Positions 1 to 64,000 of a stretch of 64,000 nucleotides of DNA are shown in pieces. The stretch spans positions 354,604 to 418,603 of the forward strand of contig JAAOMT010000226.1 in the NCBI GenBank assembly GCA_016748015.1, written 5' to 3'. This DNA comes from Geosiphon pyriformis. Taxonomy: Eukaryota > Glomeromycota > Glomeromycetes > Archaeosporales > Geosiphonaceae. How positions within the stretch are numbered: the first letter of the stretch is position 1; each line of letters opens with the position of its first letter. The notes under the pieces were generated by a model that saw only the letters and a list, made by a program, of their open reading frames with translations, was not told where the DNA came from and made no database searches. Both the position numbers and the translations under genes were made by a program.

Positions 1-3000
1 TTCAACTTTTGTTAATATATTAAAAATTCTATTGAAATTATTTAAGCTCAATATTTGAAAGAATTTATTTTATTTTAACAGTGATTTCAACTTTTCCTAT
101 TTTGTTATTATTGATATTATAAATAAAAAAATATTTTTAATTATATATTTTGTTTTAATATTTAAGTATTAATATTCTAGCATTTTTATTATTATATAAC
201 AATACTATATTTTTTTAAAATTAAAGCCTGGCTAAATTGATAAAAAATACAAAAATTATCAAAAAATTTATTTCAACTCTGTTATTTTTATTATTTTTTA
301 TTTAATTCATAAATGATAATAATATTTATCTTAATTTTAAGGATAAATATTAAAAAATTTAACTTATATAAAGATTTAAAATTTATTTCAGACACCTGTA
401 AAAAAATACAATACTGTGAATTAAAATTTTTAATTATACTCATCGGAACAAAAAATTGAATTATTAGAAAAATAAAAATAATTAGCTTTTTAAAATATTA
501 TAATGTTGTATTCGATAAAATAAAATATGCAAGTCAAAGCTAAATTTTAATTGTTAACTAATTATTAAAAAATAAATTATAAAATTGGGTTTTTTTTGAA
601 ATTTTTAGATACAATATTGTTTTTTATAATAAATATACTCTTATTTAATAAAAAAAATTTTTATTAAATAAAATTAATTACAGGTTTGTTATATTATTTT
701 ATAATATAACCAAAAATAGGCAATATAAACAAAAAGCATTTTTATCTTATTAAATTATTTATATACCAGAAAAAATAAAAATTTGAAAAATATGGAATGT
801 ATAAATCAAAAATTGACAAGTTAACAGATCAACAAATCTATAATTAACATAAAAATGTTGAAATAAGGTAAAATGTTCCTGAACAATTAATTAAAAATAT
901 CTTTATAATATCAATATAACACTAAATTCCAGATTTAAAATAATTGGAAAAGACTTTTTCAACATATTTTTATTTCAAGATCAAAATTAATTTTAAATTC
1001 TCTAATTAAAACATAAAGTTTTAGTAGTTGTATTATTTTTATTAACATTTACAAATTATTAGATTTTTAAAAATCAAAAACAGTAATTTTAAAATTAATC
1101 ATATTAACTAAATTACTTATATATTTTATTTGTTTTTTTTTTAAAAATCTAATATTATTTTTAATTATTATTTGTTATTTAAAGTATTTAAGTTAACTTG
1201 GTTTGTAAACAAATCTTTAGTTAATATAAAGTAGTAAATATGTTATTATATATGAAAAATTATTTTATTATGTTTTTGTATTTGTAATTTCTTTTTTATT
1301 TATTTATTTCTTATATTAAAACACAAATATGAGTTTTGGTAAATTTAAAAATGATTCATTGTGTCACAAACAATTAATTATTAAGAAAATAAAAGTAGAA
1401 ATATTAATTTAAAACAATTACAAAAACATATTTGTAAAAAATAAAAATAAATAATTAAGTAAAAAAAGTATTGATAAATCGGTTTTGTTTTATTATTATT
1501 TTTTTTTCTAATTATATTATTTGCATTTATTTAATAATTATTTGATTTATAAAGATTATGTGAATAAAAAAGTTACTTACTGATTTTTCGTTTTTATAGA
1601 ATTAAAATCTATAAAAAATTATAAAGCTAATTTAGCATTAAAATAATTATTTAAAAATAAATTTTTAATTTGAATTTAATATAATTGTAAAATTACATAA
1701 ATTTCAATTTAAAATACGACTTAAAATTATATTATAAAAATTACAAGGTTTAATTTGTATTAAAAAACAGTATTTTGAAGCATTTTTTTAATAATTTATT
1801 GTTTATGAAAATTTTTTAAATATTGCAATTTTCTATTTTTTGCAATATTGATATAAAAATATTTTTTTTCTAATAAGTTTTCTGTAAAAACCAATTACTT
1901 TTAAAGTAAAAATAATATTTTTTTTCTGATTTTATTTAAGTATTATTAACTATAATTATATATTAAAATAATTTTGTTTGTTTTTATTTAAAATGACATT
2001 ATTCCAATTTTGCATAAAATCAATTTATATACTATTGACATAACAATTGTATTTTTTTGATTCTTTAAAAATATTAAAACGATCAAATAATATTTAACAT
2101 TAAAATTTTTTGACAAAATTATAAGAATTTTGTAAGTCAAAATTTAATTAAGAGATTGAAAATTAAATTATACAATAATTCATTTTAACAGAATACATAA
2201 AATTTTAAATAAATCTTTCGGCCAAATTTTTATTAATGTATTCACAATTTTAGTTTAAAATTTTTTAAATTAGCCTAAATAAACAGTGACTGCAATTTCC
2301 TAAATTCATAAACAACTATGTAAACAATTTATGTCTTTTTATTATAAGTACAAAGTATTTATTGGAAATATTTTTTAATTTAATTTTTATTTTTAATATA
2401 AAATACAGTTTCTAATAAATATTATATTAATTAACTATTTTTAATTTCAAATTTATAAATAAATAAATTGATTTAGCAAATATAGCTTATATGTATGTTT
2501 ATATTATATTTTATTAAACAATTAATTCTTGGTCCTATTTAACAAAATTTGTCACACAAACAAACAATTTTTTACTTGGCAAATATTTTAACTAAATAAA
2601 ATCTTATACTTATACAAATTTCTACAATATTAAACATCATAAAAAAATTTTCAAGTTAAATGCTTACAACAAATTACCAGTCTTTATATTAGCATAAATT
2701 TTAATTAATGGTTTTCTAAATTATTTCTATATTAGATAAATATTTTAAATAATTTAAAAATTTTAGATATTATTTGGTCATGTTAAGTTTTTTTATACTA
2801 TTTTTTAATATATTTTTGGTCAATGCCAAATAAAAACTCTTTAAAATCAATTCTTTGTTTAATATTTTTTGTATTAAAACAGTTTACGTTTTACACTACT
2901 CTGAACTAATGTAAATTAGCACCCAAACTTTTCCAAAAGTTTTAAATTATAAACAATTTTGATTTTTTAAAATACAATTTATTTATAACATATATTTAAG

Positions 3001-3577
3001 TTTTAAATTATTTAATTACATTTATTTGCAAAAATAATATTTAAATAGTAAAATTTGATTTTTTTGTTTAATTTAAAGAAACCAAATTTTTTTAAACTAT
3101 TTTGTTTAATTAAAAATAAAGATAAAAAAATGATTTATTATAAATTTTATATGTAGTTCATTAGAATAAATTTTTACATAACTTTTCAATTTTAGATTTA
3201 AACAAAACAATAGTTTTAATTTTAAAACAAAATAATAATAATAATGTAAAAAACAATTTTTGTTTATATTCTAGATAAATTTTTTATACGAAATTTTTCC
3301 TAAAAAAACATCAAATTGATGTTATAAAAACAATTTTTAAAATTTAGAGCTAAAACAAAATATTTAAAACAATAATAGCTTTTCAAAGATTATAAATTCA
3401 TATAAAATATCAAAAAAAAATATTTTAAAACATTAATAAATTAGAACAACAGAGGAAATTGGTAGATAAGCATTTTATAACAAGAGGTAAAAGCTGATTA
3501 TTGTAGTGTTAACACTACTGCTCATTACAGTTATAATTGAGTGCAAACGTTCATGTGCCCCATTCTGATCAACAAAG
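1..3577. other. Very AT-rich stretch without recognisable gene
   Basis: No open frame of useful length or recognisable motif was seen on either strand. Base composition resembles the decayed transposon DNA further right, so old repeat relics are likely, but I could not identify any here. Confidence 0.6.
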
Positions 3578-4352
3578 ATTTATTATCTCAGTCCGCGTAA
3601 AGTACATTTATTTGGTATACAAGATGAAGCAATGCGCGAACAACTTAATTATGTTCTTAATGAAGATAAAATTATCGGCAAAGGCCCTAATGATACGCTA
3701 AGCATGGTATTCGATGGAATAAAGAAATTGAATAAAGGCGAAAAACATTTGAAGATTACTTGTGATAATGCGGGTGGACAGAATAAAAATAATGCTACTA
3801 TTTGATTTTACTTATATTTAGTTATTTGCGGTTATTATGAAAGTATCAAATTAACTTTTATGGTACCCGGAGATACTAAATTTAAATGTGATGGTAGTTT
3901 TGGATTGATTAAAAAGCTATACCGCAAAACGACTGTAAATTGTGTGAATCATTTTGTTGAGATTGTGAAAAAATCAAGTACAGTGGTATTAAACAAAGCT
4001 CAGTGCTATGGAAATGAAAAAGGCCTTCAATACTTAGATCTTGATTCCGTGTAAGGGAATTTTCTTTAAAAAATTGAATGGTTTACAAAAATATCAGCAT
4101 TTTCTATTTGAAGCAGCTCAATCTGGAGTTGTCAAAGCCTAGCTGATTGCTAATAGTGCTTTTACTGAATTTAATTTGTTAAAAACTAGAAAAGTAAGCA
4201 TTTCTGAAATTATCAAAGAAATTGAATTCTTTTCTATCCTTGTATTTACCCCTTCTCCTTTGGATTACAAAAGGCTAGAATATCTTTATCACAATATTTG
4301 CTCATTTTTTAAAGATGAATTTAAAGACATTACTTGCCCAAAGCCAGTATAA
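3578..4352 (+). pseudogene. Broken relic of a transposon-type protein (DUF7869-like)
   Basis: One frame runs from 3578 to 4054 with a single internal TGA at 3803-3805. Upstream of it are segments reading SPRKVHLFGIQDEAM and CDNAGGQNKNN, downstream VPGDTKFKCDGSFGLIKK. The D-N-x-G-G-Q-N-K-N-N block and the following H/D-T-K-F segment recall the catalytic-looking part of DUF7869-type proteins, which are abundant and transposon-associated in mycorrhizal fungi (family assignment from memory). After TAA at 4052-4054 the homology-like reading continues in another frame (KYQHFLFEAAQSGVV, then ITCPKPV) to a stop at 4350-4352, so there is also a frameshift. No intact start is visible. It is non-functional as assembled; I am fairly sure it is coding relic, less sure of the family name. 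Confidence 0.6.
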
Positions 4353-4559
4353 AATATAATTGAGTATTTTTTATAATAAAAAAAAAGTTTAAATAAACTT
4401 TTCTTTTAATTACTTTAATGGTTAAAATAATAACAACCGTTTTGTGACTAACTATCCAGTATATTTCTATTTTTCTTTAAAGTTTTTTTTTAATCAGTAG
4501 GTAAGTACTTAGTGAAATAAAAATGACAAAAACTATTCCTAAACTTAATTAAGGAGTTC

Positions 4560-5740
4560 GATTAAATTGTTTTTCACTAGCTATTTGGGCTTCTATTTTT
4601 ACTTTTTGCTTTGTAATTCTTGTTCATGCAGAGGAGTTCCACCAATATTTTTAATTTCTCATTCTTTTGTTCAATTTCACCTCTTAATTGAGAAATTATT
4701 TGCTTCTTTCCTCAGTTTTTTTCTCTTCATTCTCTCAATACTTGTTCTTTATGTTTAAGATAGTCTTTATCACCTCTTTATTTTAAATAATAAGCTTCAG
4801 GATCTCTTAATTTTTCAGCTAATTTTTTGTTTTCCATGGTGCCAACAAATTTACTGGCTTTATTAAGTGGTCTTAGTTTTTGCCTCATCATTTTTGCAAA
4901 GTGAATTTGGGAAACAGCACAAAAGTAATATTATTCTCTTTTCACCCTTTTTCTAGTTGATCTATTTCAGAAAAGCTTTCTCCCCAATTCTTTCGTTTTT
5001 CTTTTTCATTTATTAACTTATTTTCTTTTCCTATTCACAAATAAATATAAAAATTGTGGCAATTAATTTCTTCTTCTATTTTTTGCATTAATTCTTGTAA
5101 TACTTTGCCAATTTTTTTTTTAAATTAAGAGTTATAGTAATAAAAATTTGTCATTTGAAACATGTTGCTTTGGTTCAATAGTAATGTATCCAAAAGCTAT
5201 TACATTGTGAAATCTCGCAATCACTTTGCTTTTTCAGCAATAATATTATCTGTGATGAGTTGCAAAACTTTTTCGGTTAACTCTACTTGCTCAAAAGTGA
5301 CTGGTTTATACTCTTTCACTCAACACTTATTTTCATAACTTTCTTTGTATTTTGCAACTATACATACAAAAAAATGAGAAGTGTTTTAACTAGCAAAGTT
5401 TCCTATTGGTATAGTAAAGTGGAAGCCTGCAGAATGATAAACTTTGTCTATCTTTTTTATAGTATCCTTAAAAACTGGCAATATTTCATTTCATTCATTG
5501 ATGTTCATAAAGTGTACATCTTTAATATGCTTTTTGCTTAATATTACACAATGGCATTTGTATTGAAACGAATATTGGCAAAAGTAAAAAACTACATTCT
5601 AATTTGGATACATAGCAATCATACAAATTCTTTTCATAAAGAACTACACTATTACTGCCAAGACAGACTTCTTTACAATTAGATTTGAGAAAAGCATAAT
5701 TAGATGTATTGTCTAATATTTTATTAATTATTATAATCAA
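4560..5740 (-). pseudogene. Degraded coding relic with Lys/Glu-rich coiled-coil-like part
   Basis: Reading the minus strand gives coding-like stretches broken by stops. The clearest lies near 4720-4930 and includes FAKMMRQKLRPLNKASKF followed by MENKKLAEKLRDPEAYY, then an in-frame TAA and a charged KHKEQVL segment. A second piece at 5522-5740 reads as 72 residues with several Cys. I do not recognise the family. Charged, alternating Lys/Glu residues suggest a helical coiled coil. It lies tail-to-tail with the broken DUF7869-like relic, so it may be another transposon-borne gene, but that is inference. Confidence 0.35.
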
Positions 5741-6855
5741 AAGTAATTAGTCCAAGTTATTAAAATTTTCAAAGCATTATATTAATTTTATTTGGCTTTA
5801 GATGAGATAAGATGAATAGATTTTAATAACAAAATGATAAAAGTAAATCCATAGATTTTTAAAGATATAATTAAATTTAATTATTTTTCTCAAGTCTTGA
5901 ATTTTAATTTTAAAGTTAAATATTGTAAATAGAAATTTCTTTTTTTTTAAATTAAAATTACTGTATAAAGATGATATGAGTTATAGTATTTTTAATTTTA
6001 GCTATGTTAAAGTTAATCAACAGACTGACAAACCCTTAATTGAATTGTTAAAATACTTTAACCTGGAAAAAATGTGATTTTAAAAGACTGGTTTGAAGAA
6101 ATTGCTTTTATGACTGACAACTCGAAGCAAAAATTGTTTAATTAATATATAAATTGGTTAAGAAACATAGAAGTCAATTATGGTTTTTCATAGCTAATAA
6201 CCGTTTTGTATACAAATTTAAAGGTTTATTGGTGAAAATGCACACGGTTTTTGCAAACGTGGATAAGAAAAGAAATTTTGTAATATTAATTCTCTTGGAA
6301 CATTTTGGGTTTGAGTACAGACATAAAAGTTTCATGGGATTGAGGAAAAAATCTATTGTAGTTAATAACAAAATTGTGAGTCATAGTGATTTTTTGAACA
6401 TAGTTTTAATCATATATAGTATTTGGACCACACTCAATAAAAGCGTAAAAATTGTAAAGTTAATTTTTATATAGATTTAGAAAAATATAAAACAAATAAA
6501 AAATGATGACAATGAAAAATAGTTAAAAAAGATTAACAAAAAATTAATATTTTTTTTTGGCAATTATTATTAACTTTGATTTTTTTTAAAAAATTTATTT
6601 AAAATCAAAACATAATTTAAACAAAATAAATGCAACGAATAAAATATTTAAACACTCAAAAAAACAAATTATTTTAATTTTATTTGGTTTCGAATTATGT
6701 TTTAAGTTTTCAAACAAATTTTTAAATTTAATTAACAAATTTAATTCAATAAATTTATTAAGTCAAAACTTTTATCAAATCTCCAACATTTATATGTTTT
6801 ACTATTGAATCCATTACAATAGATTCGTTTGAATAATATGTGTCTTTAATGTCGA
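5741..6855. other. AT-rich stretch, no supported gene
   Basis: A 106-residue open frame at 6154-6474 (+) starts with a TTG, has AT-driven composition and matches nothing I recognise. I see no other signal. Confidence 0.5.
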
Positions 6856-7138
6856 CTTAATCAATAAAATATTTCGGTTAAGCATAATCAATAAAATATT
6901 TGAGTTAAGCTTAATAAATAAAATATTTCAGTCAGCTAATCAATAAAATATTTCAGTCAGCATAATCAATAAAATATTTCAGTTAAGCTTAATAAAATAA
7001 AATATGTCAGTCAGTTTAATCAACAACATATTTCAGTTAAGCTTAATAAATAAAATATGTTAGTCAGTTTAATCAATAACATATTTCAGTTAAGCTTAAT
7101 CAATAACATATTTCAGTCAGCTTAATCAAAAACATATT
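6856..7138. repeat. Minisatellite, about 29-base unit, roughly ten copies
   Basis: The unit is close to AATCAATAAAATATTTCAGT followed by TAAGCTT or CAGC. Copies differ by substitutions (AAAATA versus AACATA, TTCAG versus TGTCAG) and two alternating subtypes end in TTAAGCTT or CAGTCAGTTT. Confidence 0.85.
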
Positions 7139-7817
7139 TAATTAGCCAAAATAAAAATTTTAGAAAATAAACAATCACAGGTTTCATTGAATAAAATGAT
7201 TGGAAAGATTTTTAGATTAAATAGAAAGGCATACACATCAGTTTACAGTTTACCCTTTAAATTAAAGGCTATAGTTAGGATACAATATATAAATTTTAGA
7301 TTTTAAGCAAACCAATTTTACATAAAGTCATACGCTCGAAAAGCTTTAAAATGTGCGTTATATTCGACACATTTTGATTAAATAATGGAAAATTTGTTTG
7401 CATAATCTATTTTTTTGATAATGAGATATATATTTCACAATTTTAATGAACCGATATATTAGGTACAGCCATAATTAAATTTCAATTGGTGCTAATGATA
7501 CATGTACAAATTTCTGATATTTACGATTTTTATTAAAAAGGAGAATCCTCATAGATTGAAACGTAATTATACACCCTTGCCGGGATTTTTGACATTATTA
7601 CCTGTTGTGCAATCTTATGATATTATTATAAAATAAATTTGATCAGAAATAGAATATTTTTAAGATTGAAAGTTTATTAACCTGAAAAAAAAAATAAACC
7701 TTTGTTTACTCTTAAATGTTTCCCGATTAATTTATTCTCAAAATTGCTATTTGTATTTATTCGGTTCAAATATGCTGAAAGAATCATTTTCAACAAAGAT
7801 AATTTAAAATTCTTTGT

Positions 7818-7850
7818 GTAGTAGTAATAGTAGTAATAATAGTAATAGTG

Positions 7851-7907
<57 letters not shown>

Positions 7908-8012
7908 ATAGTAGTAGTAATAGTAGTAATAGTAGTAGTAATAGTAGTAGTAATAGTAGTAGTAATAGTAGTAGTCATAGTAATAATAGTAGTAGTAATA
8001 GTATTAATATAA
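7818..8012. repeat. (TAG)n trinucleotide microsatellite
   Basis: About 190 bases of TAG/TAA triplets. It creates artificial Ser-rich (plus) and Thr/Ile-rich (minus) open frames, which are not genes. Confidence 0.95.
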
Positions 8013-8696
8013 CAGTCAGTTCAATTAATGCTTTATAGATATATATATTATTTCAAATAAATGTAATTGATCGCTGTATTCAGCATAGACTTTCCAAAAT
8101 TTCGAAACAATACATCATTTTTTTGATGGGCAATATAAAAGATTAAATTAATGGAACAATACATGCATGACAACTAATGAAATGTACATAATGAAGTTAA
8201 ACAAAGGAACCAATTAAAATTAAAACTTTCTTTGATACTGGGTTTCAAAAAAACTAAAAAGTAATCTAAAAAAAAAAGTGAAAAAGTAAAATGCAAATAG
8301 TTAAATTGTTAAATTATTGTGAAAAAAAAAAATAACCGAAAGGATAAACCTATAGATAATATTAAACTCATTTTTTGCCAAGACTTTATTCTTTGTGAAA
8401 AAAATTTAAGCTTATAGAACCATGATATAAAATTTAAATTAATTTAAACTCATGGTACAATTTTTGAATAATTTTAAAAAAATTTTTTTGTACTAATAAT
8501 TTAAAATTTAATACAAACCTTTTTTTTCAATGTTCGTACTATACATTAATTAATAGTTTCTAAATTAGAATTTTATTAATTTCCAAAATTGAACACACAT
8601 TTTTGTGGTACCGCTAAACTTTACATAAATTCAGTTTTGCGAGTTTCTTTAAATTGAGTAATAGATAATAAAATTAAAAAGGTACACTATATATTT

Positions 8697-8756
8697 ATTC
8701 CTTTATTTATTTATTCCTTTATTTATTTATTCCTTTATTTATTTATTTATATTAAT
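8697..8756. repeat. TTTATTTATTCC short tandem repeat
   Basis: Three to four copies of a CCTTTATTTATTTATT-type unit. Confidence 0.85.
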
Positions 8757-8884
8757 AAAAATTCATTGTGATCTATTCTAAATTAATAGATCATACACAC
8801 ATACACACACTTCTTTACAAAACCAAAAGACCTCTAAAATATTTTTGCAAGCTGTTCAATTAATTTATAGTTATTGAAAGATTA

Positions 8885-8975
8885 GCGGTGGTGATGGTGA
8901 AAAGATAGTGGTAGTACTGGTAACGGTAGTGGTAATGGTAATGGTAGTGGTAGTGGTAATGGTGATATTGTGATT
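8885..8975. repeat. GGTAATGGTAGT-type minisatellite
   Basis: Imperfect tandem GGTRRT triplets, purine-rich on the plus strand. Confidence 0.85.
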
Positions 8976-9093
8976 TCCTTAATTGTTGAAAAAAGTGAAA
9001 AAATTCCTTATAATTAGGTTGTTGGTGATTATTCTTTAGCCGCATCGTGTGTATCGTGATTCTTCAAAAAAAAATTCATTCTTGATTTATAAA

Positions 9094-9138
9094 CCGTTCC
9101 CGTTCCCGTTCCCGTTCCCTCCCTCCCTCCCTCCCTTT
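9094..9138. repeat. (CCCGTT)n then (CCCT)n
   Basis: Four CCCGTT hexamers run directly into CCCTCCCT repeats, an unusually GC-rich spot in this AT-rich DNA. Confidence 0.9.
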
Positions 9139-9459
9139 GAAGAAATTTTGTCTCCTCTTCATTTATGTTCTTCTTCAAATTTCTATAAAGTCATGATGAT
9201 TTCTTTGTTGAAAACATCTTATACTTGCTTCTTTAAGATATGCTTGATTTTTTGGTTTGTGTGTTGTTTGTCATCTTCTTTGAGAGAAAAAGACCCTTAT
9301 ATATTGATTATAATATTTCTTGGATGTATGTGTATATGTGTATGCGAATGCGAAAAATTTTTTATGATGATAATGAATGTTGTGATATGTGACATGCTTT
9401 TTCTGAATGAAAAAAGTTCAAGGTAAAATATGCTTAAGAGTAGGTAGGGGAATTTATCT

Positions 9460-9461
9460 AA

Positions 9462-9499
<38 letters not shown>

Positions 9500-9512
9500 T
9501 AATTTCATTATT
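9460..9512. repeat. (AAT)n microsatellite
   Basis: Perfect to near-perfect AAT triplets. Confidence 0.95.
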
Positions 9513-10066
9513 ATTATTGAATAATAGAAAAAATAATGATTACTCCTATTTCCTACTACTTTTGTGTTGTTTTATGGCAACCTGGCCAATGAAAAAAATG
9601 AAAAATTGCTTTATGTCAAATGCTATATAATATATGTATAGATGTATTTTTGAAACCGAGGATAATAAAATAAAATAAAAGTTCTTTCTGTGAGGGTTCC
9701 TTTTTTTCAAGCGAACCAGCGCGTTTTTTCTCGTAAAAACTAAAACAGAACATAAAAATGTACACAATTTTTACAATATGTAAAACCGAATGAATCACAT
9801 AATGCACCAAAGGCAAGACAATAGTACCGAATGAATGAATGAATGATTGAAAAAGGGTAAAACACAGTAAAGGTTATTGGGATCGGGGAAAAGTAAAAAC
9901 TCGAAAAAGTATCAAACTTCATACAAGCAAAAATAAAAATCACGTTATTCCCTATCAAAATGTATATATATATATTACAAAAAAAAAAAAAAAATTTTTT
10001 GAGGGGATGATTCAACAAAATTTTCAAAAAAGGAAATTTAGGTAACTTGGACAAAAAGTAGCATTT

Positions 10067-11412
10067 TTACCAGGCACGTAGACCCCCAAGGATAGGTGAT
10101 GAAGTCACTGTGGGATTTTCAACTGAACTAACAGAAGAATGTCGTTCATAAGGATCTTCAATATCATCATTATGATCTTGCCCATGATGTTGATGAGCTG
10201 GGAGAGCTGAATCTCCAGCTTCGGCTTGTAAAGCAGCGGCTGCTAACATGTCTAAAGTTGGATTGTATTGAAGTCCTGGATTGGAGGAATCATGAAAATT
10301 TGATTGATGATGATTTGGATGTGACAATTGGGTGGTTGAATGTTGTTGCTGTTGTGATTGTGTTGATTGTTGCTGTTGCTGTTGTTGTGACGATGAGGAT
10401 GATGAGGATGATGAGGATGATGATGAAGCTGGTGGTGGTGGTTGTTGTTGTTGGGACTGCTGCTGCTGCTGCTGTGGATTTATTTGATGATATGTCGTTG
10501 TTGTTGTAGTTGTTGGGTATCCAGGAAATTGAAGGGTTGTTGTACAATTAGAAGCAGGTGATTGGTGAAAAAATTGGGGATGATGAAATGCTGCAGCAGT
10601 TGCCTGCAAATGAGTTGGTGTTGGTGGTGAAGGAGCATTAGATTGAAAAATTGGAAGAATTGTATAAGGGGATGCAAATTGTGCGGCACTCATATAAGTT
10701 GTGGCAACTGGTAAAAAACTTTGAGTTGCCAATTGCAATTGTCCATGATGCGAATGCTGCTGTTGTTGATCTTTATCGGATGATTGAGTTGATGTGACAT
10801 TATTATCATGATGATGGTGATGATGATGATGATGTTGATTAGGATGATGATGTTGATTTGTTTGACGTGGATCCTCCGTTGTAGGAGAAAGCATCGCAGT
10901 TTGAGAATTAATTCCACCTTGAAGGACATTATTCGGAAACATTGTCAAATTATGAAAATATATTGCACCACCACCTGCCGTTGAAGAAATTGGCATTGGA
11001 ATGAGTTCAGGACTATAACCATCAAGTTGTGACATTCCTGAACTCATTGAAGTTGGTTGTGGATTATTTTTTGCCTTTTGACGTTGATTTTGAAACCAAA
11101 TTTGAACTGTTCTTGGATGCATATTCAATGCATTTGCAAGAGCTTCTCGCATTTCTGTTGATGGAAATGAAGTTACGGCTAATACTTTTCGAAGTACTCG
11201 AGATTGATAAGGTGAAGTGACGTTTCGTGATCTCTTTCGACGAGCGTTTGAAAGTAATTCTTGATTCTTTGGATTCTCTTCGTTAACAGGAAAAACCATG
11301 GTAGCATCTGTGACTTGGTTCACAATTTTCATATCTAGATCACTTTCATTATGGTGATGATGATTGTGATGATGATGTTGATTATTATTATTATTATTAT
11401 TATTATTGTTAC

Positions 11413-11457
<45 letters not shown>

Positions 11458-11881
11458 TAATATGAAGTCCATCATCACCATTTCTATTGATACCTATTGA
11501 TAAATGATGATCGTTCGTCTCGGTTGGCGAAGAAGGTGGCCAAACCCTTGTAGCGAATAAATCAGCAGGAGGTTCTCCTGATTCCTTAAGAATATGTTTT
11601 AAAAGTATGACTTCGGTTTGAGTGAAACTTCTGTTGACGCTATAACTAGACCTATAGCCTGGTGTAGGGTCAGGATATTTTGGTTTTCTTCCTCTACGTT
11701 TTTGACGTTCTCCATCTTCAGCATTCGCGTTCAACGTATTCGAAGACATGTCCAAGAGGTCACCAGTTGGTCCAAGTTCTGTATTTATTTCTCTTGGAGA
11801 GGAACTCTGAGAAGAGTTTGTGGTATTCGAAGACGAGTTCGTCGAGCTCGTTATTTGATGTTCGGTATCAATCAAAGACAT
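10067..11881 (-). CDS. Homeodomain transcription factor with AT-hook-like motif and homopolymer tracts
   Basis: A 604-residue single-exon frame with ATG at 11881 and TAA at 10067-10069. Residues 61-70 contain RGRKPK, an AT-hook-like DNA-contact segment. Residues about 212-272 form a homeodomain: basic N-terminal arm ARRKRSR and recognition helix containing WFQNQRQK, with the DNA-contacting Asn of WFQN kept; the Gln after it replaces the commoner Arg. The rest is low-complexity: poly-Asn about 142-167, His runs about 168-177 and 344-358, and Gln, Thr, Pro and Ser runs in 455-525, typical of AT-rich fungal regulators. The C-terminal region would be a disordered activation or interaction region. 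It is a nuclear DNA-binding regulator by family; its target genes cannot be told. Large triplet-repeat content makes its length prone to allelic variation. It stands alone, with no second homeodomain gene beside it, so calling it a mating-type gene is not supported. Confidence 0.93.
11376..11458. repeat. Coding (ATT)n tract (poly-Asn) in the homeodomain gene
   Basis: ATT/ATG triplets read as Asn (and His next to it) on the minus strand, in frame with the homeodomain gene. Confidence 0.9.
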
Positions 11882-13140
11882 TAGGAAAGTTTCTCGAGAG
11901 AAATAAAAAAAAAAGTTAAAAATGGTCCAAGTCGTCTACTGTATATATTTATGAAAAGACTTTTTTCAATGATTTTTTTTTTCGATTCAAGAAAAATTTT
12001 ATTATTATTATTATTATTATTATAGCTTCACAAAAAAATTTTCAAGTTTTAGTTAGGCGTACAATAAAAAATAATTTTCAAGAGAAAATAAAGTTTATAA
12101 AATTTTTAATCAAAAGAAAGGGAGGTGAAAAGAGCCACTCTATCGAAAAGTGGGACTAATTTGTTAAGTAGAAAGAATTTTTTTACTCTTTCTTTTCAAA
12201 ACTAAATTTAAAATGGTTCTGGGATTGAAATATATAGATTATTTAAGATCTAATAAATTGAACTGAGGGTAACACTAAGATAAAATAAAAGAACCAATTC
12301 CAAATTTAGAACGTGGTTAATTTAACATTATCGTTTCAGTTTAAACTTTCTGCACCAAAAAAAGTTTCAATTTATTCAATCGACGAAAATGTTCAAATAA
12401 GGGACTAATTCAATAACCTGTTTTGAACTCTTATGAAAAAAATTCTAACTCATTTATTTCTTTTGCTTTTCTGATGCGTAATAGAATCGTTGGTTAGTAG
12501 CAAGAAAAAAGCGGGCAACCAAAAAAATAGACTGGTTGGGGATAATTCGGAAATTAGTATATTTTGCTGCACACACTTATTTTTTATTTTATTTTTTTGC
12601 ATAGTATATGTGAAAAAGACTTTTTATTTTTTATTATTATTTTTTATTATTATTTTTTATTATTATTTTTTATTATTATTATTATTATTATTATTTTTAT
12701 TTTTATTTTTATTTCTCCTACAAATCATTCACTCTCAATTTATTTTTCCAAGTGAGCGGTTATCAAAAAATGTAAATATGATAAATTTGACTAACCTCCT
12801 TTTGCTTATTTATTTATGTTGCAGATTATGACTATCGTATCGCCTTAGTAGCCAATTTCTTAATACTTTTTCCATAAAAGTTTATAACGGAAAATCTTGA
12901 TCTTAGACTGGAATCAATTTCGTTTTAGCCCAAAAAAATAATATTAAACAAAGGCGAGATGATATTTTGTGTGATTTCAAAACTCCTATCATTGAAAACA
13001 AACATTGAAAAGTAATAAAATCAATTAACTGCTGGAAAGTTCCGCATATAATATGTTACCCCGCTTTATTTACTGTTGGGTTAAAACGCCAAAAAGTATT
13101 CATAAATTTTAACTAACTAACTAATATTTATCAGCCCGTA
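11882..13140. other. Upstream region of the homeodomain gene; AT-rich, no gene supported
   Basis: Contains ATT repeats at about 12000-12024 and a TTATTTTTTA/TTA tract at about 12628-12712. A 113-residue plus frame across the tract is Phe/Leu/Ile low complexity and starts with TTG; not accepted as a gene. Promoter elements for the homeodomain gene presumably lie here, but no box can be singled out. Confidence 0.5.
12628..12712. repeat. T-rich (TTA)n/(TTTTTA)n microsatellite
   Basis: Repeated TTATTATTATTTTTTA units followed by ATTTTT units. Confidence 0.9.
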
Positions 13141-13144
13141 ATAA

Positions 13145-13155
13145 CTGTAATAATT

Positions 13156-13220
<65 letters not shown>

Positions 13221-13232
13221 TATAATAAATTG
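13145..13232. repeat. (AAT)n microsatellite
   Basis: About 25 AAT triplets with minor interruptions. Confidence 0.95.
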
Positions 13233-14570
13233 TAATAATAAAAAAGAATTCAGCTTAAAAAAATTTTTTTTTTATTCATGCATTTTTTACGCCTATTGTT
13301 GGAACTTTAACTAGTTACTCGATACTCGTGCAAAAGCTTATGTTATTGTATGACCTTTTTTGTGTCTAATTTATGATTGATAGCTAATAGCATTCCCGAA
13401 TATTTAATACATTCTACGGTTTTTTATGATTGACAATAAATCCGAATAATATTGGATATCTTTATCTGATTCGGATGATGATATTGATTAGATCAATGTT
13501 TTAAAGAAAACAATATTTGAAATTTTTAAATATGATGATTATGATTATTATGAGGATGAGGATGAGGATGAAGATGATGAAACTTTTTAACTTTTTTTAA
13601 TTACGATAAAATATTTCCCAGCTTACCAGTTTCAACAACCACGTACACTTACAGTATCTCTTTCTCTCTCTTTCTCTTTCTCTCTCTCTCTTTCTCTCTT
13701 TCTCTTTGATAAAGTGAAAATTTTTTTTTGTCAACAATTGAATCCCCAATAAAAAACTCCATCCATGAATTTTTTAAGTCAAAAATACCAACAAATTTGA
13801 TTTGTTACAAGAATTATATGTTATTTATCGGAAAAATTGTTCCTTATAAATTCAAAATAAATTTCCGTTTTATTTCATACATATATGGGCGTTTCAATAA
13901 TGCAGTGTGGATCATATGTGAAATTAGGATCGCTTCTGATAGTTTTTTTTTGGAAAATCAGTGTAACGTTTACCACGTGGTAAATTAAAGATGTTCCGAA
14001 GATTTGGTGTCATGTAAAAAAAATTTTTAGCCAGTCCTTTTGGTGCCCAAATTGGTTTGTGCGTCATACTAATTTCCACGTGCGTTTGACACCTGGTGAT
14101 ATTTGGCCGAAAATATTTATTTATTTAAAAAAAAATTTTCATATCAGCAAGTGATGATAATTGTTGATAGTAATGATAGATAGTGTTGGGAATCAATGTG
14201 TGAGAACAATTATTGTTTTTTTTGTTCAACAATTTTCCTTCCCCTTTTTTTCATTCTAAAACTTTTAGGAGGTGAAAAAAAAAAAAGTCCTAAGAAATAT
14301 CTCAGATCCACCAATGTCAACAATTAAATATTACAATCTCTAATCTTTGAAAAAAGCTCCGTTTAGAAATTGATGGGTTGTCAATATTTTGATCTTCAAA
14401 CAAAAGCAAAGAAAATCAGTTTCAATATGTCAAATTTTATAACATTTACATTGTGCATATCCCAATGGTATCGCATTAAGTTAGAAATTCTTTTAAAACA
14501 TGAATGTTCTTTTTCATACCCTGGATGATTAAAGATGAAACCTATAAAACCAGTGTAAGAAATATTTCTT
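13233..14570. other. Non-coding stretch with short repeats
   Basis: Holds GAGGAT repeats near 13550-13575 and the CT-rich tract at 13658-13708. The 86-residue frame at 13728-13988 has no ATG at its start and no recognisable motif. Confidence 0.45.
13658..13708. repeat. CT-rich (TCTC/TTTCTC)n tract
   Basis: Pure pyrimidine run of TCTCTTTCTCTCTC type. Confidence 0.9.
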
Positions 14571-14582
14571 GATTAGTAAGGT

Positions 14583-14584
14583 GG

Positions 14585-14624
<40 letters not shown>

Positions 14625-14640
14625 AATGATGATGATAATG
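14583..14640. repeat. (GAT)n microsatellite
   Basis: GATGATGAT with two AATG interruptions. Confidence 0.95.
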
Positions 14641-15003
14641 GCTTCACTCATTCGTTTTATCTATAATTTGAATAAACAGATCTTTGGTTTTTACATTATA
14701 TATCCAAATAAACCACAACAAACCCTTTTGATTGCCATTGCACGAGTATTTTTTGTTAACAATTGATGACTATTATTCCACTTTTTCCCAGTGGTTAGTC
14801 GTGCTGCTGATTCTCTCAAAAAAAGCACTCAAAAGATAGGTATTATCCATTTTTAGTCAACAAATTTACCAGGACATCTGACACAAATTTATGGGAGCTG
14901 TAACACTAAGCTACCATTATCATCATGCTTACTATAAGAATTAATACAAAAATTTCATATACTCTGTTAAAAAAATGTTGGCAAAATGATTGATGCCATG
15001 CAA

Positions 15004-15058
15004 ATCATAATCATAATCATAATCATAATCATAATCATAATCATGATCATCATCATTT
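15004..15058. repeat. (AATCAT)n microsatellite
   Basis: About seven AATCAT hexamers ending in GATCATCATC. Confidence 0.95.
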
Positions 15059-15059
15059 A

Positions 15060-16656
15060 TTTATCTTTAACCATTCGTCGTAATTTTCAGGAAGATTTGC
15101 TACTTGAAAATTTCCTCGGATTCTCCTAGAACTATCTTATTTCGTCATATTTTCCATTTTTCTTCCTATCAATTAAATAATGTTTGCACTTTAAGTTCTT
15201 CAAAAAAAGATCACCCATGCAAATATTAACTCAAGACTTTGTTACACCATACTTTTTATTTCGTTTATCATAGGTTCTTGCTTTACGCCATATGGACAAA
15301 AACACCAAACTAATGTTGTCTTTAAACAGTAATTTAGCTTTCGAGACACTTAAGCAAACTCCCCAAACCCCCAACAATCGTAAACCCCGATCAGGTAATA
15401 AGACAAAATCACAACGAGTTTCAAGCTTGAAATAAGATAAATTTTATTTTTTATTTTTTATTTTTTATAACAAGTTACTGGGGAAACTTTAAAACTAATG
15501 TGACCCTGAAAATACAATGTTATAGGAATGGAAAGTGATTTTCAATTTGGTTATTATGAAAATAGCAATGATCTTTGCTTTATCGAAATTTGCTAATAAA
15601 AATTTATTTCTCTTACTAATCTTATTTTTTTAAACCGAGAAAACAATTTTTCTTAATTTACTCTTTAAAATAAATGCAAAATTTACCTAATCTTTTGAGA
15701 AAGAAAAGATTTTGCAATTAAATGAAAAGATTTATTCATCAGATATTAGTTTTTATTGGTAATCTATTAAAAATTCAATAGGGTTTAGATTTTTCAAAAA
15801 AAAAAAAAAAAAAAAAATTTTTTCCTTTTAAATAGCAAGTTTAAGTTTTTTAAACCTTTTTCGTTTTTTTGGATCCTCAATTAAAAAATATTTAATGTAA
15901 AATTATGAAGGATTTTATAGTATATACCTGATTTCTAATATTTTAATTAATTGACCAAATTTTTAGCTCTCGGATTTTCAATGACAAATCATCAAATAAG
16001 AATTTATTTATTTATTTATTTATTATTGGAAAAGAAAGCAAGATTTTATTTTTTGGGAAAAAAAATGGTCATCTTTCATGTCAATAACATGGACAAATTT
16101 TTATGGATACCAACCATTTAAATTTTTGTTCGGAAAATGATACTTTTAATATTCATGTAGAATTTAATTAAACTGTCTCACAAATGATTTTATGAAATAA
16201 GACTTGCACGCTACTCATTGATTCATTGATTCATTCATTCATTCATTCATTGATTCATTTATTTATTTTAATTTTGTATATCAAATATCATAATTTCCGG
16301 ATTTTTTTTTTAAAATAAATTAAACCTAAAAAAAATAAGATTCTATTAATAAAAAGGAAAAATATTAAAAAATTTTGATTCCTCACTTTTTTTTAATCAT
16401 TATGACTAATAATAATAATAATAATAAAGTCAATCAATCAATCAATCAATTTTTTTTTTTTTTTTTTTTTACAAAGGGAGAAATTCAAATATTTTATGCG
16501 AAAAAATGGTATATTTGTACAGAATTGGATAATTTCAAATCCTAGTTTTTGTCTTAAACAAATTCAATATATATATGGATATGGATATAGATATATTAGT
16601 TTTGTTTATCGTTTATTCAATGTACACAAAATATTTTGAATTTCTTATATATATAA

Positions 16657-16728
<72 letters not shown>

Positions 16729-17760
16729 AGTCAGAATGACCAAAATAAAATTCATGTTCCAAATTAGTATTCAAACGAGAAAAAATATTTCAATGAAACA
16801 TTTATTATTATTATTATTATTATTATTCTTATTATTTATTATTATTATTATTATAATTATTATTATCTAAAATTAAATAAAAAAAAATTTTCAACCCATT
16901 CTTATTATAAGATTTTTTATCTTTTTTTTTTTTGATATTTCAAGGTTAGACTTTTGATCTTCAAAACACATGATGATGATGATGATGATGATTATTCGTA
17001 AAAGCTAATATTTCAAAAAAATATATATATATATATTATTATTTTTTCTTTTAAAATTCTTAAATTCTCTTATTAAATCTTTTCATAAAGCCAATCAAAC
17101 TATATATATATTCTTTTTCGTAAAAAAAAGAAACTTTTTTTTTCATCTAACTTGCTTTTTTTTTCTTTAATTAAAAATCAAGCTGGAAATCTCATGAAAA
17201 GAAAAGAAAAGAAAAGAAAAATTTTATATGATTAATAAAATATTTAGGAAAATTTCAAAAAATTTTAAATAGAATTTAGAAGATCTCATGAGATTTTAAT
17301 TTAAACTAACTGTAACGATAAACAGAAAAGTTGGTCTGTTTGGAGAATCAAAAATTTAATCACGATATTTTTTTTTAATTTAATTTCATATTCTTCTTTC
17401 ATGTTATTTTGTTCAAAGAGTCATTAAAAATTTGAGTCATTAAAAATAGATGAACAAATAAATTTTTTATAATTTTATTATTTTTAATTCTCCAAATCTC
17501 GAAACTTTTTGTTTCATTTTACCATTTTTAATCATATCTATATATTTAATGATATTTATATATTTAATTATATTCATTGGACCTAAAAATATAAATAATG
17601 ATGACGACAACAAATGAATTTGATACTGGAATCGTTATAATGCTTGGAAAAAAAAATTTAAAAATTTAAAACTTTTTTTATATTCATCTTCCTTTTGAAA
17701 TGATTGTAAAAAATACTTTTTTTCAAAAAATCTCAAAAATACTTAATGATAAGTTTTCTA
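15060..17760. other. AT-rich non-coding DNA with many microsatellites
   Basis: No gene seen. Short repeats include poly-A at 15798-15820, TTTA at about 16004-16024, ATTC/GATTC at 16219-16262, AATC at 16431-16450, poly-T at 16451-16470, ATT at 16652-16727 and again 16803-16865, GAT at 16973-16991, TA at 17022-17036 and GAAAA at 17198-17220. Confidence 0.6.
16652..16727. repeat. (ATT)n microsatellite
   Basis: About 25 ATT triplets. Confidence 0.95.
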
Positions 17761-17767
17761 CTTTGCA

Positions 17768-17768
<1 letters not shown>

Positions 17769-17802
<34 letters not shown>

Positions 17803-17826
17803 NNNNNNNNNNNNNNNNNNNNAAAA

Positions 17827-17880
<54 letters not shown>
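17769..17880. repeat. Poly-A tract enclosing an assembly gap
   Basis: Homopolymer A on both sides of 20 N at 17803-17822. The true length of the tract is unknown. Confidence 0.95.
17803..17822. other. Assembly gap (20 N)
   Basis: Run of N in the supplied sequence. An open frame reading Lys through it is an artefact. Confidence 1.
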
Positions 17881-17883
<3 letters not shown>

Positions 17884-18283
17884 TCTCTGATGGTTGAGAA
17901 ATTATTTAATCACATATATAATTATTGATTTTTAGCCAAAATCTTGATTAATCCGCTTGCAAAAACATTGTGATAATCATTGATATGCAAAATAAAAATA
18001 AAGCAAATCATAGATACATATCGGTTTTAAGTCATAATTCCATGAAATGACGCCTATTTATAAATAAACTTTAAAAAAAAATATAAATAGTAATGAACGT
18101 TGAAAATATAAAATTCAAATATCATTAAACAGGGAACGAAATTGCAAAAACATAAATATCAATTTCCATATATCATAAATAATAATTTATTCAGATAATC
18201 CATTTTTAGGTTTGTTTGTTAGTTTCTTTTTTTTTTCTTTTTTTTGTTTATATGTTTGTTTATTTGTTTATTTTTTTTGTTTA

Positions 18284-18352
18284 TTTATTTATTTATTTGT
18301 TTGTTTGTTTGTTTGTTTGTTTGTTTGTTTGTTTGTTTGTTTGTTTGTTTTT
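18284..18352. repeat. (GTTT)n microsatellite
   Basis: GTTT tetramers preceded by TTTA units. Confidence 0.95.
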
Positions 18353-18522
18353 TTCGCAAAAATTATGTAAAACCCTCGACGGCCCCTTGAATTGAGCATT
18401 TTTTTTAAATTCCTTCCATCGTGAAATAAATAAGTCATATTCTTGTCTGAATTTATATAGGGTTCTGTAAGTTAGTAAAATTATTAAAAATGTTGGAGTT
18501 TTTAAATTGTTTTACTATAACA

Positions 18523-18536
18523 TAATGATGATGATG

Positions 18537-18568
<32 letters not shown>

Positions 18569-18578
18569 GATAATAATA

Positions 18579-18617
<39 letters not shown>

Positions 18618-18618
18618 G
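18523..18618. repeat. (GAT)n/(GATAAT)n microsatellite
   Basis: GAT triplets, then GATAAT hexamers, then GAT triplets. Confidence 0.95.
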
Positions 18619-18664
18619 TATCATTTATCTTTAGAGGTTTTATGTATTCATTGATCTTTTCACC

Positions 18665-18702
18665 CTGTACCTGTACCTGTACCTGTACATGTACATGTAC
18701 CA
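18665..18702. repeat. (CTGTAC)n / (ATGTAC)n
   Basis: Six hexamers; the GTAC core makes the tract partly self-complementary. Confidence 0.9.
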
Positions 18703-21494
18703 GTCTATACCTACAAGATGATAATTATTTAGACTAAAAACTTTTGATTCAGGGAGTTAAAAATTAATGAGATATCTGTGAATCGTCTTTTGTCTTCAAA
18801 CTGCTCCCTAGATAATATTCATGTGGTAATTTTTAAAATTGATATTGAGCCTCGAGTTTTACCATGCATCAACAAAAGTTAACAAAAGTTTTGTTTCAAG
18901 ACCATTTTTATAAAAAAAAAAATTTTTTTGAATGTGATAATGATTTTTGTTTATCATAACTTTACTTCAAATCTCATTAAAAAACTTTTTTCCCTCATAA
19001 AAATAAAATATTTTCAATAATTAATGGGAATTTCCTACTAAATCCCTTGATTTTTCTTTTACGATCATTTTTTGGAAAATTTTTGGGCCACATGTCATTC
19101 AAAATTCAGAATTTCAGGGCTAGACATGACTTCTTTTTCCTGGAAAACCAGTATTAAATTTTCATGTGTCGGAAAATTATATTTGATATTTTCGCAAATA
19201 TTTTTTATTAATACTAAACCTTTTGATCATAATTTTAAGTAAATTTATGATCACTGATTCAACAGTCACATTGAAACACACGAAATTACCCGAAATTTTC
19301 GGAAAAATTGCTCTTTGTAATTCAATTTTTTCCGGTATTATATTGAAATTTTCATTGAAAATTGTTGAATGAGATTGTGAATGATAAATGTATATGAATA
19401 ATGAAATTAAAAAAAAATATATACTATTCAAATATTGTCAATCAACAATTTTTCATGTATTTATCTCAATTTTATTGTCACATTTTTTTGAAATTCTATT
19501 AAAGATTATTACCTTTTTTTTAAAAAATTAACCATTAAGAATCAAAGTTTTCTATCTAATTTTTGGATTGAGAATTTCTTCAAAAATTATTATTTAACCA
19601 TTTTTAAATTTTGACGATAATAGTCTTTTTGGAAAAAAAATTTTCAATTTAAGAAATTGTGGAATTAATTTCGAATTTCTTTCATAAATCAAATCGGGTA
19701 AACTATATTTTGTATCGTTACAAGATTGATTATTTTGTAAAGAATGAGAATTCTTTGAAATAAATATTTAAAACTTTACAATAAAATTTGTAAATGATTA
19801 TTTAAAACTGCTAACCAAGCAATTAAGATGTGAAAAATTTTATTTTATAACTTAACGTGTTATATATTTAATAAAAACAATATATACATTTAACTCTATC
19901 ATCTTAAATTATTGACTAAAGAAAAATGTAATCTAAAAACTATCTCTTTTGAATTACGAATATATTTCAAGAAAGTTACAATCAAGTATAGAGAAAAGCA
20001 TTTTATCAAGTGAAAAATACAAATAAAACCACTTTAAAAAAAAAAAAAGAAAAAGTAATACATCTTTGAAACTAAAAATCAAACAGATAAACTTGATAAA
20101 TCCTTCCAATTTTTTTATTATCTCAAATCATAATTTTAAAAAATTCAACAACCAATAAAACAAATGGTAATAAAATAATTTGGTAGTAAAACTAATGACT
20201 TTTTTAATTCATTTTAAATCTCCTATATTCTACCATGTTAAAAACCTTTCAATGAAAACCCATTAACACTTATAAATACCAATTTAATATTCATTATTTC
20301 TTGCTCAGTCTTAAAACAACTTTAACAAAAAAGTAATAACGAATTCAAAAGGTCATCAATATTATTTTTTGAAACCAGGTCTTTTTGTAATATTGAATAC
20401 ATATTTTATCTTAAACATCAAAAAATTATAAGATAATTTACAATGTAATTACTTAGAGAACTAATTTATTCACAATTCACAATTCACAATTCATTGATCA
20501 ATCATCCTGAATGTCTTTAACTTAATTATAAATAAAATTAATTTTAATATTAAAAAACATATAATCTAAATCAAAATTTTTAAATTTTAAGTGCAACTTT
20601 TATATTTTAAAATAAATATTTTTGTCACAGATCATAAATTTGAAATAATTTTAATTTAATATATGTCATTGGAAACTTCAATTGATTTAAATTTAGTTTA
20701 AATTTATTAAAAAATTATTTTTCTCATTATAATTATTATTATTATTGTTATATATAAATATCAAAACAAACCAAAATTTAATTTTTCAAAATTATTTAAA
20801 ATTATAAGTTATAATAATAATTTTTCATTTTTCATTAATTTCTAAAAAAATTTTAACCATTTTTGTGTACAAAGTTAAAAAATTTAAATTTTTTTCTGAA
20901 AATTTTTCAGTTTTTTTCAAAAAAATTCCTCTCCTCACCCACAAGTCATATGAAAACTTATTTTATCAGAATTTTTTTTAATAATTATTTTTTAGGTAAA
21001 CAATCATTTTATATATATATATATATATATATATTATTTAAGATCTTTAAGATTGAATAAAGTAGGATTATAAAATATACCCGGTTTAATTAAGAAAAAA
21101 AGGATTTTATAAAAATAAAAATTATCCTTTTTTTTTTTCTTGAATTTTCCCAAAATCGAAAATAGAATTTTTGTTTAAAAGTTAGAAAACTTGTGATCTT
21201 GTAAACCAAAAAAAAAAAAATTTGTTTAATTTCAAATCATTTTTTATGTATTTATAAAATGATTTTTTAAACCATTTTTTAGGAAATTAAAAGATTAATT
21301 AGTCTGTTACGATTTTTCAAAACAAATAAAATCTCAATAATTCGGTTATGATCAATATCAGCTCAAAAAATTAATTAAATAGAAAACTCACAGCACAATT
21401 TTAATCCACATGAAAATAATTTGAGAATCGAATAATAAATCAACACTCTTTAAAGAAATCTACACACATACAATCTCCGAATCTAGAAAAAATA

Positions 21495-22925
21495 ATGAAG
21501 CATCTCAATCATCTAATTAAATCATTTATCCAAAGTCGATGGCACAAAATACTTTGGCTCTCTTTTTTCCTTTTTTCCTCTAGATTTTTTTTGTTTTTTT
21601 GGAAAAATAATTTTTTGGAAATCGATTTAAATAAATATGCCTTCCCTTTTTCGAAGATTTCTTGGCATGAAAATGTTTTCACTGTTCGTTTAAGTAAAAA
21701 TCTCCATGAAAAATTTCCGAAAAAGTCTTTCATTTCAGAAGAAATTCCAATTCTAAAACGTTCACTATCGCCTGACGAAGATCCAAAAAAGAGACTTATT
21801 TCAATTAATGACACTGACCAGTTGATTCAAAAATTTGCAATATTTGCCAAATATGCTCAACAATCTTACTGTCTTAATGATACTTCAGGAAATTTAGGCT
21901 GGTTTGATGAGCCGCTTTATGGTATTTTAATTACTAGAGTTGCAAGAAGAAAATTAAAATATTAACCATGATTTAACATAAAAACATTCTCAAGCCCACG
22001 CATTTGCTTCAACGAAAACTAAAGAAGTTATCGTGATGTTAAGAGCAAAAGAAATGGATTTTTACAATTGGAGGAGTAGACGAGCTGGATGGGGCCTCTT
22101 TGGTTTAAACCAATTAATCGACCATACATTTGATGGTGTGTTTCAGACTGCGGTGAAGAAGATATTAATTATGATTAGAAATTTGTTTGAAATATACATC
22201 GATATTAGAAAGGTTAGAGTTGTTGGACATGGAGTTGGTGGGGGTAGTTAAAATATTTCGACTTTTTAATTCATTCTTTTTCGAGTTCCTGAGTTTTCAA
22301 TCCTGATTTTCATAATCACCTTTATTAGTTTACGCAGTTCTTACGGCACTAACATTACGCAAGAAGCACCTGAATCTTGATGTTCAAGTTTACACATTCG
22401 GTCAACCACGTTTCACAAATCCAGTACTGGCAATTTATATTAACAACGCCTTACCAGGGAGAATTTTTCGAATAACACATACTGATGATTATGTACCCCA
22501 ATTCTCACGAAAAGACTCAAGTCAAGTTCTGTTACACATGTATTGGCATCATGAGCGGGAATTTTGGATTTCTTATAATTGTGATTGTTCTAATGTTAAC
22601 GAAAATATGGATAAACCTATTGGCATGGAATCAGATGAAGATTTATCTTCAATGTATCAGGTTTATGAATGTGTGGGAAAAATTGTGACCGGCTCTGATT
22701 TGGTCGGGGTCATTGATGAAAATCCAGTAAGTTAAAACTTTTGGCGGTTGTTATACACAGGCTTCTAATTTTAACATTTATTGAAATCTAAGAAACATGT
22801 CGTCTAAATAAATTCTTTTCTAGGAATGTAATTCAGGAAACCAAGCAGGCCAGCAATTCATTAAAACTTCCTCCCATTTTGGTCCTTATTTTGGCAGATT
22901 TATGGGTAAATGTCCAAACGTCTGA
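21495..22925 (+). CDS. Class-3-lipase-like protein A, catalytic Ser replaced by Gly (4 exons)
   Basis: My exon model is 21495-21921, 21995-22243, 22329-22726 and 22824-22925 (391 residues). All introns have GT..AG ends and lengths of 73, 85 and 97 bases, with phases that keep the frame. Residues about 17-36 are a Phe/Leu-rich hydrophobic segment, probably a signal anchor. The lipase core reads AFASTKTKEVIV, then GHGVGGVYAVLTAL, FGQPRFTN, a T-D-D-Y-V-P segment and HHEREFW. In class 3 lipases the nucleophile elbow is G-x-S-x-G; here residue 222 is Gly, while the likely acid Asp279 and His299 remain. Hydrolase activity on lipids is therefore doubtful, and a pseudoenzyme or binding role is inferred. 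It is convergent with its paralogue at 23228-24595, with about 300 bases between the stop codons. The first exon would end at a stop if unspliced. Confidence 0.85.
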
Positions 22926-23227
22926 AGTTAATTTAATTCAAGAATAAGTTCTGTGGTTTTTTTCTCTTATAAATTAATCTCTTTGGAATTGCCTTTTGTT
23001 TTGATTGGGTTAAATGATACAATTAAACTAGAATTCCATTTTAATGATGAGCCAAATTTGACTCAAAGAATCAAATCTAAATTTATAATAAAAGTTAACA
23101 TAAATCTTTAGATAAATTTAGTTTAAATTGTGAAATCCGACCACGCTCTAAATATATTTATTTTTAAAAATTTGTCGCAAGTTTTTTTGCGATTCTTATC
23201 TTGTAATAGAATAATTAATCCAATAAT
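22926..23227. other. Short spacer between convergent lipase-like genes
   Basis: AT-rich 302-base interval serving both 3' ends. No terminator motif stands out. Confidence 0.6.
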
Positions 23228-24595
23228 TTAAACTGAACAAAGACCCATCTGGTAGCCAAAGTATGGTCCATAATGTGAAGAAATACCTTGAAATCCGTAC
23301 TCCACTTCACTATTATTACATACCTAAATAATATTTCAAAGATTGATTTTTACAAAAATAAAGAAATGGCTTCAAAAAAAATGAATACAATACTTACCGA
23401 GCTCTCATCCAGAAATTTATAATGGGAGCTCATCTTACCAGGGCATTCATAAATAAGATATTCAGAAAACTGTGATCCTACTGGTGTATCGCATTCACAA
23501 TTATGCGAAGTAATCCAGTACTCTGTCTCGTGATGCATATAACCTGCGGTTTTTAATGGCACCTGTGGCACGTAGTCATAGGTATTTGTTATACGATACA
23601 ACTTTGGAATCTCACTTTCGACATGTCTCGCGAATTCCAAGTTTCCAATTCTTGGTTGACCATAGGTATATATTTCAATCTTCAATCTTCGGCGTTCCAG
23701 TTGTAAAATTAGGCCTGTAAGGACCGCGTATACTAGGGTGGATTGATTGAATGAATAACTGTTTTTATTTAGGTAACGGTTTTATCACGAATTTGAGGAT
23801 AAAGCTGTTAAAAACTCACCACCACCTACACCGTGCCCAGTTAAATGAAGAGAAGATCTCGGTCTTGAATCCAACAGTCGTCTTATCCTTTTGAGAATTT
23901 TTTTTTTTGCAATTTTAAAAGCATCCATGAATTCTGATTTTATCATTGCTCCAGGAACTTCTAGATATGGCTTTTGATGATGAATAATGTATCGCCATTG
24001 ATCGAATTCTCTTTCTTTGCCTCGAAAATATGCAATAACTTGATTTTTTTTTTTGCCTCGAAAGGAATAGGCTAGAGTTAAAGAAGCATATATTCTAAAT
24101 AGATGATTTTTATTTGATGTGCAAGCTTTTTGACATGAAAACTCGTAATAAAAAGTGTATACCATATACAGGGTTCTCCGAATGCCCTAGATTTTTAGAA
24201 AGACAATAAGCTTTTTTAGCGATAAACGCAAAATTCTTGAATCGTGTAAGTAGTTCAGGATTAGTGATTAGTCTTTTTGGGTTCTCTTGATCCCTGATCA
24301 TCCAAAATCGATTTCGTTTATGGCTTTTGATAATGGAAATATTTTTTTTTAACGATAAATCTAAAGAAATGTTCATAAAACTTTGTATCTTGGATCTTTG
24401 AATAACCGACAAAAAGCTATTATTTTCTAAGACTAGATAATTTTTTTCAGACATATTCTGGCTATTAAGTTGTATTGTGAAGATGGGAATTTTCGAAAAC
24501 AAAAGCAAAAATACAAGGAATAATGTCGTCACAGTTATGATGTTTGGCCTTAAAAAATTATTAAAAAGTAACTTTGATAAAGAGGAAGAAATCAT
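23228..24595 (-). CDS. Class-3-lipase-like protein B, catalytic Ser replaced by Gly (4 exons)
   Basis: My exon model on the minus strand is 24595-24163, 24071-23820, 23732-23398 and 23323-23228 (371 residues). Introns are 91, 87 and 73 bases with GT..AG ends, and all three sit at the same positions and phases as in gene A. Residues about 18-38 form one hydrophobic N-terminal segment (signal anchor). The core reads NQVIAYFRGKEREF, then GHGVGGVYAVLTGL, YGQPRIGN, a T-Y-D-Y-V-P segment and HHETEYW. As in gene A the nucleophile is Gly (225), with Asp281 and His295 retained. Both proteins end in a related Cys-containing segment with SSH-GPYFG. A 37-base first intron is also possible but would add an unmatched insert; the 91-base intron restores alignment with gene A. 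Probably a tandem-inverted duplicate of gene A, now strongly diverged. Confidence 0.85.
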
Positions 24596-26290
24596 TTGAT
24601 CTATTGTCTCTGGAAATTTTTATCATTTATAAAAATTTAAAACATCAATGAAAGCCATAGGTGAAACTCACAAATTCCAAGTTTTCTTTCTCTCAAAAAC
24701 TTGCAATTCCTTCATTGTCAAGTTTATATTGTCACATGTCTGTTTTGCTAATGAAATTTTAAAGCAAACAGTATCAGTGAACCAAAGGTTTGAAAGTTTA
24801 AAAGAATTGACAAATGGAAATGCAACGATTCAACACATGGTCTTACATTTCTCATTTTTATTTGTCTTAACTTTATGTTAAACATCAAGAGGATCTTTCG
24901 TTATCATGATTGATCAGTTATGACGGAAAAACAAATTCATATAAACGAATAATGATTAGTAACTGCGAAATCTATGATATTCTTGATATGATTAAGTCCC
25001 GTGAATTATATATATAGAGCTAAGTTGAAATAATTGTTTAGAGTAATTGTAAAATTGGAGGGGTTTTTTTTTTTGACAGATTACACATTTATCCTTTTTT
25101 GACACAGAGATTAAATATAAATTTAAAACATGACAAAAAATTTTATTTAATATTGAATAATATTTTGCAGAAAAACATTTACTTTTCTTTTATTTAATGT
25201 TATTATAAAAAAAATTAAAATTTGCTTAGGAATCTTGATAATTTTTATATTTATTCTAATTATTTTAAAATTTTCAAATTTAAAAATGAGTTTCAATATT
25301 TAATAAAATTCTGTAAATATCATTCATAAAGAATTTTTTTTTCAGAGATATCAAATTTAATAATTCTAATCTTTAATGAAATTTTGATAAGCCAATTTTT
25401 ATTGGAAAATTTTAAAAAAATTGAATCTTTAATTTTCGAATATTCAGGACAGAACGTAGAAAAAATGTTTCGTATGATGTGAGAATCGGCTAAAATTATA
25501 TGTAAAATTTTTTATTCATTATTTTGATTTACTTTTTGAACAGAAAAAACAAGATTAAGTCTGCTAAATTGCGTACTTAATAATAGATTTATTTTGTTTC
25601 TCGAGAATAGTGTGTGGGAAAAAAAAAAAGTAAACAAAAAAGCTAATATTAGAATTTTGAATCAAAAATTTAAATAATAAAAATCTATCTTTAAAGAAGA
25701 ATTTTAAATAACTATAAGATATCATTCATTCTTCCGCAAATAAGAAATTAATTAAAAAAAGCAAAATTAAAGGAGTAAGATGAATTAAGAAAGTGATCTT
25801 TTGTTTTATTAATACAAACTTTTGATTTTTTAGTCATTTAGAATTTACCATTTTAGGTTAAAAGTGAAATTTTCCGAAAAAATCCCTTTTTAATAATAAA
25901 AAGTTCTTTACAATGAACACGTTGCTTCAATCAGATAAGTTACTTTCCAAGATAAATATGAATTCAATAAATCTCTCTTAAAAATGGTATTTCAAACATT
26001 TATTTGCTTTGAATTTAAAACAGTTGAGAAATTTTGAAACCATCTTTTACCATCTCCTAATTTTGATGGTTTGAAAACGTATTCTTAAAATTTATTCAAA
26101 TCAAATTTGATATTTATATCATAATTGAAGTTTATTATAGTCGAAAATTCTCTATTTAATTTAAGATTTGACTGGCTATTTAATAGTTCCCCGCCCCTAA
26201 CTTAACCCTATTTAAAATCTCTAAAGTATACCCAAGAAGATATAGGAAGACGGCAGCCAAAAATCTTACTGAACATTATAAAAAGCTATG
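24596..26290. other. AT-rich intergenic DNA
   Basis: A 77-residue ATG frame at 24648-24881 (+) lacks recognisable features. Nothing else is supported. Confidence 0.5.
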
Positions 26291-26551
26291 TCAAAAAGGC
26301 TTTTTTGATTTCTCGTCAATGGAATAACTATTCACTATTGAAATATTGTATAATAATAACGAATTTGTTGTTTTCTCGTCAATGGCTAGATTTTTTCCGG
26401 GATAAATATTCAAATCAATTTCACAAACATTATGTATCTCTCTTACAGGGGAAAGAATTATTCTTCTAAAACAGATCACCATGTTAAAGGTAAATAGAAA
26501 ATAAATAAAAAACATTCTAATTATTAGTATAAATTGGATCATATCATTCAT
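26291..26551 (-). CDS. Possible small membrane or secreted protein, 86 residues
   Basis: ATG frame with a hydrophobic N terminus (about residues 5-28, rich in Ile and Phe) followed by a polar tail with two Cys. Its ATG is only 40 bases from the ATG of the divergent repeat-protein gene. No family recognised. It could equally be a chance frame; no introns or partner support it. Confidence 0.25.
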   Translation of the reverse strand: MNDMIQFILIIRMFFIYFLFTFNMVICFRRIILSPVREIHNVCEIDLNIYPGKNLAIDEKTTNSLLLYNISIVNSYSIDEKSKKPF

Positions 26552-26591
26552 TTTTTTTTTTGAATCTCAATTAGGGTAAAAAAAATTCAAA

Positions 26592-27623
26592 ATGAGTTTT
26601 AACGAAAAAAGTGATCAAGGTAGCCCTACAACTGAAGAACCTCACCTCATTAAAGGAAATCCTCAAGCCCAACAACCTTTTTATATTCTAACAAACTCTC
26701 AACCACAGCAAATTCAAGGAAATCCTCAAGCCCAACAACCTTTTTATATTCTAACAAACTCTCAACCACAGCAAATTCAAGGAAACTTTCAACCACAGCA
26801 AACTCAAGAAAACTTTCAATCACAGCAAACTCAAGAAAACTTTCAATCACAGCAAACTCAAGAAAACTTCCAACCACAGCAGACTCAAGGAAACTCTCAA
26901 CCACAGCAAACTCAAGGAAACTCTCAACCACAGCAAATTCAAGGAAACTTTCAATCACAGCAAACTCAAGGAAACTTCCAACCACAGCAGACTCAAGGAA
27001 ACTCTCAACCACAGCAAACTCAAGGAAACTCTCAACCACAGCAAATTCAAGGAAACTTTCAATCACAGCAAACTCAAGGAAACTTCCAACCACAGCAGAC
27101 TCAAGGAAACTCTCAACCACAGCAAACTCAAGGAAACTCTCAACCACAGCAAATTCAAGGAAACTTTCAATCACAGCAAACTCAAGGAAACTTCCAACCA
27201 CAGCAGACTCAAGGAAACTCTCAACCACAGCAAACTCAAGGAAACTCTCAACCACAGCAAATTCAAGGAAACTTTCAATCACAGCAAACTCAAGGAAACT
27301 TCCAACCACAGCAAATTCAAGAAAACTCTCAACCACAGCAAACTCAAGGTCAACACCTAAAGGAAAAATGGGAATTTGCTACTGCAGTGATAAAATTTTT
27401 CACGTAAGAATTTATGAAAAATATTTCAGTTTGTTAATAGAAAGAAAAAACACATTTTTTATCTTTTAAACCTTTAAATTTTTGATTCAAAAGTCAATGT
27501 TGCTCTTGCCTGGAAAATAATGAAAAATTCCAAGCAAAGAAGGAAGAGTTAGATTCAAAAATAAAAGAAGCATCTAATAAATATCAGGAAACTACACAAA
27601 TGAATATTCTCCCCACCCAATAA
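26592..27623 (+). CDS. Gln/Asn-rich tandem-repeat protein (2 exons)
   Basis: Exon 1 starts at ATG 26592. If read through, a stop follows at 27405, directly after a GTAAGA donor at 27404. Splicing 27404-27493 (90 bases) joins exon 2 (27494-27623) and gives about 313 residues. Residues 1-21 are a short acidic lead. Residues 22-63 hold two copies of a 21-residue unit containing QAQQPFYILTNSQPQQ. Residues 64-252 are 21 nonapeptides of consensus G-N-[FS]-Q-[PS]-Q-Q-[TI]-Q. The tail (LKEKWEFATAVIKFF, then Cys-Cys-x-Cys and a Lys/Glu helix) is unique. The repeat part is probably disordered and Gln-rich, possibly aggregation-prone. No enzyme domain is seen; function unknown. The 3' end is uncertain because coding-like sequence (QEFLFHNEQILQKISE near 27740-27805) lies downstream and might be another exon. 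Confidence 0.6.
26781..27347. repeat. Nested coding minisatellite: 27-base unit in 108-base higher-order repeat
   Basis: Twenty-one in-frame 27-base units. Four-unit blocks of 108 bases (FQS, FQP, SQP-T, SQP-I types) recur about four times almost unchanged. The minus strand is also open across the array, a consequence of periodicity. Confidence 0.95.
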
Positions 27624-28533
27624 CTTTTCATCCTTTCAGATTTTATAAATTTATTAAGGACAAAAGAATTATTGCTTAAAGATCGCAGCTTTATCCCCAT
27701 TATATCGAGGCACATTTTAATTTTCACCTTTAAATACAGCACAGGAATTTCTCTTTCACAATGAGCAAATTTTACAGAAAATCAGTGAAATGGATCTAAC
27801 AAGGAACTGACCGATGAGGATTCAAAGTAAAAAACTTTGATAAAGATGGAATACAGAAAGTTCACTTAAAATAGTATAAATCTAATTGAATATATATATA
27901 TCACATATAAATGTTACATAATTATCAAGTTTTTTAATACCCACCCTGAAACTTTTGTTTATAGAAAAATCAATTTGTATTGATGTCTTGCATCCTAAAT
28001 ATTTAAACCATTATAAAAACTCATTTTTCAAGAAATTATTAATTAATACGATCAACGGAATGGGTCACTCCTTGTGCTGCGCATTTTCAATTTCTTTGCC
28101 ATTCAAACTATTTCCGGCTCACAATATACCCAAATATTTGGAATTTTAATAATTATGACCCTAACTGTTGCGAAAAGCCACGTTTTTTAAATACTCTTTA
28201 TCGATTGGTTACATTATCAGAACGGATAAACCATTAATATATTAAAATTTGTTGCTTTGAAAAACTCAATTTAAATCTTTTTGACCAATTTTAAAAATAT
28301 ACGAGCAATTTTTTAAACAACAAACGAAATTTAAAATATAATTTGATTAAGAAAAAAGCTATATCTAATATAGAATTAAGACAATATAATTGTTTTGTTC
28401 AGGGGAGAAAAAATTAAAATGAAAATAAAAGACTATCGTGATTAATTATTAATTCGGTTTCAATTAATTTGGAATAATATATATATATATATATATATGT
28501 ATAATTTTAATTATTCCTCAGTTTATCCCCAAT
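27624..28533. other. AT-rich intergenic DNA, possible exon scraps
   Basis: A coding-like scrap near 27740-27805 (+) may belong to the repeat-protein gene. The 64-residue frame at 27955-28149 begins with TTG and is unassigned. TA repeat at 28478-28498. Confidence 0.4.
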
Positions 28534-28824
28534 TCAATCACAAATTATTTCAAAAGCACTCTTTAAATACTGAATTTCAAACCCTAGAGCACCAACCGAA
28601 GCCATAATTAAGATAAACTTTAAAGGTTTATTGTTTTTTAAAATCTCCGGGTTTCTTTGCATTATATGCATTGATTTTAATTTCTTCGACATATACCCGT
28701 TCATTATTGAGAGTGGTATTTGTTTTCTCGATGATGACAACCCAAGCCTCATTGTAAAAGCGTTATTCGATGTGAAAGTTGACAATTTTGAATGATGTTC
28801 TACAAGTTCAAAGATAATTAGTAT
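28534..28824 (-). CDS. Possible terminal exon of an unknown gene
   Basis: A 96-residue open stretch ends at TGA 28534-28536. It begins just after a plausible 3' splice site (pyrimidine-rich stretch then AACAG at about 28829-28825). The reading starts ILIIFELVEHHSKLSTFTS and contains few low-complexity residues, unlike neighbouring chance frames. No family recognised and upstream exons were not found; a short MPKSLMITDS reading with ATG at about 29291, divergent from REV7, is one candidate start. Partial at best. Confidence 0.35.
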   Translation of the reverse strand: MLIIFELVEHHSKLSTFTSNNAFTMRLGLSSSRKQIPLSIMNGYMSKKLKSMHIMQRNPEILKNNKPLKFILIMASVGALGFEIQYLKSAFEIICD

Positions 28825-28929
28825 CTGTTATAGAATAAAGAAGCAAATAGAATATAATATGAACCCTTAAAATCCCCTAAATGTGACTAAAGCTTTTTAT
28901 TAAAGCTGGGGATTTATAATTATTTTAGA

Positions 28930-29032
28930 TCAAAATAAACGAAACTCAATCAGGAAATCAAAGGCGCGGAAGCTCCAGAGCAAATAGATCTCGTAAAGCG
29001 CTTCAGTTCCTAGTTAACTGTTCAAAATTTCA
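28930..29032. other. Relatively GC-rich island between genes
   Basis: Contains AAGGCGCGGAAGCTCCAGAG and GTAAAGCGC in otherwise AT-rich DNA. It could be an exon or a dispersed short repeat; a tRNA was considered but no acceptor/B-box pattern fits. Confidence 0.35.
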
Positions 29033-29311
29033 AGCTGTGACCTTTTTTTAATCGCTTCTATAAAAGATTGATTGTGAGGTATACATTTTATCCTTAAACA
29101 AAATCAAATAGGTTTTATAATGAGAAGAAAAGGTACAAAGAGGTTGAAATGACGCACATTTTTGCTGCAGATAAACTTTGATCTGTAAGAGGACAGTCAG
29201 TTGGTTTGATGAGATAAAGGCAATTCGACGATCATAAATTTATCTATTTGTGACACCTGAATCTGTGATCATCAAACTTTTAGGCATCTTTGGAGTAAAA
29301 AATTTAATTAC

Positions 29312-30743
29312 ATGTCGCAATCCCATAGAAAACAAGTGTTGTTATCGTATAAAGGTGAGATTTAATATTCAAATATGTTTTTGTAATTTATGTTTGGAGA
29401 AATGAAAATTCAGGTTCAGCAACAAGAAATTTAAATCATCAAGGTTTTTTGGGAAGCTTTATATTTTGATTCTTTTTTCTAACACACACACACACATCAT
29501 CTTATGTTTCTTTGGTGAAAAATATAGCAAATGTGGACATTTTTTGCGAATTTTGTAAGAAGAATATTTCTATATATTTATTCGATTTTAGAATATCTTC
29601 AATCCTACACAAAATAGCAGTTGAGATTTTATTAGTGATTAATATTTTTAGTAGAGGTTGCAATCCATTTCATCCTCTATGTCCGTGGCGTTTATCCAGC
29701 GAGTAAGTTTATCCACCTCACATCAGAGTACTTGCATACCAAAAATTGATTGATTCAACTATTTCTCCTAATACAGATTTATTCGTGTTACGCAAGAAGT
29801 ATGATGTGCCCGTTCACATGAGTAGGCATCCACATTTAACCAAGTATATTCTTGAACTGGTACTATCATGTAAGGCTGAACTCGAGGAGGTACTAATCGT
29901 CTCATTAAAAGTGACTGGTAACAAAATATAAATTAACACAACCCGACTCGATAAATTCTCACTTTCGCAGGGTACACTTGAGAAAGCAGCGCTGATTATT
30001 GTTAATCCGAATGAAGGAAACAAACCTATAGAAAGATGGGTGTTTGAAGTGGACAAGCTTGTCATGTTTCCAGATAATCTTGCTGACGCAAGGTACTTTT
30101 GTTTAGATATCACTATGCTTTTCCAATTATAGCACAATTAAAAAGATTATATTAATAGGGTTGAAGGCGCAATATCTTTATTTGACCTTGAACAGCATCT
30201 GCGTGGATTTTTTAGGAAAATTAGTGTATCTGATGCTATTTTAACGCCAAATCCAGAAGGTTTGGTTATACATGACTTTGAGCTTCATTTTTCAAGAAGA
30301 ATTTGGTCTTAAAAATTTCCTTCATACAGGATGCACCTTCAAATTTGTGATGGCGCTCAAAGATGGATCAAAGCCTGCATCTTTGGAGGTAAAAACAAAA
30401 AAAAATTATTTGTACACCCTTCATTAAAAAAAATTAATCAAAATGCACAAAAATTTGCGCATCCTTTTTTTAGAATGATTGCCCATGGGTTCCAGCTGAG
30501 CCATCAGAAAAATATCGAGCAATCCACCATCCAAAAATTGTTCCTATCAAATCGGTAGATACTGGATTGTTCAAGGTTTAAAAAATTGTGTTTTAAGATT
30601 CCTTGATTTGGAACTTTGACTACTTTACTAAAAAAAAATTACAAATTCGATAGTTACAATTATTCGTCCAACAGAATCAGGAAAAAGTCGAACCATCAAA
30701 GGATAGCTCAAATATACGCCAAAAACAACCGTTACGTGATTGA
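29312..30743 (+). CDS. rev7: REV7/MAD2L2-like HORMA-domain protein (9 exons)
   Basis: My model joins 29312-29354, 29528-29554, 29652-29702, 29777-29889, 29971-30092, 30159-30259, 30330-30388, 30474-30575 and 30675-30743, giving 228 residues. All introns are GT..AG (66-173 bases). Recognition rests on FCEFLEVAIHFILYVRGVYP near the N terminus, RKKYDVPVHMSRHP, then WVFEVDKL, FDLEQHLRGFFRKI and CPWVPA near the C terminus, in the order found in REV7 (human 211 residues). By family it is the HORMA adaptor of DNA polymerase zeta, closing its safety-belt loop around REV3 to allow translesion synthesis in the nucleus. Exon 2 is only 27 bases. Two donors are weak (GTTTGG, GTTTAA). If the last intron were retained, the protein would stop just after exon 8. 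REV3 is not in the window. Confidence 0.93.
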
Positions 30744-32230
30744 TACGAAAATTGTTTGATATATTGTGTAGCTAACAATTAACGATTATGTTTTGGCGTA
30801 ATTTTTACAAAGGCACTTTTAATGGTGTAACTAAAAAAAGTGATCAGCAGACTTATAATCTATTAGTTTGCAACCACGTTTTCCCAAAGTTCACGGCAAT
30901 GAGTTTTGATTGATGTTATAGACAAAGCGTTTAAAACTTGATTCTGAGCGTTTACACCTTTAAGTTTTCACATAACATGCACTGCTACATTTTTACTGAT
31001 TGAGCTAAACCTTACATAGAGAAACCTCCAGTTGAGGGAGTCCTGAGCGCAAGATCTTGGAAAAAAATCCCGTTTCCCTATTTTTTGAAGCTCTTTGTAA
31101 CTTGGAATAGAAGTTTCAGATCTTCACTGCTGGTGATGTCATACTTATTTGTGATCGGCAAATTTTCAAATGTAAAACAGAAAGTAAATTTTGCAAATAG
31201 TCCAAAGTCATTTTTTTTCCCCATGTTTTTTTGCTTTGAAAAAAATCTATTATGTTACTTAAAAAGTTCGAACATCAAAATAAAAGCATGAATTCACCCT
31301 CTAGCTCTTATTATGTCTACATAAGTTCCTTATAGGTGATGTTTAAAAAATTGCGCCCAAAATTCCTTATTATTAAAATTTGCTGCTTGTAAATAAGTCT
31401 CACTGTTAATTTATTTTATCCCAGTTTGAATTTGATATAATTATAAAAAGACATTTAGTAAAATTATGAAATAATATAATGATTTCATTTAACTGTAAAT
31501 TTTTTAATATATACCTCTAATGTTCAGAGCCGTTTTTATTATGATGGATAAATAATTCTAAAAAATCAAATAAATGTTAAAGTTATTTGGAAACAGAAAA
31601 CGAGTAATAGTGTTTTTTGAAAAAGAGATAAAATTTTAAAGTTAGATCCATTATTGAGATATTGCCAAAAAAACCTTTTATATAAATATATTAATATATA
31701 TCTTGTATACTATCATCATGTAAAATATGAATACTCGCAACCCTATTTCCTGTGTGAACGAAATTTTAAAATTTTCCCTCTTGAATTTTTCTGAATTAGG
31801 GCTCATTTGAAAAATGTAAAAATCCTTCTTATTTCTTAAAAAAAGTATTAAAGGTTTTTTATTCTTGGGGTAGAGTTTCCTAACTCAGATTTTAGTAGAC
31901 TTTGAATTTTATAAATTATGGATAGGGATTCCTGAAAGTCGTGTAAAATCAAAAATAATTGATTTTGAAATAAAATTTTGAGAATAAGAAATTTTGTTAT
32001 CTATTTTCAGCACTTATTTTTGGGTATTGAAGCTTCGAAATATTGTAAGTTGGATATCTAAGAGCTTTAATATTTCATTTCAATATCCAAGAAATTTTCT
32101 ATACTTCTAGAACAAAAGTATATTCCCCAAGAAAAAATTTTATGATTGGCAGAACGATGATATTTTTTAGTATTTTATTTACTAATTCAAATTATTTACT
32201 TAAAATTGGACCAAGATTTACATTACAGTA
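30744..32230. other. AT-rich intergenic DNA
   Basis: A 68-residue frame at 31085-31291 begins with TTG and has no recognisable content. Nothing else is supported. Confidence 0.5.
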
Positions 32231-32640
32231 AAACAAATTAAAATATAAAGTATTAAATTATCTAAAAATATGTTAATAGAACGATTAAATTGGGAAATAA
32301 TAAAAGCAAAAATATTCGATTAATTTTAACGTGACTATGTAAACAGTTTAAACTTGACTTTCACTAATTTTTAATAAAGTTCCTATTCGGCTCTTCCACC
32401 GATATGATTCTCCACAGATTTCAGTTTTAGTCAGAGTATTACTCGTCAACTGAATCATCAACCCCTGAAGAGTTCACATAATCGAGCATTGACCGGTACC
32501 ACTACCATCGTCTGGATCACCGGTTGGTCCTTTAATAGACCCGTTTCCAGGAGCGATAATTGAGAGAGGATTGAAGGAGGATTGAGAGTTTGTTGTTGGT
32601 TGCATTTTTCTTCAAGTTATTTGATTTAATTTGAATATGA
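32231..32640. repeat. Left arm of inverted duplication carrying a CaaX-peptide gene
   Basis: 32231-32605 is the reverse complement of 34939-35313 over 375 bases with two differences that I can find. Similarity continues, weaker, to about 32640 and then meets the adapter-like 19-mer. The outer edge (AAACAAATTAAAATAT) is abrupt. Confidence 0.93.
32474..32605 (-). CDS. CaaX-terminated 43-residue peptide precursor, copy 1
   Basis: ATG at 32605, TGA at 32474-32476. The protein is identical to that of the plus-strand copy at 34939-35070. The only base difference within the gene is a silent GAT/GAC at Asp30. It ends in C-S-I-M, a classical CaaX box; Met at X favours farnesylation. The upstream DNA is broken by a Tn5 mosaic-end 19-mer only 45 bases before the ATG, so its promoter, including the TATAAAA box seen for the other copies, is not represented. 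It may be a genuine paralogue or partly an assembly product. Confidence 0.6.
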   Translation of the reverse strand: MQPTTNSQSSFNPLSIIAPGNGSIKGPTGDPDDGSGTGQCSIM

Positions 32641-32650
32641 TGGTTTTTTC

Positions 32651-32669
32651 CTGTCTCTTATACACATCT
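32651..32669. other. Exact Tn5/Nextera mosaic-end sequence (sequencing adapter remnant)
   Basis: CTGTCTCTTATACACATCT is the complete 19-base Tn5 mosaic end used in transposase-based libraries. A chance exact match in 64 kb is very unlikely. It marks a probable chimeric or collapsed join in the assembly. Confidence 0.95.
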
Positions 32670-32760
32670 TCAATTGAATGGTTAAAGGATAATTATTTGC
32701 GTTATTATGCATAGTCGATAAAAATGTAAATTTTTATTCATCAATTCCTTACTAAGCACG
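32670..32760. repeat. Second, shorter segment of the inverted duplication (left)
   Basis: TCAATTGAATGGTTAAAGGA and the following roughly 70 bases match the reverse complement of 34275-34365 almost perfectly before fading out. On the right side about 570 bases separate this segment from the gene; on the left only the adapter-marked join does. Confidence 0.9.
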
Positions 32761-34264
32761 ATACTTTTTCTTGGAAATTTTCTAGATTAAAAAAAGATAT
32801 GCTAAAATTGCCATTTTTAGAAATCACTTGATTTAGTATAAATTTTTACTTGTGATTTTTCTCATTTTTCTAGCTATTATAGATCAATAAAGTTATATTT
32901 TTCTGATATTGAGTCGAAATGGAAAGAATTTGAATATTTCATCTAATAGAATTTTATAATTAGAAAAGTCTTCATTTCACTTAGTCAAGTGTGATCTCAA
33001 CAATTCTGGATCTGAATCTTACTAAATAAATCTTTGAGCTTTAATTTATGGAGTGGTACATTTAAATGAATTGTCTTTTGTCGCGAAACCTAGAGATAGT
33101 AACTGTCCCAGTTTGGGTGGTCACGTCACTAGCAAGTTTAACATTTTATTTAGGAATAATTTTATTATGAAAATTTATGAAGCTAAACCCTAAAGTAAAA
33201 TTCAATGTCTTGGCAGTAAGAAACGTTTAAATAACCAAAAAAAATTGTAATTTTTTGATATGAAGTAACGATTAACTCAAATTGACTTTAATGACTTCAG
33301 TTCATTGAAAATTTTATTAAAATATCCCTTTTTTTAATTTTATTCGATCTCAAGAATAAAAAATTAGAACAATTCAGCTCTCAAATAGTTTGAAATTATT
33401 CATTTAATTTTTTTTGCTAAAAAACTAGGTCTTAATTATGAATTCAATTAAACGAATGAAAAATTATTTATACAATTTTCAATCAAGAATAGAAAAAAAT
33501 GTAGTTGAAATTTCTCAAAAATAAAAACTTATACATGAAATGAAACAAGATTCGATTTATGAAAGTTGATTGTTTAGTGTAAAACCTGTGCTCTTTAAAA
33601 GATTCATTGAGAACAATCATTGAGTGATTGTTACTATTTTGCATTTTGAGAGAACTATTTCATATTTCTCTCTCGGCATTTCTTGAAATAAAATTTTACG
33701 ACCTCAATTCTTTCAAGTATTATTGAAAAGAACAATGTTAAATCCGACTATACAATCTCGAACTCAGAATGTAATAATTTAAAAACGGATAATAAGCCAC
33801 TATCAAATTTTAAAATACATGAATAGGTTTCCAGTCAGAAACATTAAATAACAAGGTAATTGTATCATCATGCAGTTGGTGAACTTGGTATTATTTATTC
33901 TATTGAAATATACTAAAACTTATGTTTGAATTTTCTTAGCTGCCCTTTTGGTTTTTGGAATAACATTTTCAATGTTTAAATTTTCTAAAAGAAAAGCAGT
34001 TGAATTATTACTCAAGTTAATCTCTCCTTGAAAATAATATTAAATCTAAAAATTTGTGGCTCTTCAAAGTAAGAAATATGAAATTTTTGTAGCACAGGGA
34101 CCAGATGATGCAACTAATACAAGATAGTTAGTACAATATTTTGGAGCTAGAAAGGTTGGAAAAAGGAATTTTATTAACATCAAAATTCAAGATAAGATTT
34201 AAAGATATCTAATTGTCTTCTCGCTGTGTTTGATATTATGGATGGGAACTTGGAATTATTATTG
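32761..34264. other. AT-rich spacer inside the inverted duplication
   Basis: No open frame or motif was recognised. Confidence 0.5.
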
Positions 34265-34274
34265 TTCTGAGTCG

Positions 34275-34366
34275 TCTAGCAAGGAATTGATTAATAAAAA
34301 TTTACATTTTTATCGACTATGCATAATAACGCAAATAATTATCCTTTAACCATTCAATTGAGTTTT
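34275..34366. repeat. Second segment of the inverted duplication (right)
   Basis: Reverse complement of 32670-32760. Confidence 0.9.
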
Positions 34367-34815
34367 TAAACTTGAAGAATAAAGTTTGATATTTATTTTA
34401 CTATAAAAATTCTTAATTAGCTGCAAAATATATTGCTTTGGCTTAGGACTTTAAAGTTATAAAGAAATTTGTGATAATCAACATTTTAAAGTAACGCTAA
34501 CTAGCATTGTTTATAGAATACAGGTATTTTTGGTCATATTGTTTAGAGAAACCTGTTTATTCGATTATAAATTCAATCACTTGCATTTAATAAACTGTAA
34601 TAACTGTGATCTATCACCTTATATGGTTGAATAACCACATTGTTATAAAGATATTTAGGACATTGTTAGCATAGCTTAACAATGTGCGATTATACTAATG
34701 TGACTAGCCTGAACAATAGATTTTAAAATTAAAATTTTATCATTCTTATTTATTAATATTGTTTTAAATGATAAATGGTGAGAAAAGTTAAAATTAAATT
34801 TATGGTTTTTTTTTC

Positions 34816-34822
34816 TATAAAA
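34816..34822 (+). promoter_or_regulatory. Probable TATA box of the plus-strand CaaX-peptide gene
   Basis: TATAAAA 123 bases before the ATG, preceded by T-rich TTTTC. The diverged third family member has TTTCTATAAAA 152 bases before its ATG. Confidence 0.5.
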
Positions 34823-34899
34823 CGAGATGTACCTTTCCGATATTTTCTTTAATCCAAGTAAATTGATTAAAAAAAGGAGAAAGTAAAATCACAAATACA

Positions 34900-35313
34900 A
34901 CTCTTAACTTTGAAACTAAATCAAATAAATTAAAGAAAATGCAACCAACAACAAACTCTCAATCCTCCTTCAATCCTCTCTCAATTATCGCTCCTGGAAA
35001 CGGGTCTATTAAAGGACCAACCGGTGACCCAGACGATGGTAGTGGTACCGGTCAATGCTCGATTATGTGAACTCTTCAGGGGTTGATGATTCAGTTGACG
35101 AGTAATACTCTGACTAAAACTGAAATCTGTGGAGAATCATATCGGTGGAAGAGCCGAATAGGAACTTTATTAAAAATTAGTGAAAGTCAAGTTTAAACTG
35201 TTTACATAGTCACGTTAAAATTAATCGAATATTTTTGCTTTTATTATTTTCCAATTTAATCGTTCTATTAACATATTTTTAGATAATTTAATACTTTATA
35301 TTTTAATTTGTTT
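34900..35313. repeat. Right arm of inverted duplication
   Basis: Near-identical inverted copy of 32231-32640. Orientation places the two peptide genes head to head about 2.3 kb apart. Confidence 0.93.
34939..35070 (+). CDS. CaaX-terminated 43-residue peptide precursor, copy 2 (pheromone-like candidate)
   Basis: ATG at 34939, TGA at 35068-35070. The N-terminal part (residues 1-23) is rich in Ser, Thr, Asn and Gln, followed by Gly/Asp-rich residues and the C terminus GSGTGQCSIM. Cys40-Ser-Ile-Met is a CaaX box predicted to be farnesylated, cleaved and carboxymethylated at a membrane. Length, polar pro-region and terminal CaaX match the architecture of fungal a-factor-type lipopeptide mating pheromone precursors; that function is inference. 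No receptor, CaaX protease or exporter is nearby. Support for a real gene comes from the near-identical inverted copy with only a silent change, the related copy at 37077-37238, higher GC than flanks, and a TATA box at a suitable distance. It could instead be a small prenylated protein of another kind. Confidence 0.75.
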   Translation: MQPTTNSQSSFNPLSIIAPGNGSIKGPTGDPDDGSGTGQCSIM

Positions 35314-36924
35314 CTTATAATGCAATTTTTTTGTGCTCACAGGCCATTGGAACTAAAATTTTATACCTAAAATAAAATGGATTACTTAACTGATTTTTCA
35401 TCTGTAAGTTTTTGTGCTTAAATATACACAAAAAACGGCATCATTTATTCTGATTTTGAGTTTCAGCTTAAAATAATAAAAAGATAATTGGAAAAACCTG
35501 ATTGCAAACACTAATAATTGACCAGATATCTATATTTGGGATTATTTACTTTATTACTATAATTATTTTAAAAAATAAATTTTTAATGCGAAGAACTGAG
35601 TTATAATTATAATAATATTTAAGACACTTTTTTATCTAATAGCCAAGTAAAAATCTCAATATACTTTCAAGTACTTTGGTGAAAGATAAAAAATAATCTT
35701 ATGAAATTTCAAGTTGCGACTAATTTCTCTAAGTTGGATACCAAACACCGAAATGTTGGTTATATGCATATATGAGACTAATTGTACTTTGAAAGACAAT
35801 TGATTGGTTTTTAGATCAAACTATTAACGAAGGAATTTCCAATTTCTGAAACCTTTTTGTCTTGGGAGACTAATAATGAAAATCATGTTTTAGCCTCAAT
35901 TTTATGAATGAGCCAAGTGAACACCAATTATGATTTAACTTAAATTATACCATAAAATGAATGTTTCACTTTTTGAACTTTTTTAATTTTTTTTAGGCTA
36001 AAATGTTTATCGCAACAAAAAATTTATACCCCTTTGAATAATTCAAAATTTTCACAAATTTCTAACTTTGTCAAATTTTGCAAGATACTAAATTCCTCAT
36101 CCTATGCGGTCTAAATTAAGAAAATTTTATTTGATTATTTTATTTAAAATGTTTAAATTTAACTACACTTATAATTCTAAATTCCCATTCCCAAACAACA
36201 ATCATGCAATATTAGAGACAGTTCATTATCCAAAGAATCCAAAAATTTATATTGGTCAATTATAAATTAAAAAATAAATTGATTTATTATATAAATTCTA
36301 AAATTTATATATCTGAACCGGGAAGTTTTCTCAATGCTGGAAAATTTGACTAACATTGTCAAGGACAATGATTAAATATTCGTTTGGGGGTTTGTTGGCG
36401 ATCGCATTTTTTAAGTTGAATATTGTCTTTTTTTGATATAAACAAATGGTGATAATATATAAAATTCTAATTTTCAACGATTCAAAGGTTTAAATATTCA
36501 TCTTATGATCAGAAATGGTGATTCTAAAGAACAATAGTTAGTTCGACTAACTCTATCTGCTAATAAATGTATGACAATATTGAATGACCCAAAAACAAGC
36601 TTTTAATTGCTATCATTCTCTTTTCTTTGAAATATTATTTATAAATATTCAAGTTTAATTGATTCTTTTCTATTGAACATGTATTTTTTAAGAATAAAGC
36701 GAGTCATTTTAGCTTGAAAAAAGATTGTTTAGAATGTTAAAAAAAAATTTCATTTAGATAATATCACAATAAAGTTTTTAAAAAAAATAGAATTTTGTTG
36801 GTTCCACTCATTGTTTATTAATGAATTCGATAACTATTTCCTATTGTTTGAATTAAAATGTATTCTCTAAACCAAATTTGATTAATATTATTTATTTCTT
36901 GTAAATACTTAATAAAAATTTTTC
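35314..36924. other. AT-rich intergenic DNA
   Basis: Nothing recognised on either strand. Confidence 0.5.
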
Positions 36925-36931
36925 TATAAAA
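36925..36931 (+). promoter_or_regulatory. Probable TATA box of the third peptide gene
   Basis: TTTCTATAAAA, sharing its upstream TTTTC context with the box at 34816. Confidence 0.45.
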
Positions 36932-37076
36932 ACCCCTTTTTTACACCGAAAAATTGAATTCTACATTCAAACCTTAGCTCAATCAAAAATCCTATTTTAA
37001 TTGATACTAAATCAATTTCTTGAGAGCCCATTTAAATCATCTTTAAATTACTCAAAATTATTTAAATAAAATAAAA

Positions 37077-37238
37077 ATGAGCCAAACCTCGAATTCAACC
37101 ACTAAAACCTTCAATAAATTAAGTCAAAACGGAACTTCAAAAAATCCTTCAATCTTTTCTGATTGTCAAATTTCTCACAGTGGAACGTATGGAAGCCAAT
37201 GCTCAATATTCAATGAAGGTGTTTTACCATGGTTTTAA
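37077..37238 (+). CDS. Diverged member of the CaaX-peptide family, terminal box lost
   Basis: ATG at 37077, TAA at 37236-37238, 53 residues. The start (M-S-Q-T-S-N-S-x-x-x-x-F-N-x-L-S) aligns with the 43-residue peptide (M-Q-P-T-T-N-S...F-N-P-L-S), and GTYGSQCSIF aligns with GSGTGQCSIM. Here, however, Cys42-Ser-Ile-Phe is followed by eight more residues, so no CaaX box is exposed. The run CAATATTC just after the Cys codon could hold a two-base insertion: without it the frame would close after four residues from the Cys. It is either a decaying paralogue or an altered precursor. Confidence 0.5.
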   Translation: MSQTSNSTTKTFNKLSQNGTSKNPSIFSDCQISHSGTYGSQCSIFNEGVLPWF

Positions 37239-39526
37239 AGTATAAAGGCCAAATATTTAGGGGATTTTTTACCAGAATCCAAGTATTTTTTTTTTGAAAT
37301 AGATTTTTTAATGACTAAATATAATTGGTTAAAAGCTTTTGAATAAATCGACCTTTTGACATCTTGCGATCTCTTGTAATTAGGCAAATATTTCAAGAAT
37401 TTTCAAATTATAATTAAATCACATAACTGTTTAATTAGTTCCTCTTTTTGACAAATATCAAATATTTATCCAAAGCAAAATCTAAGTGAGAATATTCTCA
37501 ATACCCATTGTAATTATAATGATCATCTTGTCGATTAAAAAAAGTCTAAAAAAATCTTTTAGGTGTTTAGTTGCATAAATAACTTTTTATTTAATTTAAA
37601 AAATAGAAATATAGGTTTAATTGGTTTGATAAATTTATATAGTAACTATACCAGACGTCTAAATTTTATTATAAAACTAAAAAATTTAAAATTTTTTGAA
37701 CAAAGTCCCAATGTCATGTTGAATCCAATAGGTTTTTGAAATTAATACTTTAAATATCTCTGAGAAACACTAAATACCATTAAGCATTAAAACTATATAT
37801 ATGGAGAGAAATAACTTCGCTAAGGTAAATAATTTTTTAAGCATAATTTTGCGAATAGGAATTAGTATTTTCTTCAGTCAGTTCTCTTCAATCATACTCT
37901 TCAATTATATATGAATGAAGCAAGCCTTTCAATTTTTATTTATATCCATTTCTCACCATTATTACAAAATTGATTGATTTTTGCTTTGGAAAATGAAAAA
38001 CCTTTTTTTATTTTTTGCATCAATTGAATTGCAGATATCAAACCTCTAAACAATATTATGCTTTTAGCATTGTCACTGGAAAACAGGTATTCATACGATT
38101 ATCACACGTTTTTATGAATTCATGCCACTCCCATTTTAGCAGATCATATGATTATGACTCTATTATTACCGCATATAATTTACTTGCTCTCAAGATTTTT
38201 TATATATGCCTATACAAATTATAATACACCTAGTATAAACTGAATAATGAATTTAACATCTCATTTAGAAAATAATGAAATGATACTTTTCGATTTAATT
38301 TCAAAAACCGTCAAAATCAATTCAAAAGTTGTTACTAGTAAATTTTAATGAAAACGTTTTTCTTGAAATAAGTTGAATTCTAAAGCGAGATAATAATTAC
38401 AAAATATATATCTTTAATTAAAGTATCATGAGGTTTCTACCACCAACAGGACTTAATTTTAAAAAAAAATTGTGTATCAACTTTTAAATCTACTAAAATT
38501 TTTAAACTTTAATATCTTGCTAGATTTCTGATGGATTCAATATCATTGTGATTGAAGCAAATACATTAAATTCTATAGCCCATTGAATTTTTTGAGAACA
38601 CAATCACTTAATTTAATTTAAAAAATTCTCATCAATTATTGATTATTGATTATTAATTATTGATTAAAAACTAAAATAAAAACAAAAATTCACTTTATAA
38701 ATTTATTATATAAATTTTATTTATTCAAATCCCAAGTTAATAATTAACTTGAAATCAAAATATCATGTTTTAAATATATTCAATAATTTGTTTTTTTCAA
38801 TAATAACAAAAAATTATATCACAATAAACAAACAAATAAAATGTTGATTCAAGAAACCGAATTAGAATTTAAGAAAATAAAAATTATTTATTTTATTTTA
38901 TTTTTGAACAACGCTAATTGAAGTCTTAACAATTACAAAAGCTTGAAAATGAACCTCTTGTAATGATACAGTAATTAAAATTTTCTAATTTATTTATAGT
39001 AATTTGAGTAAATTAAAAGATTTGTATTCAATGATAAAGTTTTTTTTTAAAAAAAAAAAGTATTCGAAACATTTATAATATTGACAAATATCGTTTAAAT
39101 TTAAGTATTATTTATTTGATTTCCATAAATTGGTCATTAGTCAACTCTAAAGTTAATAATTTCATTGTAGTTTAGAAAAAAATATTTTATTTTAATTGTT
39201 AAAAAAAATCATTTTTTATAACTTCTACGTGAATATTAGTGTTAAAAGTTTTATTGATTTTCTGTTTAACTATTATTCTTATAGTGAATCTTTTAAATTT
39301 TATTCAATAATACTCGATATTCAATCTTTTACAAATTTAAATCTATGTGTAATCTTAATATTACATTTGATTACACTTGTAAATTATCAAAAACAAATCA
39401 AACTTCTTTCTCTCGTACATTCAAAATTCCGCAAAGAACAACATTTTGAAAAAAAAGTTTTTTGTTTTTTCTCTTGTTATATCCTTCACAATTTTTCAAA
39501 ACACAAACCTCTTTGTGGTGGACCTG
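37239..39526. other. AT-rich DNA, no supported gene
   Basis: Frames at 38015-38224 and 39196-39540 lack recognisable content. The latter overlaps the start of the LINE relic and may be its 5' region. Confidence 0.5.
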
Positions 39527-41404
39527 ATGGCTGTTTCTAGCAGTAATATGACAAAAAAAAAGACAGCAAAGAGATCTGTACATGGTTCTTTTAATGATAC
39601 CTTTTCTCAAAGGCAAAAAATTTCTGTTGGCAATGTTAAACACTCAGGTGATAAAAAGGATATCTCTAAGCAGGCCTTTGATAGATGTTGATAGATTTTT
39701 AAACAGGGAAACTGACTCAGATAGGGAGGCAAGCAACACTCTGTTGGCTGGTGCTAGTTACAAAGTAAATAATAAAAGTTACACTTACCTTTACTTTAAA
39801 AAAAATACTCCTAAAATGAAAAGATTCAATACTGGTAAAGTGGTCACCTTCTCTCTTGGCTCTTGCGATTATTCTTTTAAAATTTGAAGAGATTATTAGA
39901 TCGACTTTTATCTTAAAGAAAAACATGAACCAAGCAGCAATATTGGCTGATGAAAAAAGTATTCAAATAAACAACAATCTTAAAAAACAGGAAATTCATT
40001 TAGATTAGACTGTGATAATTAAAAAAATTTCTATAAATATGTTTAAAAAACAATTATTTTTGCTTTGTTTAAGTTTAATTAAGTGGTGTTAAATTAATTA
40101 CAACCTATTAAGCTATGACAAAAAACTGTAATAAAATTTGCTAAATTAGACCAGACTAATTTATTAATATTTAAGTACTATTTTAATTGAAAAAAATTCT
40201 GTGTATATAATCAAGACCAATAGAAACTAAACAACATAGTTATTTAAAGATTGATTTAAGACATTGTTGTTTAAAAAAACTAATAAGAAAACTTGTATTA
40301 TTAATTGCATATTTGTTATTAATATTAGAATTAAATATGTACTGTTTGTTTTAAATTTAAAAAAATCTAAAGCAGACTTATTATACTATTTTGTTTTTGG
40401 TAATGTAAATTATTCTTAAACTTGTTTGGATTTAGTTCATTGTAAAAAGTGTAAAAATTATAATTACTCTGCCATAAAGTATAATTTTTCTGTAAACTTT
40501 GTCCTTTCTTCTAAAAAAATTTATAAATGTATACTTTTAGATAATAATTGTTTTTGTTTAATCTACTTTTATGCTAAGAAGAATGTTTTTATTATGCGTT
40601 TAATAGCTTTTAGTAGTAAATTTTGGGTCTAAATAGTGTTGTTTAATTGGGTTTTTAATGATAGTTTTGTGAGTTTTTTATCTTTTGCTGAAGTTTTTCT
40701 TGTTAATGTTTTAACTTTAGCGGTTTTATAACTAAAAAGATTAGAAAAAAGTTTATAACTTTTTTTTGATCAAGTTTTTATTGTTTTTGGTAAATTAAAT
40801 GACTTGTTTTCTTCTGTTTTCTTTCTTTAAATAACTGTTATCTTTTTGTTGCCACCAACTGTTTTTAATATAATATTAAATAATTTTTTTAAGAAAATTG
40901 TAAATATGCTATCTGTAGTTTCTGGTATTTTTGTATTTGTTATCAAGCAATTGAATAATTTTAAAACAAATATTTGTGAGCTTTTTAGCTCTGTTAATAC
41001 TATTTTGTTAAGACTCAGTATAATATTTTCTAATAGTAATATGTATATTATTATTTTTTATGAACAGTTTAGTTTAGAAATTGTCACATGTAATATAAAA
41101 AAATAAACAATTTTACAAAGCAAAAAGACATTATTAAGTAGTATACAAATATGAATAATTTAATTTTTATTGTAACTACAATAAAATTAAAGAATTAAAT
41201 TAAGTTTTGAATTAAAAATAAGTTTAATAATGTGTGAGTTTTTATTTTTGGCTCAAATTTTTTTTATTTAAATTCTAAAATAATAATTATTATAAACAAT
41301 AATTTAACTTGTCATGTTTTTAAAATTTTTAAAATAAAAGATTATTTATTGTTAATAAAGCTTTTGTTCAAAAATAAGCTTTTTGTATTAATAATAAAAC
41401 TATA
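39527..41404 (+). pseudogene. LINE relic, plus strand: ORF1 and first part of endonuclease
   Basis: Several frames together follow the order of the minus-strand LINE at 55.3-62 kb. Near 39527-39700 is a Lys-rich N-terminal part (MTKKKTAKRSVHGSF), then NTPKMKRFNTG. At about 39883-40065 EEIIRSTFILKKNMNQAA parallels GEIIRVTFTSEKAMMAAG of the other copy. Around 40433-40480 a zinc knuckle reads C-x2-C-x4-Y-x4-Y, with the His and last Cys ligands changed to Tyr. The endonuclease begins near 41084 (IVTCNIKK) and reads through NNLTCHVFKI and LLIKLLFKNKLFV straight into the mariner element. Multiple stops and frameshifts make it dead. It was interrupted by the transposon and resumes at 42646. Confidence 0.75.
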
Positions 41405-41425
41405 CAGTACCCCTGAAAAGTAATG
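41405..41425 (+). repeat. Left terminal inverted repeat of the mariner-like element
   Basis: Fifteen of 21 positions agree with the inverted right end, including the outer CAGT and the inner AAAAGTAATG. Confidence 0.85.
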
Positions 41426-41582
41426 GTGGAGTAACTCTTGCGGCGCGTAATTCTTATTATGATCCAATCAGCTATTGTTAAGACATTTTAAGTAATAATT
41501 TGTACACGTATATATTCCATGCTACTATTTTTATTTTTTAAAACAAAATTGTTTTGACCAATAACGCATTTTATTTCTTATA

Positions 41583-42538
41583 ATGAAATATAATCCTGTA
41601 AAATTCAATCGTGAAGTCATTAAGAGATTTTGGCAACAAGGTTATCGAAGTCCAACCGAAATATCTCGAAAAACAAATATTCCTCTTCTCTCTTGTGAAT
41701 GATATATAGGACAACTTCGTAAAAATGGTCAAATTCGAGCAATTCATTGTTCAGGTCGTCCACAAAAAACTTTACCAAAAATGTGTCACCAGATTGGAAA
41801 AATCGTAAATCGAAATTACTTTACCTCAGCAATTGAAATCAAGGCACAACTTGCAAAAACATATTCTGATTGATATAAGTGAACAGACTATTCACGATGA
41901 ACTTTTTAGGCTTGGTTATACAGCTGTTTTACCAAGACGTGTACCTCTACTCACCGAACAAGCCAAACAAAACCAATTAGTATGGGCTTAAGAACATTCT
42001 AATATAATTGGCACAAAGTAGTATTTGCAGATGAAACAACTTTACAAATGTTTTGAAATACTTGTTTGGCTTGTTCTCATTCGGGTAAACCTATTGCACC
42101 AATGGTAAAACATCCATTTAAACTTCATATGTGAGGAGCAATTTGTGCATATGGAAAAGTTGAAATATGCATCTTTACAGAAAATATGGACCGATATCTT
42201 TATCGTAAAATTCCAGCATGATAATGATCCAAAGCATACTTCAAAAGATGTTCACGCAGATATTGAGATGCAACTGCCAAATCACGTTTTGTCTTGGCCA
42301 TCATATAGTTCAGATCTCAATCTAATTGAGAATATTTGGCTATTCTTAAACAAAACGTTGAGAAAAAAGTCAAAGCAATAATAGCACACAAAAAAATATC
42401 TCTCAAGCGATTTTTATTACAATAGTAGAAGAAGAATCGAATAATCTGTCTAATGAGGCCATTCTTAACTGTATTACTAGTATGCAAAATCGAATTCAAG
42501 ATTGTATTAATGTAAAAGGAGGATATACTAAATATTAA
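41583..42538 (+). pseudogene. Transposase of the mariner-like element, broken
   Basis: From ATG 41583 the frame gives a helix-turn-helix-like N terminus (FNREVIKRFWQQGYRSPTEI) and then a TGA. Later pieces in other frames read ISEQTIHDELFRLGY, VVFADETTLQMF, KLHM-stop-GAICAYGK, DNDPKHTSK and WPSYSSDLNLIENIW. The order and the D (FADE), D (DNDP) and E (IENIW) residues mark a DDE-type Tc1/mariner transposase. There are at least three in-frame TGA codons, a TAA and several frameshifts, so it cannot make active protein. Several stops occupy sites where the family has Trp or Arg. Confidence 0.88.
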
Positions 42539-42624
42539 TTTTTTGAATATATATTCTTTACTTATATATCTATTAAATATTAAAATTTAAACAGAAATTA
42601 TCATGTATAAAAAAAATACCCTGT

Positions 42625-42645
42625 CATTACTTTTTGAAAGGACTG
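42625..42645 (-). repeat. Right terminal inverted repeat of the mariner-like element
   Basis: Inverted partner of 41405-41425, ending ACTG before TA. Confidence 0.85.
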
Positions 42646-43350
42646 TATATATGTGTAATTTTGAAAAAAAATTTAGTTCAAACTCACAATATAAATTCTT
42701 TAATTGTTAAAACAATAAATAAGTATTTTTTTTATCTTAAATACTAACTTTAATAAAAATAATACAAAGAAAAGTATTAATTTAATATGTGCTTAAATTT
42801 TAAATTTGTTAACTTTTTAATAAGCAATTTTGTTACTAAAAGCAATAACATAAAAAAATTTAAAAAGTATTGAAAAATTAATTAATTATATTTTGGTATT
42901 GGTTTTTTTTGTTATTGTTTTATCTAGTTATGCTGTTTTAAATATGACTGATTTTTTTAATATTAATCACAAAGCCGTTTTGGTTTTAGTAGAATTAAAT
43001 AAACTTTTCAATATAAAATTTTTTGTTTTATAAAAATAAGTAAACAAAAAAGAGTAAAAATACAATATTAAAAATACAAATAATAAAAAGTGATTTTGCT
43101 TAAGAATATTTTATTATTAAAAGCAATTAGTTTGTTTGGTTTTTTTTGTGATTTTAATTAAGTCAAAAACTTGGAATTAATATGACTATTATTAAATAAT
43201 ATTATATATAAATTAACAAATATAGTTTTCAAAAAAGTATAATCTTGTAATTTTAATAATATTAGGATCAAAGAATTATTTAGATCATTTAAATTGAAAA
43301 TTTTGACACCTAAAATTATTAAAATAGTATTATTAGATGTTTTAATTATT
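42646..43350 (+). pseudogene. LINE relic continued: rest of endonuclease and linker
   Basis: Directly after the mariner, frames read NINSLIVKTINKY and FKFVNFL, then TDFFNINHKAVLVLVELNKLF at about 42944-43012. In the minus-strand copy the matching stretch is FDTDY-stop-AVSVFLGLGGLLD. Further on, FKKV-stop-SCNFNNI and KLKILTPKIIKI (43222-43325) parallel FKKKWFRGFDEV and KLELLVSKIIKV. Here the endonuclease His is kept but the Asp residues are Asn. The relic must continue right as ever more AT-rich DNA, where I can no longer follow it. Confidence 0.75.
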
Positions 43351-46300
43351 TTCTAAATTACTGTTAATGTTATTTTGTTGTTAATTTTGTTGTTAATAAA
43401 AGTTAATAAATTTCAATAAATTAATTAATTTCTAAAGTATTTCTCTATACTTTAGATTATTATTGCTGTTAAATTTATAATAAAATGACAAATTTTATGT
43501 TAATTATTTGTAAAATTATTTTGGAGTACAGAAAATCAGAAAGTCTTTTTAAAGTTAAAAAAAATCAAATCAAATTATTTTTGATGTATAAATTTTTTCT
43601 ATTTTTGTTTAAGAAGTTTTTGTGTAATAATTTAATTATTTTTATTGTTTTTACTATTTTTTAAAATCATATAAAAAATAAAATTTAATATAAATCAAAA
43701 AAAAATTAATATTTAATCTTAAAGATTGTTTAATAATAATTATTAATTTTAAGTTTTAAGAAATATCTTCTGAATTAATTAAGAGAAATTGTGTACTAAT
43801 TTGTGAAATTAAAAATTAAAAATTGGTTCTTGAATAATAATGTTTTGGTCTGTTATTATGTGTAACTTTTTTTAAAATCTTATTATTAAGTTTTAATTTA
43901 TATAATTTATTTTTTAGAATTTTATATATATAAAATAATTCATTTTATTTATGATCAAATTTTTTATTCTATTGTTTTTTAGTCCTAGTTTTGTATAAAA
44001 AAAAATTATTTTTAACTTTAAATTTATTAATAGTAAATAACAATTTGTTGTTATATTATTTTTTTGTTAAGCTTAAAAATATTTAATATAAGTAATTACA
44101 ATTTTTTTTTTTTAAAGTGCTAAAAAGAATATAAACTCTTTATTAAAGTTTTTTCTGTAGTTGGTTAAATTAAATAAGTTTTTAATAAGAAGTTAATTGA
44201 TAATATTGCTGTTTTTCTATAAATTAAATCAAATAATATGTGTTTTATTGTATTTTGTTTAAGTATTTTATCTGTTAATAATATTTATAGAATAAAGATA
44301 TCTTATTTCTGTTTAAAATTAATTAAAATTTTGGTTAATAATTTACAAAGTGTTTTATTTAAAAATAATATAGTAAAAATAAAAGTATTTTAACATTAAA
44401 TTATTTACAAATTTTTTGTATTAAGTTGTTTATAAAATATGTTTTTTGGTTAAATAAAAATTTAATTGTATATTTGTGTTTATAAATAATGTTTTTGTAA
44501 ATAAAATTTGTTATTAATTTTGTATCAGTTTTTTAAATAGTTTTTATTTTAAACTATTTTATAAGATAATCTATAATAATTACAACATATTAATTTTTTA
44601 ATTGTAATAATAGTGATCTAATTAAATTAATATCAATTTTGTCAAAAGTTGTCTAATTTTAATTGAATTTAAATATTCAATAAGATAAAATTTTTTTTTT
44701 AATAATTTTTATAAAATTTAATATATTATTAAATATTTTTTTATATATAATACCAAAAATAATATTCTAATGTTTTTTGAATTGTGTTGTCTTTTTTAAA
44801 ATGTGCTAAAGATAAGTTTAAATATATATTGTAAAAATTGGTTTTTTTTATGTTTTAAAACTAATTTAAATAAATTGTTTAAATTTTTGTAATTTTAATA
44901 ATAAATATTATTATTATGTAAAAAATATTGTATTAATTAATATTAATAAACAATGTTTTTTACTTAAAGTCAAGTTTTTTAATATTGTAAATGTCTCTAA
45001 ATAAATTTTAATTTTGTTATAATTTTTAAAATTTATTGTATATTGTTAATTTGTTAATTTATTAAATTGGTTAGTATTTTGATATTAATTTTATTTTATT
45101 TTTAAAAGATTATTAATGTTTGTGTATTATATTATAATTATAATTAGCTAAAAAATCAGTCTATTAAAATTGTTTTTTATTAAACTTGGAATTTTTTTTG
45201 TTAAGCCATTTAAATTTAATATTGTTAATAATAATATTAAATTGTTTGTCTTTTTTAAAATATTGTCGAAAATATTAAAAAGCCCAAATAACTTTTATTG
45301 TTTTTAATTTAATAAATAAATATTTGGTTTTAGCAGATTTAAAAGTTTTATTAGAATAAACAACTACTTTTTTATTTAATTAAAATAGAATGTTATTAAA
45401 TATTGTAAAAAATTTATTAGTAATTAATTCAATTTTTTGTTAAAATTAAAATAAACAAAAATTTAAACTGTTGCTAATCTTGTTTTAAATATTTTAAAAA
45501 CTTTTTATTGTGCTAAATTTAATATTTTCTTAACCAAGTAATTAAGAAATTTGCAATTTTAAGAATTTTTTTAAAAATTTTTGGTAATAAAATACTAATT
45601 TTATAAATTCTGTTTTTATTTACAATATGGCCAAAAAAACCAAACTTGTTTTTTCAAAATAATATTTTTTATTATTGAGTTTTAATTTTGCTTTTTATAA
45701 TCATTAAAAAACTTTTTATAAGTAAATTAAATAAGCTTTAAATATTAAAAAATAGATATTAGTTTTATCTAAACAGACAAATATTAATTGCTATAAAAGT
45801 TTAATATATACAATATTTATAAATTGTTAGAATATTATTAATATATTGTATAATCTAATAAACATTATATTAAATTTGTAATTTTTTTGAATTACAAACG
45901 CTGTTTTTAGACAATTTTTAAAGTCTATAAATATTTTTTAATATTTACTTTTTTAGATTTACTAAAAGTATTTAACATATTATTAATTTATTAAAAAAAA
46001 TATTTCTAATTGTTATATTATTAAGTTAATAATAGTTTATACAAAATCTAATTTTTTTATTTTTTTTACCAAAACTACTAATAAATTTATAAGCTTTTTA
46101 ATAATTAAATAAGCTTATTATTAAGCATTTTTTGAATTTTTTCTTTAATAAATTGGTAATTAATAAATAATATTTTATATTTTTATTGATATTTTGGTTT
46201 AGTATCTTTAAGATAAATATAATATTAAATTATTATTGTTTTAAACAAAAATATTAGTATATTTTATAATAAGCTGCTTGAGTTGTTTTTGTTAATATGA

Positions 46301-49300
46301 TTTCAATTTTTTTATGTTAATTTAGAATAACTTTTTACAATTATATAATAACTTTTAATATTAAAAGTAGCAATTATTTTTAAGAGTAAATATTCAATAA
46401 TTTTTATCAAATTAGAAACTATTTGTGATATTTTTTCTTAAAAAATATTGTTGTGTATTATTTTAATATTTAATTGTTTATTTAAAATATTAAAATAGCT
46501 ATTAATATTTTAAAATATGATCTTGAATTTTTTTATTTCTTTAAGAAAATAAATATTAAAAATTAAGATTTCGTATTTATTACAAACTTATTAATTTAAT
46601 TCAAATATTTGAATAGTAATAGGTTTTAAACTAATAAATATTTCTTAATATTTTTTTAAAAATAGAATTGTAATTGTTTTTGGTAATTTAAAAATTTGAT
46701 GAGATTTATCTTGCAAATTAAGAATTAAGTTTATTAGAACTGTAAATCATTCTATTAAATTAAACTCTTGAGTTTTTTTATTATTTTTTCTTAATACTTC
46801 TTAATTTTAACTGATTACAAATTTGAAATGTTAATTAAAAATAAATAAATAGCTTGAATAATTTTTTCAGTATGTTTAATTTTAAAAAACTTTTTAGTTT
46901 TGTTTTATAACATGATTGTAATATCTTTAATATATTTTGCATCTTTTTTAATATTAATTTTTTTGCTTATTAATAATTATTAAGAAGCAATTTGTATTAT
47001 TGCTTTTAATAAAATTTGAACACAATTATTAAATTGATTTTGATTAATAATTTTAATTACAAAACCAAAATGTTTTTTTTAGATATTATAAATTATATTC
47101 AACATTAATTATGTTTTTTTTCTAATTTAATTCTCTGTTTATTATTGTTAAAATACTTGAGTTGTACTGCACATTAATTTTTAATAAGATAAATTAAAGT
47201 AATTAACAAAATTTCTTTTCAAATTTAATTTTATATTTGTTTTTATAATAAATAATAATATTTTAAAAACATAATATTCTAAATATTATTGATTATTATA
47301 AAACATAATACATTCTTTATACAATTGAATATTTATTTGCTTTAATTATTAAATTTGGGTTTTTTAAAAAGTAAATATGGCTAATAATTAAGTAATAGAG
47401 TTCAATTTTATTTTTATAATCAAATTTAATAAGATCTAAAGTGTATTCAATGTATTTGGCTTTTTTTATTTGTCAAATATCTTTTTGAATTCTTTTATTA
47501 ATTAAAAATATTAGCAATTTATAGATTATTTTTGTATTATAATAGTAAAAATACAATTTGTTAAAAGTGTTATTATATGTTACTTAAAATAAAGTTCTTT
47601 TTTTTACTTTTTTTAAAATAAATAAAGCATATTAGCAGATTTAATTGCAAACTTTTCTTTTTATTAAAACATTAATATAATTGTATTTTTTTGCTAATAA
47701 TTATTCATAAATAAAACATAATTTATTGTTTTATTTTTTATTTTGTTTTAAATAACCAAATCGTTTTTAATAATAAGTTTTACAATAATAATAAGCGTAA
47801 TTTCCATATTTTTCTTTTAAAAATATACAGATTTTTATGAATAAGAGTTTTTTGTTACAATTTTTGCGTTTAAGTAATATATAAGCTTGTTTTTTTAAGA
47901 GCTTTAGTTTTGAGTAAAAAACATATTAATTACTGGTTTATTTAATTTTTAATATAATTTATTATATTGATTTAAAGTTTTGAGCCAAAAAGATATTAAT
48001 TGTGTTTCAAGTGTATTAAAAAGTTGTTGTTTTATTTTTTTAGCTTAATTAAATTATAAATTTAATACTATATAAGTTTTAATAAAAGGTTTTTTTTCTT
48101 TTAAATTTAAATACAGAGATTTTTTCCTATTATTTATTAAAAATATTATATATAACAAATACTTTAGTGTATTGTTCTTGATATAAAATTTTTAATTTTG
48201 TATTTCTTAATTTAAGTTAATATTGGCTTTAAAAAGTTAATTTTTTTTAATAATAGCTTGATATTAAAATGTATTTATAATTAAAAGTTTAATTAAAATA
48301 GTAATTCTATTAATTATAAAGAAAAAATTGGCAATTTTTTTTTAGAGTTTTTTTCATATTATTAACTGTAATAATTACTGTTTAAATTAATCTGTTAATA
48401 TTTGTTTGAGTTTTTATATTAACTAATAAGTAATAATACTTTTAGTAAATTTATTATTTAAAATTAATCAAATTGATTTTTTTAACTTTGGTTTTAATAT
48501 ATATTGTTGTAATTGCTTTTTGTTTTAAAATAATTATATTATTAAGTAAAAAAAAACATATTTGCTTTAAATTTAAATAGAAATATGTTTAATAAATTGG
48601 TATTTTTTACAAATAAAATAGTAATATTATTAAAAAAATTTAATAATTGTGTTATAGTTTTATCTCTAAAAAATGGAGTTTAATAAAAATCTTAGTCTTT
48701 AAACATTATAAGATAATTAGATTAAATGTAAATATGTTTTAATTGTTGTTAATTATGAAAATTGTTTTTGCTATTAATTAATTAATCAAGTTAAAGCATT
48801 TTTTTTTATAATTAATAACTTAAAACTGAAGATAATTAATATTATTATTGTTAGTAAACTTATAATAAGATAAGTTAATAATAATTAAATTAAAATCTTA
48901 GAAAATAGTAAATAAATAATAATAATAATAATAAATTATAGAATTATTATTAAAAAAAATAATATTTATTATTTTGTATTTATTAATTTTTTTATATTTT
49001 TAGTGTTCTAAAATCTTATTATAATGTAGTTTAAGTTTTAAGATTAATTGTTTAATAATAAAAAATTACTTTAATTTTGTTATTATAGTAATTAATATTT
49101 TTATTGTTAATTAGTAAAATAGTTTTTAGCTTTTTAATAAATTAGGTAATATTTTTTCAATTATTGAGCTAATTTTTTTTATGACCAAATTTATTAATTT
49201 GGTTTAATTAACTTTTTTTATAATTATTATATAAGCTTTAATATATTAAATAATAGAAACTAAGTTTTATAGAACATATAGTCAAATTTTTTTAAAAAGT

Positions 49301-49330
49301 TTATTTTTAGTCTAATAATAAATTAATTTA
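43351..49330. other. Extremely AT-rich DNA, T-rich on the plus strand; probable decayed LINE and other repeats
   Basis: No frame of interest. By spacing from the minus-strand LINE, the remaining RT and RNase H part of the plus-strand relic would extend to roughly 47 kb. T-richness of the plus strand agrees with a plus-sense LINE relic. A block at 43365-43520 is related to 51595-51765. Confidence 0.5.
43365..43520. repeat. Dispersed AT-rich repeat block, copy A
   Basis: ATTACTGTTAATGTTATTTT through ATAATAAAATGACAAATTTT aligns with 51595-51765 at most positions; many differences are A/T here versus G/C there. Confidence 0.7.
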
Positions 49331-49379
49331 AAACTTGGATATTATAATAATATTTATTTGTGTTTAATTGTCTAATTCT

Positions 49380-49905
49380 TTATAAAAATTTGTTAAATTT
49401 TCTAAAATAAGATAAGTAAAATTTAATTAATTTTTGTTTAATGTTTCAAAAATAGTTTTAAAAGATGATAAATATATTATTATTAATAAATTGCTTAAAA
49501 AAAGTATTTTTAAATACTTATTTGTTTTTAAAAATACATTTAAATTTTTAAATTATTTACTAACAGTTTTTTAAAGAAAATAAGAAATTGTTTTTAATAT
49601 TTTTGTTGTATTTTATTTATTAAAATTTTCTGCTTTTGTGATTTTATTAAACTATTTTTGAAGACTAATTTTAATATTTTTTTCTAAGAATTCTAAAATT
49701 TATATAATATATAAAATTGTTATATTTGTTATTTTTTTTGGTTTTTTTTTAATAAATTCAAAAATATTTCTTTTATTAGTTAAAGTTTCTGAATATTTAT
49801 TTTGATTTTTTAAGTAATTAATAAGATTAATACTTGTATAAATTAGTTTTAAAATTAGACTTTTTAATAATGTATATAATAATAGAGTAGAAGAAATATT
49901 ATAAA
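49380..49905 (-). repeat. Direct repeat block, copy 1 (more AT-decayed)
   Basis: Aligns along its length with 50440-51000 in the same orientation. Where they differ this copy usually has A or T and the other G or C, for example ATACTTATTTG versus TTGCCAATCTG. Confidence 0.75.
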
Positions 49906-49998
49906 AAATATTTATTCAAATTAACATTTTATTAATAATTCGATATTTAAGCACATTAAACACAAATTTTTTATCTTGCATATATAGTTTATAATTAT

Positions 49999-50120
49999 TT
50001 AACAATCCAAGAATTATTTGTTGCTTCTGAATGCATTTTTTCTGCAGATAGAAATTTGATTACAAAATGAAGTCTTATTTAATATCTAAAATTATAAAAA
50101 CAATACAGTGTTTTCAATTA
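49999..50120 (+). pseudogene. hAT transposase C-terminal relic
   Basis: The frame reads LTIQELFVASECIFSADRN followed by LITK and a TGA at 50068. This matches the hAT dimerisation (hATC) signature, normally S-V-A-S-E-R-x-F-S-A-x-x-N-L-I-T-x-x-R. The codon after Lys and several later ones are stops. Only this C-terminal piece is recognisable. Confidence 0.7.
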
Positions 50121-50184
50121 TAAATGTGAAAATTATTGAAAAGAAAATTAAATAATAATATAGTATAATATAATGTTTTTAATA

Positions 50185-50400
50185 GTTAAATCTAAACATG
50201 TTTATAAACTTCAAATCAAACTTGAACCAGACTTGTTGCATGTATTCAGGTTCAATTCAAGTTCAGTAATTTTAAGTTTGGTTTAAGTTCGAATTTAAAA
50301 TTTTGCCAAATCTTCTGTTTAAGTTTAGTTTGGTTCAATAGTTTGATTAAACTTGAACCAAACCGGATTAAACATCAAAATTCTAACTAAAATATGTGAA
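50185..50400. repeat. Subterminal-type repeats (AAACTTGAACCARAC and inverse)
   Basis: AACTTGAACCA occurs near 50219 and 50350, with inverted or variant forms GGTTCAATTCAAGTTCAG near 50250, GGTTTAAGTTCG near 50280 and TTTGGTTCAATAG near 50327. Clustering just 3' of the hAT relic fits transposase-binding repeats at a transposon end. Confidence 0.55.
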
Positions 50401-50439
50401 TAAACTTTTTTGATTAATTTATTTTTTAGACCAATGATG

Positions 50440-51005
50440 AATTGAATTAAAATTTGAATATTAGGATAATAAGTATTTATTTTAATTAACAAATTTTTCT
50501 GAAAAGTTTGTTAAATTTTTCAATATAAATTATAACAGATTTTAATAATTTTTGTTTAATATTTTGAAAATGGTTTCAAAAAGTAATTAAAGTATTTTTG
50601 TCTATAAACTGTTTAAGGAAAACAGCTTTAAAAACTTGCCAATCTGCAAAAAAGTCAGTTAAGTTTTTAAACTATTTGCTTGCAATTTTTTTAAAAAAAT
50701 AAAAAATTGTTTATAATATTTTTACTGTATTCTATTCATTTATATCTTCTGCTTTGGTAACTTGATTAAGCTATTCTTAAGAACTGGTTTTGGTATTTTT
50801 TTCAAAAATATTAAAAATTTTTGTAATGTAAGCAGTGGCTATTTTTTGTTGTTTTTTCTTTATTATCTGTGGATTTTTTTAATAGATTTAGCAACGTTTT
50901 TTTATTGGCTAGAGTTTTAAAATATTTGCTTTGATTTTAGCTAAATAATTAAAAAAATTAGTGCTAATATAAATTAAGTTAATCTGTAGTATTGAATATT
51001 TTGGT
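50440..51005 (-). pseudogene. Direct repeat block, copy 2; possible retrotransposon Gag-like relic
   Basis: Reading the minus strand gives a largely open stretch containing LTDFFADWQVFKAVFLKQF and NHFQNIKQ. Its W-x5-F-x2-F-x2-F spacing recalls Gag capsid regions of LTR retrotransposons; the match is weak and from memory. Stops are frequent. It is a less AT-decayed homologue of 49380-49905. Confidence 0.4.
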
Positions 51006-52600
51006 AAAACAAAATTTTTTAGTTTTAAAAAATAGTTAAGTAGTAAATTGAACATCTGTATTTAAATATATAAAGTTGAGAAAAATATATTGAAAGTAGT
51101 AGTTTAATACTTGTATTTTGTTTTTAATGTGTTAAATATTATATAAACTAGTTTAATGTTTTTTTTGTTTTTTTTTGCAATTAGTTTTTGGTTTTGATTC
51201 AAGTTTAAGAATAAATAATAAGTTATTAAGTATTTTTTTACAAAATTAAGTAATATTATAATTAAGTTCTTAAAAGTAAATAACATAAATGTTAACATTA
51301 ATAATTTTTAATTCTACTGTTAAGTAATAAATTAAATTTTTAAAAAAGTTTTATTTAATTTTTGTAATATTATAATCTCTAAAAAAAAAGTTATTAATTC
51401 GATTTTTAATGTATTAAAAAAGTGTTTTTAACAACTGTAATTCTATTTTGGATTCTAAATTATTGTTTATAATAATTGTAAATTGACCAATAATATTTTA
51501 AAATTATTATGTTAAATATAATTGTTACTTTAATTTAATTATTATTGTATTGTTTTTAAAAAAACACCAAATATTATTGAAAATTTTTTTACTTTTTTTT
51601 GAATATTGTTAATGCTGTTTTGCTGTTAATTTTGCTGTTTAATAGAAGTTGGTAAACTTTTAATAAGCTAATTTATTTTCCAAAGTATTTTTTTATATTT
51701 TGGATTATATATACTGTTGAGTTTATAATAGAATAGCCAGTTTTATGCCAATTACTTTATATAGTCATCTTATAATAAAAGTTAAATATTTTATAAAAAA
51801 ATTTATTTATAAGCTTTCTAATTAATATGTAATTACTTTGCTGTAAAAGTCAACTTTTTTACAGAAAATTTTAACTATAAGCTATTTAATAATATAAAAA
51901 AAGATAAAATAATTTAAAATAAAAAAGTAAGTTTAAGAAAATTGTTTTAAATTCAGATTTGAAAGTTATTAATAGTTACTAAAATTAGTAACTAGTTAAT
52001 TTCAAAATATTAATAAATAATAGTTAATTTTAAAACAATAATAATTAAAAGTTTAAAGTTTTAAGATAAGTTTTTATTGAATTGATTTGTAAAAGAAATA
52101 ATTTTATTTTTAAGATATTTAATAGAAGATATATTTTCTTAAAAAATAAAGCTTTTTTTTATACAATTTGATATAATATTATTTTATAATCTAATACTTT
52201 TTCTTTTTTCTAATATTTTAGTAAACTAAAAATATATTTTATCAGACTATAAATTATTTTTGCAAACTATAAATTATTTTAGTAAATTGTTAAATATTTC
52301 AGTAAATTGTTAAATATTTCATCAAATTTTTCAATATTTTAGCAAATTCTAACTGTTATATAATTTAATATATTATATAATTTAATTATTATAATTTGAT
52401 TATATTTGTGTTTTATAAAAATCAAGTTATTAATTAAATAATAATTTGGATAATTTGATAAGATAATAAGTAATAATTTTAAATAATAATATATTTTAAT
52501 TAATAACAAAAATCATAGAAATAATTTTATGCTAATTAATAATTCAAATTTTTGTTAATAATATTACTATAAACAGTCTGTAATATAAAACTTTTATAAA
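51006..52600. other. AT-rich, T-rich plus strand; unassigned repeat relics
   Basis: Includes repeat copy B at 51595-51765 and short tandem phrases AAATTGTTAAATATTTCAGT near 52285-52330. No gene seen. Confidence 0.45.
51595..51765. repeat. Dispersed AT-rich repeat block, copy B
   Basis: Homologous to 43365-43520; this copy keeps more G and C (GCTGTTTTGCTG versus GTTATTTTGTTG). Confidence 0.7.
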
Positions 52601-55307
52601 ATAAAAATACATTTTAATTGTAATATTGTTTATAAAGCCAACTGTTATATAAGAATTAAAATGCCAAAATTAGTAATAACCAGATTCAATTAATATTTTC
52701 AAGCAAACCATAATTTAAAATTCTAATACCAAATGCAATTTTCTAATAGACATAGTAAACTGTCTAAAAAATTTTATAAACAAAACATCTTATATTTTTA
52801 GACATAACTATATTTATTAATCTTAATAAATCTCTTTTATATATAGATTGAAAGTATTATATTTAAGAAAAAAATAATATTAACCAAAAAATTAGTCTTT
52901 TTATTGTTCAAAATACCAAAATAGCTTTTAATTTTGTATTAACTAACACTTAAATTTTTTTTAATAATATTTACAATGTAATATTATTTAATTTAACAAT
53001 AATTATAAAAGTTTGATAAAATTAAAACTAATTTTAAATAACATATATTCAAAGCTACTTGGTTATTAGATTTTATTTTAACTATACAAAAAAAAACACA
53101 ATTTAAAGCTAATACAATAATTTAGCATTTAATTATTGTAGAAAAAACCAAACCAGATATTTTGATATCTAATTTTAGATCTAAATTTTTAAAAAATATT
53201 GTAATATTAACTCTTATATTAATAATATTCAAATTGTTTAAAAAATTATTAATATAAACAAAAAACAAATTATATTGGCATTAATTAAATAATTATAAAC
53301 TAAACTAAATTTATATAAACTTAACATATTTAAAAACTGAAAGTCAACTAAAAATAAGTAAAATAATAATTATGTAAAAATAATTACAAATAACTAAAAT
53401 TTAAATATATTAATTATTAAAAATAAATTAAAGTTTTTAAATATTTTAATTTAATATTATATTAATTTTTATTATTAATTATTACTAAAAAAAATCTAAA
53501 AAAAAAATTTATTTTGAAAAGATATTTTATATATAATTATAACCAAAAAATTATTATTTATAACTAAATTACTTAACTATTTAATAATTTTATTTGAATT
53601 TTATTTGATCTTAAAAGATTAATGTTTTTAAAAAACTATTAATTGAAAATAAATGCTCTTAATTAATATATAATTAAAATTATTTATTAATTCAGTTTTA
53701 ATATTATATTTAGTCTTAATTTTAATTAACTTAATATTAATTTTGTTTAAAATTTTATTAAAAATAAATATTTTACTTTAAATAATTGAAATTATATTTT
53801 AAGTTTTATATATATAACAAAAAAAGTGTTTAATTGATATAATTAATAAACTAATAAGTTTAATAACAAATTTAATTAAAACAATTAAACTTAAAATTTG
53901 AAATTTCAAAAAATTTAAATTAAATTCAATTACAAAATTAACAGCAAAAACAGCTAAAAAAACAGCAATAAGAAAAGCCAAAGAAGCAAAAACTTTAATA
54001 TAAGATTTTTAATTATAAAAAATAATACAAAAAACTTAAAATTAATAAAAGACTTAACAAATATCTTAAAAAAAAAAGTAATAATACTTTATAATTTGTA
54101 AACAAATAATTCAGATTCTAATATGTATAACAATAATAATACTTAAGAGTTTTTTATTAAATACAATATTTGTATAAAATATTAGTTTTTATAATAGCAA
54201 AATTTAAAGATTTATAAGAGTTAAATATTATAATAGCAAAACATTAATAATAATAAGAATTAAGAAAATAAAAAACAAAACAAGTATAATTACCAACTTA
54301 AAAAATCAAATTATTAATTTCAAAAACAATATAATTAAAAAAAATTAACTAATTTAGTTTTAAAAATATTTCTTAATATAATAATTTTTTTTAATTAAGC
54401 AAAAGAAAAATTTGAATATTATTTTTTTTTACTAACAAAAATCAATTATTAAAAATAACAGCAACAAAAAAAATTTTTAAAATTAACAATAACATATTAC
54501 TACAAGTTAATAAATTTTAACTTAACTAAAATAATAATACTAAAAACATTAAAAATATTTTAAAGAATATGTTAAAAAAAATATTATAAAATATAATAAA
54601 AATAAAAAAGAATAAATTAAAAACCACCACAAAAAATTTTGTAATCTTAAGTATAATTAAAAAAAATTGTTAATAATAATTTTAATAATAGTAACTAAAA
54701 AAAATTTGATAACAAAATTTATATAAAACAACTAAATAATAAAATAGAAACCATTTATTTAAAAAATTTTTAATGATTAAAAATTATTTTTCAAATACTA
54801 TTAATAATAGTATTAAAAAACAAAAAAAAATTATTAAAAAACATAATACTAAAAATTTTAAAAATACCAAAAAAAATTTCAAATATATTAAAATTGTTAA
54901 AAATTCTAAAAATATTAGTAAAAATATCAAAAATTTCAATAATAATTCAAGAAAATTATAGTAATTATTAGAGATTTTAAAAATTTTATATTATAAACAA
55001 AAAAATAACAATCTTTTTAAATTAATTTTTATTAAATAATTTCAACAGTTAAAAATTTAACATTTAAAATAAATTTTTTTATATAAAATTATTAATTATT
55101 TACTATTTAAATTTTATATATTTATATTTATCTTGTTAAAAATTGTTTATTTTTAATTAATAAAGTTTCAACAAAAAAATTTTTTTCTATTATTAAAGCA
55201 ATTAAATAAAATGTTTTAGCAATGTTTTTTTTAAATATTAGTAATAAAACGTTGTTTTAATAGTTTTTAAAATATTTTTTTAAAATATTTTTATTATTAT
55301 TATTTTA
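52601..55307. other. Extremely AT-rich DNA, A-rich on the plus strand
   Basis: Composition switches from T-rich to A-rich near 52.6 kb, consistent with minus-sense transposon relics. Lys/Asn-rich chance frames (for example 54773-54961) are not genes. Confidence 0.45.
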
Positions 55308-55419
55308 CGAGTGAGGTCCAAACATTATCTAGTGCTATACATTAAAGAAATGATTTATACTAAGCATGAATCATATATTTACTACACATGACCAGCCACT
55401 TAAGCTGATCAAAACATCA

Positions 55420-58400
55420 CTATACAGTTATATGAACAGAAACAAAGTCATTTATACCCAAAAAAAATAAGCATGATTCACAAAAACCAAAATAAACACC
55501 CAACACCTCAGCAATGCCAAGCAATTTGACCACACCAGCAGAAAACCCTGAAGCCAAACCTGAAACTGTTATAAGAACCAAATCATCCAGTGGAATTAGA
55601 TTGGTTTTCTCTATATAGGCTTGATATTTAATTCAGACCAACCAGATATTATCTCTAAAAACGAGACCAAGAGATTTCACAAACTTAACAACCTCCAAAC
55701 CAGCCACCTTTGGATTATGAAAGACGGAGACAGCTTCGCAAAACCAATTATTAAACACAAAATCCTTATAAAGAGCCATAGAGACTGAAAAATCAGAAAC
55801 ACAAGATAATAACAACTGCAACACATAAGAAAAAAAATGAGATAAACCAGAAAGAGTTTTCCAAGAATTGACATGAGAGTCCAATATATAGGATTGAGTA
55901 GAATTGTCAATTTTACAAAAGAACACGTGATCTGAAGTCTCCATCTCACCACAATATAAACAAAGCACACCAAGATAATGGCTGTTGTAGAGGCGCTTCT
56001 GAACTGCAACAGGAAGCCAATGATGCAAAGCTTTCATAAAATAAGTATGGATGCCAGCTGAAAGTTTGCTAGTAAAACTGGTGGCCATATGCAAATCAGG
56101 ATGCCAAACCAGCAAAAAGCAGGGCCAATCTACCTTAGAAAGCAAGCTATTAGCCAAGAACTTAGAGCCAGAACCAACTTCCCAATGTGTGTGACAAATG
56201 GAGTGATAAATATCATGAACAAAATGTCTGGAATTTCCAGAAACTACACTATTATCAACAACTATAAAATAATCATTCAAGCAAGGAATAAGACACTGAC
56301 CAGAAAGAGAAGCAGCATCAACAATTAAGTCAGCATGCTCATTTCCAGAAACGCCAGAGTAACCTTTCACTTTGTGCCAACTGACACTTAAGTTCTTACA
56401 TCTAACAACATTTGCAATATGTCAGTACTCTACCCAGCACTGATTGTGAAAATCTGGACACACAAGACTCAATTCAGACTTGTATGCATCCAGAGCAGAT
56501 TGACTATCTGAGAACAACTGAACAGAACTAGATGCGGAAACACACTCCAAGGCCAATACAATAGCCTGTAATTCTGCCAGAGTAGATGACATCAAACCTG
56601 AAACACTAATACCAAGGCCCAAACCAATGTTCTCAAAAAAAGCAGCAGCATCAGCCCTATAGCCTGTTGTGCTCAAATTCTTTAAAGATCTATCTGTGTA
56701 TACAGATATGTCACTCAATCTAACACGAGAAAAACAGTCATGAATAGAAACAAAATCATCAGAATTAAAGATGTTCAAAGAAACAGCACCATCTGAAGCT
56801 AAAGAACCAGCAGAGGGAGAATTCACACTATTGAAAAAAGCCGTAGTGAGCTTGAACCACTCAGGAATAGGGCCATGAGGGTTGAGCCTTTTCCATTGCT
56901 TGAAGGTGTACCAATCAAATATGGCACCACAATGATTACAAAGTTGATCCACGAAAGCAACATCGAACCTCCAGAGAGAAGGGAGAGACCTGAAAAACAT
57001 CAACTTGCCCAGAACAGAAGACATAAGAATGCTACCGCAGGACCAAAAAGAGTTGGCCAAAAAGCCACCTAAAGACAAATTGCAATCAAGAAAAATACAG
57101 ACCATGTCTGCCAAAAAGTTATTAGAAGCACTGACATGAATACAAACAGGAGAACTCAATGGATGAACAGGATACCAACACCAGACTTGTAAATCATGAA
57201 ACCTATGCACAAACAGGTGATTTAAAATCCCACCAGAATTCACAAAACTGACAAGAGAGACAACCTTGCATTCAAACTGAACTTGCAAAAAAAATTTCAA
57301 ATCATAAAAAGAAGAGTGATGAAGTGTATCACTAGAAAAATTGAGGGAGAGACCAGACTTAAGCTTCAAGTTCTTATGAATCAGAGCATTCCATTTGCTA
57401 CAAACACTGACTGAAACAAAACTAAATTGTGTATAATAACTGACTATGAGTTGGAGAACTGCTGACACCAAGTATAAAAATTGTTTATTAAAAACAGCCT
57501 TTTTTAGAACGAAATTGACAAAAAATCAAATGTCCAAATGTGCTTTAGCTAAACTAGGTCTTGAAAGACCCTCAGTTAAAAAAAAATACCCAGATACTGA
57601 TAAAACCCCCCCTTTTTGGCAATAGAGATGGGTGAACTACTGATAGAAAGGAAAGGACTACTGACCTAACTATTGATCAGAATGGCCACTGTTTTGTCAT
57701 TATTAATTAAAATATCATTAATCCAAAAAAATTTATTGGCAACATTAAGAATATGTTGAGTAGCAGTCTGATTGCTACCAACCCAAATTGTGTCATCAAC
57801 AAAAGCACCAGCAGCAAAAAAAGAAGAGAGCCCAGCCTGAGATTCAGGACAACCACTTTTGAAGACAAAATAAGAGTTTAACCTGTATTTACATATACTT
57901 TTCTGTCTTTTGACCTCACAGAACAGAGGATCATAAAATATGCACCACAGAAGTGGAGAGAAAACTTCCCCCTGATCCAAACCATCATGAACACAATAAC
58001 CATCAGTCAAACCAAAATCTGTCATAACTTGGTTGGTACAATCTCTGTAAATACTACCAAAAAATTGAATGAATTTGCTACACATCTTAATCCTAATTAA
58101 ACTTTTCTTGAGATGCTCCCAGCCAACTGAATTATAAGCCTTTTACATGTCCTGCAAAACCAGCCAGAGTTCCTGGTTCTTCTCCAAGGCATCTTCAACT
58201 ACTAAACCGATAGCGAAAATGGGAGACTAAGTAGTTGTACCCTTTAAAACCGAAAAATTGTCCCCACAAAAAACATTAAAAGCACTGCAGACTGCAGAAA
58301 TCTTATTAGAAAGAACCTTGGAAAGAATCTTACAAGCTGTCTTGAGTAATACAATGGAACATGTATTAGTTAAAACACCCTTTCACTCATAAGGTTTGGG

Positions 58401-60036
58401 AATCATTGAGACCCAAGCCTTTTTCCAAGGACTAGGTACAGATTCACCAGTCAAACAAGAATTTAAAAGCACCAACAACATGTCCAAAACCAGCTTATCA
58501 CAATGTTTCAAAAGTTTATTAGATATCCCCAACAAACTAGCAGCTTTGCCATCAGGAAGATCAGAAACTACCCTAAACAATTCATCAAAACTGACTGAAT
58601 TCATTACACCAGAAAAGGCTTCATCAAAAACATACTCCAATGGATGGTATTGGCAGCACCAATCATTTGAAACACTACCAACTACCCAACATTTTCTGGT
58701 CCAACCTTCCATGATTATGTCCACCTTAGACCTAACCAAATCAGGTTCCAAAATCAGTTCATTATCAACAACCAAGTGATCGAGCACCACCTTACAAAAC
58801 AGACATTTAAACATGCTTCTTATTGTGTGACCCTTATTCACTTTAAAACTCTTCATCCTTTTATCAATAGCAGACCTAATATTTGCGTCTTTAGCACACT
58901 GAGATTTAGCAAGCTTTGATGCATGATAGGATTTTCTGACATCTAAAAGAGCAGAACAAACATGACCAAAGTTCATACCAGAAGTTATCATAGACTGAAT
59001 GACCGAAGCTCTATCACAATCCAAAGAATTCCAACATCTCATAAGAGAATTGAAACACTCAACATCCTTCCCATAAGACACCTTGATAATCTTAGAAACT
59101 AAAAGCTCCAACTTGTGAAACCTTGAAAATTCTTTGGTGAAGACCTCATCAAAGCCCCTGAACCACTTTTTTTTGAACACTTTGTTTGCCAAAAGAACCA
59201 TAATTTTGCGAATAATCTCCCACATAGCATCTAGATCTGAAAACTTTTCTGATGCACAAAACTCATTTGCGAACATTGTGACATTATTTAATGTAGCACA
59301 CCTAAAATTAACCCATTTATTTTTATTAGCACTCTTGAAATCAAATTTCCATCTGTCCCTGTTCACTTGTTTGCAAAGAGAGTTCAACCATGTATCCAAA
59401 AGCCCACCCAAACCCAAAAACACAGAAACAGCCTAATAATCTGTGTCAAAATGCTCACTGACATCCAAAACATTATAATACACTAGCACATTAACCAGAT
59501 TAAGAGAAATGGCTCCCAACCAAAGAATTAACCAGCCCCAAATCAAGGCATTTTTTAAAACTAGCACACCTACAAGTTCCATCTTTATTAAAATCACCAC
59601 CAAAAACAACAAAAGAAGACTCATTAACAGCTCTTGTGATAAGAGAATTGATCACATTAGCCTGAGAAAACCAAACTGCCACAGATGCACCAGTGTAGAG
59701 TCCCAAAATTGACACTGAAAGTTTGTTTTTGAAAAGCAATTTAATGAATAAGAGCTGACTTGGCATCTCAGAGACTTTATATACATGTCTAGCTAAAGAA
59801 GAGTTCATAATAATTACAACACCAGCACTCAGATAACTAGAATCCAGACCAGAAGTAAACACCTGAACACCAACAAATCTGTTGGTTATTCAGGGTTGTA
59901 TCTTTCCTTTAAGCTTTAACTCCATAACAATAGAAATAAGATTGTTTATGTCCTTGTGCCAACAAATAACATCATTTTGTTTTGCAGAATTGTTCATTCC
60001 ACAAACATTGTATGTGACAATTTTCCAGATCAGCTC
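55420..60036 (-). pseudogene. LINE ORF2: endonuclease, reverse transcriptase, RNase H (broken)
   Basis: The endonuclease begins near 60020 (VTYNVCGMN), continues through GGDFNKDG near 59590 and ends FDTDY, where the catalytic His of the usual D-H pair is Tyr (59436-59438). An in-frame deletion-like gap removes about 40 residues before it. The RT part reads LPDGKAASLLGISN, IPKPYE-stop, then LQDM-stop-KAYNSVGW: the domain A Asp is Asn at 58131-58133. GLDQGEVFSPLLW and AFVDDTIWVG (57778-57810) are retained. RNase H reads VYTDRS near 56700, TLAELQAI, LFSDSQSALDA and KGYSGVSGNEHAD, with His changed to Tyr. The C terminus has C-L-Y-C-G. Beyond a TGA at about 55631 the frame continues to a TAG at 55420-55422. 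At least one frameshift lies near 57.6 kb. RNA copying and target cutting would be the family role; this copy is dead. Confidence 0.9.
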
Positions 60037-60041
60037 ACTTA

Positions 60042-61964
60042 TTAAGAAAGGGTTTGTGAGGACACATTACTTGCTAAAACCAAACTATCGAAGTGAGCAG
60101 ATAAGCTCAAAACAGATTTGGAGAGTCCTTCCAACATTTTTTCCAACTTAACAACATGAAGAGATGCCGAAAAGTCTACAATCGTAGCAGTTTCATTACT
60201 AGTAGCTTCATCCAAACCCACTCTCATTACTGTATCCTCTTCTTGAATCTGAGATGGGGGGGTCACCGGCAGCTAACATCCAGGGCTAGGCTGGAAAACC
60301 ATCAGTACGAGTAAATTCAACCTTTTAGTCAACTCACTAATCTGACTCATGAGATCAACGAGACTGCTCTCAATACTGACTAAACAAATCTCTAAAACAC
60401 TACCAACAAGAGGAATAGGTTTATCACTATTGACAGAACCAAGTAAAAGTGGACTACCAGAAAGTGCACAGAAGGAAGATTTGCCAATCACATCCACCCA
60501 AGTTTTTCCACCAAAAGCCAAAGGCCTAAAAACAGGCGCAGATTTTTTCTTGTAAATTTTGGCCAATCTAAACTTATCTTGGGCTGAAAGAGAAGCCCTC
60601 TTGCTCTTAGGAATAGAGGACATACCAGCTGATTTACAAACCAAACTTGAGTGACTTAGGGAATTGCAAACAGAACATAAAGAGGTGACCAAATACAACT
60701 AGTCGAGACCAATGCTTTTTATAACTGGTGTATTGGCCACAGCCTAAGTCATGTTATCTTCAAAACCAAAACACACAGTAGCACATCCTGTGTGAGTATA
60801 ATTAACAGAGTTGTGTTCAAACAAGCATGTTTTTTCACCCACAAAACCAATGAAATCTTACAAATCATGAGCCATTGTTCCCATAGGAAGAATATAGAGC
60901 AACACCCTAAATTTATCCCTAATATCTCATGTCTGTTTATTGATGTCAGCTCTGGCCACATGAATTGCATTTTTACCAATGAGGATTAACTATTCAGCAG
61001 CCAACAGATTAGCCTGACTTTGATCTTTCAATTTGATGATTGCCTTTTACCATAAACCCACCCATTGCATTTTGATCATTTTAATTTGTCCAAATACAGA
61101 CACAGCCTCAATAGAAGTTCTCACAGGAATCTCTTTTAACACAATTGTCTGATTCGTATGGTTGTTTACAGGGCATTTGAGATCAGTGTTTACCACAACA
61201 CCATGATTATTTGCCAACTTCCCAGCAGCCATCATTGCCTTTTCTGAAGTAAAAGTCACACGAATAATTTCACCAAATTTTGAGGAAGTAGAAACCCCCC
61301 CAAAACTATTTACACTTGAAAAAATTTTCCTGATAAAACTCAATTTTTCTTGAGAAGACTTTCCAGTGATGGTCACAAGATTAATATCTAAAGCAAAGAA
61401 TTTGTGAACAGACATTTGAATGGATGGTTTGATAGGTAAAGGGGGCGGAAGAAGAAAAGAATCATCTAACATGTCATCGTCTGTATTGACAGTATCATAA
61501 TCAATCACACCCAGAGGCTTCTCTAATACCTTTTTGGTCTTTACACACAAACCTTTTGGCATTTAATTAGAATCTCCTTCCGCAAAAGCACCACTCTCAC
61601 CATAGTCAACACTGGTTTCTTCAACCAAACACTCCTCTTCCATGTCAATACTCTTAGACTCAGTAATGTCACCTGTCTCAGAACCCCATAAACGAGCACC
61701 AGAAGTTTCAGCAGCAACCCTTCTATTATCAATACCCTCTGCCAATACATCTTTCTTCCTCTTTTTCCTCAATGCAACTGTCTTGAAACCACTCTCAGAA
61801 CCAGAAACTTTAATAGTCTTCTTCATAACAGCAATAACAAGACCAACAGTGGCCTTATAATCAAAGAATGGTTTTGATTTATCATACTGAATGGTAAAAA
61901 ACTTCTTTCGAAAAAACTTTTGACTCTTTTTTGAGAATTTTGGATGAAAGAAAGAAAGAAGTTT
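60042..61964 (-). pseudogene. LINE ORF1: nucleic-acid-binding protein with CCHC zinc knuckle (broken)
   Basis: Coding sense can be followed in one frame from about 61964 (KFFRKKFF upstream of the first ATG at 61826) to TAA at 60042-60044. Stops interrupt it at 61563-61565, near 61045, 60990, 60930, 60860, 60745 and 60700. Features in order are a Lys/Ser-rich start, an acidic segment (MEEECLVEETS), a conserved block FALDINLVTITGKSSQEK and GEIIRVTFTSEKAMMAAGK, a zinc knuckle C-S-V-C-x4-H-x4-C near 60640-60680, and FRPLAFGGKTWVDVIG. ORF1 proteins bind element RNA. Nearly all stops fall where Trp, Gln or Arg is expected. Confidence 0.88.
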
Positions 61965-61966
61965 TT

Positions 61967-63789
61967 TTTTTTATATTTAATTAGTAATTTTTTTATAATA
62001 AAGTTTTTTTTAAAAGACAAATTTAAATTAAATTTGATATTAATTTTATTTTTTTTAAGAATTTTAAAGTTTTTTAATAATAGATTAGTTATTAAGTTGG
62101 TTTTTTTTATTTTTATTATTAATATTATTATTATATTTTTACAAATAACCAAAAAATCAGTAATTTAAAAAAACAACAATAATTACTTGTATTTACTATT
62201 ATTATATTAAAATTTTTTGTAATTTTAAATAAGATCTTAGAAAAATTTTTTTTAGTAATAACTAATTTTTTTTTTAATATAAACAGTAATAATAATAACA
62301 TGTTTTTCAAGATAAATCAAGATTAAATATTGGCTGTATTACTAAATATAATGTTTTTTGATATATTATTATTGGTTTTAAAAGCAAAATAACTTATTAA
62401 ATTATCTGATTTTAAAGATTAGACTAATTAAATAAAAACTAAATCAATATTTTCTTCTTTGTTTTTTGATATTGTTTCTGATAATGTCTAAGTTATCAAA
62501 AATTTTTTAAATAGATAATCTTAATATCTAATACTATATTTAAGATCAAATTATTTTTGGTTAATTTTTTGTTTTATTTGTTGTCTGACTTTGTTAAGCT
62601 TAAATTAATTTTAAAAAACATTATTAAGTTGTTTTATATAAATTTTGTTTCTAAGTTTTTTTTAATTAAATTATTAATATTATTATTAATGATTTCTTTT
62701 TTTTAATTATATTTAAAATTGCAAAATATTTTGTAATAACTTTTGGTTTTTTTTTGTTATATTTTATAATATTTTTTTTAACATATTTTTTGATAATATT
62801 AAAAATGTTTTTAGTGTTTTTAATATTATTATTTTAATAAAATTAAAGTTTATTGGCTTATAGTAATATATTATTGTTAATTTTAAAGACTTTTTTTTTG
62901 CTTTTATTACTTTTAATAATTAATTTATATTGATTAAAAAAAATAGTTTTAGAATTTTTTTTTTACTTAATCAAAAGAAAATTATTATTTTAAAAAATAT
63001 TTTTAAAACCAAATTAATTAATTTTTTTTTCAATTGTACTGTTATTGAAATTAATAATTTGATTTTTTAAGTTAATAGCTATATTTGTTTCATTTTTTGC
63101 TTTTTTGATTCTTATTATTATTAATATTTTATTATTGTAATATTTAACTTTATAAATTTTTAAATATTGCTGTTGTTAAAATTACAAATATTATATTTAA
63201 TAAAAAACTTCTGAATATTATTATTACTATAAATTTTAAAGTTTAAATTATTTATCTGTTAATTATAAAGTATTATTATTATTATTTTTTAAGTTATTTA
63301 TTAAGTTTATTACTGATTTTAAGTTTTTTTCTTAATTCTTATTAATAAAAAACTTTATGCTAAGATTTTTGTTTTTTTTTGCTGTTTTTGTAACTATTTT
63401 TGTTATTAATTCTATAATCAAATTAAGATTAAATTTTTTGAAATTTTAGATCTTAAATTTAACTTTTTTAATTATAATTTTTTTAAATACTTTTTTTGTT
63501 TTGTATGTAGAACTTAAATATATAATTTGTGTTATTTAGAATAAAATATCTATTTTTAATAAAACTGTTAATTAACTTTTTGTAAAAATAACTTTGATTA
63601 AAACTAAATGCAATTTTAATATTAATTTTATAAAAGAAAATAATTAATTTGCTTAATAATAAACTTTATATTGAATTAATTATTCTTTAGAAATATCAAT
63701 TTGGTTCTGTTAAATCTAATACATATATAATTAAGTAGTTTTATTAAAAATAATAGTATATTAATTATTATTATTATTTTTTATTAATA
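61967..63789. other. Extremely AT-rich, T-rich plus strand
   Basis: No gene. Probably decayed repeats between two LINE copies. Confidence 0.45.
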
Positions 63790-64000
63790 TTTAATGAGTA
63801 AAATCTATACATTGCTTAATACAATATATCATATATAAGTAATTAAAATAAATATGAATTATGTATTTTCTATATATAACCAACTACTTAGACTAATTAA
63901 AACAATACTAAGCACTTATATAAACTGAAACCGAATCATCTATACCTGAAAAAAACAAACAAAATTTATGTAGACCAAAACTAATCTAAAAGCTTTAGTA
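63790..64000 (-). mobile_element. 3' end of a second, more decayed copy of the same LINE (truncated by window edge)
   Basis: 63795-64000 aligns with 55308-55510. The minus strand reads GLHKFCLFFSGIDDSVSVYI and stops at 63908-63910, against FCESCLFFLGINDFVSVHI in copy 1. Differences are mainly G/C in copy 1 to A/T here (CCAGCCACTTAAGCTGAT versus CCAACTACTTAGACTAAT). The rest of the element lies beyond the window. Confidence 0.85.

Follow-up and report, generated by a model that had tools for sequence, protein, structure and literature searches.

Does Geosiphon pyriformis carry genes for a farnesylated pheromone? Mycorrhizal fungi and their kin have long been regarded as ancient asexuals, and sex has not been observed in Glomeromycotina, the mycorrhizal fungal group that holds Geosiphon. 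The question arises from a stretch of 64,000 nucleotides (hereafter the window), in which an initial annotation had described two head-to-head genes for a CaaX-box peptide as a candidate lipopeptide mating pheromone. According to the literature excerpts cited here and below, mycorrhizal fungal genomes retain the STE3 receptor, the pheromone transporter and the signalling cascade, and a 2013 survey, which asked for new methods, reports STE3 and STE6 and no pheromone gene in Rhizophagus and G. cerebriforme (PMC3834313). A 2019 survey describes pheromone chemistry as largely unknown in early-diverging fungi except Mucoromycotina and Blastocladiomycota, and lists, for Rhizophagus irregularis, repeat proteins that are processed by KEX2 and have processing sites like those of alpha-factor (PMC6339444), a different kind of pheromone candidate from the one considered here. 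Within the literature searched, which also took in excerpts of PMC9453076, PMC8401276, PMC5014548 and PMC7035247 and had the Geosiphon genome paper outside its scope, no lipopeptide pheromone precursor gene in Glomeromycotina is described; as far as this search reaches, the a-factor-type precursors proposed below are the first in the phylum.

The credible copy in the window is located at 34939-35070 on the + strand and comprises 43 codons and a TGA stop, ending in Cys-Ser-Ile-Met. A second frame for the same peptide lies on the - strand at 32474-32605. As initially annotated, both translate into the identical sequence, MQPTTNSQSSFNPLSIIAPGNGSIKGPTGDPDDGSGTGQCSIM, and the single base difference between them is silent. 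The features on which the pheromone proposal had been based, i.e., a polar N-terminal part, small size and a terminal CaaX box, are all directly visible: the peptide is shorter than the 100 residues used as size criterion for precursors, and its N-terminal part is polar, rich in Ser, Thr and Asn and, by inspection, without a signal peptide. A scan of the window returned 324 frames of 20-130 residues, four of which end in a loose CaaX motif; two of these four are the pair.

The head-to-head arrangement of the pair did not withstand closer inspection. Both frames reside in the arms of a 378-nt inverted repeat (left arm 32231-32608, - strand; right arm 34936-35313, + strand), which are 99% complementary. 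At 32651-32669, 45 nt upstream of the left ATG and in the place where the promoter of the left copy would be expected, we found an exact match to the Nextera/Tn5 mosaic end. This sequence occurs 99 times in the assembly (51 and 48 by strand), compared to zero occurrences of a reversed-pattern control. Right behind it starts an 85-nt inverted repeat arm (32670-32754, - strand; partner at 34277-34361). The 45-nt 5' stretch of the left copy is identical to that of the copy on C353, and its upstream region contains neither the exact TATA box CTATAAAA nor a nearby AACAAT site. On these grounds the pair was rejected as a functional unit. Because the mosaic end is placed 45 nt upstream of the left ATG and the exact TATA box is missing, the arrangement probably arose as an artefact of the library or of the assembly, the left frame probably being a chimera without promoter. 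Absence of CTATAAAA alone would not be decisive, since three further copies, among them the one on C353, do without it too.

Rather than the two genes initially proposed, G. pyriformis contains a large family. Searching its genome with the DNA of the gene gave 36 matches, 34 of them full length and 33 with an intact frame. At the DNA level, divergence from the window copy reaches about 18%, and the peptide is almost constant. All 33 intact copies end in CSIM, the frame-shifted copy being excluded from this count; one divergent copy without start codon reads CLIM instead. An in-frame stop directly follows CSIM in 33/34 copies, conservation drops in the sequence past the stop codon, and 25/34 copies have an upstream in-frame stop within 12 codons of the ATG. 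Across 528 pairs of the 33 copies, pN/pS was 0.044. With four near-duplicate copies left out, the remaining 29 (27 distinct sequences) cannot be explained with fewer than 49 synonymous and 23 non-synonymous changes (p 1e-15), and when the two most divergent are dropped as well (25 distinct sequences), the minimum changes are 46 synonymous versus 7 non-synonymous (p 3e-22). The peptide is thus under purifying selection at the codon level, far beyond chance. Unlike in many pheromone precursors, conservation of the N-terminal part appears, by eye, to be much the same as that of the presumed mature part.

The right copy possesses a TATA box at 34815-34822 (+ strand), 124 nt before the ATG, and this exact element is present in 30/34 copies. 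Further upstream, at 34639-34763 (+ strand), a promoter block with five ATTGTT/AACAAT sites resembling HMG or M-boxes is conserved between diverged copies and contains ATTGTT...TTAACAATG. Across 33 promoters, AACAAT/ATTGTT occurs 3.6 times per 230 nt, versus 0.63 times in 780 background windows. For fission yeast M-factor, whose peptide is to our knowledge unrelated to the Geosiphon peptide, the likeness concerns a farnesylated pheromone encoded by three genes with ACAAT-core promoters. In mfm1-3, these cores are found upstream of Ste11 boxes, a place assigned to M-boxes, to which the HMG-box mating protein Mat1-Mc binds (PMC1693924). The Ste11 box AACAAAG, in contrast, is not generally kept in the Geosiphon family; it occurs within 60 nt before the ATG in 7/34 copies, six on C216 and one on C283.

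Two readings would deprive the C-terminal CaaX of its meaning, and both were rejected. All database models of the family, eight from Geosiphon and three from Ambispora leptoticha, have at least 50 residues and other C-termini, as would be expected if the annotated longer spliced proteins were real and the CaaX box an illusion of an unspliced exon. In 31/33 intact copies, ATG-TAA can moreover be read as a GTAA donor, and a KLCE[NK] stretch is common to four of the eight Geosiphon tails. However, these models exit the frame at differing points, after CSI (four), SGT (one) and DDG or DD (three), into tails that are otherwise mostly unlike, and when 568 nt were scanned with one loose pattern, DNA of the KALTQEL tail exon was found 3' of 2/34 copies. 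The stop after CSIM and the drop in conservation behind it likewise speak against splicing, and a minimum-length rule in annotation would, as we infer, force such models. We consider this reading very unlikely, and the concern that the frame is part of a longer unrelated transcript is not borne out by the annotation. Even less credible is a repeat or transposon family with an incidental reading frame. The number of copies, their runs on C380, C241, C216 and C283 and the inverted duplicates among them would suit it, but the selection acts at the codon level, and the flanks of the copies have diverged while coding sequence and promoter blocks are kept.

Protein database searches identified three related models in Ambispora leptoticha, which belongs to another family of the same order, Archaeosporales. 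P0010 was found with a query built from Geosiphon sequences only (E 8e-12); P0011 (E 5e-20) and P0012 (E 2e-8) followed once P0010 was added to the query. Gln-Cys stands at the matching place in all three, followed by VIM, IIC and LQL, respectively, before unlike tails. Ambispora models 5214, 5216 and 5217 share an 18-kb contig. At the level of these protein models, a clear CaaX is present only in the first (CVIM), and IIC and LQL are not clear. Conservation of the CaaX box holds fully for the intact Geosiphon paralogues; in Ambispora, it covers Gln-Cys and may extend to the complete motif in one model. No relatives outside Archaeosporales appeared in the protein database searches, which short unannotated genes would escape. 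The peptide matched no Pfam family at E up to 1 and no solved structure.

The a-factor of Saccharomyces cerevisiae is encoded by two genes, MFA1 and MFA2. Like MFA1, the Geosiphon peptide is a short precursor with an MQP-T start, Asn21, the pattern xxIKGxxxDP gap-free in register and a C-terminal CaaX. Over the first 31 residues, 11 positions are identical without gaps, which none of 200,000 shuffles reached. BLOSUM62 alignments with MFA1 gave p values of 0.0002 (global) and 0.0018 (local), and those with MFA2 0.003-0.012, all uncorrected for a comparison that was chosen after the likeness had been seen. In local alignment, Ambispora matched MFA1/MFA2 weakly (p 0.05-0.15); global alignment gave p 0.009-0.02. 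The Geosiphon peptide departs from the yeast precursors in that DP and Cys are seven residues further apart, the hydrophobic FW core is lacking, the CaaX box reads CSIM rather than CVIA, and about 30 genes encode it. A genome search with PF17317 (MFA1_2) yielded eight weak places, none above the cut-off and none in the peptide family. Basidiomycete lipopeptide pheromones are encoded by multi-gene families of short CaaX precursors and sensed by STE3 receptors. The Geosiphon family resembles these (PF08015) in being a multi-gene short CaaX family with STE3 in the genome, whereas its peptide is near-invariant instead of diversified and STE3 resides on another contig; PF08015 itself had no match in the genome, nor in any control genome. 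Putative a-factor precursors of Leotiomycetes (45-64 residues) and Sordariomycetes, mostly unannotated and found by criteria similar to ours, share the Ser/Thr-rich start and the CaaX, in some cases CSIM; the Geosiphon peptide differs from them by lacking a Gly-Tyr motif near the C-terminus, by its different phylum and by far more copies (PMC10569646). Ascomycete a-factor genes number three or fewer in yeasts and up to seven in Huntiella in the figures quoted (PMC10182648), which a copy number near 30 would surpass.

A search for STE3-type receptors revealed one gene in the genome (C303:334886-335808), on a different contig from the peptide genes, whose exons, joined by eye, cover the whole Pfam profile with a score of 237 bits. 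Within 30 kb around it, two CaaX mini-frames were found, neither visibly related to the family, and its 700 nt of upstream sequence contain no AACAAT sites and no promoter elements shared with the family. STE2 had no match in the genome, nor in any control genome. Regarding the processing enzymes, we found Ste24 (the match crosses three stops, presumably introns), an ICMT sequence and prenyltransferase alpha repeats at two places. Rce1 was not matched in a six-frame genome search, in which genes split by introns can go unnoticed. Its presence or absence is relevant, since human ZMPSte24 failed to cut a-factor-CSIM, which Rce1 cleaved; in yeast, human farnesyltransferase modified CSIM completely, and a-factor-CSIM supported mating together with human Rce1 (PMC11152559).

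Taken together, the invariant Cys-a-a-X among the paralogues, the divergence of the longer models and the STE3 gene support the initial proposal of a lipopeptide pheromone, and we estimate at about 70% the probability that in G. pyriformis this family of about 30 genes encodes precursors of a signalling peptide of the farnesylated a-factor type. On sequence grounds, HMG-box regulators would drive transcription via the AACAAT sites, and farnesyltransferase would modify Cys40. Ste24 or Rce1 would then remove SIM, the last three residues, and ICMT would methylate the cysteine. The N-terminal part would be removed by a cleavage that may follow Asn21, the position used in yeast a-factor, giving GSIKGPTGDPDDGSGTGQC-farnesyl-OMe, which a Ste6-type transporter may export and the STE3 receptor may sense. 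Its role may lie in mating or in hyphal self-recognition and fusion. One near-invariant peptide and one receptor alone do not make mating types. Tentatively, this peptide could fill the place of the ligand so far missing from the glomeromycotan pheromone pathway and act as a universal self-signal in fusion or mating.

Clearly less probable than the preferred reading is a farnesylated peptide derived from a pheromone system and untied from mating, with a non-sexual signalling function in hyphal fusion, self-recognition or quorum-like sensing; this overlaps with the preferred reading and differs solely in role. A near-invariant peptide with some 30 copies and one receptor suits a universal self-signal more than two mating types, and co-option of pheromones is known in other fungi (PMC10569646). 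Against this stand the AACAAT-rich promoters, which resemble those of mating-type-controlled pheromone genes, and the upregulation of mating-homologue genes in roots colonised jointly by two Rhizophagus isolates (PMC7490403). It is improbable that the family encodes either a small prenylated protein anchored in the membrane and acting inside the cell or a symbiosis effector, with no tie to STE3: C-a-a-X is not exclusive to pheromones (PMC10569646) and conservation extends over the whole length instead of the C-terminal part alone, but 43 residues without a Pfam match, the Ser/Thr/Asn-rich start, the in-register a-factor signature and the presence of a receptor gene of the lipopeptide type in the genome argue otherwise.

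If the Geosiphon family of a-factor-type precursors is homologous to a-factor, lipopeptide pheromones would be older than the split from Dikarya. As the peptide is concrete, its lipid predicted and the receptor named, synthesis and a test in yeast are possible, and the question of sex and self-recognition in this group would become a ligand-receptor assay.

Both of the frames singled out by the initial annotation, 34939-35070 (+) and 32605-32474 (-), indeed encode the same peptide, MQPTTNSQSSFNPLSIIAPGNGSIKGPTGDPDDGSGTGQCSIM. They lie within inverted arms of 378 nt each that are 99% complementary, with a second inverted arm pair of 85 nt further inside. Instead of the two genes initially proposed, the assembly of Geosiphon, a member of the Glomeromycotina (order Archaeosporales), harbors a large family. 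Whole-assembly searches with the CaaX gene returned 36 matches at the DNA level and 37 at the protein level (lowest 26.8 bits), and 34 copies are full-length, 33 of them intact and one frame-shifted. The database proteins matching the peptide are annotated as hypothetical and come from Geosiphon pyriformis. Eleven copies form same-strand runs within 75 kb on contig C380, while looser clusters occur on C241 (five copies), C216 (six) and C283 (three). Long shared stretches, i.e., 3 kb at 98% between C380:949k and C241:315k, 5.6 kb at 94% between C394 and C160, and 1.1 kb at 99% between two C283 copies, together with the suspect left copy of the window, make some redundancy likely; allowing for this, the family comprises about 30 distinct genes. 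Three divergent relatives were also seen: locus L026 4199-4328 (-) is intact at 79% identity, L028 4158-4262 (+) ends in CLIM and lacks a start codon, and L027 4212-4277 (-) is a C-terminal fragment ending in CSIM.

Beside the left copy, at 32651-32669, lies an exact copy of a sequence that we take to be the Nextera/Tn5 mosaic end. It occurs 99 times in the assembly (98 elsewhere), compared to 0 occurrences of the reversed control pattern. Between it and the ATG of the left copy are 45 nt that match the 5' region of the copy on contig C353 exactly, and not that of the right copy, the 85-nt inverted arm starts immediately past the mosaic end, and the left copy has no exact TATA box, an element present in 30 of the 34 copies. 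For these reasons, the head-to-head pair described initially is probably a chimera, and we conclude that the right copy (34939-35070, +) is the real gene at this locus. Assembly joins at all 99 mosaic-end places should be distrusted.

The 33 intact copies comprise 29 distinct nucleotide sequences and only 8 peptides, one of which is common to 24 copies. Over their 528 pairs, mean pS was 0.387 and mean pN 0.017 (ratio 0.044). After removal of four near-duplicates (29 copies, 27 distinct), minimum-change counts against the consensus gave 49 synonymous and 23 non-synonymous changes; without the two most divergent sequences (25 distinct), the counts were 46 and 7, against an expectation of 24% synonymous. 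Gln39, Cys40, Ile42 and Met43 are invariant in the intact copies and Ser41 shows silent changes only. Conservation falls downstream of the stop codon.

For eight family genes, NCBI lists models of 50–76 aa, which would make them longer spliced proteins. A KLCE[NK] stretch recurs in four of the tails (P0003, P0004, P0007 and P0008), in favor of such an extension. However, the models differ in where they exit the frame (after CSI in four, after SGT in one, after DDG or DD in three), their tails are mostly dissimilar, and exon DNA for the KALTQEL tail turned up 3' of just 2 of 34 copies when 568 nt downstream were scanned with one loose pattern, which diverged forms might escape. In our reading, the longer models are artefacts of annotation that a minimum-length rule probably forced, and the CaaX is the likely real protein end. 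With an alignment of the Geosiphon copies as query, the protein database yielded a protein of Ambispora leptoticha (E 8e-12), which belongs to the same order and another family; a second round including it gave three Ambispora models, which share a single 18-kb contig. GPT[GS]DPNDGNGSTQC is preserved in each of them, and after the conserved Cys they continue with VIM, IIC or LQL, followed by dissimilar tails. As for a possible loss of Cys-a-a-X in orthologues, Gln-Cys is kept in 3/3 models, of which only the one reading CVIM carries a clear CaaX.

The peptide resembles the yeast a-factor precursor MFA1, which Pfam recognizes along its full length. Without gaps, residues 1–31 share M1, Q2, P3, T5, S15, N21, I24, K25, G26, D30 and P31, and both peptides end in C-x-I-x. 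These 11 identities were matched by 0 of 200,000 shuffles; p-values were 0.0002 (global) and 0.0018 (local), 0.0028 without MQP and CaaX at any offset, and 0.003–0.012 for MFA2, all to be read in light of the MFA1 likeness having been noticed prior to testing. Two results speak against the likeness: Ambispora alignments to the yeast precursors gave p 0.05–0.15 (local) and 0.009–0.02 (global), and the Pfam a-factor model did not pick up the Geosiphon family. The yeast precursor is cut after Asn21; an equivalent cut in the Geosiphon peptide would release GSIKGPTGDPDDGSGTGQC-farnesyl-OMe. The mature yeast pheromone is given as YIIKGVFWDPAC-farnesyl-OMe (PMC7035247).

A search for an STE3-type receptor, as initially suggested, identified one STE3 gene in the genome as two exon matches; joined by eye, these give 526 aa and 237 bits over all 292 profile positions. 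ICMT, prenyltransferase alpha repeats and Ste24 were also found, the Ste24 match passing through three stops, presumably introns. Rce1 gave no match in the six-frame genome search. This matters because, in the humanised yeast assay as described in PMC11152559, a-factor with CSIM supported mating with human Rce1 and none with human ZMPSte24. Human farnesyltransferase fully modified CSIM, CLIM, CIIM and CVIM in that assay (PMC11152559).

Upstream of 14 diverged copies, chosen by us out of 34, the following blocks are conserved: cATTGTT...TTAACAATG, gAA[CT]AATAa, TTTTTAaCATTcTG, TATTGTTTC, CTATAAAA and GTGC-TTCCCAA. Per 230 nt, 33 promoters contain 3.6 AACAAT or ATTGTT sites, versus 0.63 for 780 windows taken from the same loci, and at least three sites are present in 29/33 promoters versus 5.5% of windows; none lies in the 700 nt upstream of Geosiphon STE3. 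In fission yeast, ACAAT cores precede a Ste11 box in the M-factor genes mfm1-3, and it is at these cores that the paper locates M-boxes, the binding sites of the HMG-box mating protein Mat1-Mc (PMC1693924, including Table 3; underlining not visible). In contrast to the mfm1-3 Ste11 box, Ste11-like AACAAAG is found in just 7/34 Geosiphon copies (last 60 nt before the ATG).

Elsewhere, the window contains a canonical homeodomain protein of 604 aa (10067-11881, -; PF00046, 55 bits) ~23 kb from the CaaX gene, and a 271-aa protein (26592-27407, +) consisting mostly of repeats, e.g., QPQQTQGN, without a Pfam match. A class 3 lipase fragment (PF01764; 23785-24595, -) and an overlapping frame upstream are perhaps one intron-split gene. 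At 56422-61562 (-), a series of disrupted frames resembles a degenerate non-LTR retrotransposon; its weak RNase H match stays below the cut-off.

In Rhizophagus and G. cerebriforme, a survey from 2013 recovered STE6, a single STE3 and the greater part of the kinase pathway, but no gene for a peptide pheromone (PMC3834313). With two Rhizophagus isolates in one root, genes with mating homologues were up-regulated, but the authors did not see this for pheromone genes (PMC7490403). Rhizophagus irregularis is described as having repeat proteins that are processed by KEX2 and carry alpha-factor-like processing sites (PMC6339444). The literature searched, to which the Geosiphon genome paper did not belong, yielded no description of a lipopeptide pheromone gene from Glomeromycotina. 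The Geosiphon CaaX peptide genes are a real, strongly conserved, multi-copy family. With a CaaX invariant in the intact copies, selection on the peptide and an STE3 gene present, the initial proposal of a candidate lipopeptide pheromone is retained: judged from sequence, the reading that accounts best for the family is that it encodes lipopeptide pheromone precursors of the a-factor type, which may act in mating or in self-recognition.
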